Source of the DNA: a virus
IMG/VR virus record: IMGVR_UViG_3300011414_000001
Coordinates: 1 to 49,402 of that record
Direction: 5' to 3' (one strand)
DNA: 49,402 bases
Positions 1-49,402 of this stretch are shown here, in pieces (position 1 is the stretch's first letter; each line of letters begins with the position of its first letter). The notes beneath the pieces were generated by a model that saw only the letters and a list, made by a program, of their open reading frames with translations, was not told the DNA's origin and searched no databases. Both the position numbers and the translations under genes were made by a program.

Positions 1-85
1 TGCCCCGGATAGTGCGCTCGCTCCACCTGGCATCACCAATGCAGTATCACTGGGTACTCGTAACTCACTCTCAACCAAAGGACAC

Positions 86-379
86 ATGGCTAAGACTCCG
101 AGTCTGGAACGCCTCTTCACCTACCACCCGCCCTTCGGCACCCAAGCCGACCGCTACGTCGCCATCCGTCAGGCGGCCCTGGCGTTCGCCCAGGTCGTGC
201 GGGACTACACCCCACCGTCGCGTGAGCAGTCGCTGGCTCTCACCGACATCCAGCGTGCCTGCCAGATGGCCAATGCCGCCATTGCCGTCAACGAAGTCGA
301 AGCGGTCGTCCCGACCGCTGACGTCGAATCAGTTCAGTCAACGGTCGCTGCAGCGACCACCAATCAGGAGCAGAACTAA
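86..379 (+). CDS. acb2: Acb2-type anti-CBASS cyclic-nucleotide sponge
   Basis: This 97-aa protein carries the Acb2/Tad1 hairpin signature in its first 70 residues: FTYHPP, then RYVAIRQAAL, then SREQSLALT and a final ANAAIAVNE. Phage Acb2 proteins are small helical hairpins that assemble into hexamers and bind cyclic di- and trinucleotide messengers, blocking CBASS and, in some relatives, Thoeris signalling in the cytoplasm. The last 25 residues are low-complexity Ala/Val/Thr/Gln and look like a disordered tail. The ATG follows AAAGGA by three bases. It is the first complete gene here and sits 2 bases before the SSB-like gene, so it should be expressed early. The family call rests on motif order and length; ligand range cannot be read. 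Confidence 0.82.
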   Translation: MAKTPSLERLFTYHPPFGTQADRYVAIRQAALAFAQVVRDYTPPSREQSLALTDIQRACQMANAAIAVNEVEAVVPTADVESVQSTVAAATTNQEQN

Positions 380-381
380 TT

Positions 382-1215
382 ATGGGTGCTCGTCCCTCTT
401 CATTCAAAAAAGGCGGCGGTTTCCTCAACGGTGTCGACGGCGTCATCGAGTCCTACCAGTTCACTGACGAGTTCAATGGCGAGCCGTTCAAAGCCGGCAA
501 GAACCCGGCGACCGGCAAGCCCCGTTTTCATTCGCTGAACTGCTTACTGGGCGTGAAGGTTGACGGCGCCGAAGAGACCGTCTACACGACCCTGTTCGTT
601 GGCGGATTCGACGACTTCACCATCAGCGACGACGGTCTGACCCTCACGCCAAATGAGGACGGACGTGAGCTGGGTGCGGGTGTCGCGTTCACCACCCTCA
701 TCGCGAGTCTCTGCAAGGCCGGCTTTCCCGAGGAGAATCTGCCCGAGGACGAAATCAACTTCGAGGCCATCATTGGGACGCGCGTGCGTTTCGAACAGGT
801 GACCAACGAGGAAGCGACGAAGAAACTCGGCAAGCGCAAGGGCAAGGATGGCAAGGAGTTCAATCGGCAGGATCTGGTCATCACCAACGTGTATGACCTG
901 CCGGGGAAGACGGTGACTTCGAAGGCCGCAGTGAAGGGCGCCAAGCCGGCCGTCAGCAAGGCCAAGAAGTCGGCCGAACCGGACTTCACCGACGTCGCGA
1001 CAGAGACGGTGTTGGCGGTTCTTGCGGCCAACGATGGTCAGGTTGCGAAGTCGAAGCTGGCCATGAAGGTCACGCAGAAGCTGCTGAGGCACGAGAACCG
1101 CGAGGAGATTCGCATCCTGGCGACCTCCGACGAGTTCCTGTCGACGGAAGCGGGTTGGACCTACAACGCCAAGAAGGGCATCATCGCGCTCAACGACGAG
1201 GAAGCCGAGGGATAG
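382..1215 (+). CDS. Putative single-stranded DNA-binding protein with C-terminal winged helix
   Basis: This 277-aa protein has an N-terminal half (about 15-165) rich in beta segments (YTTLFVGGFDDF, VRFEQVT, DLVITNVYDLPG), consistent with an OB-like fold. A Lys/Ala linker (about 170-200) follows, then a C-terminal winged-helix-like segment (about 205-275, TVLAVLAANDGQVAKSKL). Similar two-part phage proteins occur beside Sak4-type annealing ATPases and are usually taken as SSB-like. Here the Sak4-like gene lies three genes downstream in the same operon, supporting a role in coating ssDNA during replication or recombination. No canonical SSB acidic tail is obvious, although the end (NDEEAEG) is acidic. 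The function is inferred from architecture and neighbours. Confidence 0.5.
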   Translation: MGARPSSFKKGGGFLNGVDGVIESYQFTDEFNGEPFKAGKNPATGKPRFHSLNCLLGVKVDGAEETVYTTLFVGGFDDFTISDDGLTLTPNEDGRELGAGVAFTTLIASLCKAGFPEENLPEDEINFEAIIGTRVRFEQVTNEEATKKLGKRKGKDGKEFNRQDLVITNVYDLPGKTVTSKAAVKGAKPAVSKAKKSAEPDFTDVATETVLAVLAANDGQVAKSKLAMKVTQKLLRHENREEIRILATSDEFLSTEAGWTYNAKKGIIALNDEEAEG

Positions 1216-1218
1216 TCA

Positions 1219-1245
1219 GGGGTACCTGACACTCTCAGGTATCCC
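1219..1245 (+). terminator. Hairpin just after the SSB-like gene
   Basis: Four bases after the stop codon, GGGGTACCTGA is followed by a short loop and TCAGGTATCCC. This forms a stem of about 10 bp with one bulged A. No T-run follows, so it may be an mRNA 3'-end stabiliser or weak terminator rather than a strong intrinsic terminator. The left arm contains the GGGGTACC box found in other intergenic gaps of this phage. Confidence 0.45.
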
Positions 1246-1249
1246 ACTC

Positions 1250-1315
1250 GCCCGTCCTCAGTCTCGCAGTCATGCCCTTGTGGAGACTTACGTAAGTCGG
1301 GACTGCAGGACGGGC
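1250..1315 (+). promoter_or_regulatory. Long stem-loop enclosing a perfect 14-bp palindrome
   Basis: GCCCGTCCTCAGTC (1250-1263) pairs with GACTG-c-AGGACGGGC (1301-1315), giving a 14-bp stem with one bulged base. The loop of about 37 nt contains the perfect palindrome GACTTACGTAAGTC (1285-1298). The element lies between the SSB-like gene and the small gene at 1339, whose start has its own ribosome site (CAGGAG). It could act as an RNA structure controlling readthrough into the rest of the operon, or the palindrome could be an operator. There is no poly-T. Confidence 0.45.
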
Positions 1316-1338
1316 ACTTTCCATTTCAGGAGTTTTCA

Positions 1339-1536
1339 ATGGTTCAAATCCTCATCACATTGAGCGACGAGGGGCAGTTTCGCGTTGAAGGTCCGCTCGA
1401 AAACACCCTTCAGATGCATGGCATGTTGGGCATGGCGGCCAACGTGGTCAATGAGTTCAACGCCAAGCGCATTGCCGCGCAAGAGCAGCCTCGTGTTGAG
1501 TTGGCCTCCCCCGGCATCATCAGGTTCAAAGCGTAA
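1339..1536 (+). CDS. Small hypothetical protein (65 aa)
   Basis: I do not recognise this 65-aa protein. It starts with a short beta-type segment (VQILITLSDEGQFRVEGP), continues with a helix rich in Met/Ala (MHGMLGMAANVVNEF), and ends in a second beta stretch. A CAGGAG ribosome site sits 7 bases before the ATG. Its stop overlaps the ATG of the next tiny gene (TAATG), so the two are probably translated together. It lies between the SSB-like protein and a PD-(D/E)XK nuclease, which hints at a replication or recombination accessory role, but nothing in the sequence proves that. Confidence 0.6.
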   Translation: MVQILITLSDEGQFRVEGPLENTLQMHGMLGMAANVVNEFNAKRIAAQEQPRVELASPGIIRFKA

Positions 1537-1616
1537 TGGCCCATGTTTACCTCGTCACCATGACCACTCTCGCCATGATCGCCCTCACTTACTTCCGCCT
1601 CACAGGGAAGCACTAA
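1536..1616 (+). CDS. Tiny membrane peptide (26 aa)
   Basis: The ATG overlaps the previous stop in TAATG. The 26-residue product has a hydrophobic run (VYLVTMTTLAMIALTYF) followed by a basic tail, so it reads as a single-span membrane peptide. Only two bases separate its stop from the GTG of the nuclease gene. Position and overlap are the main support; function is unknown. Confidence 0.5.
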   Translation: MAHVYLVTMTTLAMIALTYFRLTGKH

Positions 1617-1618
1617 TC

Positions 1619-2236
1619 GTGATCGTTACGCCGACTCCCTTTGACCTGAACTTGATGCAGCATGCCCCCGGCGCTGTCCGGGGTGTCGGGCTGCACATGA
1701 GCGACATCTACGGGGCGCTCTACAAGGAGTTGGAACCCAAGCGCTACGACCGTCTACAGACCGGCACCCTGGCTGAGAGCGAGAACAAAGCGGGCTTCAT
1801 GGGCATCGGCATGGCGTTCGAAGACATGTTGGAGAAGGCGCTGAGGGACAGACTCACGGAAGGTTCAGGCAGACCTGACGAACTCACTGAGTCTGAATAT
1901 GGCATCATCTACAACCCTGACTTAGTGATCTTCAACGGTTCCACCCGAGTAGGCGAAATCAAGCTCACATGGATGAGCAGCAAAGGTTTCCCCCGCGAAC
2001 AGGCCAACGGGTTTCCACCCAAGGCTGACAAGTATTTGACCCAGATGATGGCCTACTGCCGCTGTCTGGAGACTCCGTATGCACGGTTGTATGCGTGCTT
2101 CGTGAATGGGTCCGGTAGCTTTAAGGACCAGTTTGGCCCGTCACTGATGGCCTGGGACATCACGTTCACGTCCCGAGAACTCGAAGAGAACTGGCGCACG
2201 TTGATTTCGTATGCCAAACAGAAAAGGATGCTTTAG
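1619..2236 (+). CDS. PD-(D/E)XK nuclease (RecB/Cas4-like)
   Basis: This 205-aa protein has the core of a PD-(D/E)XK nuclease: a helix with AFEDML (E68), then PDLVIF (D101), then GEIKLTW (E113, K115), followed by a Gln-rich helix with Tyr (YLTQMMAYC). This arrangement is typical of RecB-like and Cas4-like phage exonucleases that resect DNA ends for recombination. I chose the GTG at 1619 because the preceding tiny gene ends two bases before it and the conserved protein starts there; a longer reading would overlap two upstream genes. The stop abuts the ATG of the Sak4-like ATPase, so exonuclease and annealing-type ATPase are likely partners. Confidence 0.75.
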   Translation: MIVTPTPFDLNLMQHAPGAVRGVGLHMSDIYGALYKELEPKRYDRLQTGTLAESENKAGFMGIGMAFEDMLEKALRDRLTEGSGRPDELTESEYGIIYNPDLVIFNGSTRVGEIKLTWMSSKGFPREQANGFPPKADKYLTQMMAYCRCLETPYARLYACFVNGSGSFKDQFGPSLMAWDITFTSRELEENWRTLISYAKQKRML

Positions 2237-3016
2237 ATGACGAAGACTGGCATGAACCCGTTCGCTCGATACACCAAAGCCACAACCGATATCAAACCCC
2301 GCATTATCGCCGCATCCTTCGGTGAAGTGGGGACAGGCAAGACATCGTTTTGGCTGGGTGCGCCCGCTCCCATCGTCATTCAGACACTCGATCAAGGGCT
2401 CGAAGGTGTAGTCGAGACCTACGCAGCTGACAAGGACATCTACATCGCGGAGTATGACCTGGGCCAGCGGATGGGTGAGGACTATACGCATGCGAAGGCG
2501 GTTGAAGCTCGCGACAAGTTCGTCTCTGACTTCGAAGTGGCGATCACGAATGCCCGCACCATCGTGTGGGATCGTGAGACCGATGTGTTCAAGCTGTTTT
2601 TCTTCGCGGAGTTCGGGACGGATGATGCGTTCGCCGCTGCTCCACCCAAGGACTGGGACAAGCTGAAGGGCAAGATTCGCCGGCTCATCTCGATGGCCAA
2701 AGCGTCTGATGTGAACTTCGGTCTTATCCAAGGTATGAAGAACGAGTGGGGGCAAAAGGTCAACAACAAGACGGGCGCGAAGGCGGCCACACAAACCGGC
2801 GCTCGCATTGTGGACGGCATGGACGGGATTGATGCGCTCGTTCACGTCAATCTCGAACACACCAGAGTGAATGGTGAGATGGCAATCACGATAGGCAAGA
2901 GTCGAGGACCGGGTGGGCGCGATATTCAGGACCAGACGTTTACCGGCGAAATGGCGACGTTTCAGTCGCTGGCGATGATGGTGTTTCCAGACTCGAATGA
3001 GGAGGATTGGCTATGA
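2237..3016 (+). CDS. Sak4-like RecA-fold ATPase
   Basis: This 259-aa P-loop protein has Walker A GEVGTGKTS (residues 29-37) and a Walker B-like strand TIVWDRE around residue 112. Length and motif placement fit the phage Sak4 or 'AAA-family nucleotide-binding protein' group, RecA-fold proteins that work with SSB in single-strand annealing. It starts directly after the stop of the PD-(D/E)XK nuclease, and a GAGGAGG site within its 3' end serves the next gene through an ATGA overlap. With the SSB-like and nuclease genes this makes a plausible exonuclease/annealase/SSB set. The Sak4 label is by motif and context; a DnaC-like loader is less likely. Confidence 0.7.
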   Translation: MTKTGMNPFARYTKATTDIKPRIIAASFGEVGTGKTSFWLGAPAPIVIQTLDQGLEGVVETYAADKDIYIAEYDLGQRMGEDYTHAKAVEARDKFVSDFEVAITNARTIVWDRETDVFKLFFFAEFGTDDAFAAAPPKDWDKLKGKIRRLISMAKASDVNFGLIQGMKNEWGQKVNNKTGAKAATQTGARIVDGMDGIDALVHVNLEHTRVNGEMAITIGKSRGPGGRDIQDQTFTGEMATFQSLAMMVFPDSNEEDWL

Positions 3017-3228
3017 GACTGCCCCTCGTGAAAACTCGTAACTACGCTACTCACCCAGTGCTTGGAGAGGAGAACAAATATCCACTCGCACGGGCATGGC
3101 GTACAGATGTTGGGAAGGCTACGGTAGTGTTCGTTCGAGATGGACACTCGCTGGCTCTGGTGCTTGACCGCGCTGAACTCGAAGACATCGCGGACATGAT
3201 GCAAGAAATCGTGAAGGACTGGAGATGA
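3013..3228 (+). CDS. Small hypothetical protein (71 aa)
   Basis: I do not recognise this protein. It is predicted as short strands with a C-terminal acidic helix (ELEDIADMMQEIVKDW). The ATG at 3013 overlaps the Sak4 stop (ATGA) and follows a strong GAGGAGG, so I preferred it over a TTG six bases upstream. Its own stop overlaps the next start in the same way, placing it in the coupled replication operon. Confidence 0.6.
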   Translation: MRLPLVKTRNYATHPVLGEENKYPLARAWRTDVGKATVVFVRDGHSLALVLDRAELEDIADMMQEIVKDWR

Positions 3229-3374
3229 AGTTATCTACACTGAAATCCGAAGTCACCGTCCCCAAGACTATCAAGCAATTCGCCTTGCTGCTTGCCATTC
3301 TTGAGCAGATGTATGCGGGTGAGCGGGAGAAGACCATCAAGCACATTGCTCGTTACTATGGAGTGACGCTGTGA
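3225..3374 (+). CDS. Small hypothetical protein (49 aa)
   Basis: This 49-aa protein starts in an ATGA overlap with the upstream stop and ends in a GTGA overlap with the downstream gene. The product looks like two short helices; the second (EKTIKHIARYYGVTL) resembles a minimal helix-turn-helix half, but that is too little to name a fold. The double overlap is the best evidence that it is translated. Confidence 0.55.
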   Translation: MKLSTLKSEVTVPKTIKQFALLLAILEQMYAGEREKTIKHIARYYGVTL

Positions 3375-3634
3375 CACCCCAGAACCTCTTCAAGGTCCGC
3401 ACTGAACTGCTGGTTTTAAGCAAGCAACTCATCGGGTCTTTAGTCCCCGGTCACGCTCGACAGGGTGAGCGCTTCAACTTCTCTTCTGACCACTATGCGC
3501 TCGAAGCGTGGGAGCGGATGACGACTGGTGGACTGAAGGTCCCCTGTCTGTCGGGATATCTCAACGCTCATGCAGTAGAGTCGCCCGTATTTCAATGGGT
3601 GTTGGACGGCAGTATTCATGCCGAGTGGCGATAG
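3371..3634 (+). CDS. Hypothetical protein (87 aa)
   Basis: The start is GTG at 3371, overlapping the previous stop (GTGA), and the stop touches the ATG of the ERCC4-type nuclease. The protein is mostly helical with several Trp and Tyr residues (HYALEAWERM, SPVFQWVLDG). No family is recognised. Its position suggests an accessory role with the neighbouring nuclease. Confidence 0.6.
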   Translation: MTPQNLFKVRTELLVLSKQLIGSLVPGHARQGERFNFSSDHYALEAWERMTTGGLKVPCLSGYLNAHAVESPVFQWVLDGSIHAEWR

Positions 3635-4396
3635 ATGCTACTCGTTGATGGACGAGCGGGCTCCAAGGAGTTAATCGAACCTCTCCGTGAACTCGGTCTG
3701 CCGGTCTACAAGACCACCCTCGCCTACGGAGATATTGCCTTCGTCGGCAAAGGTCGAAAAGGTCGCCCTGTCGACATCGGCATCGAGTTCAAGACCCTGA
3801 ACGAAGCTATTGGGAGCATTCGAGATGGCCGACTCGCGGGTCATCAGCTTCCGGGCTTGAGTCCGTTTACGGAGCGTCCCACCTTTGATTACACATGGCT
3901 GTTGATCGAAGGCCATTGGTCCCATGACCGACAGGGACTCGTCTGCAGCTATTCCAAATACAAGCGTGAGTGGACGCCTGTGCCGGGGAAGATGAACGCT
4001 GCCGAGTTCGAAGGGCATCTCCTCACCTATTACCTGAATGCCGGCGTCATGGTGCATGAGACGAACTCGCGCCGAGACACGTTGCGGTGGCTCGTTCGCC
4101 TTTACCGCTGGTGGACCGACAAGTCGATGGACGAACACAAAGGCCACATGGCGATGCACAAGCCAACCACGTTCATTCCGCTCAACGAACGTCGACAAGC
4201 GATGACGCGTTGGCCGGGTGTGGGCGTGCGTGTCAGTCTGGCAGCCGAGCGGGCCTTCGGGTCGGTGTCCAATGCGGCTGCTGCGAATGCGCGTCAGTGG
4301 GAGGCACTGGAAGTGCTGGACAAGAACGGCAAGTCCAAGCTGTTTGGCATGAAGCACGCCGAGCGGGTGGTGGAGTTTCTACGGGGGACAAAATAG
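3635..4396 (+). CDS. ERCC4-type structure-specific nuclease
   Basis: This 253-aa protein begins with an ERCC4/XPF nuclease fold. D5 lies in LLVDGRAGS, D33 in YGDIAF, and E51/K53 in GIEFKTLNE, which takes the place of the ERK motif of XPF and Hef. A basic segment KGRKGR precedes the EFK strand. The C-terminal 70 residues (RWPGVGVRVSLAAERAFG) look like a helix-hairpin-helix DNA-binding domain. Such phage enzymes cut branched DNA or act in recombination-dependent replication. It abuts the upstream gene and overlaps the downstream GTG by one base. The catalytic set looks complete; substrate preference is inferred from the family. Confidence 0.75.
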   Translation: MLLVDGRAGSKELIEPLRELGLPVYKTTLAYGDIAFVGKGRKGRPVDIGIEFKTLNEAIGSIRDGRLAGHQLPGLSPFTERPTFDYTWLLIEGHWSHDRQGLVCSYSKYKREWTPVPGKMNAAEFEGHLLTYYLNAGVMVHETNSRRDTLRWLVRLYRWWTDKSMDEHKGHMAMHKPTTFIPLNERRQAMTRWPGVGVRVSLAAERAFGSVSNAAAANARQWEALEVLDKNGKSKLFGMKHAERVVEFLRGTK

Positions 4397-4599
4397 TGCC
4401 TGAATATCGAATCGTAGATACGGACAACTTCGGCAGCGACTATCCCAACGAGTCCTTCACTGAGGACGGGCCTTTTGAGACCTACGCAGAAGCCAGAGAA
4501 CGGTCCAGCGTGTTGAATGGAAACGCCGGCGATTGGAGCCTTCGTTACTACAAAGTGGTCTCACTCCCTTATACCTTGCAGCCGGGGTTCGAGCCGTGA
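4396..4599 (+). CDS. Small hypothetical protein (67 aa)
   Basis: The GTG start shares one base with the nuclease stop (TAGTG). The 67-aa product has a beta-type start (VPEYRIVDTDNF), an acidic middle (FETYAEARERSSVLNG) and a short C-terminal strand pattern (WSLRYYKVVSLPY). It resembles small single-domain phage proteins of unknown role. Its stop overlaps the methyltransferase start in GTGA. Confidence 0.55.
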   Translation: MPEYRIVDTDNFGSDYPNESFTEDGPFETYAEARERSSVLNGNAGDWSLRYYKVVSLPYTLQPGFEP

Positions 4600-5177
4600 A
4601 ACGCACCAAGGGTACACGACGGCCACTTGATGCCTACTATACGCCCGCATGGATGACGCGAGCGCTCATAGCGCATGTGCCAGAAATTCGGGGCAACGTC
4701 ATGGAGTGCTGCGTCGGAGACAAATCAATTGATGCCGTGCTGGTCAAAGATAGCGACTATGACGTGCTTTTTACCAACGACATCGATCCAACGAAATCTG
4801 CCTATCGCCATCTCTGTGCATCGGACCCGCATCTCTACAAGGACCTAGATGTGGATTGGGTCATCACCAATCCACCCTATGCCATGCCCCTCTGCACGAA
4901 CATCGTGGCCAACGCGATCAAGCATGCTCGTGTGGGTGTGGCCATGATGCTGCGTATCTCGTTCGAAGAACCAACCGCAAAGGTCAACCCCCGAGGTCCG
5001 TTCCTCGAAGCCAATCCACTGACTCGTAAGCTGGTAATGCCCCGGCACAGCTTTACGGGCAACGGCAAGTCTGACAGTGCGACGACCGCATGGATGATCT
5101 GGTCGAAGGTGCCACTGTCAGGGGCGCCGATGTTGTCGCTGTATCGAGCGAACGAATTATACGCGAGGCCATTCTAA
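4596..5177 (+). CDS. DNA adenine N6-methyltransferase (NPPY type)
   Basis: This 193-aa protein shows a SAM-dependent N6-adenine methyltransferase core. YYTPAWMTRALI near residue 15 is the common N-terminal helix; MECCVGDKSIDAVL stands for the SAM-binding loop; FTNDID is the following acidic strand; WVITNPPYAMP carries the catalytic NPPY at 92-95. The glycine-rich motif I is poor (CVGDKS instead of a DPFCGSG-like loop), so activity needs checking. I used GTG 4596, which overlaps the upstream stop (GTGA). No restriction enzyme or target-recognition domain is nearby, so it is more likely a solitary modification enzyme protecting phage DNA. The stop overlaps the polymerase start (TAATG). Confidence 0.7.
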   Translation: MKRTKGTRRPLDAYYTPAWMTRALIAHVPEIRGNVMECCVGDKSIDAVLVKDSDYDVLFTNDIDPTKSAYRHLCASDPHLYKDLDVDWVITNPPYAMPLCTNIVANAIKHARVGVAMMLRISFEEPTAKVNPRGPFLEANPLTRKLVMPRHSFTGNGKSDSATTAWMIWSKVPLSGAPMLSLYRANELYARPF

Positions 5178-7228
5178 TGGCGAATGCGCTGAAGGGAACC
5201 CTCGATTTTGAAAGCCGCAGTGCTTGTGACCTAAAGAAGCATGGCACCTGGGTTTACTCACAAGACCCGTCGACCGAAATCCTGTGCATGGCCTTCCGTC
5301 TCCCCCACTGGCCGAAAGACAAGACAGCGATCTGGCACCCAATCTACCGCAAGTTCGATATTGAGGACGAAGGCGACAGCGCTGAACTCGTCGAGCTATT
5401 CAAATGGATTCAAGCCGGGGAACTGGTCGAAGCTCACAACAGTTGGTTCGAATACGGTATGTGGAGGAATATCATGGTTGTCCGCTACGGATGGCCCGAG
5501 GTTCCCGACCATCAATGGCGCTGCTCTGCGGCTAAAGCTGCCAGTCATGCGCTTCCTCGCGGACTCGATGACGCATGTTCAGCCCTGATGATGCGGATTC
5601 GTAAGGACGCCAAGGGCTCGAAGGTCATGATGAAAATGACCAAGCCCCGGAAGCCCCGCAAGGCTGAACTCGAAGCATGGGTCCTCAAGCACGGAAAGAA
5701 GAAGTCACACCCCCGTGTCTATCATGAAAGCTTCGATCTGTTCGTCCAGCTGTGGGCGTATTGTTGTCAGGACGTCCTGGCCGAGGAAGCTCTGTCCGCG
5801 ATGATCCCCGACCTGAGCCCAGAGGAAACGGAACTCTATCTGTTAGACCAGGCGATCAACGCTCGTGGCTTCCAGCTCGATAGTGAGGCGGTAGAGACGG
5901 CGTTAGCGCTCATTGCCAAAGAGACCGTTGTTCTCAACGACGAGCTGAAGGTCCTGACAGGTGGCAAGGTGGACAAAGCGACCAAGCGTGCTCAGATGGT
6001 CGCGTGGTTCGCAGAACACGGGCTAGCGGTCGAGAACACCCAAGCGCTCACCTTACAGGAGATGTTGACCTGGGACTGGCTGCCGGCTGATGTCCGTCGT
6101 GGTGTCGAGCTGATGTTCATGCTAGGCAAGTCGAGCACAGCGAAGTACGAAGCCATGCGCAACTGGTCAATTGGTGACTGGCGTGTGCGCGGGGGACTAC
6201 TCTATCACGGTGCGTCGACTGGACGCTGGACGGGCAAAGGCGTCCAACCCCACAATTTCCCGAAAGGCGACAAGTCTGTCAGCGATATGGACTCGACCTG
6301 GGCACTACTCAAGACCAAGGACCGCGACGTGATCACGGGCGAATGGGACTCGGTGATGAAGCCGCTGTCCTATGCGCTCCGAGGCGCAATTGTGCCTTCG
6401 TCGGGAAAGCGCCTATTTGTTGCTGACTATGCCAGCATTGAAGCCCGCGTGCTGCTCTGGTGTGCAGACGACCAAGACGGACTCGATCTGTTCAGAACCA
6501 AAGGCGCGGACCCCTACTGCGCGATGGCCAGTGAGATTTATGGCTTTCCCTGCAACAAAGTGGAACACCCGAAAGAGCGACAGCTAGGCAAGGCCGCGAT
6601 CTTAGGCTTGGGCTATCAGATGGGCGCCAGTCGATTCGCGGATTCGGCTAAGACCTATGGGGTCATCATTGACGAAGACTTCAGTCGTGGGGTTGTAGAC
6701 GCTTTCAGGACCAAGTTCTGGAAGGTCAAGGAAATGTGGTATGCCCAGGAGAAAGCTGCGATTGATGCAGTTCAGAAGGGCAAATCCATCAAGTACGGTC
6801 CTGTGACTTGGAAGAAGGAAGGCTGGTTCCTCTACTGCTACCTTCCGAGTGGCCGGCGTCTCGCCTTCCCCAACCCCAAGGTCAAAATGACGAAAACGTC
6901 ATGGGGTACCGACAAACTCACCCTGTCCTTCTGGGGTGTCAATTCACTGACCCGTCAGTGGTGCGAACAGAGGACATATGGGGGCATGATCGTTGAGAAC
7001 ATCGTGCAAGCTATCAGTCGGGACCTGATGGCCGCCGCGATGATTCGGGCGGAAAACACGGGTATCTACAACATTGTGCTCAGCGTTCACGACGAATTGG
7101 TGTCTGAGGCACATCCCTTGCTGGGTGAGGTACATGCGTTCGAAGCGCTGATGGCTGAAGTTCCTGAGTGGGCGGTTGGTTGTCCGGTCGCTGCCGAGGG
7201 CTGGACTGGCGAACGTTACCACAAGTGA
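5177..7228 (+). CDS. Family A DNA polymerase with 3'-5' exonuclease domain
   Basis: This 683-aa replicative polymerase of the phage Pol I type lacks a 5'-3' exonuclease domain. The proofreading domain shows DFES (D10, E12), an Exo II-like EAHNSWFEYGMW and an Exo III-like YCCQDVLAEEAL. Polymerase motif A is VADYASIEARVLLW (about 415-428), motif B KAAILGLGYQMG (about 471) and motif C LSVHDELVSEA (about 635-645). The ATG at 5177 overlaps the methyltransferase stop; an in-frame start 87 bases upstream would run through the end of that gene. A basic insertion (KMTKPRKPRK) lies inside the exonuclease domain. All catalytic residues expected for synthesis appear present. Confidence 0.95.
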   Translation: MANALKGTLDFESRSACDLKKHGTWVYSQDPSTEILCMAFRLPHWPKDKTAIWHPIYRKFDIEDEGDSAELVELFKWIQAGELVEAHNSWFEYGMWRNIMVVRYGWPEVPDHQWRCSAAKAASHALPRGLDDACSALMMRIRKDAKGSKVMMKMTKPRKPRKAELEAWVLKHGKKKSHPRVYHESFDLFVQLWAYCCQDVLAEEALSAMIPDLSPEETELYLLDQAINARGFQLDSEAVETALALIAKETVVLNDELKVLTGGKVDKATKRAQMVAWFAEHGLAVENTQALTLQEMLTWDWLPADVRRGVELMFMLGKSSTAKYEAMRNWSIGDWRVRGGLLYHGASTGRWTGKGVQPHNFPKGDKSVSDMDSTWALLKTKDRDVITGEWDSVMKPLSYALRGAIVPSSGKRLFVADYASIEARVLLWCADDQDGLDLFRTKGADPYCAMASEIYGFPCNKVEHPKERQLGKAAILGLGYQMGASRFADSAKTYGVIIDEDFSRGVVDAFRTKFWKVKEMWYAQEKAAIDAVQKGKSIKYGPVTWKKEGWFLYCYLPSGRRLAFPNPKVKMTKTSWGTDKLTLSFWGVNSLTRQWCEQRTYGGMIVENIVQAISRDLMAAAMIRAENTGIYNIVLSVHDELVSEAHPLLGEVHAFEALMAEVPEWAVGCPVAAEGWTGERYHK

Positions 7229-7238
7229 TTAAGGGTAC

Positions 7239-7358
7239 ATGAAACTCTTCAAACTCTGCCCATACATCCTGACCTCTGCCCTTCTCGTCTGGGCGCTTTG
7301 TGCCGCATGGCTGATTGGTCTGATGTCTGTGTGGGTGATGCAGGTGCTGCATCCGTGA
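7239..7358 (+). CDS. Small membrane protein (39 aa)
   Basis: The 39-aa product is almost entirely one hydrophobic span (ILTSALLVWALCAAWLIGL) with a short basic N-terminus, so it should be a single-pass inner-membrane peptide. The ATG lies inside an AGGGTACATG box ten bases after the polymerase stop. The stop overlaps the GTG of the next gene (GTGA), which supports translation. Function unknown. Confidence 0.55.
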   Translation: MKLFKLCPYILTSALLVWALCAAWLIGLMSVWVMQVLHP

Positions 7359-7864
7359 CTTCCGCTGACCTGCTGGAACAAATCAAGTGGGACACGAAGG
7401 TGCTCGCGGAACCCTTCCACTGTCACATTCCGTCGACTGAGTTTTTTATCAACCGCATTGTGCAATATACCGAGTCATACAAGGAATTGAGGGCACAGGA
7501 AATGGGTCTCAGCGTAACGACGACAACGACCACGACCGTGAAACTGGCGCCGAAGCTGAAGCAGCGACTGTTGACCAAGTTTCGGGAGTATCAGGACCTG
7601 AAGGTCAAACTCGATGCGACGAAATCTCGCATGGATGAACTGAAGACAGAGCTTGCGGACTTGCGTGAGGACACGGGTGAAGTCTCGCTGGAGTTGGAGG
7701 GGTTCAAGACCGCTCTCATCTCTCCCACTCGAAGCAAGTTCAACGAGAAGAAGTTCATCGCGGACGGTGGGGATATCACCATCTACAAAGGGGCAGTGGA
7801 AACTATACCTTCCAAGAGCTATGAAAAAGTTTCTGTGCCCGGTCAGAAAGAAGACGGCGAATGA
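7355..7864 (+). CDS. Coiled-coil hypothetical phage protein
   Basis: This 169-aa protein starts at GTG 7355, overlapping the previous stop. It has a Thr-rich linker (VTTTTTTTVKL), a central heptad-like coiled coil of about 60 residues (TKSRMDELKTELADLRED) and a C-terminal module with FNEKKFIADGGD and KSYEKVSVPG. That C-terminal pattern recurs in phage proteins near replication genes whose role is unknown. It overlaps the next gene by four bases (ATGA). I offer no specific function; a structural adaptor in the replication complex would fit the coiled coil but is a guess. Confidence 0.6.
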   Translation: MTSADLLEQIKWDTKVLAEPFHCHIPSTEFFINRIVQYTESYKELRAQEMGLSVTTTTTTTVKLAPKLKQRLLTKFREYQDLKVKLDATKSRMDELKTELADLREDTGEVSLELEGFKTALISPTRSKFNEKKFIADGGDITIYKGAVETIPSKSYEKVSVPGQKEDGE

Positions 7865-8121
7865 GTGCACCCCCTTGCATCCCCCTTCGCCGGGACGTCG
7901 TCTATGATCTGGTCGCCCGTGCGTTCGTGGCGCTGATACCGCCTACACCAGATGCAACGGGCGCGGAGGTCTCTACGGCAGTTTTCACGATGTGTGCGCA
8001 AATCATTGAACTCTTGATTCACGTGAAGGACCTGAACGCTCGTGCCCACAACATTGAGGTCGCTCGAACAGCCGTGGCGCAGCTGTACTCGATGCTGCCC
8101 GCACCGACGACGGTGAACTAG
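7861..8121 (+). CDS. Hypothetical protein (86 aa)
   Basis: This 86-aa protein has no family I recognise. It is helical and rich in Ala and Val (DVVYDLVARAFVALIPP, FTMCAQIIELLIHV). The hydrophobic segments are interrupted by charged residues, so it is probably soluble rather than membrane-spanning. It starts in an ATGA overlap and its stop directly abuts the following ATG. Confidence 0.55.
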   Translation: MSAPPCIPLRRDVVYDLVARAFVALIPPTPDATGAEVSTAVFTMCAQIIELLIHVKDLNARAHNIEVARTAVAQLYSMLPAPTTVN

Positions 8122-8439
8122 ATGGGTACCCTATTCCTTTCCATCCTGTTGACTATTCGGGTCTCTGTGGGCATGTCGCCACTGAAAACGACCGTCAACA
8201 TCAGGACCGATGAAGAGTTCCTGGCGGGCACGGTCTGTCTGATTTGGGAATCCGATGGGGAAGCCGCCACCCCAGGGTCCAACTGCTGGACGGTCAGCGA
8301 GGCTGACCGTCATGGGTGGACGAAAGAGATTGTGCTGCGGACGGGTCGCTATGAAGTGTGGGTTACGACTGTCGGACAAGACACGAAAGGGAATGCATTC
8401 TCGAAGGTGTCCACACACCGAACCGTCGAAGTCTACTGA
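8122..8439 (+). CDS. Hypothetical protein with hydrophobic N-terminus
   Basis: This 105-aa protein begins with a short hydrophobic stretch (GTLFLSILLTIRVSVG) that could be an uncleaved signal anchor. The rest is beta-rich (TVCLIWESDGEA, GRYEVWVTTVGQD), suggesting a small Ig-like or sandwich fold. It is the last gene of the rightward replication operon; its 3' end overlaps the integrase 3' end by seven bases in convergent orientation. No family recognised. Confidence 0.55.
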   Translation: MGTLFLSILLTIRVSVGMSPLKTTVNIRTDEEFLAGTVCLIWESDGEAATPGSNCWTVSEADRHGWTKEIVLRTGRYEVWVTTVGQDTKGNAFSKVSTHRTVEVY

Positions 8440-9686
8440 ACTTTCGGCATCTCAATCGCTTCCATCCCAAGCGCTTCTCGCACTTTGTTCTCGATGGCAA
8501 AGGCGACGAAGCGCTTTTCTGTTTCATACGCATGCAGGTTATAGACGCCTGCGACTCCTCCAATTTCATGGTCGATGTAGCGCTCCACCCAGTCGCGATT
8601 GCAGCCATACGCGTTGGCTGCAGTGGAGGCCCAACGCCGAAGATCATGTGGGTCAAACTCCCCCAGCTTGGCTCTCCCAACCATCTCCACCGTCTCCTTG
8701 GCGAAGAAGTTCGACCGAGCTTTCTCCCTGCCGTCGAAGCGTTTGATCGGGAAAACAAAGTCCTTGCCCGTGTCTGGGTGCGCCTGAATCTTCTTCAAGA
8801 TATCGAGCGCCATCGGACCCAACACAATGAGGTAGGGGTCCTGATGCCGGGTCGTCAGCCGACGCTTCCGAATGACAAACGGCTTGACCCAATGGTCGCC
8901 CGACAGCGTGCCCCACTGCATCCGTAAGACCTCGCCCCCTCGCTGAGCCGTCAGGGCTCGCAATTGAAACTGCCAACCCAGCATCGGCCGGCCTTCCTCG
9001 ATCCACGCGTCCCAGACCGCCCACAAGCGTTTGAACTCTTCAGTGGTTGGGAAGGACCTCCGTCCACCACCCAGATGTTTAGTCTCTGTGCCGAACGCCG
9101 GATTGCCCTGAATCTCGTCCCAGCCTTGGGCAATACCGAATTTGAAAATCTTGGAGATGAGGACGCGCACGATATCGGATGCTCGTGTGCCCCGGAGCGC
9201 AATAGCGGTCAGCACCTTGGCCGTGTCTCTCCTGGTGATGCTGCCGGCTGCTCGATCCCCCCACAGGGGCAGTAGTTCCTTGTTGATGAGGCGGATGTCC
9301 TCTCCCGGCCGCTTCTTCTTCGGTTTGGCGTGCAGCTCAATATACAGAGCCGCAAGGTCCTTGAACGCCCGCCCTGGCTGGCCAGCCTGCCCGCTGTGAG
9401 GCGTTCGGGGGTCCTGCCCAGCCCTGACTAGGACCGCTCCGTCCCGCACTCTCTGGCGGGCTTCTGACAGCCCACAGCCCCCAGGACCGAAGTAGCCCAA
9501 GATGTGGCGGATGGGTGCCTTCCCACCCGGCAGCCGGAAATAGTGGCTGAAGGTCTTCTTGCCAGTCGGATGGACCGTGACCGTGAGCCCTGGTTGCTTG
9601 GCGTCGAAGTATTCCTGACGTTTCTGGAGGGGCGTCAGGGCCGTCAGGGACCCTTGCGTGAACTCGAACTTCAGGATGGAAGACAT
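8433..9686 (-). CDS. int: Tyrosine-recombinase integrase (P4/prophage type)
   Basis: This 417-aa integrase has the usual layout: an N-terminal arm-binding domain (about 1-95), a core-binding SAM-like domain (about 105-205) and a catalytic domain. Catalytic residues are R249 in AQRGGEVL, H347 and R350 in DPHDLRRW, H373 in IDHEIGG and the nucleophile Y382 in GVYNLHAYETEKR, a spacing typical of tRNA-targeting integrases. It lies three bases after the zinc-ribbon gene, on the same strand, with attP immediately upstream of that pair. It would insert the phage into the 3' end of a tRNA-Thr gene. It converges on the replication operon, overlapping its last gene by seven bases. Confidence 0.95.
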   Translation of the reverse strand: MSSILKFEFTQGSLTALTPLQKRQEYFDAKQPGLTVTVHPTGKKTFSHYFRLPGGKAPIRHILGYFGPGGCGLSEARQRVRDGAVLVRAGQDPRTPHSGQAGQPGRAFKDLAALYIELHAKPKKKRPGEDIRLINKELLPLWGDRAAGSITRRDTAKVLTAIALRGTRASDIVRVLISKIFKFGIAQGWDEIQGNPAFGTETKHLGGGRRSFPTTEEFKRLWAVWDAWIEEGRPMLGWQFQLRALTAQRGGEVLRMQWGTLSGDHWVKPFVIRKRRLTTRHQDPYLIVLGPMALDILKKIQAHPDTGKDFVFPIKRFDGREKARSNFFAKETVEMVGRAKLGEFDPHDLRRWASTAANAYGCNRDWVERYIDHEIGGVAGVYNLHAYETEKRFVAFAIENKVREALGMEAIEMPKVQ

Positions 9687-9689
9687 GGC

Positions 9690-9956
9690 CTAAATGAACT
9701 GGGCCTTTCCCCCACCGAAAATGAACATCTGAGCGTCACATGACACACAATCCTTGGTATAGGGACCGACGCCATGCTCCTTGTTGAAGCGCTCAAAATC
9801 CGACTTCATCCACTGTTCTGACCCGTCGCTAGGATTGGGCTGAGGCTCCCCGCAATATGGGCAGCATACCGACACTGCCTCTGTCACGAGCTGAGCGGGG
9901 CTGGTTTCCGAGGACGACACTTGGTCTTTCTTACGACGCCGCGTTGGGGTTTTCAT
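9690..9956 (-). CDS. Zinc-ribbon protein upstream of integrase
   Basis: This 88-aa protein has a basic N-terminus (KTPTRRRKKD) and two Cys pairs, CCPYCG and CVSC, about 45 residues apart, suggesting one zinc ribbon. It begins at the edge of the attP region and ends three bases before the integrase start, so the two form a small leftward operon. A role as an integrase accessory or regulator is possible from position only. Confidence 0.6.
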   Translation of the reverse strand: MKTPTRRRKKDQVSSSETSPAQLVTEAVSVCCPYCGEPQPNPSDGSEQWMKSDFERFNKEHGVGPYTKDCVSCDAQMFIFGGGKAQFI

Positions 9957-9986
9957 ATGCCCGTGAGAGTAGCAGGAATCACGCCA

Positions 9987-10018
9987 GTGCTACAAATCGC
10001 ACTACACGGGTGCTACGG
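9987..10018. repeat. GTGCTAC repeats, left side of attP
   Basis: GTGCTAC occurs at 9987-9993 and within GGGTGCTACGG at 10008-10018. The same 11-mer recurs on the other side of the attP core at 10238-10248, again with a GTGCTAC close by. The placement around the integration core suggests binding sites for integrase arms, excisionase or a host bending protein. Confidence 0.5.
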
Positions 10019-10044
10019 GACGGGCGGGCTAGGGCGGTCGATCT

Positions 10045-10114
10045 CGAACGTCACCGAACGTCCTTTCATTGGAAAAATCAGGTCTCCGAACAAGGACGAA
10101 CGTCCACGAACGAG
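10045..10114. repeat. Phased CGAACG(TC) arm-type repeats
   Basis: CGAACGTC is present at 10045-10052, 10055-10062 and 10097-10104, with a variant CGAACGAG at 10107-10114. Each pair is offset by exactly 10 bp, one helical turn, and the pairs are 52 bp apart. They lie between the integrase operon and the attP core, the usual place for arm-type integrase sites. Confidence 0.6.
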
Positions 10115-10126
10115 TACGATTACCGC

Positions 10127-10171
10127 TTCGTAATCAGCAGGTCGGAGGTCCGAGTCCTCTCGCCGGCTCCA
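10127..10171 (+). other. attP: attP core: 3' half of a tRNA-Thr(CGT) gene
   Basis: The segment starts in an anticodon-loop-like TTCGTAA, has the T-arm GGAGG-TCCGAGT-CCTCT, an acceptor strand CGCCGGC, discriminator T and a terminal CCA (10169-10171). No 5' half of a tRNA precedes it: the bases before do not pair as an anticodon stem. This is the pattern expected for a phage attachment site that rebuilds the 3' end of a host tRNA-Thr gene on integration. Exact crossover limits need the host sequence. Confidence 0.75.
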
Positions 10172-10183
10172 GAAAAGACTCAG

Positions 10184-10215
10184 TAAAACAACAAAAGCCG
10201 CCCTGGTAGGCGGCT
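10184..10215 (-). terminator. Intrinsic terminator of the leftward late region
   Basis: AGCCGCC (10196-10202), loop CTGGTA and GGCGGCT (10209-10215) form a perfect 7-bp stem. On the minus strand it is followed by TTTTGTTGTTTT (10195-10184). It lies 17 bases past the stop of the last late gene and stops leftward transcription just before attP. Confidence 0.8.
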
Positions 10216-10228
10216 CCTGCTGTGTAAG

Positions 10229-10248
10229 GTGCTACATGGGTGCTACGG
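10229..10248. repeat. GTGCTAC repeats, right side of attP
   Basis: GTGCTAC at 10229-10235 and GGGTGCTACGG at 10238-10248 match the copies at 9987-9993 and 10008-10018 across the attP core. The right copy overlaps the 3' end of the small gene at 10232-10408, so it lies partly in coding sequence. Confidence 0.5.
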
Positions 10249-10408
10249 CTTTCCGAAGGGGTCGGCGGAAGATCCATCGCATGTAGAGGCGTTGATGGAT
10301 GGGGTGCCGGGGCGTCTGGGCGTCCTCTCGGGCTCGAAGATACGCCATCGGGGTTGGGAACCCGTCCTGCTTGATGTGAGCCTTGATCCAGCGGTTCCAA
10401 CGGGTCAT
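10232..10408 (-). CDS. Small basic protein after the AlpA-like gene
   Basis: This 58-aa protein starts in an ATGA overlap with the AlpA-like gene. It is rich in Arg, Lys and Trp (MTRWNRWIKAHIKQDG, RLYMRWIFRRPLRKA), with a strongly positive net charge suggesting nucleic-acid contact. A terminator lies directly downstream. No family is recognised. Position beside the AlpA-like protein and attP makes a part in excision or its control possible. Confidence 0.55.
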   Translation of the reverse strand: MTRWNRWIKAHIKQDGFPTPMAYLRAREDAQTPRHPIHQRLYMRWIFRRPLRKAVAPM

Positions 10409-10617
10409 GCGTTTTTCCGTCTCTGTGGCTCCACCACGTCTCCTGTCGGCGCATCCATCCACGCCTGAATCGCACTCTCCCGCCAGCCCACAGCCTTTCC
10501 TCCAAGCCGTGTGCGTGACGGGAACGTGCCCGCCTTCTCGCGTTCCCAGATAGTCGTTCGACCGAGGCCGGTCACATGCAGAACTTCGGGCAAACGGAGA
10601 AAGCGGTCAAGGCTCAC
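10405..10617 (-). CDS. AlpA-like MerR-fold DNA-binding protein, candidate excisionase
   Basis: This 70-aa protein fits the AlpA/Xis family of winged MerR-type proteins: FLRLPEVLHVTGLGRTTIW (helix-turn-helix), EREKAGTFPSRTRLG (wing) and AVGWRESAIQAWMDA (final helix). AlpA-type proteins often activate or direct prophage excision. I chose GTG 10617, which overlaps the nucleotidase stop (GTGA) and leaves exactly the domain. The gene sits about 230 bases from the attP core but, unusually, at the very end of the leftward late region rather than beside an early promoter. Excisionase activity is inferred from family and position. Confidence 0.75.
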   Translation of the reverse strand: MSLDRFLRLPEVLHVTGLGRTTIWEREKAGTFPSRTRLGGKAVGWRESAIQAWMDAPTGDVVEPQRRKNA

Positions 10618-11273
10618 AGCGACCGCCCGCCCTGAAGCGCTCGACGTAGGGCATCGCCTGAGGCACTGGTCGCCAACGCCACATTGCCCAACTGCACGAA
10701 CTCCAATACTGATGCGATCCGACGCACCCCTTGCGCGGACGCACTGTTCTCGACATTCCATGGCTGCGTGAGCAACGACACGGATGTTGTCGGGCTGTAC
10801 TGGCGCACGTCCACCACATTTTCCCAACGGTCGTCAATGTAGTGAGTCAGATCGAGCGCACGAGCACACAGCCCCTTTGCGCTAGAGATGAGCACCGTGG
10901 GAAACTCGAACCCCATGTAGAGCAGCCAGCCCTCCGTCTGCTCCTTCACACGGACGCCCGGACGTGCCGTAATGAAGTAGATTTCGGTGCCAGCGGTCTG
11001 GATGTTGCGGAGACTTTCCAACAGAGACCGAGTCTGCGGATAGTCAAGTAGACTGAGCCAGAAGGTCGAGTCGGTTTTGATATTCGTCCACACCGTCGAC
11101 ACTTCCACTTCTGTGTACCCATAGTGCTGTGGGTAGTTCCAGCATGGAATATCGAAGGGACGTGCAGGAAACAAGTCCCGTCCCGTCACGTCAATCACAC
11201 GCTGAATAAACGCCGAGTTGAAATCCGCAAGCACTCCATCGACGTCGACACCGACACGACTTAGGTGATTCAT
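10614..11273 (-). CDS. 5'(3')-deoxyribonucleotidase (HAD superfamily)
   Basis: This 219-aa HAD phosphatase of the NT5C type has motif I GVDVDGVLADF (D10, D12), motif II FITARPG (T102) and motif IV YIDDRWENV (D147, D148). Such enzymes dephosphorylate deoxyribonucleoside monophosphates and, in phages, shape nucleotide pools. I chose ATG 11273, next to the conserved core; an upstream in-frame start would add 26 unrelated residues. The ribosome site is weak (AGAGAACC). It ends in a GTGA overlap with the AlpA-like gene, and a dATP/dGTP diphosphohydrolase-like gene lies two genes upstream, so a linked dNTP-to-nucleoside route is plausible. Confidence 0.8.
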   Translation of the reverse strand: MNHLSRVGVDVDGVLADFNSAFIQRVIDVTGRDLFPARPFDIPCWNYPQHYGYTEVEVSTVWTNIKTDSTFWLSLLDYPQTRSLLESLRNIQTAGTEIYFITARPGVRVKEQTEGWLLYMGFEFPTVLISSAKGLCARALDLTHYIDDRWENVVDVRQYSPTTSVSLLTQPWNVENSASAQGVRRIASVLEFVQLGNVALATSASGDALRRALQGGRSL

Positions 11274-11311
11274 CAAAGGTTCTCTTGAAATCAGGGTTGT
11301 TGATATCTGTC

Positions 11312-12580
11312 TTATCGGAACGCGATTTCGTGACAGCCCGTCAGCGTGCAAATGAAGAAGCGGTCTTGGGGCACGCCATCAATTGTGAGCTGCTGAACGG
11401 CGGGACCGGGGATGAGCGCTTCGACCGGCACATGCACTGGAAACGTGCACGGCAAGGGCTGACCGAAGTTGGTTGCCGTCGTGTCCGTGCAGAGGGTTTC
11501 AGTCGGTGGTGGTGTCGGATAGGTGCAAGGAAGTGACCCTCCGAAGTTCGTGGCCGTAGGGTCGGTGCAAATGGTCGGCGGAGGGACGCCCTCGCCAACG
11601 GAGACCGGAAACACAATGACCGCTGACACGGCCTGGGTTGGGAACGGTTGCGTCCACACCACCATGCTTTTGTGGTTGCCTGTACCCATGATGGCTGGGT
11701 CCAACACAAACGGGGCCACCAGCTGCTTGTTCATCTCCGGGGTGATGATGTCCTGCCGAATCAGCGACCCCAGAATGCCGTGATGCAAGTCGGGATCGAG
11801 CCGCTGTTCGAACAACTGGTTCATCAGAATGGAGCCGGCGGGGGCGGTGTAGTTGTAGGCATTCACAATGGTGGTGAATTGAGCGAAGATCGGCAAAAGG
11901 GGAATGTAGTTGGCGACCTCGGTGATGACCTCACCCGCAATCGCCACACCCTCCGCGTCATAAAGCACACAGCTCGCCCGATGATGCACACCGGGATTAC
12001 CTTGTTCGGCGGCAGGCTTCTCGGGGGCCGAGAGATCGATGGCTGAATACAGCGGAAACACGGCACTCGCGTCGAGAGTCTTCCCATCATCCAACGCTGT
12101 GCGGGTGAAGAATCGCACTTCGAGCCATCCGTGCGGAGGAGTTTGAAAGATGTGGAGAAATCCATCATCGCCCAGGGTCAGGTCCACCGTCGCCACGCCA
12201 GACCACTCCATCAGACCGTTGGGGTTGCCACGCATCACCGGCAGTTCAGAAGAACCCGTTGCGTCCCATCGGATGCTGCGGATGTGTTCACCCTGCACCA
12301 GGCCGATGATGCCGGCGATGTTGTGGGCCTTGAGGGTAAATGGCACGTCGAAGGCGTCGTAGTTGAGCATCCGCGCATACGCTGGAGCCTTGAACACAAT
12401 ATGGATGTGGCCGGCGTTGATGGGATCGGGGTCGTTGATCCAGCACTGTTGGTCAGTGGTAAGCCATTCGGCCGGCGATGCGTAAGACCCCTTTTGCGGA
12501 TGGCCTTGAAGCTGATACTGCGCCGACGCACTTGATGCAAACAACAACGACGACGCAAACGCCACAGTCAGAAACTTCAT
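11312..12580 (-). CDS. Secreted protein with C-terminal Cys-motif repeats
   Basis: This 422-aa protein has a clear Sec signal peptide (FLTVAFASSLLFASSASA, cut before QYQL). The mature part is beta-rich without a family I recognise. Near the C-terminus lie two copies of a Cys motif, CTDPTATNFGGSLPCTYP and CTDTTATNFGQPLPCTFP, separated by Pro/Thr linkers; a third version occurs in the secreted protein at 13865-14704. It starts in an ATGA overlap with the hydrolase gene. It is too far from tail genes to be an obvious virion part. Likely location is the periplasm or cell surface; adhesion or envelope modification in infected or lysogenic cells is speculation. Confidence 0.65.
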   Translation of the reverse strand: MKFLTVAFASSLLFASSASAQYQLQGHPQKGSYASPAEWLTTDQQCWINDPDPINAGHIHIVFKAPAYARMLNYDAFDVPFTLKAHNIAGIIGLVQGEHIRSIRWDATGSSELPVMRGNPNGLMEWSGVATVDLTLGDDGFLHIFQTPPHGWLEVRFFTRTALDDGKTLDASAVFPLYSAIDLSAPEKPAAEQGNPGVHHRASCVLYDAEGVAIAGEVITEVANYIPLLPIFAQFTTIVNAYNYTAPAGSILMNQLFEQRLDPDLHHGILGSLIRQDIITPEMNKQLVAPFVLDPAIMGTGNHKSMVVWTQPFPTQAVSAVIVFPVSVGEGVPPPTICTDPTATNFGGSLPCTYPTPPPTETLCTDTTATNFGQPLPCTFPVHVPVEALIPGPAVQQLTIDGVPQDRFFICTLTGCHEIAFR

Positions 12581-13182
12581 TTGCCCTCCGATTTAGTCTT
12601 CCACTTGTCTTTAATCAGCTCGACGCCATTGATATTGAAGAAGGTTGCGCTCGCATGGTCCTCGTCGGTCTCTTCGTTGAACCACGACATGAAGTGACGG
12701 AACGCAGACTCTTTGTAGCGAATGTATTCCTCCTGTGTTTCGATGAGGGAGAAATTTGGTACCCCAGGTATCGGGTCCGGATATTTCGCTTCCGCGTTGG
12801 TCAAGTGCTGAGCCCACCGACGCATCATTGGACCGAAAGTGATGCGCGACCATTTGATTTTTCCCTCGCTGGGATCGCGCATCGCACCACTGGAGAACAC
12901 TTGTCGCTTTCCACTATCCTTGATGCCTGCTATCGTCGCGTGGTGCGTTTCGATGTGAGGCTCCTCCGCCGCACGGACATCTTCTTGGATGACTGAGACA
13001 GCCTTGCTCGCTCCTTGAAGAGACACCGTAGGCGCATGCTGCACAAGAATCTCCCCGTGTTCGCTCTGCATCGTGTATTGACCGCCATAGCCTCTTCCAA
13101 GTGCATAACATCCCTTGCACTGGTATTGCGCCCCTTCATCACAGCCACAGCCCATCGCACTCTTCTTTGGGTCGGTGTTCAT
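12577..13182 (-). CDS. dATP/dGTP diphosphohydrolase-like protein (DUF5664 type)
   Basis: This 201-aa protein has a C-terminal helical domain resembling the phage dATP/dGTP diphosphohydrolase family: RDPSEGKIKW, MMRRWAQHLTNAEAKYPD, RYKESAFRHFMSWFNEE and DEDHASATFFNINGVELI, with the expected metal-binding Glu, His and Asp. These enzymes lower selected purine dNTP pools and have been linked to base-modified phage genomes. The N-terminal 40 residues form an extra Cys-rich knuckle (CGCDEG...CKGC). I chose ATG 13182, preceded by GAGGAG, over a TTG one codon earlier; it overlaps the SPFH stop (TGATG). No PurZ gene is visible, so a full 2-aminoadenine pathway is not supported. Confidence 0.62.
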   Translation of the reverse strand: MNTDPKKSAMGCGCDEGAQYQCKGCYALGRGYGGQYTMQSEHGEILVQHAPTVSLQGASKAVSVIQEDVRAAEEPHIETHHATIAGIKDSGKRQVFSSGAMRDPSEGKIKWSRITFGPMMRRWAQHLTNAEAKYPDPIPGVPNFSLIETQEEYIRYKESAFRHFMSWFNEETDEDHASATFFNINGVELIKDKWKTKSEGK

Positions 13183-13730
13183 CAATTCTCCTCGTTCGAA
13201 AGCGATTGGGCGACTTTGAACACTCGGGCTCTCGCCAACGTGTTCGTCTTCAACAGCAACACTTCGACTCCAAAATCCTTGAGCTGCTTTGAAGCCTCAT
13301 TCTTCAGCTTGGTCTTCAGCAGCCCCCGACGCTGTTGGTCCTGCAATTCCTTCCACTCGAAATCGCAGCAGATGTCGTGAATCGCGGACATCGCAATGTC
13401 CACGACCGTCGTCAGAGGCGAATGCGTGGTCGTCACCAGTGTGAGTAGGTCACTGATGGTGTAGGTGATCGTGGCGCTCACGATGAACGTGATGCCGTCC
13501 TTCGACTCCATCGTCTGGGTTTCCAACCTATCAGTCTGTCGCACGATAGGATGCACATGCAGGGTGGAGCGAATGGGCCAATACCAATGGATACCAGGAG
13601 CACAGAAGACAGGATCGTCTCCGCCTTTGAACTTGATCCCTCCCTCAGTGGTATCGAGAATGACCCATCGAGGGATAAACCGTCCAAGCCAGTCTGCAAT
13701 GTAGCCGATCCACTCGAATGCACCATTCAT
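13182..13730 (-). CDS. SPFH/Band 7 domain protein
   Basis: This 182-aa protein matches the stomatin/prohibitin (SPFH, Band 7) pattern: an N-terminal amphipathic segment (FEWIGYIADWLGRFIP), then WVILDTTEGGIKF, APGIHWYWP, RQTDRLETQTMESKDG and VSATITYTISDLLTL, then a helical C-terminus (KTKLKNEASKQL). SPFH proteins oligomerise at membranes, often with proteases or as microdomain organisers. It is short for the family and lacks a classical N-terminal transmembrane helix. In phages this fold is uncommon. It sits among secreted proteins and a nucleotide hydrolase, overlapping the latter (TGATG), and may act at the infected cell membrane in defence evasion or lysis timing; that is inference. Confidence 0.68.
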   Translation of the reverse strand: MNGAFEWIGYIADWLGRFIPRWVILDTTEGGIKFKGGDDPVFCAPGIHWYWPIRSTLHVHPIVRQTDRLETQTMESKDGITFIVSATITYTISDLLTLVTTTHSPLTTVVDIAMSAIHDICCDFEWKELQDQQRRGLLKTKLKNEASKQLKDFGVEVLLLKTNTLARARVFKVAQSLSNEEN

Positions 13731-13732
13731 GG

Positions 13733-13855
13733 CTACTTCACCAACGGGCCAAGCGTCTGGTCGACACGCTTGTTGAGGGCATCATTCAACGGAGTCTTGG
13801 GCTTCTCTTCACTCTTCTGGAGGAGCCAGTTGTAGATGGTGGTCAGGACGCTCAT
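13733..13855 (-). CDS. Small hypothetical protein (40 aa)
   Basis: The ATG follows AGAGG at good spacing and the stop lies two bases before the SPFH start. The 40-aa peptide has an N-terminal amphipathic helix (LTTIYNWLLQKSEE) and a Lys-rich remainder. It might associate with the SPFH protein at the membrane, but only position suggests this. Confidence 0.55.
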   Translation of the reverse strand: MSVLTTIYNWLLQKSEEKPKTPLNDALNKRVDQTLGPLVK

Positions 13856-13864
13856 GGAAACCTC

Positions 13865-14704
13865 TTATTGAATGCTGCAGCTGACCGGCACACCAAACAC
13901 TGACGCCTTGCATGTGAGTTTCGTCACCTTGGCGTCGAGGGTGGTGATCCCCAATCCAAATTTCGCGATGGCCGCGTTGGCCACCTGTTCGTCGGCACTC
14001 ACTCGCTCAGTCAGTGCTACGACCGCAAGCTTGAGCGCATCCACCTGTGCCTGCAGGTCTGACGGCAGGGGCGGGGGGTTGTAAGTGCAAGGCAAGGACT
14101 GACCTTTGTTGTTTGCATTGGTGTCTTCACAAACCGCAGGCGGGGGCGGAGGACCGACCGAAAAATTGAACACTCCACTGTCCGTGGTTGGAAGAGTCAC
14201 AATATTCGACCGCTCCTGCACGGAATAAGGACCGACTGAATCACGCTCGTTCCCACTGGTGAGCATGAAACCGATGGTCTCACCGGGGACCAGCTGGCCT
14301 GACCCATAGATAGGCGCCCACCGATTGGAGTAATACCAGTTGTTCACATAGTCTGAAGGTGCATCACCGACGCCATTCCGGTCCTGCCACATCTGGATGA
14401 ACGCGCTGCCCACCCAGTTGCCATTGACCTTACGTATCAGCCACACCGTGTATTGAAGGGGGCCGTCCCAGCCAGCGGGCGTGATATTTGGCCATGCGTT
14501 TGGGCCTACATTCTTGGTAAAGGTGAACACCGTATTGTTCGGCGTAATCACGACCTGAGTGATCGCAGCGGTCGATGCCCAGCCGGATACATCCGGTGCG
14601 TTCACCACTTGCACCGCCGAGAGCGGGATCATGTCGACCGCCGCTTGTGCGAACGTCTGAGTGGCCGACAGAAGCAGCGTGAGAACAAACAACAATGTCT
14701 TCAT
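13865..14704 (-). CDS. Secreted protein with Cys motif and C-terminal coiled coil
   Basis: This 279-aa protein has a Sec signal peptide (TLLFVLTLLLSATQTFA, cut near QAAVD). The mature N-terminal domain (about 25-185) is rich in Trp, Asn and beta segments and may be a sandwich fold. A Pro-rich hinge follows, then the motif CEDTNANNKGQSLPCTY shared with the protein at 11312-12580, then a short coiled coil (LQAQVDALKLAVVALTERV) and a C-terminal Cys-containing tail (TCKASVFGVPVSCSIQ). A terminator-like hairpin lies upstream, so it may be separately expressed. It is probably periplasmic or surface-attached; function unknown. Confidence 0.62.
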   Translation of the reverse strand: MKTLLFVLTLLLSATQTFAQAAVDMIPLSAVQVVNAPDVSGWASTAAITQVVITPNNTVFTFTKNVGPNAWPNITPAGWDGPLQYTVWLIRKVNGNWVGSAFIQMWQDRNGVGDAPSDYVNNWYYSNRWAPIYGSGQLVPGETIGFMLTSGNERDSVGPYSVQERSNIVTLPTTDSGVFNFSVGPPPPPAVCEDTNANNKGQSLPCTYNPPPLPSDLQAQVDALKLAVVALTERVSADEQVANAAIAKFGLGITTLDAKVTKLTCKASVFGVPVSCSIQ

Positions 14705-14720
14705 GAACGCTCCACAAATG

Positions 14721-14753
14721 AAAAGGACGGACTGGCCAGAACAACCAGTCCGT
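14721..14753 (-). terminator. Intrinsic terminator upstream of the 13865-14704 gene
   Basis: ACGGACTGG (14727-14735) and CCAGTCCGT (14745-14753) form a perfect 9-bp stem with a 9-nt loop. On the minus strand the stem is followed by CCTTTTC. It would end transcription after the tiny genes at 14777-14934. The stem arm on the 5' side runs into the ribosome-site region of the next gene, so attenuation is also possible. Confidence 0.65.
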
Positions 14754-14776
14754 TGAGAGTTATCGGTACCCTCGAT

Positions 14777-14851
14777 CTACCAGTAGCCGCCGAGCTGACC
14801 CGAGAAGTAGAGATACATGATGTAGGCGCCCGCTTCGAGTTGTTCCCACAT
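14777..14851 (-). CDS. Tiny peptide (24 aa) with strong ribosome site
   Basis: An AAGGAG site lies 6 bases before the ATG. The 24-residue product starts MWEQLEAGAY and continues IMYLYFSGQLGGYW, aromatic-rich and amphipathic to hydrophobic. It lies alone between another tiny gene and a terminator. The ribosome site is the main evidence that it is translated; membrane association is plausible. Confidence 0.45.
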   Translation of the reverse strand: MWEQLEAGAYIMYLYFSGQLGGYW

Positions 14852-14874
14852 AGTGTGCTCCTTGAGGTTGGCGG

Positions 14875-14934
14875 TTAGCCGCCGAACAGAATGAACAACG
14901 CGTCACCGAAGATGTCGAGGATTTCACCAAACAT
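14875..14934 (-). CDS. Tiny hydrophobic peptide (19 aa)
   Basis: The ATG directly abuts the stop of the 66-aa gene upstream. The 19-residue peptide begins MFGEILDIFGDALF and ends ILFGG, an amphipathic-to-hydrophobic helix. Support is its packed position; no good ribosome site is visible, so translation would rely on coupling. Confidence 0.35.
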   Translation of the reverse strand: MFGEILDIFGDALFILFGG

Positions 14935-15135
14935 TTAGCGACTCGCTTTCTTGGTCGTCTTCAGGAACGTTTTACGCGCCTGCAGGGCCGCGTGATACGC
15001 ACGAGCCGCTTTGGGGCTGAACTTCTCAGCTCCGAACTCCCTACGTGTCGTCGCCACGTCTTCTGTCAGACCCTGCAGTCTCAGAGCCTGTGCTGCGCCG
15101 CTGCCTTCACCGTCATCACCCCATACAATCGTCAT
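14935..15135 (-). CDS. Small hypothetical protein (66 aa)
   Basis: This 66-aa protein has an acidic start (MTIVWGDDGEG) and a basic helical C-terminus (AYHAALQARKTFLKTTKKASR). GGGGAG lies before the ATG at 15135, whose position just behind the upstream stop favours it over a start 15 bases earlier. No family recognised. Confidence 0.55.
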   Translation of the reverse strand: MTIVWGDDGEGSGAAQALRLQGLTEDVATTRREFGAEKFSPKAARAYHAALQARKTFLKTTKKASR

Positions 15136-15137
15136 GG

Positions 15138-15533
15138 TTAGCTCCCCCAAATGATGGATCGACCGTCTCCGCCGCCTTCTTCCTGCGCATGAACCTCAGG
15201 CAACAGCCAGTTGCTGAACTTCGCTGCCAGAGAGACCGCTGTCGTCGGTTCCTGCGGAGTGAATCGCGCCAATTCCGGGTTGGTCTCGACCCAATTGCAG
15301 GTCGGGCATGCAACCACTTGGTCGCTATAGGCCGCGAACGTCCCTGGCTCATACACAGTGGTGAAGCCGTGAATCTTGATAGGGATGTTGGTGCTTCCGA
15401 GAATGACGTCTCCGACATGGAGTGCCTTGCCGTTGGCGTCATACACCGTCGCCTGCTTGACTTTGGCTGCATGTGCCGCCGTCAACGAGCCTAAAGTCAG
15501 ACCGAGGAGTAAACCGAGAATCGCCTTTTTCAT
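15138..15533 (-). CDS. Secreted hypothetical protein (131 aa)
   Basis: A Sec signal peptide is evident (KKAILGLLLGLTLGSLTAAHA, cut before AKVKQ). The mature protein is about 108 residues with a CPTCNW pair in the middle and an acidic Gly-rich tail. AAGGAGA lies before the ATG, and a GGGGTACATGTAAC box sits in the short gap upstream. It is one of three secreted proteins in this stretch and is presumably periplasmic; role unknown. Confidence 0.6.
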   Translation of the reverse strand: MKKAILGLLLGLTLGSLTAAHAAKVKQATVYDANGKALHVGDVILGSTNIPIKIHGFTTVYEPGTFAAYSDQVVACPTCNWVETNPELARFTPQEPTTAVSLAAKFSNWLLPEVHAQEEGGGDGRSIIWGS

Positions 15534-15570
15534 GCTCTACTCTCCTTGTTGTGAGTTACATGTACCCCGA

Positions 15571-16698
15571 CTACGCCAAGAGAATTGGCCACGTACAAGT
15601 TCGGCCTCTCTTCTTGTCCATCAGGAAGAGAGTCTGCCGTGGCTTTTCGTAATCTGCTTTGATAGCGAGTGCGAACGCGTTGTAGCCGATGAGGCTGCCG
15701 TTGCAGAGGAAATTGCCCCCATCCTTGGTCTGATGGAAGTGTCCGAAGACATCAAGATCCGCATGTCGACCCTTGTTCCATTGACTGATGGCCCTGTAGG
15801 TCGGAATGAACAGTCCGCCGACGCCTCCACCGTACTTGACCATGTGACCATGATGGAAGCGAATCGTCTGCCCATAAATGTCGAGATAGCTGTGTGGACC
15901 TTCGGGAATGATGAACTGCACTCTGGGCTCGCTGCGGAAATATGCTGCGAGATGGTGGAACATCAGGAACTCTAGCGAATGGCCATTCTCCGCACCGAAT
16001 CGGGTCTTCTGGGTCGTTCGAGCATGGTTCCCGCTATGGCAGGGAATGACCAGATTGCGTGTACTGTTGGCTAACAGGAACTCGATGCCGGCAGCAATCC
16101 AGTTCTGCGCGTGCACGATAGCGTGAGTGGGAGTGGTGCCATTCTTCTCAGCGTTCTCTTCACCATGGATGTTGCCGGTGATAAAGTCGCCAAGGAGCGC
16201 CAGCACCATCGTGTCGATCTTGACATCCTGAGCCAACAGATTCGTCAGCCGGTGCGCCTTGATGAAGAACTTCTCCGCACGGGTTCGCGCAATCTCCAGC
16301 GAGAAAGTGTTCAAGCTTCCGACTTCAGGACCAACCGATTCCTCGATATGCCAGTCGCTGGCCACGACGACCGCAACGGCCTCACTGGTCCCCTTCGGAG
16401 CACTGGGACGAATCGTGTGGGTTTCGATACCCGACGACAGAGCCGTCGTCGTTTCCAACTGCCGTTCCAACCGCTCGATAGTGCCCAGAGCGGCTTTGTA
16501 TTTGCCCTCGGTTTCCGTCAACCGGCCTTTCAACTTCTGTTGCTCTCGGTCCTTCGCCATCTGCACGTCAGGTCGGGCCGCCACTTTCTCGTCTCGGCCA
16601 GCGGTGCGTCCACCCTGATAGCAGAACAGGCATTGCTTCGCTCCAGAATCACAGGTTTGCTTACAGCCTTTGTTCGGACACTTCTTACGTGAGGACAT
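15571..16698 (-). CDS. Calcineurin-like metallophosphoesterase with zinc-ribbon and coiled coil
   Basis: This 375-aa protein starts with a zinc ribbon (C7, C12, C16, C23, C26), then a coiled coil (about 45-85), then a metallophosphoesterase domain. The latter shows D115 and H117 in VVASDWHIEE, G170-D171 in LALLGDFITG, GNH at 223-225, HHGH around 282-285 and GHFH at 319-322, a complete dimetal site. Phage relatives are annotated as DNA exonucleases or phosphatases. I chose ATG 16698; an in-frame extension would add 50 residues through the intergenic GGTACC boxes. It follows the lysozyme gene. The zinc ribbon suggests a nucleic-acid or protein partner, but the substrate cannot be read. Confidence 0.8.
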   Translation of the reverse strand: MSSRKKCPNKGCKQTCDSGAKQCLFCYQGGRTAGRDEKVAARPDVQMAKDREQQKLKGRLTETEGKYKAALGTIERLERQLETTTALSSGIETHTIRPSAPKGTSEAVAVVVASDWHIEESVGPEVGSLNTFSLEIARTRAEKFFIKAHRLTNLLAQDVKIDTMVLALLGDFITGNIHGEENAEKNGTTPTHAIVHAQNWIAAGIEFLLANSTRNLVIPCHSGNHARTTQKTRFGAENGHSLEFLMFHHLAAYFRSEPRVQFIIPEGPHSYLDIYGQTIRFHHGHMVKYGGGVGGLFIPTYRAISQWNKGRHADLDVFGHFHQTKDGGNFLCNGSLIGYNAFALAIKADYEKPRQTLFLMDKKRGRTCTWPILLA

Positions 16699-16781
16699 GA
16701 ATGGGTCTCCAAGGAAGGGAACTGCAACGCCGATGCCAGTCGGTACCCACTGACGAGGGTTCTCGGTACCCGACAGAATTG

Positions 16782-17195
16782 TCAGTCGATACCCGTACGA
16801 ATCACGCTTACGAGCCGGGGTCCCCGACGCCCTACTTGCTTGAACCACAGGGAATCCTGCAGTTCGTCTGCAGCCCGGTCCCAGCGGCCAGAATTGACCG
16901 CTGTGAGCATATGGACGAAGCCCCGGAGTCTTGGCCCCATGTTGAAGGCCAGCTCCACCAGGGCGTTCTGGCGAGGCTCATTGAGATTCCGCCAGTCAGG
17001 TACCAAATGTGTAAGTGTGGCCTGGGCGTCTCGGACATCCTCCGCGAACATCATCTCCAACACGCCTTTGCTGATGCCCTTGGAACTCAGATTGTGTCCT
17101 ATTCCGATGGTCCAGTTATCCGTCGTGTCCTTGTAGAGCGACAGATACGCGCCCTCAGCATCCGCGAGCGTGGCTCGAAGTTTCTGAAAATTCAT
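16782..17195 (-). CDS. T4-type endolysin (GH24 lysozyme)
   Basis: This 137-aa lysozyme shows the GH24 triad with T4 spacing: E14 in DAEGAY, D23 in LYKDTTDNW and T29 in WTIGIGHNL. The later NALVELAFNMG and GRWDRAADEL segments are typical of the family. It has no signal peptide, so release through a holin is expected; the gene upstream (17198-17467) encodes a one-span membrane protein suited to that role. Length is slightly shorter than T4 lysozyme. It cleaves peptidoglycan at the end of infection. Confidence 0.92.
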   Translation of the reverse strand: MNFQKLRATLADAEGAYLSLYKDTTDNWTIGIGHNLSSKGISKGVLEMMFAEDVRDAQATLTHLVPDWRNLNEPRQNALVELAFNMGPRLRGFVHMLTAVNSGRWDRAADELQDSLWFKQVGRRGPRLVSVIRTGID

Positions 17196-17197
17196 GG

Positions 17198-17467
17198 CTA
17201 GGGTCTCATGAGTGCCCGCAAGATTTCATCCACCTTGTTTTCGATCCGGTCGAGACGCTTATCATCGTCCATTCGATGGGCTCTGAGTTCGGCAATCGCC
17301 TTGGTGTTGTCCCGGTCGTTGTGGGTGGCTTCCATATAAACCTGACCCGCCAATGCGAGTGCAGCAATCACAAAGGGAGCCCAGTCAAGGGGACGGCGAT
17401 TGAACCGTCTCGTCGGGGTTGAGGGTTCTGGATCTCCCGGAATATGGATGAGAGATTGTCGGCTCAT
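17198..17467 (-). CDS. Holin-like or lysis-associated membrane protein
   Basis: This 89-aa protein has a basic N-terminal region (TRRFNRRPLDW), one hydrophobic span (APFVIAALALAGQVYM, about 30-46) and a charged coiled-coil C-terminus (RMDDDKRLDRIENKVDEI). It starts in an ATGA overlap and lies two bases before the lysozyme gene, so it is the best holin candidate. With one span and a long polar tail, an inner-membrane spanin or regulator of lysis is also possible. Confidence 0.6.
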   Translation of the reverse strand: MSRQSLIHIPGDPEPSTPTRRFNRRPLDWAPFVIAALALAGQVYMEATHNDRDNTKAIAELRAHRMDDDKRLDRIENKVDEILRALMRP

Positions 17468-19224
17468 TCTTCTGGTCCCATGAGTTTCCGAAGATGAGCC
17501 TCAGCCACCGCAGGGTCCACTTCAGGGTTTTCTGTCAGATACTGCTTCAACACATTCGCGGCTTCTTCCGTGAGTGGGAGCGGTTCCCCTTTCACCAGAC
17601 TGATGGGCTTGCCAGGTCGTGAACCGTCAATGCGAATGCCCCCACCACCCTGAGCACGAACGCGTACGTCAGCCGCGAGTTCTCTGGGGCTCGCTCCGCT
17701 GCCCATGTGGAGGTTCCTTGGCGAGGGTGCGTCTTCAACGGCCACAGATCCCGTCTTTGACTTCGACGAAGGAATGTCCCTCAGTCGCGATTCCAACTCA
17801 CTCGTCAGGTCATCAACCGCTGCGCCCGAAGGGACCTCACTAACAGCGAGTTCTTCCGGAACGACATCCATTTCAGGTGCGGGCGGTTCCCACGCTTTGG
17901 GCTTCGGCCCAACAGGTCGGGGAGCCACGGGCTTCTTCGGCGTATGGAGGAAGGCATCAATGTCCGAGGTTGACTGAAACCCACCTTGCGGAACCGTATG
18001 GCCCTGGTCACGAAGACCCTGAACCGTGCGGTCTCCCATTTCTTTGGCGGTCTTGCCGATATTCAAAACCTCACCATTCATGTAGTTCTCGGGGGTTGGA
18101 AGAGGGTTACCGGTACCCATCGCCCCTCCGGTCACTCGAATGGCCGGTCGACCAGCAGGAGTCACGTTCGCAATCGGCGCGACCTTCGTTCCCCGGATGC
18201 CCGCAACGATAGCAGCGTCCGGAACTTGAACGTTGAGAGATTTGATTTCTCGAAACGCGGCCTCTTCTGCTGCGCTCAACCCTTCTGGCACGGGAAGCAG
18301 ACTGGCTGCACTGGGAGTTTTGAACGACTGACTGACCGACGTTCGTCCACCGTTCGCATCTTTCGCTGACAGTGATGTCCGCACGCTGGGCGTGCCGGGT
18401 TCAAGTCCTTCTTTCGCCGCAGCAACAAGAGCCGCTTTCTTCGCTTCCCCTGCTGCAGCCGCTTGTTCGTCGTAAAAAGTGCCATTGCGCGTGGCCATGG
18501 CGTCTTTGAACTTGTCTTCAAGCTTGGAAACAGCCTTCACTTGTGTCGGACTCACATACTCTCGACCAGCTCCGTACTTGTAAAGCGCACGTCCAGTGCC
18601 CTCCGCCACGTCAGGGAGAGCCGCGCCTGCTGCGCCGGCCGCAATCATGCCAGGATTGCCGGTGTAGATGCCTCCCAGCAAGGCGCTTCCTGACGTCAAC
18701 CGCACCCCGGCCGGATGCTCGACGGCTTTCAAGAGTCCGGCGCCAGTCGCTTTTGCAATTGGCTTTCGAGCTGCGAACGCTCCACCACCCATGGCTGCAC
18801 CGGCTCCAAAGCTTGTCACGAGTTCTGACACCATCTGCGCTTGCTCACGAGGATCCGCATCCCTCAGCTTCGGTAGAAACGTCTTCACCGAGTCTACGAA
18901 GGCTTTCGCATTCTCGGGGTCCCGGCCTTGGAGCATGCTGAGGCCATCGAGGACCGCATCTTTGACCATGAGAGGCACGCCGATGAGTCCCGTCAGTAGA
19001 CCGGGACCAATACCCGCCATCGCACCGGCCATTCGAGCGCTCGTCGGGTCTTTCAGATCGTCTGCCTTCTGGACAAACCGGCGTACTTCTTCTTCCGAAT
19101 GCCCCTGCTTGAGCATGTCGATGACCAACGCACGCAGTTCAGCGTCTGTGCCGGTCGACGGAGTTTTATCCGCGACATCGAACTTATGCGGGTCGAGAAG
19201 TTGAGGCGATTGGGGTGTTGGCAT
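17464..19224 (-). CDS. Large internal virion/ejection-type protein
   Basis: This 586-aa protein is rich in Ala, Gly and Pro. After an acidic helical start come hydrophobic glycine-rich segments (MAGAMAGIGPGLLTGLIG, GMIAAGAAGAALP) that could insert in membranes, then long low-complexity Pro/Lys/Glu stretches. This composition and the place between tail proteins and lysis genes fit podovirus internal virion proteins ejected with the DNA. No enzymatic domain is seen. It overlaps its upstream neighbour by one base (TAATG-type) and the holin-like gene by four. Confidence 0.55.
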   Translation of the reverse strand: MPTPQSPQLLDPHKFDVADKTPSTGTDAELRALVIDMLKQGHSEEEVRRFVQKADDLKDPTSARMAGAMAGIGPGLLTGLIGVPLMVKDAVLDGLSMLQGRDPENAKAFVDSVKTFLPKLRDADPREQAQMVSELVTSFGAGAAMGGGAFAARKPIAKATGAGLLKAVEHPAGVRLTSGSALLGGIYTGNPGMIAAGAAGAALPDVAEGTGRALYKYGAGREYVSPTQVKAVSKLEDKFKDAMATRNGTFYDEQAAAAGEAKKAALVAAAKEGLEPGTPSVRTSLSAKDANGGRTSVSQSFKTPSAASLLPVPEGLSAAEEAAFREIKSLNVQVPDAAIVAGIRGTKVAPIANVTPAGRPAIRVTGGAMGTGNPLPTPENYMNGEVLNIGKTAKEMGDRTVQGLRDQGHTVPQGGFQSTSDIDAFLHTPKKPVAPRPVGPKPKAWEPPAPEMDVVPEELAVSEVPSGAAVDDLTSELESRLRDIPSSKSKTGSVAVEDAPSPRNLHMGSGASPRELAADVRVRAQGGGGIRIDGSRPGKPISLVKGEPLPLTEEAANVLKQYLTENPEVDPAVAEAHLRKLMGPEE

Positions 19225-20528
19225 TACTTCTTCCCACTCCGAATGGACCGAAGTAACGCGTCTGCACGCGACTCCACGTCCGAGGTATCCTGCTGGGGCT
19301 CGTCATTCGTCTTCTGCAAGTCTTCATCGAGCTTGGTGCGAATGCGACGAATCTTCATCGAGTCACCGGCTTCTACCGCATCATCGAGGTCGTGTCGGGC
19401 CTTAGTGAGGGTCTGCATCTGCTCGTTAGCTTTCAGGCGAATAGCTTTGGCGAGATTACGCATGTCTGTACGCTGTTCGTCTGTCAGAAGCAGCGCCTTC
19501 GAATGGTCAGAATCCCAGTGCATCAGCTTTGCTTCGAGGTCTTGCCAAGCCGAACGGGAATGCAGAACGTTATCAATTTCCGCCCGGGTCATACGGAAGC
19601 CTGAACCCTGACCAGCGACGGTCGCTTTCAGCACAAGGGGGGCAACCAATGCATCTGCAGTTGGCGTCTTCTGTGCCAGCACGGAACCAAGCCCGTTCAC
19701 CCCGTCGATGTGGCCCTTGATGGGTTTTTCGGTGTCGAGTAGTTCTTTCATTGCCGTGTCGTAGACGTGCCCCACAGCCGCCGCTTTAGCCGCGTCATGA
19801 GCCGTGTTGTCCTTCGGTGCAGGTTCCGTCATGAAGTGCGAACCCTTGGGAACTTCTCCGACTCGTTCGATACCTCCGGTGCGTGGATTCTGCCGATAGA
19901 CCGGCTGTACGTCCGACGCCCCTTGCCCCTTGATCATGCCTGCAGGAATAGACTTGCCAGTGACCATCTCGTAATCCAAAATGGCCTTGGTGTATTCCGG
20001 CGTGCCGGGGTCGGCATTTGCCAAGGTGTCGCGAATCTCGTTGACCTTGTCTTCAAGCTTCTTCCGCTCCACGTCTTGCCGAGTGCCGGCGAACGCCTGT
20101 GGCGGATTCTTGAGCACGCCAGTACCGGCAGGTTGATTGGCCGGAGCGTCCGCCTGGGGCTCCGCTGCCAACGTGGCCGGCGGATTCTCCGCTTGTGGAG
20201 GCGCCATCGCGGTCATTCGAATCGGTACGTGATACTTCTGCGCACGCGCCACAAGGTCTGCATCAGGGATATCACCAGCGACCATGCTGCTGACACCCTT
20301 CACCGTCGCGTTACGTTCCTTGTCTTCAATCGCCGCCTGATGCTCCGCTCGCTTCTCTGCAAGTGCAGCTTGAGCCTCAGCAATCTGGGCCTCCTGTACA
20401 CGAGCGAGTCTCGCTTCCTGCTGCTGCTTCATCGCGAAGTCCTGGGCCTGACGCGCCTGCTGGTCTCGCTGAAACATCGTCTGTGCAATGCTCGATGAGA
20501 AGGCATCTCCGGGGGACATATATTCCAT
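19224..20528 (-). CDS. Internal virion-type protein with coiled coils
   Basis: This 434-aa protein opens with a long Gln/Ala/Glu-rich coiled coil (about 10-70, QQQEARLARVQEAQIAEAQ). A Pro/Ala linker follows, then a mixed middle (about 200-330) with GQGSGFRMTRAEIDNVL, reminiscent of internal virion or tail-associated phage proteins, and a charged helical C-terminus. ATG 20528 overlaps the upstream stop (TAATG); a longer start would overlap the neighbour by 16 bases. Function is inferred from composition and position. Confidence 0.55.
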   Translation of the reverse strand: MEYMSPGDAFSSSIAQTMFQRDQQARQAQDFAMKQQQEARLARVQEAQIAEAQAALAEKRAEHQAAIEDKERNATVKGVSSMVAGDIPDADLVARAQKYHVPIRMTAMAPPQAENPPATLAAEPQADAPANQPAGTGVLKNPPQAFAGTRQDVERKKLEDKVNEIRDTLANADPGTPEYTKAILDYEMVTGKSIPAGMIKGQGASDVQPVYRQNPRTGGIERVGEVPKGSHFMTEPAPKDNTAHDAAKAAAVGHVYDTAMKELLDTEKPIKGHIDGVNGLGSVLAQKTPTADALVAPLVLKATVAGQGSGFRMTRAEIDNVLHSRSAWQDLEAKLMHWDSDHSKALLLTDEQRTDMRNLAKAIRLKANEQMQTLTKARHDLDDAVEAGDSMKIRRIRTKLDEDLQKTNDEPQQDTSDVESRADALLRSIRSGKK

Positions 20529-21763
20529 TACTTGCCTCCCCACATACGCGCAATCAGTTGAGCGGTCGACAGCCCCGGTCCTAGAAAGTCCCCGATCTTA
20601 GAAAGAGTGCTTTGGCCAGTGTCTGTCGCGCCTTCCACATCTTTTGGATCAATTGCTTTGTACGGGTTCAACGCAGGCAACGCGCCCGTCGCGTATTGCG
20701 CCGGATTCTTCAGCGTGCCTTCACCCTGGTCCGCGAGTCCCTGTGCAACCGACAGATACTGAGGCGAATACTTGGGTGCGCCAGCCAGGTCAAACGGACT
20801 CACGCGGGGATTCGCGTTGTAAGACGCCCGATAGACATCTTTCAGCGCTTTACCTCGCTGGACATCCTCTTCCTTCGCCCGGTTCATCAGCTCCTGTTCA
20901 AAGGCGCTCTGGCCGGTGATGTTCTGGGCGTTCGCACTGAGACCGAGGTTTTCCTGATTCAAGCGATTTTGGCCCGCAGCAGTGTTCGCCTTGCCAATCG
21001 CCTGACCAACGCCACCCGCGATGTCACCAAAGGTGCCAAGCCCTTTGCCGAGCATTTTGCCGAGCCCTGAGCCACTCCCCGCGAGCGCTGCGGCATCCCC
21101 ACCAGAGAAGGTAGAGTCACCAATAAAGTTGCCTGCTTCGTCGAAGGCGCCGTTCCCGGCCGCGCCAGCAATCCCCGCTGCTGTCGAGCCCACAGGCACC
21201 CCGCTCATCGCTCCCGTGCCCAAGGATGCGACCGCGTCAGACCCGAGACCGAACCCGCCCCCTTCGATGCCGGCGAGCGTGGCCGCAGTCCCGGCGCCAA
21301 CAGGAACCGCACCCATCGCACCAGTTCCGAGTCCTGCGAGCGCTGCATCACCGAGTCCGAACGCACCACCTTCAACGCCTGCAAGTCCTGATGCAGCAGT
21401 AGCACCTTCTGCACCGCCTGCTGCTGCACCACCAAACACACCCGCTGCACCAGCGGTCAGCAACGCCGCTCCCGCGATCCCAGCGATAATCAGCCCGGTC
21501 TTCAGCTTGTGCGACTTGTTCCTGAAATTGCCTGAGTCATCAACTTCCTGACCGCTTCCACCCTCGTCCACTACCGCACCCAACGACTGGGCGAGCTTGA
21601 CCATCTCTTGTTTCTGCTGGTCATTCAGGTGGACGTTAGTCGGGTCCTGCCCAAACTCCGCGAGCTTAGCGTAATATTCCGGCCGGGACCGAAACCACTG
21701 GTTGAACGTATCCAGATCGGTCTCGCCCGTTTTGTCATATCCTAGATTAGGTTGGTCCGCCAT
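20528..21763 (-). CDS. Gly/Ala-rich internal virion-type protein with duplicated 36-aa unit
   Basis: This 411-aa protein has a charged N-terminus with a helical DNQ-rich part (about 1-75), a hydrophobic helix (GLIIAGIAGAALLTAG, about 89-104), a glycine/alanine-rich region with a tandem duplication (two units sharing LGTGAM and GVPVG or AVPVG), and a helical C-terminal third. The hydrophobic and Gly-rich parts resemble membrane-active ejection proteins. It abuts both neighbours. No family recognised with certainty. Confidence 0.55.
   Translation of the reverse strand: MADQPNLGYDKTGETDLDTFNQWFRSRPEYYAKLAEFGQDPTNVHLNDQQKQEMVKLAQSLGAVVDEGGSGQEVDDSGNFRNKSHKLKTGLIIAGIAGAALLTAGAAGVFGGAAAGGAEGATAASGLAGVEGGAFGLGDAALAGLGTGAMGAVPVGAGTAATLAGIEGGGFGLGSDAVASLGTGAMSGVPVGSTAAGIAGAAGNGAFDEAGNFIGDSTFSGGDAAALAGSGSGLGKMLGKGLGTFGDIAGGVGQAIGKANTAAGQNRLNQENLGLSANAQNITGQSAFEQELMNRAKEEDVQRGKALKDVYRASYNANPRVSPFDLAGAPKYSPQYLSVAQGLADQGEGTLKNPAQYATGALPALNPYKAIDPKDVEGATDTGQSTLSKIGDFLGPGLSTAQLIARMWGGK
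21170..21395 (-). repeat. Tandem duplication inside the 20528-21763 gene
   Basis: Two adjacent units of about 36 residues start AGVEGGAFGLGDAALAG and AGIEGGGFGLGSDAVAS; both continue LGTGAM and end in VPVG. They point to a recent internal duplication or a functional glycine-rich repeat. Limits are approximate. Confidence 0.65.
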
Positions 21764-21766
21764 CGC

Positions 21767-22711
21767 TTAGCTCCCCAATGGCGAGTTCGCGTACTGTGAG
21801 TTGGTGTCAAACTCGAAGCCTCGTTCGGCCAACGTACGAGCAAACTGCGCTTCCTGCTGGTTCTGCGACTGACCAAACTGGTAGCTTCGCAGTTTGACAT
21901 CTAGATTGGCCAACTCCTGTTGAAGCGCCATCTGTTGCTGGGCCGTCAACAGCCCCTGCTCGCCCTTCAGCGCAGACTCAATCTCCTGCCGGCGAGCCGC
22001 AACTTCATTGGCCATCAGCTGGCCCTGAAATCCTGCAGTGTTCTGTGCAGCCTTCTCCGTAGCGCTCCGCTGGGTCGCGTCCTGATTCGAATTTACGCCC
22101 CCACGCTCTGCCTGTTCGCTCATCAGATTGCGTGCCGCTCGTGTCTGCTCCGCTCGATAGGCGTCGACCTGAGCCTTGATGACCGGATCATTCGGGTCCA
22201 CCGCCAATCCCTGATTCGCTCGTCCTTGCAACAGACTGTAGAGATCGGACGCGTCTTTCGTGCCAAGGGCGTTGTCGAACAGGCTGACGTTCCCAACTGC
22301 ACCTGTCTGAGCAGCCGGAGCCGCTGCCATCGAAATGGGGCTCCCAGTTGACGGGGCATTCGTGCCACTCGAACTCCAGGTTCCCGTACCGGGCGTTCCA
22401 GTCGGTTGGTCCGAACCCGTGCCGGCAAGGTCAGATTCCAATCGACCATTCAGCACTTCACTCGGATGTGCAGCCCAATAGTTGATATCTGCAAACCCAC
22501 TGCCGTTCCCGCCTGCCGAGAGGTTGTACTTCGAATACAAGCTATTGATCGTGTCGTAGATGCTCCCGCCCGAGGTCGGAGCAGCTGCAGTTGTAGTGGT
22601 CGGCGGAATCGGCGCAGGCGCAGTGCCCCCCGTGGCTACGGTAGGGTCAGTGATTTTCTGTTTGGGGGCGTCTGGGTCTTCGTAGTTGATGGTGTCCTGG
22701 TCGGCAGTCAT
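21767..22711 (-). CDS. Gln/Ala-rich virion-type protein
   Basis: This 314-aa protein has a Pro/Thr/Ser/Gly-rich N-terminal half (about 30-130) and a helical Gln/Ala/Glu-rich C-terminal half (LLTAQQQMALQQELANLD). This resembles the smaller internal proteins of podoviruses located before the ejection proteins. I chose ATG 22711, preceded by AGAAGG; an earlier in-frame start would add 22 residues through a GGTACC-containing spacer. Function is inferred from composition and location. Confidence 0.5.
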   Translation of the reverse strand: MTADQDTINYEDPDAPKQKITDPTVATGGTAPAPIPPTTTTAAAPTSGGSIYDTINSLYSKYNLSAGGNGSGFADINYWAAHPSEVLNGRLESDLAGTGSDQPTGTPGTGTWSSSGTNAPSTGSPISMAAAPAAQTGAVGNVSLFDNALGTKDASDLYSLLQGRANQGLAVDPNDPVIKAQVDAYRAEQTRAARNLMSEQAERGGVNSNQDATQRSATEKAAQNTAGFQGQLMANEVAARRQEIESALKGEQGLLTAQQQMALQQELANLDVKLRSYQFGQSQNQQEAQFARTLAERGFEFDTNSQYANSPLGS

Positions 22712-22829
22712 GCTAAACCTTCTGGCCTGTGACGCGGGCTGGGCGGAAGGTGAGGTAACGGGTACCCCGCCTATCAAGTATACCGAACTTCGTCCTAAAT
22801 CGCCACAACTCTCGTGTTTACCAGAACAT

Positions 22830-22845
22830 GCACGAGTATTCGTGC
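22830..22845 (-). terminator. Short hairpin after the fibre-like gene
   Basis: GCACGA-GTAT-TCGTGC lies about 10 bases downstream of the stop of the 22855-23688 gene on the minus strand. The stem is only 6 bp and no T-run follows, so it is more likely a 3'-end stabiliser than an efficient terminator. Confidence 0.35.
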
Positions 22846-22854
22846 GGTCTATCG

Positions 22855-23688
22855 TTACAACGCTGCGAGAGTCACATACCCAACAGTCACATTGACAGAT
22901 GCTCCGGACCCGCTAGAGATAGTGTTGTTCGCAAGACATTTGATGATAACTGACGCACCAGCGGGAATAGGCTGAGTGGAGGTATTGATGACCGCACTAA
23001 TCATTTGTCCTTGGGTAAAGTTCTGTTGAGTGGTACCAGCAGCAATAAACGTCTGAATAGTCGCGAGCCCGATTGTTCCGACCGTGGCCCCCTGCACATA
23101 ATACAGAGACGCGTTTTGACCAGTGCCAAACACCGCTGTTCCCTGATGCACTTGGATATCAACCCAAAGCACCTTATGGTAGAAACCAGAAGCCGCAGCA
23201 GCGATGACCTGCTGTCCTACGGACCCGAGATTGAGTATTTGGGCCTGAGTGATGGTGATACGAGACTCCCGCAATACCGGGCCTCCACCCCCCGCTGCCA
23301 CGAGTTGATTCGAGCCATTGATAGTGATGGTCGACCCATCAGGATTGACTGCAAGGGGACTTGCGACAGTGCCCGCGCCAGTCAACCCACTAGACGTAGC
23401 GAGGATTAGGCCGGACGCAGACGCGATCAACGGATTCGTGGGTGTGCCATTTCCTGTGAGTCCAGATCCGATAGACACCACAGAGAGGAAGTCACCTGTA
23501 GGCACCGTGACTTGATTTGATGCTGAAATAACCGCTGCGGGCACTGGGTCCGGCGTGTTCACCACTTTCGTCAACGCCGCAAGGTCTGCCTGCAGACCAT
23601 TGATGTTGCGCTGAATAGTGTCCAGATCCTGACGCACCCGTCCTTTGGCTGTCTCCCACGGTGCGTCCACGTTTTTAATCAGGTTCAC
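22855..23688 (-). CDS. Tail-fibre-like or tail-surface protein
   Basis: This 277-aa protein has a coiled N-terminus (GRVRQDLDTIQRNINGLQ), then Gly/Thr/Ser-rich repeats of fibre style (GSGLTGNGTPTNPLIASAS, SSGLTGAGTVASPLAVN) and a beta-rich C-terminal domain. Similar LTGxGTxxxPL repeats are common in phage fibre stalks. I chose GTG 23688, which overlaps the upstream stop (GTGA) and has GGAG before it; an in-frame ATG at 23730 would overlap the upstream gene by 46 bases. It lies after the nozzle-like gene, where podoviruses often carry a fibre or needle. Receptor target unknown. Confidence 0.55.
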   Translation of the reverse strand: MNLIKNVDAPWETAKGRVRQDLDTIQRNINGLQADLAALTKVVNTPDPVPAAVISASNQVTVPTGDFLSVVSIGSGLTGNGTPTNPLIASASGLILATSSGLTGAGTVASPLAVNPDGSTITINGSNQLVAAGGGGPVLRESRITITQAQILNLGSVGQQVIAAAASGFYHKVLWVDIQVHQGTAVFGTGQNASLYYVQGATVGTIGLATIQTFIAAGTTQQNFTQGQMISAVINTSTQPIPAGASVIIKCLANNTISSGSGASVNVTVGYVTLAAL

Positions 23689-25943
23689 TTCTTCTGCTCC
23701 ATGCTGGGCTTCAGACTGACCATTTGACATTGCCAAGGGGTGTTCGTGCCCCCATCAGTCAGAATGAAGTTCAGGCTGCGAAGCTCCCGCATCGCCAATC
23801 CATCGAATATCTTGATGACCTGGGGTTCACTCGCAACTGGTGCGAGCGACGTTGCCGCAGTCGAAATGTTTGACTGCCCGGCGCCGCCTTCGTCTCGTAC
23901 GAGGCTCAGAATGATGGACGCTGTGGCATCGGCTGTAGCCAACAGGGCTCCAGCAATGATACCAAACTTGTTCAGCATACCCGCGAGGAATAAAGGTCGG
24001 GACTTCAACGTTGCTACGTAGGTTGCACCATTGTCAGTCACGCCTGAATCCAACTGTTGGACAAACTCCGGAGTCGTCTGCCCGATGAAGGGGAAGTCAG
24101 TCATCTGGTTGTTCACGGTAGTGGTCAACGACGCTGCACAGAGCGCTTGAGACTGTCGAGCAGTCACCAAAGAGATGCCCCGGCCCAGCTCCCCACTCTC
24201 GCCACGCTGCTGCAGTTCTGATGTTTGCAGAGTGATACCCAGATTGGGAGTGTTTGAGCCCGCAGTCGCCACCCACCACCGTACCTGATGCTTGTACGGA
24301 TAGTAGCAGCCGCAGCACACTACTGACGTTGCCTTGACGTTGACGGTACCCCAGGTTTTCCGAATGCCCCGAATGGTGGAGATGATTCCGCCTACTCCAA
24401 GCCGGCACAGACCAACGTTGGGGTCGAGGAAGTAAATAGTCGAAGATCCATCGGGGTTCGCGGCTTTAACGATGCTACCGGGAATCGCCCCTCTCGATGA
24501 ACTCACGCAATTGATGTCATACGCGTTTGTAACGTTTTGATTCTCAACCGCCGAATAGATGCGTTGCCATTTGAACGCATACCAAGTGCCATTGGTGGAC
24601 GCTGCCAATCCAGTGAGCGGTCCGCCATCATAGTTATCAAGGTCTCTCGTAGAGACGATGTCTTCGCCGCCAGTGGTGACAATTGGATTGCGTTCGCTGT
24701 TGCCAACGCCAGGATCACTTTTCTTCGGGGTCCATCCCACCGTTGATGCCAACGCCGCATCTGTCTGGTGCCCGCCCCAAATCAATCGATCCCCATCCAC
24801 CGCAAGATACTTGGCGCTTGGAATATTGAGGTACGCTCCCACCGCTTCCGACAACGTGCCTACTGCTGCGTAGTCTTGTCCGTCCCCACCTACGCTCGCT
24901 TGTTCGAGAGCGACCGCGACTTCAGGCGAGGCATACCATTTGGTGCCTGCCGTCCACGCAGCTGGAAACTGCGGAATATACACATCGGCCGCTGTATAGC
25001 CGATCCACCCACGCCCAGCGATAGTGGTCGCTGAAGTCGCGTAGGTTCCATTCGACACCGTCCCCGTAAGATTCAGCGCTGCCGCTTGATCTGAAAGAAG
25101 CACATAGGTGATAGATGTGCCATCCGTAGATGCCGGAGCGCCTGCACCACGAGCAGCGGGATAGGTTTTCGCACTCGATGCGTGGTCATCGTACGTGGTC
25201 GTAGCCACTGCAGTCGTTGCAATCCGATACCAGTTTGCATTGTCCAGTGAAGCTTCGAGTTCCCAGTGGGTTTCTCCTTCGCTGATAGCCGCTGGCTTGG
25301 TGACGTGAGCTGCCGCACCAGTCTTCGACGGCACAAACGTCAGCACTGGACCCGGCTCACTACGTCGAAGCACGACAGCCCCACTCATCTCGTTGTAACG
25401 GACTCGATAGTAGCGGGTGCCGGTGAACAGTCCTGAACCCGTGTCCGTAGCAGTCGGAGCAACCGGTGCCGCAAATCCCGCCACTCGCCACACTGATGCG
25501 GTCGAAATCAGATGCAGCCGATTGTTCGAACTCTTATACGCAATGAAATTGTTCGCATCGAGCGCTTGAGTCACGATCCCAAAGATGCCGGGTGCTGCAT
25601 TATCTATCGCATCACTCGGGGTAATCGCGCTCCAAGTGCCCGCAGTGCTCCGTCGAGCAGCACTCACGGACGTTCCGGGTGTCGCTGCGATGGCAATATA
25701 TTCTGGCAACGTTGGCACGTTGGTTGGAAACCACTGAGACAGATGGCAGATTTGCGTCTCTGATGTGAGCCCAGAACTGGTCAAGCTCAGAGACGCGCTT
25801 CCACCCCGGCGTTCTCCGCACATAGACGCAAAGAATTCGATGTTGTCTGCTTGCACGCATTCATCGGGCTTCAGCGCATTCGCAGGATCGGTGTCATTCA
25901 ACCCACCCCGCATTGTCTCGACGTTGATATCTGGAACGGCCAT
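23685..25943 (-). CDS. Tail nozzle/hub-type protein (P22 gp10/T7 gp12-like)
   Basis: This 752-aa protein opens with the pattern common in podovirus tail hub or nozzle proteins: RGGLNDTDPANALKPDE, then NIEFFASMCGERRGG. The body is beta-rich with many Tyr, Trp and Gly residues, as in a beta-propeller (TGTRYYRVRY, YLAVDGDRLIWGGHQ, GTWYAFKWQRIY, STIYFLDPNVGL). Length fits the family. It lies directly after the tail adaptor gene (ATG adjacent to that gene's stop). It probably forms the tail tube tip through which DNA passes. The family assignment is by pattern, not by alignment. Confidence 0.65.
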   Translation of the reverse strand: MAVPDINVETMRGGLNDTDPANALKPDECVQADNIEFFASMCGERRGGSASLSLTSSGLTSETQICHLSQWFPTNVPTLPEYIAIAATPGTSVSAARRSTAGTWSAITPSDAIDNAAPGIFGIVTQALDANNFIAYKSSNNRLHLISTASVWRVAGFAAPVAPTATDTGSGLFTGTRYYRVRYNEMSGAVVLRRSEPGPVLTFVPSKTGAAAHVTKPAAISEGETHWELEASLDNANWYRIATTAVATTTYDDHASSAKTYPAARGAGAPASTDGTSITYVLLSDQAAALNLTGTVSNGTYATSATTIAGRGWIGYTAADVYIPQFPAAWTAGTKWYASPEVAVALEQASVGGDGQDYAAVGTLSEAVGAYLNIPSAKYLAVDGDRLIWGGHQTDAALASTVGWTPKKSDPGVGNSERNPIVTTGGEDIVSTRDLDNYDGGPLTGLAASTNGTWYAFKWQRIYSAVENQNVTNAYDINCVSSSRGAIPGSIVKAANPDGSSTIYFLDPNVGLCRLGVGGIISTIRGIRKTWGTVNVKATSVVCCGCYYPYKHQVRWWVATAGSNTPNLGITLQTSELQQRGESGELGRGISLVTARQSQALCAASLTTTVNNQMTDFPFIGQTTPEFVQQLDSGVTDNGATYVATLKSRPLFLAGMLNKFGIIAGALLATADATASIILSLVRDEGGAGQSNISTAATSLAPVASEPQVIKIFDGLAMRELRSLNFILTDGGTNTPWQCQMVSLKPSMEQKK

Positions 25944-26630
25944 TTAGCTCACCAGGGGCACAGGAAACGGCGAATATCCGCCCGTACGCGCCTGATAGAT
26001 GTCCAGATAGGCGCTCTTGGCGATGTAGTAGCGGAGTTGTGCCGCTCGCGTTTGAAACAGCCCCGGTGTCCGGTCGCTCTCGTTGTCATACACGCGAGCC
26101 AGCTCCGGTTTCTCCATCCGCATGTACTCGCTGCCGAGGACGCCATAGACCAGAATGTTGTGATAGTCTTCCGCAAACGCAGGCGCATTCGTTCCCGACA
26201 GCGAGGTCAGGTTCGCTAACACATCGGCGGTTAGCGCGTACACAGTTGCGGGCGTCGACCCGAGATAGATCGTGACCGTGTGGTCTCCCATCGTCTGAAT
26301 CGCGTATTGCTGCGGAGGGTCAGTGCTTAACGATTGGTTCCGCATCTGGTCCCAGGAGATTTGCCCCAGTACTTGCGGAGGCGTATAGGCCGCGTTATAC
26401 ACTGTCAGCAGCTTCTCCACTGGCGTGCCGGTCGCACCAAACACCAGACTCCGACTGCCAATCGTGGTTGACGCTGTGACGCCCGGAACCAGCTGAATGG
26501 TCGAGAAGCCTACCGAACTCGCTAACCAGCGGTAGCGCTCGTTGACCTCACGACCGATACGCGTCAACGCGGTCGCGCTCGTCAGATCGCAACGGTCAGC
26601 CACTTCGGCCACTATCTCTGTGAACGTCAC
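25944..26630 (-). CDS. Head-tail adaptor (T7 gp11/P22 gp4-like)
   Basis: This 228-aa protein starts with a helical segment typical of podovirus adaptors (MTFTEIVAEVADRCDL, REVNERYRWLASS), followed by a beta core and a C-terminal helical region with many Tyr and Arg (HNILVYGVLGSEYMRME). Size and position between capsid genes and the nozzle-like protein fit a tail adaptor ring that docks under the portal. The stop abuts the ATG of the nozzle gene. Confidence 0.65.
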   Translation of the reverse strand: MTFTEIVAEVADRCDLTSATALTRIGREVNERYRWLASSVGFSTIQLVPGVTASTTIGSRSLVFGATGTPVEKLLTVYNAAYTPPQVLGQISWDQMRNQSLSTDPPQQYAIQTMGDHTVTIYLGSTPATVYALTADVLANLTSLSGTNAPAFAEDYHNILVYGVLGSEYMRMEKPELARVYDNESDRTPGLFQTRAAQLRYYIAKSAYLDIYQARTGGYSPFPVPLVS

Positions 26631-26631
26631 T

Positions 26632-26901
26632 CTACACGTCCTTCCGCGCCATCAAGGTTTTCACCAATGACGACGACGCATTTGACTCCGCTGCATCTCG
26701 CAACTTTGACGCGGCCATCGGCGCCATCTCGACCTTCGGCGCTTTCTTCAACGCCAAAGGTTTCTTCCCCTTTCCCGGTTTCGATTTGCCCGCCGTCTTG
26801 AGTGCAATCGCTACCGATTGATCTTGCGGACGCCCCTCACGCATCAAAGTCTTCACGTTCTCTGACACGGTACCGTTCGAACTTCCTTGCATGAGAGGCA
26901 T
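26632..26901 (-). CDS. DUF6496-type small virion-region protein
   Basis: The 89-aa protein begins MPLMQGSSNGTVSENVKTL, then MREGRPQDQSVAIALKTAG and a Lys-rich segment. This matches the small DUF6496-type phage proteins found among structural genes. It is basic in the middle, so DNA or head association is possible. It precedes the adaptor gene by one base. Confidence 0.6.
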   Translation of the reverse strand: MPLMQGSSNGTVSENVKTLMREGRPQDQSVAIALKTAGKSKPGKGKKPLALKKAPKVEMAPMAASKLRDAAESNASSSLVKTLMARKDV

Positions 26902-26911
26902 CTTCAGATCC

Positions 26912-27511
26912 TTACTTCTTGTTTGCCGCGTCGTACGCCGCCTGAGTCGCCTTGCTGTTGCCGAACTGTTTCGGCACGCTCACTCGTCCGGCCTTGTGCG
27001 TCGACTCCCGCTCCTCACGTTCGAGGTCTTCCATCTCCTGCGCATCCACAATCTGCTTGAGCATTTCGCGGAAGTCTCGGGCCTTGCCCTTCAGTTCGAA
27101 CGCCGAGGCCAGCGTGTTGCTGAATCGAATGTCCACAGATTCGTCCGCACTGTCGTTGTTCACCACCACTTCGACCATACGGTCGAGATAGCGTCCTGAG
27201 TGGGTGATCCGATTGAGCAGTCGAATCTCATCATCGTGTGATGTCCCGGCCGCGATCTGCGAGCCATTCTGCAGATACAAACGGTTCATCTTCGGGGTCT
27301 GGCCATACCCTTCCGGGTGAAAGCCATTCTTGCCGACACGCATGTATTGGCCCACAGTGACCTTCTCGGGTCCCTTGTTGGCAGCAATGCCTTGAGCAAC
27401 CGCACTCCCAATCGCCGCAGCGAACTGGGCCTGCGTCATCTGCACTGAGGAGTTCGGGTCCTGAATGTCGGTCGTGTCGGTCGCTTCTGTGTACTTTGAA
27501 GGGTCGCCCAT
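26912..27511 (-). CDS. Hypothetical structural-region protein (199 aa)
   Basis: This 199-aa protein has a Thr/Asp-rich start, a central segment (VGQYMRVGKNGFHPEGYG, LYLQNGSQIAAG) and a charged helical C-terminus (QEMEDLEREERESTHKAG). I chose ATG 27511; an in-frame reading from further upstream runs through a hairpin and the end of another gene. Similar proteins occur between decoration and adaptor genes in podoviruses, but I do not know the function. Confidence 0.55.
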   Translation of the reverse strand: MGDPSKYTEATDTTDIQDPNSSVQMTQAQFAAAIGSAVAQGIAANKGPEKVTVGQYMRVGKNGFHPEGYGQTPKMNRLYLQNGSQIAAGTSHDDEIRLLNRITHSGRYLDRMVEVVVNNDSADESVDIRFSNTLASAFELKGKARDFREMLKQIVDAQEMEDLEREERESTHKAGRVSVPKQFGNSKATQAAYDAANKK

Positions 27512-27584
27512 GATTGTTATCGCTTTCTCTTGCAGGAGCAAGATGACGCTGCTGGGTGATTTGGACTCCAGCCCGTCGAAGTAA

Positions 27585-27606
27585 GGCGTGTCGGGATTGA
27601 CACGCC
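27585..27606 (-). terminator. Hairpin after the 27616-28056 gene
   Basis: GGCGTGTC-GGGATT-GACACGCC is a perfect 8-bp stem, 9 bases after the stop codon. On the minus strand it is followed by TTACTTC, only weakly T-rich. It may terminate partially or protect the 3' end of an abundant structural mRNA. Confidence 0.55.
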
Positions 27607-27615
27607 TCAGAGTTG

Positions 27616-28056
27616 TTAGCCTTTCACGATCAAATCCACTTGCAGCGATGTCGCTCCGGAGTAGGTGCCCGTTGTCACCCACTTGATCCGAAACCGTTCA
27701 CCGAGTAGACCTGAGAGAATCGTATTCGACGTCAGCGCCCCATCGCTGGGCGCGATGACAGCGGCCAGTGCTGTGGTCGCAACAACGGCTGAAATCTTTG
27801 TCGCTGCTGCCGTCGTGAACAAAAAGTTCATGATGTCGACCCAGGTGACGCCCTGGTCAAGACTGGTCTGAACGTAGACGTTCACGTTCGTCCCGCCCGC
27901 GCCGTAAAGAAATTTCGCCTGAGCAACCAGATACTTCGCGCCTGAGAGTCGCGTGATTGCTGTCGTACCGACCGCTGCGACCGCTGCGGCAATCGTGGTT
28001 GCTGGCAACGCTACAATATGTTGCCCACTCTGGTGGACTGTGCCATTCAAACTCAT
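27616..28056 (-). CDS. Putative virion protein (146 aa)
   Basis: This 146-aa protein is rich in Ala, Thr, Val and Gly with alternating beta segments (KYLVAQAKFLYGAGGTNVNV, FRIKWVTTGTYSG), as in small decoration or tail-surface proteins. It is flanked by strong hairpins on both sides, as is the next gene, implying separate abundant transcripts. No family named. Confidence 0.5.
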   Translation of the reverse strand: MSLNGTVHQSGQHIVALPATTIAAAVAAVGTTAITRLSGAKYLVAQAKFLYGAGGTNVNVYVQTSLDQGVTWVDIMNFLFTTAAATKISAVVATTALAAVIAPSDGALTSNTILSGLLGERFRIKWVTTGTYSGATSLQVDLIVKG

Positions 28057-28084
28057 AAGAGGCTCCCTCTAATTCGGAGGACGT

Positions 28085-28107
28085 GGGGTTGGGCCGATCC
28101 CAACCCC
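28085..28107 (-). terminator. Strong hairpin after the 28118-28543 gene
   Basis: GGGGTTGGG-CCGAT-CCCAACCCC is a perfect 9-bp GC-rich stem about 10 bases past the stop of the gene on the minus strand. It lacks a T-run. It may be a processing or stability element between structural mRNAs. Confidence 0.5.
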
Positions 28108-28117
28108 CTCAGCCCCA

Positions 28118-28543
28118 TTACGCGCTGACGGCTTTGATGACCGCGAAGTTGATGATCATCGCGCCGGTATCTGCTGTCGAAGCATTGAGGTTCGTCAACG
28201 TGATATCGAAAGAGCCCGCAGCGACTGCACTTACCACCGGAATAGATGTCGCTGCCGTCTGACCCGAGCGTGCAGATACAACCACCACATCGCCCACTGC
28301 GACCATCGAATTGGTCACGGTGAAGGTGGCTTCCGCTCCAGCCGCCAGCGAAGTTGCATCGGTGGTAATCGCGCCTGATGCCTTGTTTATTGTCACGCCG
28401 GTCGAGCGATTAGTCGCCTGGGTGACCGCCCCGCCCGCGCCCGTGGCATAACCAATCTTGCCGCTCGTGCTGGTGACCCCGCCCGCTGTTCGCAGAGCAG
28501 GCTTGAAGTACGGTGATCCGCCTTTGTAGATAGGTGCGCTCAT
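28118..28543 (-). CDS. Head decoration-like beta protein (141 aa)
   Basis: This 141-aa protein shows a pattern common among phage structural proteins beside coat genes: GKIGYATGAGGAVTQATNRS, STGVTINKASGAITTDA, LAAGAEATFTVTNSMVAVGD and a closing INFAVIKAVSA. It is nearly all beta with Gly/Ala/Thr, consistent with a decoration or head-fibre domain on the capsid surface. It lies between hairpins and close to the coat gene. The structural role is inferred. Confidence 0.6.
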   Translation of the reverse strand: MSAPIYKGGSPYFKPALRTAGGVTSTSGKIGYATGAGGAVTQATNRSTGVTINKASGAITTDATSLAAGAEATFTVTNSMVAVGDVVVVSARSGQTAATSIPVVSAVAAGSFDITLTNLNASTADTGAMIINFAVIKAVSA

Positions 28544-28652
28544 ATAGCCTGTCTCCGGGGACGAGCCCCAAATGGTCCTTGGACCCTAAAGTTGAAAAAA
28601 TGTTGGCGAGCCCCCGATGAGGCCCGCCGTCGTCAGAATGGTCGCTAGGTTG

Positions 28653-28910
28653 CTAGTTAAGACTCGGACAATAAATGTCGCCGGGATCAATGGTGAGACT
28701 GAAATCTGCGAAAATACTGTCCGCTACAGCCTGACGAAGCATTCGGTTCGCACGCGCTGAGTCCGTCGTACTCGAAATCGTTGCAGTAGCGGAACCTCCG
28801 TGATGGGCGTTTGACCCATCACGGACGTCATAACCCACCACAATTGTGTAGTCTGTCGTTGTGACCTCTACACTCACGGAAGTGATCCGCGCAATGGCTC
28901 TAACGGCCAT
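28653..28910 (-). CDS. Hypothetical structural-region protein (85 aa)
   Basis: This 85-aa beta-type protein (ITSVSVEVTTTDYTIVVGYD) contains a short Ser/Thr/His-rich loop. It overlaps the upstream stop by one base (TAATG). The 109 bases after it (28544-28652) hold only short imperfect hairpins. No family recognised. Confidence 0.5.
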   Translation of the reverse strand: MAVRAIARITSVSVEVTTTDYTIVVGYDVRDGSNAHHGGSATATISSTTDSARANRMLRQAVADSIFADFSLTIDPGDIYCPSLN

Positions 28911-29395
28911 TACGCAGGTACCGTATCCGTCACATACGGATACGAAATGTGAACTGGCAGCTTGTTCGCGGTATCAGCCGCCGTCGACATCACGCCATTC
29001 ACGAAGTCACCCGCCACCGAAGCGTCATCCACACGCCCCGCCGTGCCGTCGATGAAAACGCCGCTCGCACCCGCGACGGTGTCTGAGTTGGACGTCGGAT
29101 AGAAGCCGTAGATTTGGAACCAACCCCAGTTGGCCGCCAGAATCGCTGCCGGCGCAATTGCGACGAAGCCGACCGCGTTTGCTGCAAGCCGAACCGCTAC
29201 GTAGCTGGTCGTGTTGAAGGAGACATAGTCACCCTCCACACACGAAGCCACGCCTGCCAGATACACGTATTCCGCATACCCGCCGAGGGCGTCGACACCC
29301 GCCATCCGCGCTCCGAGCGGGTTCCGCTGAACCGTATCGATGTCTCCGAATTTGCCAACCGCTGCGAGAGGAGCGCCAGTGAAATAAGCTGCCAT
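28910..29395 (-). CDS. Virion protein next to the coat gene (161 aa)
   Basis: This 161-aa protein directly follows the major coat gene. Its Gly/Ala/Val-rich beta pattern (GGYAEYVYLAGVASCVEGDY, NWGWFQIYGFYPT) fits a decoration or minor head protein. The stop overlaps the next start. Position supports a capsid role; there is no direct family call. Confidence 0.55.
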   Translation of the reverse strand: MAAYFTGAPLAAVGKFGDIDTVQRNPLGARMAGVDALGGYAEYVYLAGVASCVEGDYVSFNTTSYVAVRLAANAVGFVAIAPAAILAANWGWFQIYGFYPTSNSDTVAGASGVFIDGTAGRVDDASVAGDFVNGVMSTAADTANKLPVHISYPYVTDTVPA

Positions 29396-29419
29396 GATGT
29401 GTCCTATGCCTTCCTGAAG

Positions 29420-30352
29420 TTAGACGTACGCCACACCGAGGCGCGACTTGTTATTGGTGATCGTCTGCAGAGCCGAGTAGATTTTCGTGACGAACCCGTT
29501 GGCGTTCGGCAATTCCTGGACGTCTCCACGATCCCGGAAGTATTCCTTGCTCGCGACGAGCTGGAAGTTCTTCGGGTTGAGGAAGAACACGCTGGACGTG
29601 CCGTACTGACTGAACACGTAGCGGCAGGTCTTGAAGCCGAGGGTCTTGAAGCCCGCCTTCAGGTCCTGACTGTCCACCCAACGCTGGTTCGCCTGCTGCG
29701 TGCCCTCGAAGATGGCCTGTGTGGCGCCATCCGAGACCATCAGGGTCGGGACCAGCTTCGCACCGGAGCCTTTGGCACTGGCGTTGTAGACGGTCGTGAA
29801 CGCCGACTCGATGTCGGTGTCGTTGACATACTGGCTCGCCTGATTGCGCCAGAAGACGTTGGTGGCCGCATCGATGCCGCCGTCTGTGCCCTGACCATTG
29901 GTCGGGACGTGGGTCAGCAGACCGAGGAAGCCGTTCGTCGAGGTCGCGAACAAATACTGCTCGATGATGTCGTCGTGCGACTCGATGCCGTTCTCCAACA
30001 GTGACTTGACCAGAGCGATCTTCTGGTTCTCGCTGGAGTTCTGGACTTCGTCTTTCTTCGACCACACGATGGGGACGGAGACTTCGGCAATCGCGAACGA
30101 AGCCGAGGTAATCGTTTCCGTCTTGCTCAGCGACGTCGCCTGCATGTCGGTCGCAAGAATCGCGGTACCCTGGTTACGCTGGTAGTCGAGGGGGGCTTCA
30201 ATCGTCGCACCGAGTGACTTCTTGACGAGCCCGCCCTGACGTTCGAGTTCGCGCATGAACGCACTCTCGGCCCACTGATTGGCCGGTTTGCGCATCTCCG
30301 CGAGGACGGCAGGATACGACACTGCCACGATTTGACTGATGGAAAGAGCCAT
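29420..30352 (-). CDS. Major capsid protein (HK97 fold)
   Basis: This 310-aa coat protein has an N-terminal helix (SISQIVAVSYPAVLAEMR), a segment rich in Arg/Gln/Gly, an E-loop-like acidic part, a long spine-helix region (IALVKSLLENGIESHDDII) and an A-domain-like C-terminus with FFLNPKNFQLVASKEYFRD. Length and order behind a scaffold gene match podovirus coat proteins of the HK97 fold. A GGGAG ribosome site precedes the ATG. Its own promoter, overlapped by a double operator-like dyad, lies upstream at 30475-30547, consistent with high and controlled late expression. Confidence 0.8.
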   Translation of the reverse strand: MALSISQIVAVSYPAVLAEMRKPANQWAESAFMRELERQGGLVKKSLGATIEAPLDYQRNQGTAILATDMQATSLSKTETITSASFAIAEVSVPIVWSKKDEVQNSSENQKIALVKSLLENGIESHDDIIEQYLFATSTNGFLGLLTHVPTNGQGTDGGIDAATNVFWRNQASQYVNDTDIESAFTTVYNASAKGSGAKLVPTLMVSDGATQAIFEGTQQANQRWVDSQDLKAGFKTLGFKTCRYVFSQYGTSSVFFLNPKNFQLVASKEYFRDRGDVQELPNANGFVTKIYSALQTITNNKSRLGVAYV

Positions 30353-30474
30353 GAACTGAATCTCCCGTGAAAGGGGTTACTGAATCTACGAAGCTCAGTC
30401 ACAGGCGAAGCTGCCTGCATCCCTTACGGGGGTGGGTCGGGAAGGAGTTCCTTACGGGAACAACGCGCAATCTA

Positions 30475-30504
30475 AATGTACCCTAGAGAGGTAGGTAGTG
30501 TCAA
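30475..30504 (-). promoter_or_regulatory. Candidate sigma70 promoter of the coat gene
   Basis: On the minus strand TTGACA (30504-30499) is followed after 18 bp by TACATT (30480-30475), giving a perfect -35 and a 4/6 -10. It lies about 125 bases before the coat ATG, after the scaffold stop. The -35 overlaps the left half of the first operator dyad. Confidence 0.6.
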
Positions 30505-30547
30505 GGAATTGACGGGTGTCAATAGTTTGACGGTACCCCTCTAGGGT
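30480..30547. promoter_or_regulatory. Nested operator: two GTCAA-N4-TTGAC dyads inside a 9-bp inverted repeat
   Basis: GTCAA-ggaa-TTGAC (30500-30513) and GTCAA-tagt-TTGAC (30518-30531) are two equal 14-bp dyads, start to start 18 bp. They are flanked by ACCCTAGAG (30480-30488) and its inverted copy CTCTAGGGT (30539-30547). A GGTACCCC box is at 30532-30539. The geometry suggests cooperative binding of a dimeric regulator that covers the coat promoter -35. I saw no other such dyad in the window. Confidence 0.6.
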
Positions 30548-30555
30548 CCAGGAGG

Positions 30556-31650
30556 CTATTTCAGACCGGCAGCCGCAATGCTCTCGCGAATGATGTCCTC
30601 GGTTGATCGAACTCCATTGGGGTCCGCAGCGGCCTTCCTCGCAGCCGGGGGAGCGGTAGTAGCACCCTTTCGACCGTTGATTTCCTTCAGCAGATCCTCT
30701 CGCACCTTGGCTCGACTCGCTTTGGCCCCACCAACCACAACCTTGTGGATGGCCGCTCGCAAACTCATCTGGGGGTCGCCCTTGAGCAGGGTATTGACCT
30801 GTTTCTCTTCCTCGCTACCAGGCTTGGGGAAATCTTCGCCCCAATGCTGCTGTTCGGTCTGAATGACGCCCATGATGCGGTTATGGCGCTCCTGACCTTC
30901 TCGGGTGGTCGCAAATTCCTTGGCAATTGGGCCATATTTGGCCTCTGCTCTGGCTTCTGCGTCTGCCGTCGCCTTCTCGATGGCGCTCTGTACCAGCCAC
31001 TCTTCCCGCTTTTCCAACTGTTCGGGGCTGAAGGCAAGCGACCCATCGGCGTACTTGATGTCAGGACCAGGTTTGGCACCCAGCTTCGAGGTAGACACCG
31101 CACTCGTTGCTGGAGCGGGTTTTTCGTCCGTTGCCAGCGCCCCACCCTTGACGAAGGCCTTGAACGCTGGGTTGATGGTCGCCAGAATCTGCATGTAGCG
31201 GTCGGGGTCTTTGGTCGCCAGCGAGTCCGCCCGCCGAAAGTTGGTCAACTCAGTATCCTGAGCTGCGACCTTGCTGTTCAGGGTCGACAGTGCAGCCGTG
31301 TGAGTTTCCCCCTGCTTTTTGAGCGCATTGCCGATAATCTTCCGGGTTCTGGAATAGGGGATGCGGTTCTCTCGTTCGCCTTCTTTGGGGGCTTTGACCC
31401 CTGCCGCTTCCAGAATCTTGTCAATGTCGTCGCCAGCATCGACCGGAGCGACCTTCTCAGTCGTCTCAGCGGTCTCAGGAGCCTCTGTGTCAGCAACCTC
31501 AGTGGTAGTCCCTTCCGCAACCGTTTCCTCGTCTGAGGGCATCGTCGCGTCAGCAACGACCTCGCTAGGGCTGTCTACCGCCGTCTCGGTTCCATTGCTC
31601 CCGCTCGCGTCTGACATTGCATCCACAATTATCGCTTCCAAATCTACCAT
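30556..31650 (-). CDS. Scaffolding protein
   Basis: This 364-aa protein is strongly acidic in the first 90 residues (Glu/Ser/Thr/Val-rich) and highly charged and helical after that (KREEWLVQSAIEKATADAEA, KEFATTREGQERHNRIM). It has a Lys/Arg-rich C-terminus (KVREDLLKEINGRKG) ending in a short helix (TEDIIRESIAAAGL). This composition and position just before the coat gene are typical of podovirus scaffolds, which bind coat through the basic C-terminal helix and leave the maturing head. It starts at an ATG with GGAG eight bases upstream. Confidence 0.72.
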   Translation of the reverse strand: MVDLEAIIVDAMSDASGSNGTETAVDSPSEVVADATMPSDEETVAEGTTTEVADTEAPETAETTEKVAPVDAGDDIDKILEAAGVKAPKEGERENRIPYSRTRKIIGNALKKQGETHTAALSTLNSKVAAQDTELTNFRRADSLATKDPDRYMQILATINPAFKAFVKGGALATDEKPAPATSAVSTSKLGAKPGPDIKYADGSLAFSPEQLEKREEWLVQSAIEKATADAEARAEAKYGPIAKEFATTREGQERHNRIMGVIQTEQQHWGEDFPKPGSEEEKQVNTLLKGDPQMSLRAAIHKVVVGGAKASRAKVREDLLKEINGRKGATTAPPAARKAAADPNGVRSTEDIIRESIAAAGLK

Positions 31651-31693
31651 GTGTTGGTCTCCAGTGACGTTGGAGGGACGAAATCCCCCTGGT

Positions 31694-31780
31694 TTACCGA
31701 CGTGCGCGTGCGATCCCGATGAAGGTGTTACCGATGAACAGCCCGAAGTAACGAACGAATCTGAAAGTCTTCCGTTTCAC
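31694..31780 (-). CDS. Possible tiny membrane peptide (28 aa)
   Basis: A GTG at 31780 opens a 28-codon frame with a basic start (VKRKTFRF), a hydrophobic middle (FGLFIGNTFIGI) and a basic end. It fills part of the 186-base gap between the zinc-ribbon gene and the scaffold gene. There is no clear ribosome site, so this is a weak call. Confidence 0.25.
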   Translation of the reverse strand: MKRKTFRFVRYFGLFIGNTFIGIARARR

Positions 31781-31836
31781 CTGTAGGTAGAGTTGCGTGA
31801 TGTCAATCGTGCGGCTGAACGCGAAATGGACGCTCA

Positions 31837-32193
31837 TCAGATCCAACGCGATGTGTGGCGTGAGCGATCACTACCGAGGTCCGAAGGTTTATGCACGACA
31901 TGGTTTTCCAGCCCTCGACGCTTAGCCTCCGCATGCATCTCGCTTTTGAAGTGGTAGTGACGCGGCGAACCGTCAGGATTACAGATCCCGTGCTTGACCC
32001 AGACGTCGCATTCGTCGCTGATGACGGTATTTCGTTTGGTCGGTAGGTAGACGCGTTCGTAGAGGGTGCCACAGAGCACCTTGGGGTCCTCTGTCCGTTC
32101 CCGACAGTACGGGAGTGGCTCGCTGCTGGTGCGTTGAAAGTGGTCAATGACAATGTGCCCGCACTTCGGGCATTTGAGGTCGATGTTTCTCAA
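31837..32193 (-). CDS. Zinc-ribbon protein (118 aa)
   Basis: This 118-aa protein starts with CPKCGHIV and has further Cys/His residues (CRERTEDPKVLC, C in SDECDVW), consistent with a zinc ribbon, then a His/Arg-rich tail. The start is TTG 32193, overlapping the endonuclease stop (TTGA), with GGAGAG upstream; no ATG or GTG is available in frame nearby. It forms a coupled trio with the endonuclease VII-like and FmdB-like genes. Confidence 0.55.
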   Translation of the reverse strand: MRNIDLKCPKCGHIVIDHFQRTSSEPLPYCRERTEDPKVLCGTLYERVYLPTKRNTVISDECDVWVKHGICNPDGSPRHYHFKSEMHAEAKRRGLENHVVHKPSDLGSDRSRHTSRWI

Positions 32194-32645
32194 AGGGCAC
32201 TCTCCAAATATCTGGCGGCAGCGTATACCACCTGTGGGTTATCACCGAGAAAGCCAATCCCCTTATTGCAGCCATCACATAACAGCCCCCGCACCTTGCC
32301 AGTAATATGAGAGTGATCAATGGCAAACCCGTCCTCTGAAGCTAGCATCTGTTTACGTATAGGCTCCTCCTGACAAATGGCGCACAAAAAATCTTGGCAC
32401 TCTGCCATGGCGTGATATGAGTCAATAGTGAGTCCGTAGCGTTGAAGACGAAACGTGCTTATATCCTCAGCCTTTCTTTCTGGAGACGACGCCCGATATC
32501 GTTCGATGCGAGCAACACTTTCACAGAACCGACAACGTCGATACCGGCGCGATCCAATGTTGCGAGGGAACTCTGTAACTGGTTTAGTAACTTGACAAAT
32601 TCGGCACTTACGCTCTACCTCACGAGACAGGTCTATTCGCCTCAT
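32190..32645 (-). CDS. Recombination endonuclease VII-like HNH nuclease
   Basis: This 151-aa protein carries an N-terminal Cys cluster (CRICQ...CRFC) and the endonuclease VII core: CAIC (88-91), AIDHSHITGKVRGLLC (D110, H111, H113, C123) and CDGCNKGIGFL (C126, N127). T4 endonuclease VII resolves branched DNA during packaging. It lies between portal and scaffold genes, close to the terminase genes, which fits clearing junctions before DNA enters the head. It overlaps both neighbours by four bases. Confidence 0.85.
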   Translation of the reverse strand: MRRIDLSREVERKCRICQVTKPVTEFPRNIGSRRYRRCRFCESVARIERYRASSPERKAEDISTFRLQRYGLTIDSYHAMAECQDFLCAICQEEPIRKQMLASEDGFAIDHSHITGKVRGLLCDGCNKGIGFLGDNPQVVYAAARYLESAL

Positions 32646-32854
32646 GCTGGTCCTCCTCCAGTTGAGTAGCCATTCTTAGCTGAGTAACCTGAGATGGTGA
32701 ATGCGGGTGCGCTCGCCTGTTTGAGCATTCGAACGGGGTAAGACTGAGCCCCGCAGTCTTCGCATTCACTGCAGTAGGGCGCGAGTGCTTGATGGTCCTG
32801 AAGCACTTCCCGCTTTGCGTTGCAGACGGGACACTCGAACTCAAATAAGGGCAT
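32642..32854 (-). CDS. FmdB-like zinc-ribbon protein
   Basis: This 70-aa protein begins MPLFEFECPVCN and has a second knuckle CSECEDCGAQ, matching the short FmdB-type putative regulatory zinc ribbons, followed by a Gly/Ser-rich tail. Such genes are frequent in phage packaging and head modules with unknown role. It follows the portal gene and overlaps the endonuclease start (ATGA). Confidence 0.68.
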   Translation of the reverse strand: MPLFEFECPVCNAKREVLQDHQALAPYCSECEDCGAQSYPVRMLKQASAPAFTISGYSAKNGYSTGGGPA

Positions 32855-32872
32855 CGGTCCTCCTCCGATGGT

Positions 32873-35065
32873 CTAGATGTCGCGTGAGCGTTTTGCTACC
32901 TTGTCTGCCAGATGCCACTGCGGATGGGCATCCAATCCTCCCTGTGGCGTGGTCACTCCCACGACTGGCTCCCCTGGGGTAGGAGGAACACCGCCAGGGG
33001 CGCCAGCGGGAGCCGCAGCCGCACCATCAGGCATACCCTGTGGAGCGGGTGCGGGCATCGAAGATGGGGCCTGAGCCGCCATCAGCAGAATCTCCTGTGC
33101 CTTCTTGATGTCATCGGGGCTGGGGGCGAGCCCGGCCTTCTGCAGGAGTGCGACCACCAACGCATTCTGCATGTCATCCTTGCCGGTGAACCTGAACGAG
33201 AGGTTCGGCATGTCTGGGTTCGGTGGATTTGGCTTGACCATGACCTTGGCCGGGTCAACACCTGAGAGTTCAGCAATTTCTGCGATCAAGGGTTCGGGAT
33301 TTACAAACCCCGACTTCACGGCGATATTCAGGAACTCGGTCAGCTTCTTGATCCGCTGTTCGGAGCTTTGAACAATAGCGGCATCCGGACGAATGGTAAA
33401 CGCCAAGTCATGGAGGATGTGTTTGTCATCCCACGCTTGGGTCATGGCCTGACGTTCCTCGTCGCTGAGGGACGGGAAATCCGAATACAGCACCATCCAA
33501 CCGGCGAGGACTTCAACGATAGATAGGAAGAAGCGAGTAACTTTGTTCCGCTCCTGACCCATGACGGTCTGGAAGCCTTGCTGGGTCAGATTCGCTTCAG
33601 CTGCTGTATGGTCTCCTGAGGTCGCAGTTCCGGTCTGATTCGGCCCAATCTGCCAGCTCGCATACAGGTCCGCTTCCGCCTTGCGGTCGAAACTCATGTC
33701 TTCGGCAGGGTAAGAGGCACGAGCGATTTCACCGATGGATCTGCTGCCATCGCCATTGGTCGGAATCATCCCCTGCCAGGTGCCGCGCATCAGCGTGTCT
33801 TGCACGAGGGGATCAATCCGATTCACATCGAACCACCGGATGGGAATCGAGCGCTCCCGGTTCATGAACATCTGCGACCGACTACGTCGCATATCATCCA
33901 CTTGCGGTCGTCCAGCCTGCGAGTCAGACGGAGGAACGGCGTTGTCGGTGATGTACGTGAGGGTCAGGATGCGAACAGGGAACTTCGTACAGCCGACGAA
34001 CTTATGCGTCACCGGGTCAGTCTGCTGACCCTTCCACGCTTCGTGAATGACCGGAGTAGCCAGACCGTTCACGAACACCACTTTCCAAATCGCCTGCAGG
34101 TTCAATTCGTTGGAGTCCTGCCGCGCTCGCCAGTAGTAAAGTTCCTTGTACCGCACGACCGGCGACGTGTTGGTCGCCTGCACGTCCATTGACCCACGTA
34201 GCGATTCGCTGCTGGTCTCTGGGGTGTTGTTGCCTAGAACAGCGGATTTGTCTGCTTCACGCAAACCCAAGTTCGCTTGTGCATCCGCCCAGGAATACTC
34301 GCCGTCAAATCCAACCCAGTCGGCATTGTCGTAGAGACTGCCGGTAAACCCTGCTGGCGTCAGCAGGTGAATGGGTGAAATTCGATTGATGAAGAAGCGA
34401 TAGCTGACGACTTTTTCCGCATCTTTCAGATGAACAAGTCCCGCCTGTTCGAGCGCCTGAAGCTGCTCAAGCGTCATATCTCTCGTCGCTGCAGTCGCAC
34501 CACTCGGGGATGTGATGGATTCCTCGATAGCGACCTTCGTGGTCTCGAAGCGTGCGGAATACCCGACCATAACGCCGCCAATACCCGACGCATTGACCAC
34601 GTCATTCAGGACTTCATCCATCGGGACGCCAATGTCGGCGCGTTTGTCACTCAACTCATATCGCAGCGCTTTGGCGAATGGAAACACTGCCGGCCCGAAC
34701 TTCTCCTGCACATGAACGAGCTGAACGTCAGGGACCTGCGAGAACAAGTTGGCGGTCTTGGTCTTGGTGAGATACCAGTCGGGATTGATCGTCGACTGGC
34801 CATCAGCGCTCTGGGCATCAACCGCGAGCCCACCGGTATACACTTGCGCGCCACTGTTGCCCAATCGCCGCTCGACGTTAATCTTCCAGTCGACCGCCTT
34901 CTGCTTTCGAACCTTCTCCCATGCGACCACTTCCGACATCAGTTGGTCGGCAATCGCTTTGTCATCGACCGGACCAGCTGCATTCGATGCAGAGTCCGTA
35001 GATGCGCTCACGTCCGCTTCGTCCTGCTCGCCTACGTCAGTCGCATCGGGGAGTTCGTTGGCCAT
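32873..35065 (-). CDS. Portal protein
   Basis: This 730-aa protein has the size of podovirus (P22/T7-like) portals. After an acidic N-terminus it shows a long helical and mixed region (WEKVRKQKAVDWKINVERRL), NPDWYLTKTKTANLFSQVP, a central part with RRSRSQMFMNRERSIPIRWF, and a Pro/Gly/Ala-rich C-terminal tail. It follows the large terminase directly, the standard packaging order. I chose ATG 35065 with AAGGAC before it; an in-frame start eight codons earlier lacks a better site. It forms the dodecameric DNA channel at the head vertex. Confidence 0.85.
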   Translation of the reverse strand: MANELPDATDVGEQDEADVSASTDSASNAAGPVDDKAIADQLMSEVVAWEKVRKQKAVDWKINVERRLGNSGAQVYTGGLAVDAQSADGQSTINPDWYLTKTKTANLFSQVPDVQLVHVQEKFGPAVFPFAKALRYELSDKRADIGVPMDEVLNDVVNASGIGGVMVGYSARFETTKVAIEESITSPSGATAATRDMTLEQLQALEQAGLVHLKDAEKVVSYRFFINRISPIHLLTPAGFTGSLYDNADWVGFDGEYSWADAQANLGLREADKSAVLGNNTPETSSESLRGSMDVQATNTSPVVRYKELYYWRARQDSNELNLQAIWKVVFVNGLATPVIHEAWKGQQTDPVTHKFVGCTKFPVRILTLTYITDNAVPPSDSQAGRPQVDDMRRSRSQMFMNRERSIPIRWFDVNRIDPLVQDTLMRGTWQGMIPTNGDGSRSIGEIARASYPAEDMSFDRKAEADLYASWQIGPNQTGTATSGDHTAAEANLTQQGFQTVMGQERNKVTRFFLSIVEVLAGWMVLYSDFPSLSDEERQAMTQAWDDKHILHDLAFTIRPDAAIVQSSEQRIKKLTEFLNIAVKSGFVNPEPLIAEIAELSGVDPAKVMVKPNPPNPDMPNLSFRFTGKDDMQNALVVALLQKAGLAPSPDDIKKAQEILLMAAQAPSSMPAPAPQGMPDGAAAAPAGAPGGVPPTPGEPVVGVTTPQGGLDAHPQWHLADKVAKRSRDI

Positions 35066-35112
35066 AATAAGTCCTTTTAATCGTACCACATCTAGGTACT
35101 CTGTACCCAGCT

Positions 35113-36870
35113 TTATGCCGCGAGATTCCTACGGCGTTGACGTGGCCGCATCCAGGGTTTCAGTTCTGATTCGTTGTTCGGGCGACTAGCTGGTGCCATA
35201 CCCATGCAGAAGTACGCGAGCGCGACCGTCCAATGGTCCTCACCATCAGCCAGTTTCGCCGGATTCAGCTTGTCTCGCTGCTGGTGGGGAAGCGTGCGAA
35301 GCAATTCCTTGCAGCCATAGCGGGTTTTGCCCTCAGCCTTGACGATCTGGAGCTTCGGTCGATCCACATGCGTTTGGTCCGTGCCCCAGTTGACCCGTTC
35401 GGTCAGGAACTCGTTAATCGAATACCCGAACATCTCGCGGTCGTTCGTGGACGCTGTGAGAGGAACCCCGTTGGACTCGAACTTGTCCGCAATCGAAAAC
35501 ATCGACTGCCCGGTCTCAATGAACATCGTGGGATCGCAGAACGTCTCAACCACATGCATGCCCTCGCTAGCGGTCTTGATGTCTTTCGCCACATTCTCCG
35601 CCAGGGTCTTTTTCCACGTCATCTCCTTGAACACGATAGCGGCCTTGTTCGGCAGCACCGCAATCCACAGGCAGACTGCTGGGTCCGGCGAGTAGCCCCA
35701 GTCAACTGCCCGATAGATGGACAGCCAGTTCAGGCTGAAGATAGGCATCCCCTGCCAGCGGGGAACGTCATCGATCACATGCCAGGGCAGCTCAATTTCG
35801 TTGTCCTCGCTATCGCCTACCAGCATCGTGGGGAAGAAGTCCTCGAAGTAGGCTCCTTCATTGACAAACTCGCCCTTCAGCCATGCGCGTCTCACATGGT
35901 CGGGCAGATTCTTCAGCCGGCTCTCATACTTTTTCTTGTCCAAATACTCGTTGTCATCCAGTGTGCTGAACTGCATGACGAACTCGTCAGGCAGATAGTC
36001 TGGGTAGTCCTCGAACCGCACCACATGGTCGACAAACCACGCCTTCATCCACAGTGAGCCAATGCCGAGCGGGTTCGAGCCACAGCGAACAACAGCGTCA
36101 TAGCCTTCCCCCTCTGGGGCACGAGCAGCGGCTGAAATCTGCAGGAACTGGTTCAGCGTAAAGGTCGATAGTTCGTCAAACCCGATGAACCCGTATTCGC
36201 TCGATAGAAAGTTCAGAATGTCTGCTTCGGTCTCGCAGTGGGCGAAGGTGATGGTACTGCCATTCGGAAATACCGCTTGGAACGTGGTTTTCAGGAACGT
36301 CCCGCCCAACTGCGTCATCTCGAAATCGATCATCGAGAGATGGGACTTTCGCAGTTCTGGCATGGTTCGCCGGATGATAAGCGCCCGGAAGTTGGGGATC
36401 ATCATGCAGCGAATGATGGCGTCCCACCGCAGCCACTTGGATTTGCCGGTACCCCGTGTGCCTAGACAGAGCAGGTTGGGTGCATCGCATGCGTGTGCGG
36501 CGATCTGGTAGGGCTGTGGCGTGTAGGGCGCCCGACGTTTTCCATCCTCACTCGTAACTACGACCGAAACCACAAAACATTCACTACACAGATCACAGTC
36601 GTAGCAGATGTTTGGCGGGAGTCCTGCCTTAGCCCGTCGCTTCGTACACTTGCTGCAAGACGTGAGGGCTGCTGGAGCTGCGCTCTGGCCTTCAGGGAGG
36701 GGGGAGTGGGGTGGGGTTAGTAAACTAACCCCCCCACCCCCCACCCGTTCAGAGGGGCTTTCTAAACCGGGAGGGAGGGGACTCCCCATAGGGGAAATTG
36801 AGGTTTTGGGAACCTCAATTGGGTCCTTTTTCCTTTTGGGGGAAAACTTGTGGCCTTTTTGGAACCCCAT
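35113..36870 (-). CDS. terL: Terminase large subunit with Cys-rich N-terminal extension
   Basis: This 585-aa packaging motor has Walker A LGTRGTGKSKW (136-146), Walker B FIGFDE (228-233) and a nuclease Asp in AVDWGYSPDPAV (D390). The first 125 residues are an extra part: a basic start, a Gly/Pro/Ser linker, and a six-Cys cluster (C72, C75, C89, C92, C95, C98) likely binding zinc. The start overlaps the small subunit stop (TAATG). The DNA coding the linker folds into two strong hairpins. ATPase drives DNA translocation into the head; the nuclease makes the packaging cuts. The zinc cluster could contact DNA or the small subunit. Confidence 0.92.
   Translation of the reverse strand: MGFQKGHKFSPKRKKDPIEVPKTSISPMGSPLPPGLESPSERVGGGGVSLLTPPHSPLPEGQSAAPAALTSCSKCTKRRAKAGLPPNICYDCDLCSECFVVSVVVTSEDGKRRAPYTPQPYQIAAHACDAPNLLCLGTRGTGKSKWLRWDAIIRCMMIPNFRALIIRRTMPELRKSHLSMIDFEMTQLGGTFLKTTFQAVFPNGSTITFAHCETEADILNFLSSEYGFIGFDELSTFTLNQFLQISAAARAPEGEGYDAVVRCGSNPLGIGSLWMKAWFVDHVVRFEDYPDYLPDEFVMQFSTLDDNEYLDKKKYESRLKNLPDHVRRAWLKGEFVNEGAYFEDFFPTMLVGDSEDNEIELPWHVIDDVPRWQGMPIFSLNWLSIYRAVDWGYSPDPAVCLWIAVLPNKAAIVFKEMTWKKTLAENVAKDIKTASEGMHVVETFCDPTMFIETGQSMFSIADKFESNGVPLTASTNDREMFGYSINEFLTERVNWGTDQTHVDRPKLQIVKAEGKTRYGCKELLRTLPHQQRDKLNPAKLADGEDHWTVALAYFCMGMAPASRPNNESELKPWMRPRQRRRNLAA
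36713..36732. repeat. Near-perfect palindrome in the terL 5' region
   Basis: GGGGTTAGT-AA-ACTAACCCC, a 9-bp stem with a two-base centre, lies inside the linker-coding part of terL and is surrounded by G- and C-runs. As RNA it could slow ribosomes or the polymerase early in terL. Confidence 0.6.
36796..36820. repeat. Perfect 10-bp inverted repeat in the terL 5' region
   Basis: AATTGAGGTT (36796-36805), a 5-nt loop and AACCTCAATT (36811-36820) form a perfect stem about 50 bases inside terL. On the minus strand it is followed by CCCCTATGGGG. It is the second strong hairpin in the first 160 bases of the gene. Confidence 0.6.
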
Positions 36871-37355
36871 TACTTGATTTCCGTGACCTTGGGCTTATCG
36901 ATCCCGCCCATCTGGACGCCAATCATAATTTTGACGCCGCCACCACCTTCAGCAACGACTTTCTCAACAACCCTGGTGCCTTCCTGACTCATATTCGCGA
37001 TGGCCCACTGAGATGCTTTCACTGCAGTCTCATTGTCACCATTCTCGAAGGCGGCAATGGCCGCTTCTTTATGGAGCTTCACATAATCCAGTGCGGCCCC
37101 CTGAAACTCCTCGCGGGCTTGTTCGATGATGTCCTTGACGACTTCCTTGGACCTCCGCATCACTTTCGACAGCGCCATCGTCTGAGCGGGCGTAATCTCT
37201 CGTGGCTGGTCTTGCAGAAATTGCTTGATGAACCCGACCTCGACTTCGCTGACCGGACCCATACGCTTGAACACGCGGGTGGGAGCTTTGGGTTCCTTGG
37301 GGGCTTTCGGGGAATCAGTGTTAGCGGCGAACTTGCTGGGACGTGCTCCGGGCAT
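36870..37355 (-). CDS. terS: Terminase small subunit-like protein
   Basis: This 161-aa protein sits directly upstream of the large terminase with a TAATG overlap. It has a Lys/Pro-rich N-terminus, a helical region with a possible helix-turn-helix (ITPAQTMALSKVMRRSKEVV), a central oligomerisation-type helix pair and a beta-type C-terminus (VVEKVVAEGGGGVKIMIGVQ). This order matches phage small terminases that recognise DNA and load the large subunit. Its ATG is the first of the late leftward region; the 68-base divergent gap upstream contains GGTACC and no strong sigma70 match. Confidence 0.68.
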   Translation of the reverse strand: MPGARPSKFAANTDSPKAPKEPKAPTRVFKRMGPVSEVEVGFIKQFLQDQPREITPAQTMALSKVMRRSKEVVKDIIEQAREEFQGAALDYVKLHKEAAIAAFENGDNETAVKASQWAIANMSQEGTRVVEKVVAEGGGGVKIMIGVQMGGIDKPKVTEIK

Positions 37356-37423
37356 AGTGAGGGCTCCTCCACCCGCCTACTAAGTGTAGCAGAGTTTGGC
37401 ATTGAGGTTGCAGGTACCTAAGC

Positions 37424-37639
37424 ATGCCCCTTCCAACCGAGCTAGTAGCCTTCTCGCAGTTGCGTGTTGCTGTTGGCCCGACTGTCGAGGAAGCCTTCTG
37501 GCACGCATGCTGCAATGTGGAGTGGGTACCGCGATATCTGCCACTCCACTACGACCAACACGCGCTACAGAACAGCACCTACTACTTCATCAACCCTAAC
37601 CACCCTTCTTGGAGAGTCTTCCGTGGAACTCAAGTCTGA
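37424..37639 (+). CDS. Hypothetical protein (71 aa)
   Basis: This 71-aa protein is rich in Tyr, His and Trp (FWHACCNVEWVPRYLPLHYD). It diverges from the terminase small subunit across a 68-base gap. No family recognised. Its 3' end overlaps the next gene by 17 bases. Confidence 0.5.
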   Translation: MPLPTELVAFSQLRVAVGPTVEEAFWHACCNVEWVPRYLPLHYDQHALQNSTYYFINPNHPSWRVFRGTQV

Positions 37640-37919
37640 ACCCGCCTTCACTGAAACTCACGTGACCGATTGGGAGTTCGCTACCGTAGGGGGCACCCGA
37701 GTGTTCACTTTGGAAGACGGAGTGGACTCATGTGAGCTGACAGAAGAAGGCGGGTCCCCCTGCTACATCATTCACGAGAGTCGGACGAATGAGCGGTCGG
37801 TCGTGTTTGTGGGGCCGGCGCTGATTGGCTATACCCAACGCAGTCGGATTAAGAAGACGCCAGTCAAGCCACATGGCCCCAATCGTCCCGGTAGCCCCCT
37901 CACGCCGCAGGAGGCATGA
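37623..37919 (+). CDS. Hypothetical protein (98 aa)
   Basis: The start is GTG 37623 with GGAGAG upstream; a longer in-frame reading would lie wholly over the previous gene. The 98-aa product is acidic and beta-rich (WEFATVGGTRVFTLEDGVDS), with a basic tail (RIKKTPVKPHGPNRPG). It overlaps the next gene's start region. No family recognised. Confidence 0.5.
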   Translation: MELKSEPAFTETHVTDWEFATVGGTRVFTLEDGVDSCELTEEGGSPCYIIHESRTNERSVVFVGPALIGYTQRSRIKKTPVKPHGPNRPGSPLTPQEA

Positions 37920-38101
37920 TGACAGTCAAATACGATCTTCCAATCGACTGTCCCAAGTGCGGCCAACGGGCAGTATGGGATGGACCACGCTACCAACCAG
38001 CCACCTACAGAGACCGCCCCGAACACCTCGCCTTTGCTTGTGCCACCTGTCGCTACGTCTATACCCTGAACTGCCAGGATGCCCCCAATGCTCACAACTG
38101 A
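37919..38101 (+). CDS. Small zinc-ribbon protein (60 aa)
   Basis: This 60-aa protein has two Cys pairs, CPKCGQ and CATC, 30 residues apart, a minimal zinc ribbon. Two adjacent ATGs (37916 and 37919) follow AGGAGG; the second has the better spacing. It belongs to a group of small rightward genes between the terminase and the leftward early cluster. Confidence 0.55.
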   Translation: MTVKYDLPIDCPKCGQRAVWDGPRYQPATYRDRPEHLAFACATCRYVYTLNCQDAPNAHN

Positions 38102-38462
38102 ACCGACCCTGACGATTGACCCATCGAAGCGTCGAGTCGTTCAGGAAGTCACGCAGGGCCGGTTTGCGGGCCTGTTCAGGATCATGGGCTGTGTGGAGGA
38201 TTTGGGCACCGTAGATCCGTTGTCTCCTCAGATGGGTACAGTGTTGCCCTCATTCGTGGACAACGCCCATCATGTTGATCACTTTGGTCCGATGGTGCTG
38301 GTGGAGTTGAAGTCCCGCTACGTTCTCTACCGAGAGGTTGTCTACCGAGATGACGCGTCTCTACCCGCAGCGATCCCGAGCGTAGGTGGCGAGGCGTCAG
38401 CCTCGCCAGTAGCTGCGTTGGCTGCGGCTACGTTAGCCGCCACGACGGTGACCGAGTCATGA
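38088..38462 (+). CDS. Hypothetical protein (124 aa)
   Basis: This 124-aa protein has a beta-rich body (FAGLFRIMGCVEDLGTVDP, VLVELKSRYVLYREVVYRD) and an Ala/Ser/Thr-rich C-terminal tail. I chose ATG 38088, eight bases after AGGA; an ATG at 38079 is also in frame. It overlaps the DUF1353 start (ATGA). No family recognised. Confidence 0.5.
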   Translation: MLTTEPTLTIDPSKRRVVQEVTQGRFAGLFRIMGCVEDLGTVDPLSPQMGTVLPSFVDNAHHVDHFGPMVLVELKSRYVLYREVVYRDDASLPAAIPSVGGEASASPVAALAAATLAATTVTES

Positions 38463-38869
38463 GCGTACGTTTTGAGGATGCGCTTGACCTCCGTTATATC
38501 GATGGTCGGAAGCACTGGAGGGTGTTGAACGCCTTTCACTACGACACAGACGTCGCGTGTGATGGACTGCAGCTCCATGCGTGTTTCGGCCAGGGCGACT
38601 ATCGGATCACCATTCCTGCTGGCTTTGAGACCGATTTCGCGTCAGTCCCGCAGGTTTTCTGGAACATTCTTCCGCCCTGTGGCAGCTACGGGAAGGCCGC
38701 AGTTGTTCACGATTTCCTCTATCGAACGAAAGGACTGGCGACTCGTGGGCAAGCAGACGCCGTCCTCCTCGAAGCGATGACCTTCCTGTTTGTCGGCTGG
38801 TGGACCAGGCAGGTCATCTACTGGGGCGTGAGGATCGGTGGTCGACGGTCCTACAAAGGTGGACTTTAG
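38459..38869 (+). CDS. DUF1353 family phage protein
   Basis: This 136-aa protein carries the DUF1353 hallmarks: TIPAGFETDFASVPQVFW, then LPPCGSYGKAAVVHDFLYR and a helical C-terminus. The family is widespread in phages, often near lysis or tail genes, and has no established activity; the conserved Asp/His pattern (DFASVP...HDFLY) suggests a metal- or peptide-related enzyme. It ends the small rightward group and converges on the gene at 38885 with a 15-base gap. Confidence 0.78.
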   Translation: MSVRFEDALDLRYIDGRKHWRVLNAFHYDTDVACDGLQLHACFGQGDYRITIPAGFETDFASVPQVFWNILPPCGSYGKAAVVHDFLYRTKGLATRGQADAVLLEAMTFLFVGWWTRQVIYWGVRIGGRRSYKGGL

Positions 38870-38884
38870 CGTCACCTATTCCCC

Positions 38885-39139
38885 TTATTTCTCACTCTCC
38901 CGGTCATCATTCGCCTCACTCCGCTGCACTTTCCCTATCGGATGATCTATCAGACCCTCAGACTTTCCAACATACTCTGGATCACCCAAGCTATGGGCGA
39001 TTCGTAAAAGCTGTCGTGCGAGGTTGTGGACCTCCATGGTCGCCCAGTTAAGAACCCGATTGGTCTCAGGATCGAGCGGACGTTTCCGACAGGACGCGAG
39101 CGCATCAGCCACACTGCGGAGTTCGGTTTCTATGGTCAT
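38885..39139 (-). CDS. Hypothetical protein (84 aa)
   Basis: This 84-aa mostly helical protein (TELRSVADALASCRKRPLD, NLARQLLRIAHSLGD) ends in a charged tail. I chose ATG 39139 because the sequence before it does not look coding, but its ribosome site is poor. It converges with the DUF1353 gene. No family recognised. Confidence 0.45.
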   Translation of the reverse strand: MTIETELRSVADALASCRKRPLDPETNRVLNWATMEVHNLARQLLRIAHSLGDPEYVGKSEGLIDHPIGKVQRSEANDDRESEK

Positions 39140-39602
39140 GTCGCCCAGTCTATGAGTTCTGACAACCGTGTCAAGAACAAATACGCGCGACCCTGTGTAC
39201 ATAAGCTCAACCTTCGGGGTATCAAGCAGTTAACTGCGTTATAACGGTTTCCTTATCCCTCCCAATCCTCAGTTACCCCACAACCCGGTACCCCCATTAG
39301 GGTCCTTCCACTCAACCCTTTATGCGCCAGTTCATGACCCTGTGTGACGAGGGAGCATTACTAGCGCACTCCCTCCCCCTAGTGGGCCTCCGATCCAATC
39401 TGCGCCAGCTTAGGCGTACGTGACAGGGCCTCAACTAGTCCTGGCGTCAGCTGGACGCTAGCTCACGTAGCACGCCTGTAGCACCAGCAGGCCGGCAGCT
39501 GCATAAACCCTAATGTTGTGTGTTCTGCTCCCCTGACTACCAATCTGTAGAAGCGGAATCGGGGTTGTCAGCTCGATACCCTGGCTGACTGAGCGGTCGC
39601 CT

Positions 39603-39625
39603 CTCCATTTGGACGTCTAATGGAG
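39603..39625. repeat. Hairpin with 7-bp stem
   Basis: CTCCATT and AATGGAG flank a 9-nt loop TGGACGTCT that itself contains the palindrome GACGTC. It is inside the gene-free stretch. A tRNA-like arm was considered but no T-arm or acceptor stem matches. Confidence 0.5.
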
Positions 39626-39719
39626 TGAGAGCATAGCCACGTCGAATCCCACTATAGCAACGGTTGCCATAGCAGGTTATATAACTGTTTGGTTATGGGT
39701 TAGGTGCTTGGGAGGAGGG

Positions 39720-39762
39720 AACCGTTACAACTGCCTTAACTGCGTAAAGGGCTGTAACGGTT
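39720..39762. repeat. Inverted repeat AACCGTTACA / TGTAACGGTT
   Basis: A perfect 10-bp inverted repeat with a 23-nt centre lies about 30 bases beyond the stop of the leftward gene at 39795. Related words occur at 39240 (TAACGGTT) and 39659 (CAACGGTTG). It may be a regulator or initiator binding site or a weak terminator of the leftward cluster. Confidence 0.5.
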
Positions 39763-39794
39763 GGGGGTTAGGAGGGTTGATAGGAGGGTTGTGC

Positions 39795-40364
39795 TTATTT
39801 GTTCTGTCGCAATACCTGCAGCTGTTTCCGATACTCCCGGCAGTCGGCATAGCGATGGAGGCAATCATCACAGGTGCAGCGTCTGCCTTCACGATAGTCA
39901 GCTTCGTTCAAACGCTGCAGATTGCAGTCAAGACCGTCTGCACGGTGAGAATGATAGGCATATGGGTCTCTGGGATTGCTGTCATCCGGGCAGTAATACG
40001 CCTCGTAAGGCTTGCCTTCAGGGTCATACGTCCAACCCTCAGCAACAGCCTTCCCATAGGTCGTCGCTCGCTGGCACGTCAGACAGACGATTCTCAGGCC
40101 GTTAGCGGCCAGTCCGTTTACTGGAGTGAGTGGGGCTCGCATATCTGTCAGTCCTTTTCTTCGAGTCTGAAATAAACCATCCTCGTCGATGCTAATTTGG
40201 CCCGAACGGATCAACGCATCAACAGTTCGATTGATGTTTCGAAGGGCTAGCGCTTTGGCTGGTCCGGCGTCATTTACCCAGTCGTTAACGACTGGCCAGT
40301 ATTCAGCGTTTTCACCATGCGTCCGAATGATGTTCACAAGCCGGCGTTGGGATTCAGTCATCAT
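39795..40364 (-). CDS. Winged-helix plus Cys-rich protein (189 aa)
   Basis: This 189-aa protein has an N-terminal winged-helix-like part (ESQRRLVNIIRTHG, NINRTVDALIRSGQISIDED). Two Cys-containing segments follow (CLTCQRATTYGKAVAEGW with a later YYCPDDS, and CTCDDCLHRYADC), suggesting two zinc sites. ATG 40364 follows GAGAGG and overlaps the stop of the tiny membrane peptide (ATGA); an ATG five codons earlier lies before the ribosome site. It is the last gene of the leftward early cluster. A DNA-binding regulatory role is plausible. Confidence 0.6.
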   Translation of the reverse strand: MMTESQRRLVNIIRTHGENAEYWPVVNDWVNDAGPAKALALRNINRTVDALIRSGQISIDEDGLFQTRRKGLTDMRAPLTPVNGLAANGLRIVCLTCQRATTYGKAVAEGWTYDPEGKPYEAYYCPDDSNPRDPYAYHSHRADGLDCNLQRLNEADYREGRRCTCDDCLHRYADCREYRKQLQVLRQNK

Positions 40365-40438
40365 CGTATTCCTCTCCATCCAATCACAACAACCAAAGTG
40401 ACCACGATTTCAACGATAAGCCAGATGCCAGTATTCAT
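40361..40438 (-). CDS. Tiny membrane peptide (25 aa)
   Basis: The 25-residue product is one hydrophobic helix (IWLIVEIVVTLVVVIGW) with a basic end. Its stop overlaps the following ATG (ATGA), the arrangement used throughout this cluster. The ribosome site is weak. Function unknown. Confidence 0.45.
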   Translation of the reverse strand: MNTGIWLIVEIVVTLVVVIGWRGIR

Positions 40439-40527
40439 GGCCAATTAGAGTACAAGGGCTGTGCCACTTTGCCCAACCCTCCAACCCTAATAACAACCGT
40501 ATCAGTTTGTTGGCACCACTCTTGTAC

Positions 40528-40567
40528 TGTGTGCTGTTCTAATGTGAGAGGGTGAAAAACAGCACAC
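40528..40567. promoter_or_regulatory. Repeated early operator, site A
   Basis: TGTGTGCTGTT (40528-40538) and AACAGCACAC (40558-40567) form an inverted repeat. The right part belongs to a 20-bp word (40548-40567, GAGGGTGAAAAACAGCACAC) found identically at site B. It lies upstream of the tiny membrane peptide and winged-helix gene. Confidence 0.65.
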
Positions 40568-40686
40568 TACCAAACAACCAGGAAGTATCGCCATCCCCGT
40601 TTTGAATGCTTACGGAACAGCCGAGGATTGGCGCATCCACCTCTCGTCTGCCATTCTTTTTTAGAAATGCGCATATGTCCTTTCAT
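40567..40686 (-). CDS. Small basic protein (39 aa)
   Basis: This 39-aa, strongly basic peptide (MRISKKEWQTRGGCANPR, FRKHSKRGWRYF) has GGAGGG upstream of the ATG. It ends exactly at operator site A. Nucleic-acid binding is possible. No family recognised. Confidence 0.5.
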   Translation of the reverse strand: MKGHMRISKKEWQTRGGCANPRLFRKHSKRGWRYFLVVW

Positions 40687-40714
40687 CGTCCTACCCTCCA
40701 TTGATTCACTATAG

Positions 40715-40894
40715 TTACGAGACCTGATGCGCTTCAGTGACGTATACGCGCATGTTCCAACCCCGACGTTTGATATCTTCTCGTTTACATTGGGCGACGG
40801 TTTCGGCACTCTCGCGGGTATCGAACCCTCCGACCGAATGTATAAGACGGTTATCTCCGTTTCGTACCTCATAACCGAATCGTTTAATGCTCAT
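40715..40894 (-). CDS. Small hypothetical protein (59 aa)
   Basis: The ATG at 40894 follows GGAGAAG and overlaps the stop of the tiny membrane peptide upstream (ATGA). The 59-aa protein is mixed alpha/beta (FGYEVRNGDNRLIHSVGG, RESAETVAQCKREDIKRRG). It forms part of the coupled early leftward cluster. Not recognised. Confidence 0.6.
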   Translation of the reverse strand: MSIKRFGYEVRNGDNRLIHSVGGFDTRESAETVAQCKREDIKRRGWNMRVYVTEAHQVS

Positions 40895-40959
40895 TTGCTT
40901 CTCCATTGATTCATCTTCCACATCAGCCAGAAACCGAGAAAGAGAAACAGGGTTTTCAT
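40891..40959 (-). CDS. Tiny membrane peptide (22 aa)
   Basis: Both ends overlap neighbours in ATGA. The 22-residue product is a hydrophobic helix (TLFLFLGFWLMW) with a basic tail (KMNQWRSK). The double overlap is strong support that ribosomes read through it. It probably sits in the inner membrane. Confidence 0.5.
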   Translation of the reverse strand: MKTLFLFLGFWLMWKMNQWRSK

Positions 40960-41144
40960 CGGTCGGGCTCGACCTTGTAGGGTTGGCCATCTGGCTGGAG
41001 GGCTGTATAACCCTCATACGTGAACGCATGAGCGACTGAATACGAGTGCTGAACGTGCAGCCACTTCCACATATCGATTTCGGAGCGGAAAACGTGGACG
41101 GGTTTACCGTCGCGGTAGAGTTTCCATGCAAGTGGGGCGTTCAT
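40956..41144 (-). CDS. Small hypothetical protein (62 aa)
   Basis: This 62-aa protein is rich in aromatic residues (LAWKLYRDGKPVHVF, MWKWLHVQHSYSVAHAFTYE). Starts and stops overlap its neighbours by four bases. The pattern WKLYRDGKPV resembles the small 'host-takeover' size proteins of phages, without a family name. Confidence 0.58.
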   Translation of the reverse strand: MNAPLAWKLYRDGKPVHVFRSEIDMWKWLHVQHSYSVAHAFTYEGYTALQPDGQPYKVEPDR

Positions 41145-41431
41145 AGGTCCCCCTTTCTAGTCACATCGATAACGCTATAGGTTCCGCCCAACATCTCCTG
41201 CAGGTATTGCGTCCCGTAGTGTTTCGGACTGCCGTTAGCATGCTGTTCCAACAATTCGGGGTATCCGTTGTGGCCTAGCCACTCCCAAGCAGTTTGTAGG
41301 AAACCCTCGCCATAACCATAGGCGAACGGCAGATAGGCGATCTGTTTGCCGTCCTGAAAGATTCGGACGCTATGGTATGTGTTACCGTAGGTTTTCTGGA
41401 ACCAACGTCGCCCTTCAATATGCAGGCTCAT
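41141..41431 (-). CDS. Hypothetical protein (96 aa)
   Basis: This 96-aa protein has a beta start (RRWFQKTYGNTYHSVRIF) and an aromatic helical middle (FLQTAWEWLGHNGYPELL). It overlaps both neighbours by four bases; the upstream frame that would end in its ATGA has no normal start (see findings). No family recognised. Confidence 0.58.
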   Translation of the reverse strand: MSLHIEGRRWFQKTYGNTYHSVRIFQDGKQIAYLPFAYGYGEGFLQTAWEWLGHNGYPELLEQHANGSPKHYGTQYLQEMLGGTYSVIDVTRKGDL

Positions 41432-41485
41432 GCGACTGCTACTCCCCTCGTATATACGCTATTGATGTCCTGCCCTTTGATGTCT

Positions 41486-41614
41486 TCAGCCGTCAGAATG
41501 TAGAGCGCACAGCCGCACTGAAGTCTCGGCGCCAGCCATCATTTGGCAGCATTCTCGAACGCTTCGATCCGGATCGGTCTCTGACCGATACCAATACTCA
41601 ACCGTGAACGTCAT
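41486..41614 (-). CDS. Small protein (42 aa), possibly frameshifted
   Basis: The ATG lies two bases after the previous stop. The product starts MTFTVEYWYRSETD and ends after 42 codons. A different frame then stays open to an ATGA overlap with the next gene and reads plausibly (LTAEDIKGQDINSVY). Either the gene is short or a frameshift joins the two. Confidence 0.4.
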   Translation of the reverse strand: MTFTVEYWYRSETDPDRSVRECCQMMAGAETSVRLCALHSDG

Positions 41615-41616
41615 TG

Positions 41617-41781
41617 CTATTCTTCGCCTTTCACCAAATGCCAACCCGGACCTACAGGATTACCGGGCGAACGAAATCCACAATGCAGACACTCAAGATA
41701 GAGCATGCCAGCAATATTTGACTTGCGCATCGTCTCGGGATGCGAACAGAAGAGAGACCGAAGCTTATGGATGATGAACAT
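41617..41781 (-). CDS. Small zinc-knuckle-like protein (54 aa)
   Basis: The ATG overlaps the stop of the tiny membrane gene (TGATG). The 54-aa protein has a basic N-terminus and a CLHCGF pair after an earlier Cys/His (CSHPE), suggesting a small zinc knuckle: FCSHPETMRKSN, then MLYLECLHCGFRSPG. Not recognised. Confidence 0.5.
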   Translation of the reverse strand: MFIIHKLRSLFCSHPETMRKSNIAGMLYLECLHCGFRSPGNPVGPGWHLVKGEE

Positions 41782-41876
41782 CACAAGGCGCCTACTATTC
41801 TGGCGAGAACAACCCCGGTCAACACGGCGGCCAGAAGAAATGCACAGATATCGAACATGAGCACTAGAGGCTTCAT
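41781..41876 (-). CDS. Tiny membrane peptide (31 aa)
   Basis: A 31-residue hydrophobic peptide (MFDICAFLLAAVLTGVVLA) starts in an ATGA overlap and ends in a TGATG overlap. One transmembrane helix is clear. It is one of four such peptides in this leftward cluster. Confidence 0.52.
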   Translation of the reverse strand: MKPLVLMFDICAFLLAAVLTGVVLARIVGAL

Positions 41877-42115
41877 AGACTCACCTTACCCAAATACTCC
41901 AGCGTATCGGCCATCAAGTCAGCATACCCGGCCAGCTGCTCAGCATGCGCAACAGAGCCCGGATAGATGTGCTTAAGATGATCGGACGCTTTCAGCACTT
42001 CTACGCGAGCCATACGAAGCGCTTCGATGGAGACCATGATCTGTGAAGGTGTGAGAGGGACACTCACAACCGACATGCGTTTGCCGGCGTTCCGGGTTGG
42101 GGATACAAGATTCAT
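41873..42115 (-). CDS. Helical hypothetical protein (80 aa)
   Basis: This 80-aa helical protein (SIEALRMARVEVLKASDHLK, HAEQLAGYADLMADTLEYL) starts in ATGA overlap with the winged-helix gene. Ten residues further upstream another start is in frame but would overlap more. A four-helix or dimeric helical fold seems likely. No family recognised. Confidence 0.55.
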   Translation of the reverse strand: MNLVSPTRNAGKRMSVVSVPLTPSQIMVSIEALRMARVEVLKASDHLKHIYPGSVAHAEQLAGYADLMADTLEYLGKVSL

Positions 42116-42399
42116 CGGTAAACCCTCCCTAATCCCTGACTCCAAGTGATGAACTGTCGTTGCATCAGGGACGGTTCGCCCAAATACATCAGCCCCACTC
42201 GGCCGCGATCATGAACAACAGAATATCCAGCTGACCGAAGTTCGGCAATGGTGCGACGAAGGGACGCATCTGGCATCTGGGTGTCAATCGCCAGCCAGTC
42301 AGCAGAAACGAATGGGTTACGCGGGGAGTAGAGCCCACGCAACCGGCGAAGCACGCGAAATGCTTGTTCGGAGAGATGAACGGTTCGGGGTGTATGCAT
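42112..42399 (-). CDS. Winged-helix DNA-binding protein (95 aa)
   Basis: This 95-aa protein has a winged helix-turn-helix: VSADWLAIDTQMPDASLRR, then TIAELRSAGYSVVHDRGRVG with a beta wing. It is the first gene after operator sites B and C and a TAGGGTACAT box, so it may be both regulator and regulated. The rightward protein at 47974-48183 shares the RRTIAEL helix and the wing pattern. A role in the early/lysogeny decision is an inference. Confidence 0.6.
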   Translation of the reverse strand: MHTPRTVHLSEQAFRVLRRLRGLYSPRNPFVSADWLAIDTQMPDASLRRTIAELRSAGYSVVHDRGRVGLMYLGEPSLMQRQFITWSQGLGRVYR

Positions 42400-42479
42400 G
42401 CCAGTCTCTAACTGCTATACACATGCCACTCATGTACCCTATTAGAATCAACAACTTACAGGCGGTACCCATTATGCAT

Positions 42480-42519
42480 TGTGTGCTAGAACAAAACATG
42501 AGGGTGAAAAACAGCACAC
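42480..42519. promoter_or_regulatory. Repeated early operator, site B
   Basis: TGTGTGCT (42480-42487) is followed by the 20-bp word GAGGGTGAAAAACAGCACAC (42500-42519), identical to site A. Half-sites lie in the same order and nearly the same spacing as in site A. It is about 80 bases upstream of the winged-helix gene. Confidence 0.65.
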
Positions 42520-42604
42520 AGCCTGCCACGAAGGCACAAGCCAGGGAGACAATTCAGCCATAACCGTAGACATCTGCTGACGATTTCGTTGCGCTGTGGC
42601 TCGT

Positions 42605-42643
42605 AACAGCACACTAACTCATCCGCAATTGTGGTGTGCGGTT
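42605..42643. promoter_or_regulatory. Repeated early operator, site C (inverted order)
   Basis: AACAGCACAC (42605-42614) and GTGTGCGGTT (42634-42643) are inverted half-sites with a 19-bp gap, 9 of 10 bases complementary. The order of the half-sites is opposite to sites A and B. The surrounding 42400-42756 contains no gene. Confidence 0.6.
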
Positions 42644-42724
42644 CGTTTCGACACACGCCGGCTCTATCGAGCGGCGAGGATGAGTTCTAAGCAACCGGGT
42701 TGGGGGACAAGGGAGGAACGGGTC

Positions 42725-42743
42725 GGGGGACAAGGAGTCCCCC
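42725..42743 (-). terminator. Hairpin after the 42757-43089 gene
   Basis: GGGGGAC-AAGGA-GTCCCCC is a perfect 7-bp GC-rich stem 13 bases past the stop on the minus strand. There is no T-run; a second GGGGGACAAGG word lies just beyond. It probably separates the two leftward transcription units. Confidence 0.5.
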
Positions 42744-42756
42744 GCCACAGAGCCGT

Positions 42757-43089
42757 CTAGGCGTGCTGGCTGGCCTTCCGCTTGCGGTGGAAGGCTTTCA
42801 TGCGCTTACGCTGTGCCTCGCGTGCTTCGGGAGACCAGGACCGACGTGCGGGCTTGGGGATGCGCTCAGGGCCGGGCTCAGGGACAAGGGGGGTTCCTGA
42901 TGGTCGGGAATTGCCGTTTGAAACCGGGGAAACGAGGACGGGACCTTCGAGCGCAGAAAGGAGGACTCGCAGTCTCTCCTGCTCAACCGCGAGAAGGGAA
43001 AGTCGATGTACGATTTGTGTTCGCCACACATCGTATGGGAGCCCATCTTTTGTGTCATTCACAAGATCATGAATCTGTCGTTTGGCCAT
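42757..43089 (-). CDS. Hypothetical protein with basic C-terminus (110 aa)
   Basis: This 110-aa protein has a helical N-terminal half (YDVWRTQIVHRLSLLAVEQE) and a Pro-rich linker leading to a strongly basic tail (EAREAQRKRMKAFHRKRKA). It starts in a TAATG overlap with the upstream gene. The tail suggests nucleic-acid binding. No family recognised. Confidence 0.55.
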   Translation of the reverse strand: MAKRQIHDLVNDTKDGLPYDVWRTQIVHRLSLLAVEQERLRVLLSALEGPVLVSPVSNGNSRPSGTPLVPEPGPERIPKPARRSWSPEAREAQRKRMKAFHRKRKASQHA

Positions 43090-43370
43090 TAGAACAACTC
43101 CTCCATATGCTGAGAGACCCAGTTCGCAATAATGGTGCGGAGGCGGGCCTGATACCCTCCCTCACCGTAGGCGGTAGCATAGCGGACGATGCGTTGAAAG
43201 TCTTCAGGGCTCACGGTCAGGACTTCCGACTCTTCCAGACTCACCTTGAGCATACGACAGAGTGACTGAAAACCCCCGTGGCCGTTCGCAGTGACGCCGA
43301 TGAAAAACTCTCGAACCTCTTTCGGGACGACCACTGATATCTGTCGGGGACGATTCTGTCGCGTTACCAT
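43089..43370 (-). CDS. Putative DNA-binding regulator (93 aa)
   Basis: This 93-aa protein starts with a basic segment and a strand-helix pattern (RPRQISVVVPKEVREFF) resembling a ribbon-helix-helix start, followed by helices (FQRIVRYATAYGEGGYQ). ATG 43370 has a strong AAGGAGAAGG site; an in-frame earlier start would run into the promoter. It is the first leftward gene of the divergent control region, which suits a repressor or switch protein, but the fold call is tentative. Confidence 0.52.
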   Translation of the reverse strand: MVTRQNRPRQISVVVPKEVREFFIGVTANGHGGFQSLCRMLKVSLEESEVLTVSPEDFQRIVRYATAYGEGGYQARLRTIIANWVSQHMEELF

Positions 43371-43391
43371 TACCCTTCTCCTTGTTGCTGG

Positions 43392-43421
43392 AGTGTAGAG
43401 CAAGTGAGATACCAAGCGCAA
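43392..43421 (-). promoter_or_regulatory. Candidate leftward early promoter
   Basis: On the minus strand TTGCGC (43421-43416) and TACACT (43397-43392) are spaced by 18 bp, each 4/6 to the sigma70 consensus. The promoter would serve the gene at 43089-43370, with its ribosome site right after. Confidence 0.45.
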
Positions 43422-43470
43422 CGAATAACCTTAGGTAAAGTGCCGGGAAATCGGCAAATAGGGGTACTTT

Positions 43471-43487
43471 TCGTTAGGTTTTAACGA
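43471..43487. promoter_or_regulatory. Small dyad in the divergent early gap
   Basis: TCGTTA-GGTTT-TAACGA is a 6-bp inverted repeat four bases after a GGGGTAC box (43461-43467). It sits near the middle of the gap between leftward 43370 and rightward 43595. It is a candidate operator or start-site element for rightward early transcription. Confidence 0.45.
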
Positions 43488-43594
43488 GTGTGCGGGCTGT
43501 AGGACGAATGGGAAGTAGAAGTTACGCGACCTCAACGGCACAGCACTTGAACAAGGAGGAAACACGAAACCCTTTGGATGCTAGGAGTTCCCGA

Positions 43595-43801
43595 ATGACC
43601 ACTTGGGCGTACGTGCAAGCGATAGTGGATAACGATTTCGTCGGCGGCCAGAAACCCGGAGAGACCCTGCCGGTGAGTTTTCGGCACATGAGTGTGCAAG
43701 CGGAGAACGAATCAGCGGCCTATTCGGCCGGACACTTGTGGTCAGAGGCTCAGGACAACACCAAAGTGTCCTTGCTGAATGACTATGTGTTCACGATTTA
43801 A
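43595..43801 (+). CDS. Hypothetical early protein (68 aa)
   Basis: First gene of the rightward early operon. ATG 43595 follows GGAG by seven bases. The 68-aa product is acidic with mixed structure (TTWAYVQAIVDNDFVGG, SAAYSAGHLWSEAQD). Not recognised. First genes of such operons often encode host-takeover or anti-defence proteins, which is only a positional hint. Confidence 0.58.
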   Translation: MTTWAYVQAIVDNDFVGGQKPGETLPVSFRHMSVQAENESAAYSAGHLWSEAQDNTKVSLLNDYVFTI

Positions 43802-43810
43802 GGGGACAGT

Positions 43811-43975
43811 ATGACTGGAGTTACCCACTTTGTGTTGGCGGTTGTGGCGCTCAGTACTCCCCTTGTCGGGGCTATTTGGCTCATGAGTACACATCCTGTC
43901 GCAGGAGAAGTGACGGAGTCGCTGTTGCTGATGTCGGCGTTGATTATGCTGTTCTCCTCACAGGAGACGCATTGA
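43811..43975 (+). CDS. Two-span membrane protein (54 aa)
   Basis: The ATG follows GGGGA. The 54-aa protein has two hydrophobic segments (THFVLAVVALSTPLVGAIWL and SLLLMSALIMLF) separated by a polar turn. It could be a small holin-like or inner-membrane host-interaction protein. Its stop overlaps the next start (TGATG). Confidence 0.55.
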   Translation: MTGVTHFVLAVVALSTPLVGAIWLMSTHPVAGEVTESLLLMSALIMLFSSQETH

Positions 43976-44091
43976 TGTTCCTCAAACTGAACGCGAGTGA
44001 GAAAATCCGACTGAACATCGTGATGATCGTGCTTCTGGTCTTGTGGGCTGGGGTCACGGTCTATATGCTGTGTGGAGGAGAGGCGCTATGA
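43975..44091 (+). CDS. Single-span membrane peptide (38 aa)
   Basis: This 38-aa peptide has a polar, basic start (KLNASEKIRLN) and one hydrophobic helix (IVMIVLLVLWAGVTVYML). Overlaps on both sides (TGATG and ATGA) support translation. Membrane location is clear; function unknown. Confidence 0.55.
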   Translation: MFLKLNASEKIRLNIVMIVLLVLWAGVTVYMLCGGEAL

Positions 44092-44552
44092 GTGAAGAAG
44101 CGACTACACTGTTGGCCCTGGTGAGCCAGTTGCGAGGGTTGGCAGATGCGATCAATCGTAGGCAGGCTCGACTGACACCGACACAACGACGGGTGTGGGC
44201 CGATGCCTTGTGGGCGAGTTGTGACGCGATTGATGGTGAAGTGGTGAAGCTTCGGGCCGCGCTCGCGGACGCAGACGCCCCGCCGTGGCGCGACATTGAG
44301 ACGGCGCCGAAGATGAGAACGATTCTCCTGTTCGCGGTGACTGATGTTGACGAGCATGGCACGGTGAAGAACTGGAAGATGGCCACGGGTTCATGGAACG
44401 AAGGCTACGAAGACGAGCGGTCGAAGGCGCAAGGACTTACGCCTTGGGAATGGGATGGACATCGCGTCAGAGTTTACGAAATCCACCCAACGCATTGGAT
44501 GCCGTTGCCGAAGCCGCCCGTCCCCGACGCCCACCCAGCGGACCAGCCATGA
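44088..44552 (+). CDS. DUF551-type phage protein
   Basis: The 154-aa protein has a helical N-terminal half (LRGLADAINRRQARL) and a C-terminal segment with the DUF551 pattern: WRDIETAPKM, TILLFAVTDVDE, then HPTHWMPLPKPP. The family is common in phage early regions and has no known activity. Overlaps on both sides place it in the coupled early operon. Confidence 0.65.
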   Translation: MSEEATTLLALVSQLRGLADAINRRQARLTPTQRRVWADALWASCDAIDGEVVKLRAALADADAPPWRDIETAPKMRTILLFAVTDVDEHGTVKNWKMATGSWNEGYEDERSKAQGLTPWEWDGHRVRVYEIHPTHWMPLPKPPVPDAHPADQP

Positions 44553-44755
44553 CTGAAGACAGAGACGACCCGATATTTCGGGAGACTCATTGCTGGATGC
44601 GCCGGTTTGACGGTGAACCGTGCGCTCGACCCGCGACGTTCATGGGACCGCAAGACAGCCCTGAAGTGTTCGTGCGTCAATGGCGAGCCTGCGAGAGACA
44701 CGCGCAGCCGTCTGATGTCTCATTTCACCCAGCGGATCCGCAGGAGCAAGGCTGA
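44549..44755 (+). CDS. Small Cys/His protein (68 aa)
   Basis: This 68-aa protein has scattered Cys and His (ETHCWMRRFDGEPC, WRACERHAQ) that could form one zinc site. The FxGEPCxRPA spacing resembles small zinc-knuckle phage proteins. Starts in an ATGA overlap. Not recognised beyond that. Confidence 0.55.
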   Translation: MTEDRDDPIFRETHCWMRRFDGEPCARPATFMGPQDSPEVFVRQWRACERHAQPSDVSFHPADPQEQG

Positions 44756-45042
44756 TGTCGAGTGACCCCGGCGCACGCCTCCGCGAACTGATTGCGCAGA
44801 TGCGAACATATGAAGGCTGCTTTGGTGAGCGCACGCGATTGACGATTCTTCGGTGGGCTGACGAACTGGACGTCTTCCTGCGAGCGTCAGCCTCAGCCCT
44901 CAGCCCTGAACACGTTGCAACGCCAGATTCAACGGGCGTGTTCTGTGTATGCGGTGCTCGTATGGCTGATGTGACCGCGCATGCCGCCCTCAGCCCGTCG
45001 TCCGCCCCGTCGGTGATCCGAGAGCCGGAAAGGGAGAAGTAG
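44755..45042 (+). CDS. Hypothetical protein (95 aa)
   Basis: This 95-aa protein has a helical N-terminal half (ARLRELIAQMRTYEGCF, LTILRWADELDVFL) and a short CVCGA motif in the C-terminal half. Its start shares one base with the previous stop. No family recognised. Confidence 0.52.
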   Translation: MSSDPGARLRELIAQMRTYEGCFGERTRLTILRWADELDVFLRASASALSPEHVATPDSTGVFCVCGARMADVTAHAALSPSSAPSVIREPEREK

Positions 45043-45045
45043 CTG

Positions 45046-45354
45046 ATGGCGGTATACGTGGACAACATGAAGGCTGGATTCGGTCGGATGGTCATGTGCC
45101 ACATGATTGCGGACAGCACCGAAGAACTTCTCCAAATGGCCGACACGATCGGTGTCGCTCGAAAATGGATTCAGATGGCAGGAACACATCGCGAACACTT
45201 AGACATCTGTTTATCGAAACGCAATCTCGCACTCAGCAACGGCGCAATCGGTCTGACGATGCGCGAACTCGGTATCCGGATACGCGACCGGCGGCTTGCT
45301 GATCAGCGGGCTGCTCTCCGAGAGCCGCCCTCAGGAACGGGGGACGCGACATGA
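45046..45354 (+). CDS. DUF4031 family protein
   Basis: The 102-aa protein matches the DUF4031 pattern closely: MAVYVDNMKAGFGRMVMCH, MIADSTEELLQMADTIG, ARKWIQ, then HLDICLSKRNLAL and AIGLTMRELG. The family is frequent in phages; activity is not established. It starts three bases after the upstream stop and overlaps the next gene (ATGA). Confidence 0.8.
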   Translation: MAVYVDNMKAGFGRMVMCHMIADSTEELLQMADTIGVARKWIQMAGTHREHLDICLSKRNLALSNGAIGLTMRELGIRIRDRRLADQRAALREPPSGTGDAT

Positions 45355-45575
45355 CTGAAGATTATCGGATCGACCATCGCGGCGAGGCATCCCAGGAAGC
45401 ACGACTCCGTGAGTTTGCACTAGCTGGGGCCGACATCGCGCACTTCCGTGGCTATGACGCGGGCAATATCTCCGGCCACACCGAAGCCAGTCCCTCGCGC
45501 TGTCCACATCCCGATTGCGTCCTCGTCCGAGCCGCGCCACCCGAGGCGGACCAGCCGCAGGAGGAACGCAAGTGA
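45351..45575 (+). CDS. Small hypothetical protein (74 aa)
   Basis: This 74-aa acidic protein has a short CPHPDC pair near the end and GAxAHFRGYDAG-like content in the middle (AGADIAHFRGYDAGN). It overlaps both neighbours. Not recognised. Confidence 0.5.
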   Translation: MTEDYRIDHRGEASQEARLREFALAGADIAHFRGYDAGNISGHTEASPSRCPHPDCVLVRAAPPEADQPQEERK

Positions 45576-45976
45576 GTGACGCTTCAACGCGCGGATTGTA
45601 TGGCAAGTTCATCGTAAAGCGTTCTGACGGCACCGATGCGCCCGGCGAGAAGCACGACGGCTGCACCTATTTCGTGCTGGATTTGGAGCACGACAAGCAC
45701 GCGGCATCGGCTCTGCGCGCCTACGCACGAAGTTGCGCGAAGTCACATCCCCAACTCGCGCGGGATCTGGTTGCGGTCGCCGACGGAAACAAGCTGGTCG
45801 CGCAGAAACCCTCTTTATCCACCCTCTCGGCGTCGAGGATGAGTGAGCCGACGCCAGCCGAATCGAAGTTGACGCCCACGACGATGTGTCCAGACGGCGA
45901 GCGGCATGTGCTCAGGTGCATTCGTTGCGAGATCCCTGCCTCCCTCACGCCGCCAGCCGACCAGGAGCCACGATGA
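45572..45976 (+). CDS. Conserved phage early protein with C-terminal Cys tail (134 aa)
   Basis: The start is GTG 45572, in a GTGA overlap with the previous stop. Residues 8-65 (YGKFIVKRSDGTDAPGEKHD, GCTYFVLDLEHDKHA, ALRAYARSC) form a module I recognise as recurrent in phage early regions, without a known role. The C-terminus has CPDGERHVLRCIRCE, a likely zinc knuckle. It overlaps the next gene (ATGA). Confidence 0.6.
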   Translation: MSDASTRGLYGKFIVKRSDGTDAPGEKHDGCTYFVLDLEHDKHAASALRAYARSCAKSHPQLARDLVAVADGNKLVAQKPSLSTLSASRMSEPTPAESKLTPTTMCPDGERHVLRCIRCEIPASLTPPADQEPR

Positions 45977-46095
45977 CTGACAACCGACCACTCCAAACAT
46001 CACTGAAGACAGCATTGGAGATACTGTTCTTCATTGTGACACTCGTCGCCCTGGGCTGGGTGCTCTGGGACCTCATCAACCTGCAGCCGCTCTAA
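45973..46095 (+). CDS. Single-span membrane peptide (40 aa)
   Basis: The 40-aa product has a polar start and a hydrophobic helix (ILFFIVTLVALGWVLWDLI). It starts in an ATGA overlap. Membrane peptide of unknown function in the early operon. Confidence 0.5.
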   Translation: MTDNRPLQTSLKTALEILFFIVTLVALGWVLWDLINLQPL

Positions 46096-46203
46096 ATGGC
46101 TTTCGAACGAAGGGACTTGGGCGCGAATCTTGCAGGGGTACCGATTACCTATCAACACACTGTATACGCGAGGCGACAAGGAGACACGCATGAATGCTCG
46201 TAA
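46096..46203 (+). CDS. Possible small protein (35 aa)
   Basis: An ATG directly follows the previous stop and opens 35 codons (MAFERRDLGANLAG, then TYQHTVYARRQGD). It lacks a ribosome site, spans a GGGGTACC box and overlaps the next, better supported gene. It may be chance. Confidence 0.25.
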   Translation: MAFERRDLGANLAGVPITYQHTVYARRQGDTHECS

Positions 46204-46270
46204 ACGCCGACTCGCCAAACGCCGACGTCGGCTCGTCAAACTCGCAACCCAGACGCTCAAGAAATCATGA
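46190..46270 (+). CDS. Tiny highly basic peptide (26 aa)
   Basis: AAGGAGA precedes the ATG. About half of the 26 residues are Arg or Lys (NARKRRLAKRRRRLVKLA). Its stop overlaps the next ATG (ATGA). It probably binds nucleic acid. A GGGGTACCGATTACC box lies 48 bases upstream. Confidence 0.55.
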   Translation: MNARKRRLAKRRRRLVKLATQTLKKS

Positions 46271-46458
46271 CTCTCCGACACTGTCGGCAACACCCGACCT
46301 ACGACGACAGCTGCCACGACTGTTACGCACTCGAATACGGACGCTGGCAACAGTGCGACTGCTGGACAAGTGGGAATGACCTGAAACCAAAACAGCATGG
46401 GGCGGACCCGCACGCCAAGAACTGCATGCTGTATTTGAAACCGAGGGTAAGGGAGTAA
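46267..46458 (+). CDS. Cys/His-rich zinc-knuckle protein (63 aa)
   Basis: This 63-aa protein has seven Cys and several His (HCRQHPTYDDSCHDCYAL, WQQCDCW, NCMLYL), enough for one or two zinc sites. It starts in an ATGA overlap. Function unknown; protein or RNA binding is plausible. Confidence 0.55.
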   Translation: MTLRHCRQHPTYDDSCHDCYALEYGRWQQCDCWTSGNDLKPKQHGADPHAKNCMLYLKPRVRE

Positions 46459-46460
46459 TC

Positions 46461-46628
46461 ATGAACGTCCGAGACCTGCACATCATTCGAGCGAACCTGC
46501 TGACCGCCATGACTGACGGTCGCCTCGACGACGCCTACGCATGGACCCGGCTGTTCTGCCGGCAGCTGCGTTACCTCACGAATCGGTCAGGTTGCATGGG
46601 TACACAGGAGTCTGGCCGTGTTGCGTAA
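46461..46628 (+). CDS. Small hypothetical protein (55 aa)
   Basis: ATG 46461 follows GGGAG. The 55-aa helical protein (VRDLHIIRANLLTAMTDG, AYAWTRLFCRQLRYL) overlaps the peptidase start by 11 bases. Not recognised. Confidence 0.5.
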   Translation: MNVRDLHIIRANLLTAMTDGRLDDAYAWTRLFCRQLRYLTNRSGCMGTQESGRVA

Positions 46629-47130
46629 AGGGGCACTGGCCCTCTTCGTCATCGTGGCTATGCATGCGCCCTGGCGGGTTATGGTGCTGGGTGCTGAAGT
46701 CCTGACCATGGCGCCCAGTCGAGTGCGGACAGACAACCAGACTGACCGCTACTGGGATGCGCTGTCTTTGGAGTCACGGTTGGTCGCGTTGAACTACTCC
46801 GTCGCCTACCTGAGAGACCTCAAGATCGATGGGCAGGAAGTGTATGGCTATACGAGCCCGAATGACCATGCAATTGTGGTGGAGGCGGGTCTGAGTTGGA
46901 ACGCGAGATTGGCGGTTCTGGCCCATGAAGCGGGTCATACGTTGCAGCCGGGTTGGGCATCGACCCGTCAGGGAGAGGCGTTCGCAGAAACGGTAGCCAT
47001 GCTCATCTCACACGATGGGTACCGAGAACATGCCCGCTATCTGGCGCAACATCGGATGGATACGCTGTTCATGATGCTGGTGGAGTGGCCTGGAATGTAC
47101 CATGCGGCGAGCATTCTGGAGGATCGATGA
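46618..47130 (+). CDS. Membrane-anchored HExxH zinc metallopeptidase
   Basis: The 170-aa protein starts at GTG 46618 with a hydrophobic N-terminal segment (GALALFVIVAMHAPWRVMV) that looks like a signal anchor. The catalytic part holds LAVLAHEAGHTLQPG (H103, E104, H107) and, 13 residues on, EAFAETVAML, whose Glu is the likely third zinc ligand. This is the gluzincin/ImmA-type arrangement in a small peptidase. If the anchor exports it, it would act in the periplasm; if not, it may cleave a regulator. It lies in the early operon among small proteins of unknown function. Confidence 0.62.
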   Translation: MLRKGALALFVIVAMHAPWRVMVLGAEVLTMAPSRVRTDNQTDRYWDALSLESRLVALNYSVAYLRDLKIDGQEVYGYTSPNDHAIVVEAGLSWNARLAVLAHEAGHTLQPGWASTRQGEAFAETVAMLISHDGYREHARYLAQHRMDTLFMMLVEWPGMYHAASILEDR

Positions 47131-47354
47131 GCCACCAGGATCGACGCGAACCTCTCCCGACCAGCTATCAGTTCGGTGATGCGGGCAAACCAACCCTCAA
47201 GCTGGTTGAAGTCTGTCTCGCTTGTGGCAAATGTGTTGAAACACGGGACTGCGGTTGTCCTGCTGGAACGGGCTGGCGCTCGATGCATGAGAATGCGGCT
47301 CAACAACTGGTCCGCAAGGGTCAGTGGAATAGCATCGAACCCGAGGAGAAGTGA
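47127..47354 (+). CDS. Zinc-knuckle protein (75 aa)
   Basis: This 75-aa protein has a tight Cys cluster (VCLACGKCVETRDCGCPAG) followed by a helix. It starts in an ATGA overlap with the peptidase. The cluster resembles small phage zinc-finger proteins. Role unknown. Confidence 0.58.
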   Translation: MSHQDRREPLPTSYQFGDAGKPTLKLVEVCLACGKCVETRDCGCPAGTGWRSMHENAAQQLVRKGQWNSIEPEEK

Positions 47355-47977
47355 TGGCTGACCCTAAGCCGACTCGTCATTTCTTTCGCAAAGCGGTCGC
47401 TCCCCCACCGAAGCCACCGTGTGATTCGAAGAAACGTAAGTATCACAAGCGGCAGACCGCGATTGCTGAAAACCTTGATCCGCTCACCGGCAGTCGAGTG
47501 GTTCGGCGCATGGATGCCGGGTCTGCGTATCGACGAATTGCCGCATCGAAAGCTGGAAAGGCTTCACAAGCGAGTGGCAACGCCAACAGATTCACAAGCG
47601 AGTCTGGAAGCAAGGCCAGTAAGAAGCTGTGGAAGACCCGGCAGCGGATGGTCAATGGCATCCGTATCGGGGTCAAGCTGTCCGGCCGCAAGAAGCATCT
47701 GAATCGTATCGACTTACGAAAGCTCTATGTTGAGAACCCCAAGCACGGGATTCGTTGCGTGGACCAGACTCCCTCCGCACCTGTTTGGGAGCGCATCGAT
47801 GAACCCTCCGGTGTCTTCCTCCGTATCTCAGAGAGGACAGCGCTGATTCGTTTGGGGTACATGAAGAAGTTACTCCGTTTCGTTCCGACCAGTGTGCGCT
47901 TGCTTGCCCTCCCCGGCACGAAAGGTGCTGTGGGTACCGGCGAGCCTATCAACCCGATTTCAGGAGACACAGTATGA
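47354..47977 (+). CDS. Basic hypothetical protein (207 aa)
   Basis: This 207-aa protein is strongly basic through the first two thirds (CDSKKRKYHKRQTAIAEN, SKKLWKTRQRMVNGIR, KLSGRKKHLNRID) and ends in a mixed domain. I used ATG 47354 (TGATG overlap); a GTG one codon earlier is also possible. Its charge suggests DNA or RNA binding. No family recognised. Confidence 0.55.
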   Translation: MADPKPTRHFFRKAVAPPPKPPCDSKKRKYHKRQTAIAENLDPLTGSRVVRRMDAGSAYRRIAASKAGKASQASGNANRFTSESGSKASKKLWKTRQRMVNGIRIGVKLSGRKKHLNRIDLRKLYVENPKHGIRCVDQTPSAPVWERIDEPSGVFLRISERTALIRLGYMKKLLRFVPTSVRLLALPGTKGAVGTGEPINPISGDTV

Positions 47978-48183
47978 GCGCTCGTGAATCTGTACTGAAC
48001 GTGCTTCGCAACAACAACCTTGACAATCTGAATGGGCTCTCTGTGTGGGCGATCTCCCTCATGACGAGCTACCCGGAGCCCACGGTTCGCCGCACAATCG
48101 CAGAACTGAAACGCAGCTACACCATCGTGCGTGAAGGTCGGCGTGTTCGGCTCATTGGCTTTTACGGAGGCTCACGTCGATGA
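47974..48183 (+). CDS. Small winged-helix protein (69 aa)
   Basis: This 69-aa winged helix has helices ESVLNVLRNNNLDN and VWAISLMTSYPEPTV, a recognition helix RRTIAELKRSY and a beta wing TIVREGRRVRLIGFYG. It resembles the leftward protein at 42112-42399 in the recognition helix and wing. Overlaps of four bases on both sides. Likely a DNA-binding accessory or regulator. Confidence 0.6.
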   Translation: MSARESVLNVLRNNNLDNLNGLSVWAISLMTSYPEPTVRRTIAELKRSYTIVREGRRVRLIGFYGGSRR

Positions 48184-48380
48184 CCAACACGTTTGTCCCT
48201 CTGACGCATGACCAACGGCGTCAACTCATCGAACAGCCCCTCGCCATTCGCACAGTTGGTGGTGGCGCACGGTGGAGCGGAGCGGGAGTCGCCAGCGATG
48301 ACGGTCTCCATCGAGCGTATACACCCAAGATTGCGGCGTTTGACGACGCCTTTACCCCAGGAGACAACAGTGGCAAGTGA
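48180..48380 (+). CDS. Small hypothetical protein (66 aa)
   Basis: This 66-aa protein starts in an ATGA overlap. It contains a helical start (LTHDQRRQLIEQPLAI) and a Gly-rich middle (RTVGGGARWSGAGVAS). It overlaps the next gene by 11 bases. Not recognised. Confidence 0.5.
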   Translation: MTNTFVPLTHDQRRQLIEQPLAIRTVGGGARWSGAGVASDDGLHRAYTPKIAAFDDAFTPGDNSGK

Positions 48381-48771
48381 ATCTCGGAATGCACGGAAGA
48401 AGCGGCGTGTGAAGTTGAACCTGAGCCGAGCACGTCGAGCGCTGCAGCAACAGACCGAGGCCCGAGTGCAGGCGCATGCGACCTTGCTTATGGTCCTGAG
48501 TCAGGCTGGCGGCGAGGTCACGGTGAGTCAGGCGACCATGCAGACGGTCCTGCAGGGGATGCAGATGTTGAACTGGGTGACGGAGGCCAAGACCGATAGC
48601 GAGGGCAACACGGTTGCCGGCGAGTTCATTGTGCGGGTCATCACGCAGGAAGGCGTGCAGGCGGTTGTGAACGAAGCGATTGAGGCTGCTGCTATCGTTC
48701 CTGACTCTGTGGAGATTCCGGTCAACCCGGGCACTACTTTTTCAGACCCTATGGACGCATCGGTCATCTAA
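48370..48771 (+). CDS. Conserved hypothetical protein before the helicase (133 aa)
   Basis: GTG 48370 follows AGGAG. The 133-aa protein has a basic N-terminus (RNARKKRRVKLNLSRARRAL), a central helical part with LLMVLSQAGGEVTVSQAT, resembling a winged helix, and an acidic C-terminus. Its stop overlaps the helicase start (TAATG), so it may be a loader or partner. Function not recognised. Confidence 0.55.
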   Translation: MASESRNARKKRRVKLNLSRARRALQQQTEARVQAHATLLMVLSQAGGEVTVSQATMQTVLQGMQMLNWVTEAKTDSEGNTVAGEFIVRVITQEGVQAVVNEAIEAAAIVPDSVEIPVNPGTTFSDPMDASVI

Positions 48772-49402
48772 TGGGCTCTCGTCCCCGACAGTTCACCCTG
48801 ACAGCCCCAGGACCACTGCGTCTCTACAACACCCTGGAGCTGCTGAACATGCCCGCCCCGACATGGCTGATTGAACCAGTCCTGCCGATGGGCGGGTTGG
48901 TCGGGATGTATGGGGCGCCCGAAACGTGCAAGAGCTTCATCGCGATTGACATCGCATTGTCAGTCAGCACGGGGACGCCCTGGCAGGGGCTAGAGACGCA
49001 AAGAGGATTTGTCGTTTACATCGGTGCGGAAGGCGGAGCTGGTCTCGGCAAGCGGGCACTCGCGTGGTTGGTCACTCATAAGATCGAGCCGACTGAAACC
49101 GATATCGCGTGGCTCATTGAGAGCGTGCCTCTGTCAGCAGGCTCAGACGAGATTGTCACTCTACTCGAACGGATCGAAAACGAAGTCAATCGCGAACCAT
49201 CGTTGATCATCGTGGACACCATGGCGCGCTGCTTCTACGGCAACGAGAACGAAACCGAAGACATGGGCCAGTTCATTGCGGGCGTCGACATTCTCCGTAA
49301 GCGCTTCGGCTGCACGGTGCTGGTCATTCACCACACGCGATTGGATGGGGGGCGGGAGCGTGGGGCGACGGCATTCCGTGGTGGTGTCGACACCATGGTC
49401 AA
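48771..49402 (+). CDS. RepA/DnaB-fold AAA helicase, 5' part (cut by window end)
   Basis: The visible 210 residues form a RecA-fold ATPase of the RepA-like type: LNMPAPTWLIEPVLPMGG, Walker A GAPETCKSF (48-56, K54, S55), strand FVVYIGAEGGAGLGKR, Walker B SLIIVDTMARCF and sensor CTVLVIHHT followed by RGATAFRGGVD. The Walker A lacks the usual Gly-Ser/Thr-Gly before Lys, as in some RepA-like phage helicases. The ATG overlaps the previous stop. It should be the replicative helicase or primase-helicase unit. No stop is reached before the window ends. Confidence 0.8.
   Translation, partial: MGSRPRQFTLTAPGPLRLYNTLELLNMPAPTWLIEPVLPMGGLVGMYGAPETCKSFIAIDIALSVSTGTPWQGLETQRGFVVYIGAEGGAGLGKRALAWLVTHKIEPTETDIAWLIESVPLSAGSDEIVTLLERIENEVNREPSLIIVDTMARCFYGNENETEDMGQFIAGVDILRKRFGCTVLVIHHTRLDGGRERGATAFRGGVDTMV

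Follow-up and report, generated by a model that had tools for sequence, protein, structure and literature searches.

Does the short gene at the edge of this phage sequence encode a sponge for immune cyclic nucleotides, and is it part of the replication machinery encoded next to it? The window analyzed here is a stretch of 49,402 nucleotides that comprises positions 1 to 49,402 of the IMG/VR record IMGVR_UViG_3300011414_000001. It is a fragment of a probably temperate phage, encoding an integrase (8433-9686), a major head protein (29420-30352) and a terminase (35113-36870).

A short gene of the Acb2/Tad1 hairpin family

The open reading frame extends exactly from position 86 to 379 of the + strand, from an ATG to a TAA codon, and encodes a protein of 97 amino acids. 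The four motifs that the initial annotation had quoted are present in the order given there (FTYHPP, residues 11-16; RYVAIRQAA, 23-31; SREQSLALT, 45-53; ANAAIAVNE, 62-70), and the frame is a real gene. The nearest relative, record IMGVR_UViG_3300043353_000046 (L002), was used as the reference for omega values and for gene layout. Its homologue is 80% identical to the 97-amino acid protein, and the omega value of 0.16 over residues 1-70 reveals a purifying selection that supports the coding frame. The start at position 86 is supported by small indels between the window and L002, which break the frame right before the start codon. An AAAGG motif is located 5' of the start in both genomes, as part of a probable ribosome-binding site (positions 73-85, + strand, AAAGGACAC) ahead of the ATG, with its L002 counterpart (AAAGGTTACA) placed ahead of a GTG. 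In L002, the sequence immediately 5' of the gene showed no sigma-70-like promoter, a result that weighs little for a phage of this kind.

The family of the protein was studied by profile searches. The Pfam model of the Acb2/Tad1 hairpin (PF24729) matched residues 12-67 with 52.4 bits (E 6.2e-14, profile positions 1-57 of 58), well over the curated cut-off of 27 bits, so the membership proposed in the initial annotation holds; T4 Vs.4/Acb2 is matched by the same model with 71.4 bits. In addition, 69 viral sequences of the family were aligned, and a leave-out profile was made with the 67 members that remain when the 97-amino acid protein and its L002 relative are excluded. This profile gave 99.7 bits for the protein, and 2,000 shuffled versions of it reached at most 8.8 bits. 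None of the other six-frame ORFs in the window came close to this score, and no second sponge gene was found there. When the family profile was compared with the PDB, the entry named "Acb2 homolog 43" (9ptq, six chains) was detected with an E value of 1.5e-4, and the Tad1 chains more weakly, with an E value of 0.014. A profile-profile comparison with tevenvirus Acb2 gave a probability of 84.7 (E 6.7e-6), with an alignment that spanned the C-terminal hairpin. The 97-amino acid protein had no match in PADLOC or NCBIfam, and a direct phmmer search of the PDB with it yielded no sponge, only a chance fibronectin match.

The closest group is that of the short FTYHxP phage proteins of PHROG 1454, an unnamed family that the protein matches with an E value of 1e-12. 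These are direct homologues, with 46-52% identity over the domain and conservation motif by motif, exemplified by gp20 of Gordonia phage ChisanaKitsune, gp67 of Paenibacillus phage Sitara and gp101 of Tunturiibacter phage Tunturi_1. They differ from the protein of the window in that most of them have no tail, in being annotated only as hypothetical, and in their varied gene contexts. "Acb2 homolog 43" is also short (76 amino acids) and carries an xREKSxxxTxLEEAMxxA motif, but its match begins after the FTYHxP region and it does not have Asn63; no publication on this entry was found in the literature searched. Acb2-like genes have already been named by annotators in actinobacteriophages (PMC13348362, PMC11953737) and the domain is named in Pfam, so this is a known kind of protein and a fairly ordinary addition to the Acb2 family. 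The expected pattern, with Acb2-like genes widespread in phages and some already annotated as such, is in this respect confirmed.

Predicted fold and residues of the putative nucleotide pocket

The AlphaFold2 model of the monomer consists of a short helix (residues 7-10) and two long antiparallel helices (20-41 and 46-69), with a pLDDT of about 93-99 in the core. This is the same layout as that of the Acb2 protomer, described as a short helix followed by two long ones (PMC12043709). The best-matching named viral structure models were Acb2/Tad1 hairpin proteins (best E 2.4e-4). A Foldseek search against the PDB ranked T4 Vs.4 first, although not significantly (E 2.0, probability 0.72), thus lending weak support, as could be expected from a helical hairpin of around 60 residues, which makes a poor query. 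The start of helix 3 (codons 45-63, positions 218-274, + strand, SREQSLALTDIQRACQMAN) carries a motif in common with Tad1, SRExxxALTxxEEAxMWxN (SRENACALTHVEEALMWMN), as deduced from the profile match to the Tad1 chains and from column conservation, and conservation within this helix is highest in its SREQSLALT region.

We propose, with a probability of around 0.7, that the gene encodes a short, non-enzymatic sponge of the Acb2 family that would sequester cyclic oligonucleotides from CBASS-like defences. By analogy with the members of known structure, a small hexamer would form from the two-helix hairpins, and the pockets between its subunits would hold the cyclic oligonucleotides that CBASS-like enzymes of the host produce as alarm signals, in such a way that the effectors would stay off during phage replication, as with the sequestration by the Acb2 proteins of T4 and Pseudomonas.

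The residues that could sustain this function were compared with those of T4 Vs.4/Acb2 (PDB 7UQ2), a protein with the same Pfam domain and helical topology. The T4 protein has about 20 more residues between its two halves, the overall sequence identity is very low, and the 27-residue variable tail is an addition of the 97-amino acid protein. In T4 Acb2, the base-stacking residues are Y8 and F82, the polar contacts come from Y8, H11, K23 and R79, and the hexamer interface involves L29, A66, A73 and A77 (PMC10097602). When the motifs are placed in register, the three interface alanines correspond to A51, A58 and A62, and L29 to F34. Y8 is kept as Y13 and T68 as T53, and K23 is replaced by R28. 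By contrast, three of the five side chains that contact cGAMP are not kept, as A67, A64 and P16 take the places of F82, R79 and H11. The aligned residues thus retain the surface used for assembly and some of the pocket, but do not reproduce the known dinucleotide pocket of T4, and because of the lost contacts the ligand specificity of the T4 protein cannot be transferred. These losses do not disqualify the protein as an Acb2, since known homologues vary in their ligand range (PMC12043709).

Ala64 and Ala67 are almost invariant across the short FTYHxP family, at the positions where T4 Acb2 has R79 and F82, which suggests a different pocket in the whole branch. The patterns used to collect the sequences contained F11, Y13, H14 and P16, which explains in part why these residues are invariant, whereas Q20, Y24, R28, A51, A62, N63 and A67 were absent from the patterns. 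As a tentative extension, this branch may have lost the dinucleotide pocket of T4 type and acquired a different specificity, either for trinucleotides only or for another immune nucleotide. If so, many phage proteins now called hypothetical would form a distinct class of sponges, and the loss of the T4-type cGAMP contacts across the branch offers a testable hint of ligand diversity among uncharacterized Acb2-like proteins.

A specific form of the sponge reading, possible but well short of an even chance, is that the protein mainly binds a cyclic trinucleotide, for instance cA3, instead of cGAMP, at the hexamer's trimer ends and in the region of the conserved SRExS..A.T motif. The conservation of the SREQSLALT stretch and its presence in Tad1 argue in this direction, as do the losses of the stacking F82 and of the salt-bridge residue R79 used for dinucleotides. 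R46, within the SREQS motif, aligns by position with R67 of the Pseudomonas p26/Acb2 chain, a residue that we take to be part of the trinucleotide site and to contact trinucleotides, and that we use as a lead only. Separate trinucleotide pockets are present in both Acb2 and Tad1 (PMC12043709). On the other side, a dinucleotide pocket built in a different manner from Y13, H14, Y24 and R28 could replace that of T4.

Genomic context and alternative roles

The gene is followed, 2 nt downstream and in the same direction, by a gene for a 277-amino acid protein (382-1215, + strand), which has no significant Pfam or PHROG match and is 85% and 53% identical to its homologues in two relatives. Its predicted structure is of low confidence, with a C-terminal winged-helix-like part, and the protein is possibly a new phage DNA-binding replication protein; the model was considered too uncertain to name its function. 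Further downstream (1619-7228, + strand) there are replication and recombination genes for a RecB/Cas4-like nuclease, a Sak4-like ATPase, an ERCC4 nuclease and a family A DNA polymerase.

The initial annotation placed the gene at the head of this operon, a position that turned out to be the edge of the contig, as only 85 bases of the window precede the gene. Upstream of it in L002, and in the same direction, there are genes for a replication ATPase homologue and, farther away, for a helicase of the UvrD type and a DNA methyltransferase, which makes the gene internal to the operon. The counterpart of the first of them is found at the other end of the window, where a replication ATPase/helicase-primase-like gene (48771-49400, + strand) is cut by the right end. 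Both ends of the window (48771-49402 and 1-85) fall in a single operon in L002, at around 3-4 kb from each other, and this layout implies that the ends of the record lie within the replication operon and that a helicase and a methylase region are missing from it.

The association with replication genes, also claimed in the initial annotation, holds for this lineage only. A third phage (L114) has the same operon, with the 277-amino acid gene at 53-54% identity followed by the nuclease and Sak4-like genes, but no member of the Acb2-type family was detected in its 58.6-kb record, and an unrelated ORF of 103 amino acids fills the slot. In other phages, family members are found near head, tail, glycosyltransferase, exonuclease, recombination or Sak4 genes. 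The absence of the gene from the same operon in L114 indicates that it is optional cargo inside an otherwise conserved replication operon, and not part of the replication machinery.

This distribution also bears on a role that we regard as unlikely, that of a small replication or host-takeover protein in which the hairpin would serve as an oligomerization scaffold without binding any immune nucleotide. The 2-nt distance to a co-directional gene of the replication operon would fit such a role, and so would the breadth of a family in which most members are uncharacterized. Against it are the absence of the gene from its slot in the L114 operon, with no copy detected in that record, the many unrelated contexts of its relatives, and the conserved polar residues Q20, Y24, R28 and N63, which are hard to account for by scaffolding alone. 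Less probable still is an anti-Thoeris sponge resembling Tad1, with signals of the gcADPR type as its ligands, as Tad1 (PDB 7uav, 8kbb-8kbh, 8smd) has an N-terminal antiparallel beta-sheet before its hairpin (PMC12043709) and chains of 123-138 amino acids, whereas the 97-amino acid protein is a hairpin only, all helical and with no strand predicted by AlphaFold2, even though its C-terminal motif is closer to that of Tad1 than to that of tevenvirus Acb2 and a single Pfam model spans both families.

The Acb2-family sponge remains our preferred reading, and the presence or absence of the gene within one operon fits with an accessory counter-defence gene, which would add a likely function of this kind to an uncultivated temperate phage. 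A SMODS CD-NTase was detectable in 4 of the 19 genomes carrying relatives, a count that has no background rate and was not used as evidence.

Two further ORFs were noticed. The 103-amino acid ORF of L114 (2638-2949 of that record) has RRM_3 as its best Pfam match, just under the cut-off, and the slot that it occupies is a variable accessory site that could hold other counter-defence genes. In the window, an ORF of 73 amino acids (3007-3228) showed a match to AcrIIA4 of 15.5 bits, below the Pfam cut-off of 27, and this identity was not credited, the match being probably due to chance.

The C-terminal tail

Beyond the hairpin domain, the protein ends in a tail that the initial annotation described as 25 residues rich in Ala, Thr and Gln. 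The tail exists, but it is 27 residues long (71-97, positions 296-376, + strand), and its most frequent residues are Val (6), Ala (5) and Thr (4). No evidence for a function of this segment was seen. With a pLDDT of about 55, the model points to a probably disordered tail. The omega value with respect to L002 is 0.59, and the L002 tail is longer by an insertion of roughly 10 residues. Fewer than 10 residues follow position 70 in 61 of the 69 family members, with 10 or more in the other 8. By these comparisons, the tail is a fast-evolving and weakly constrained segment.
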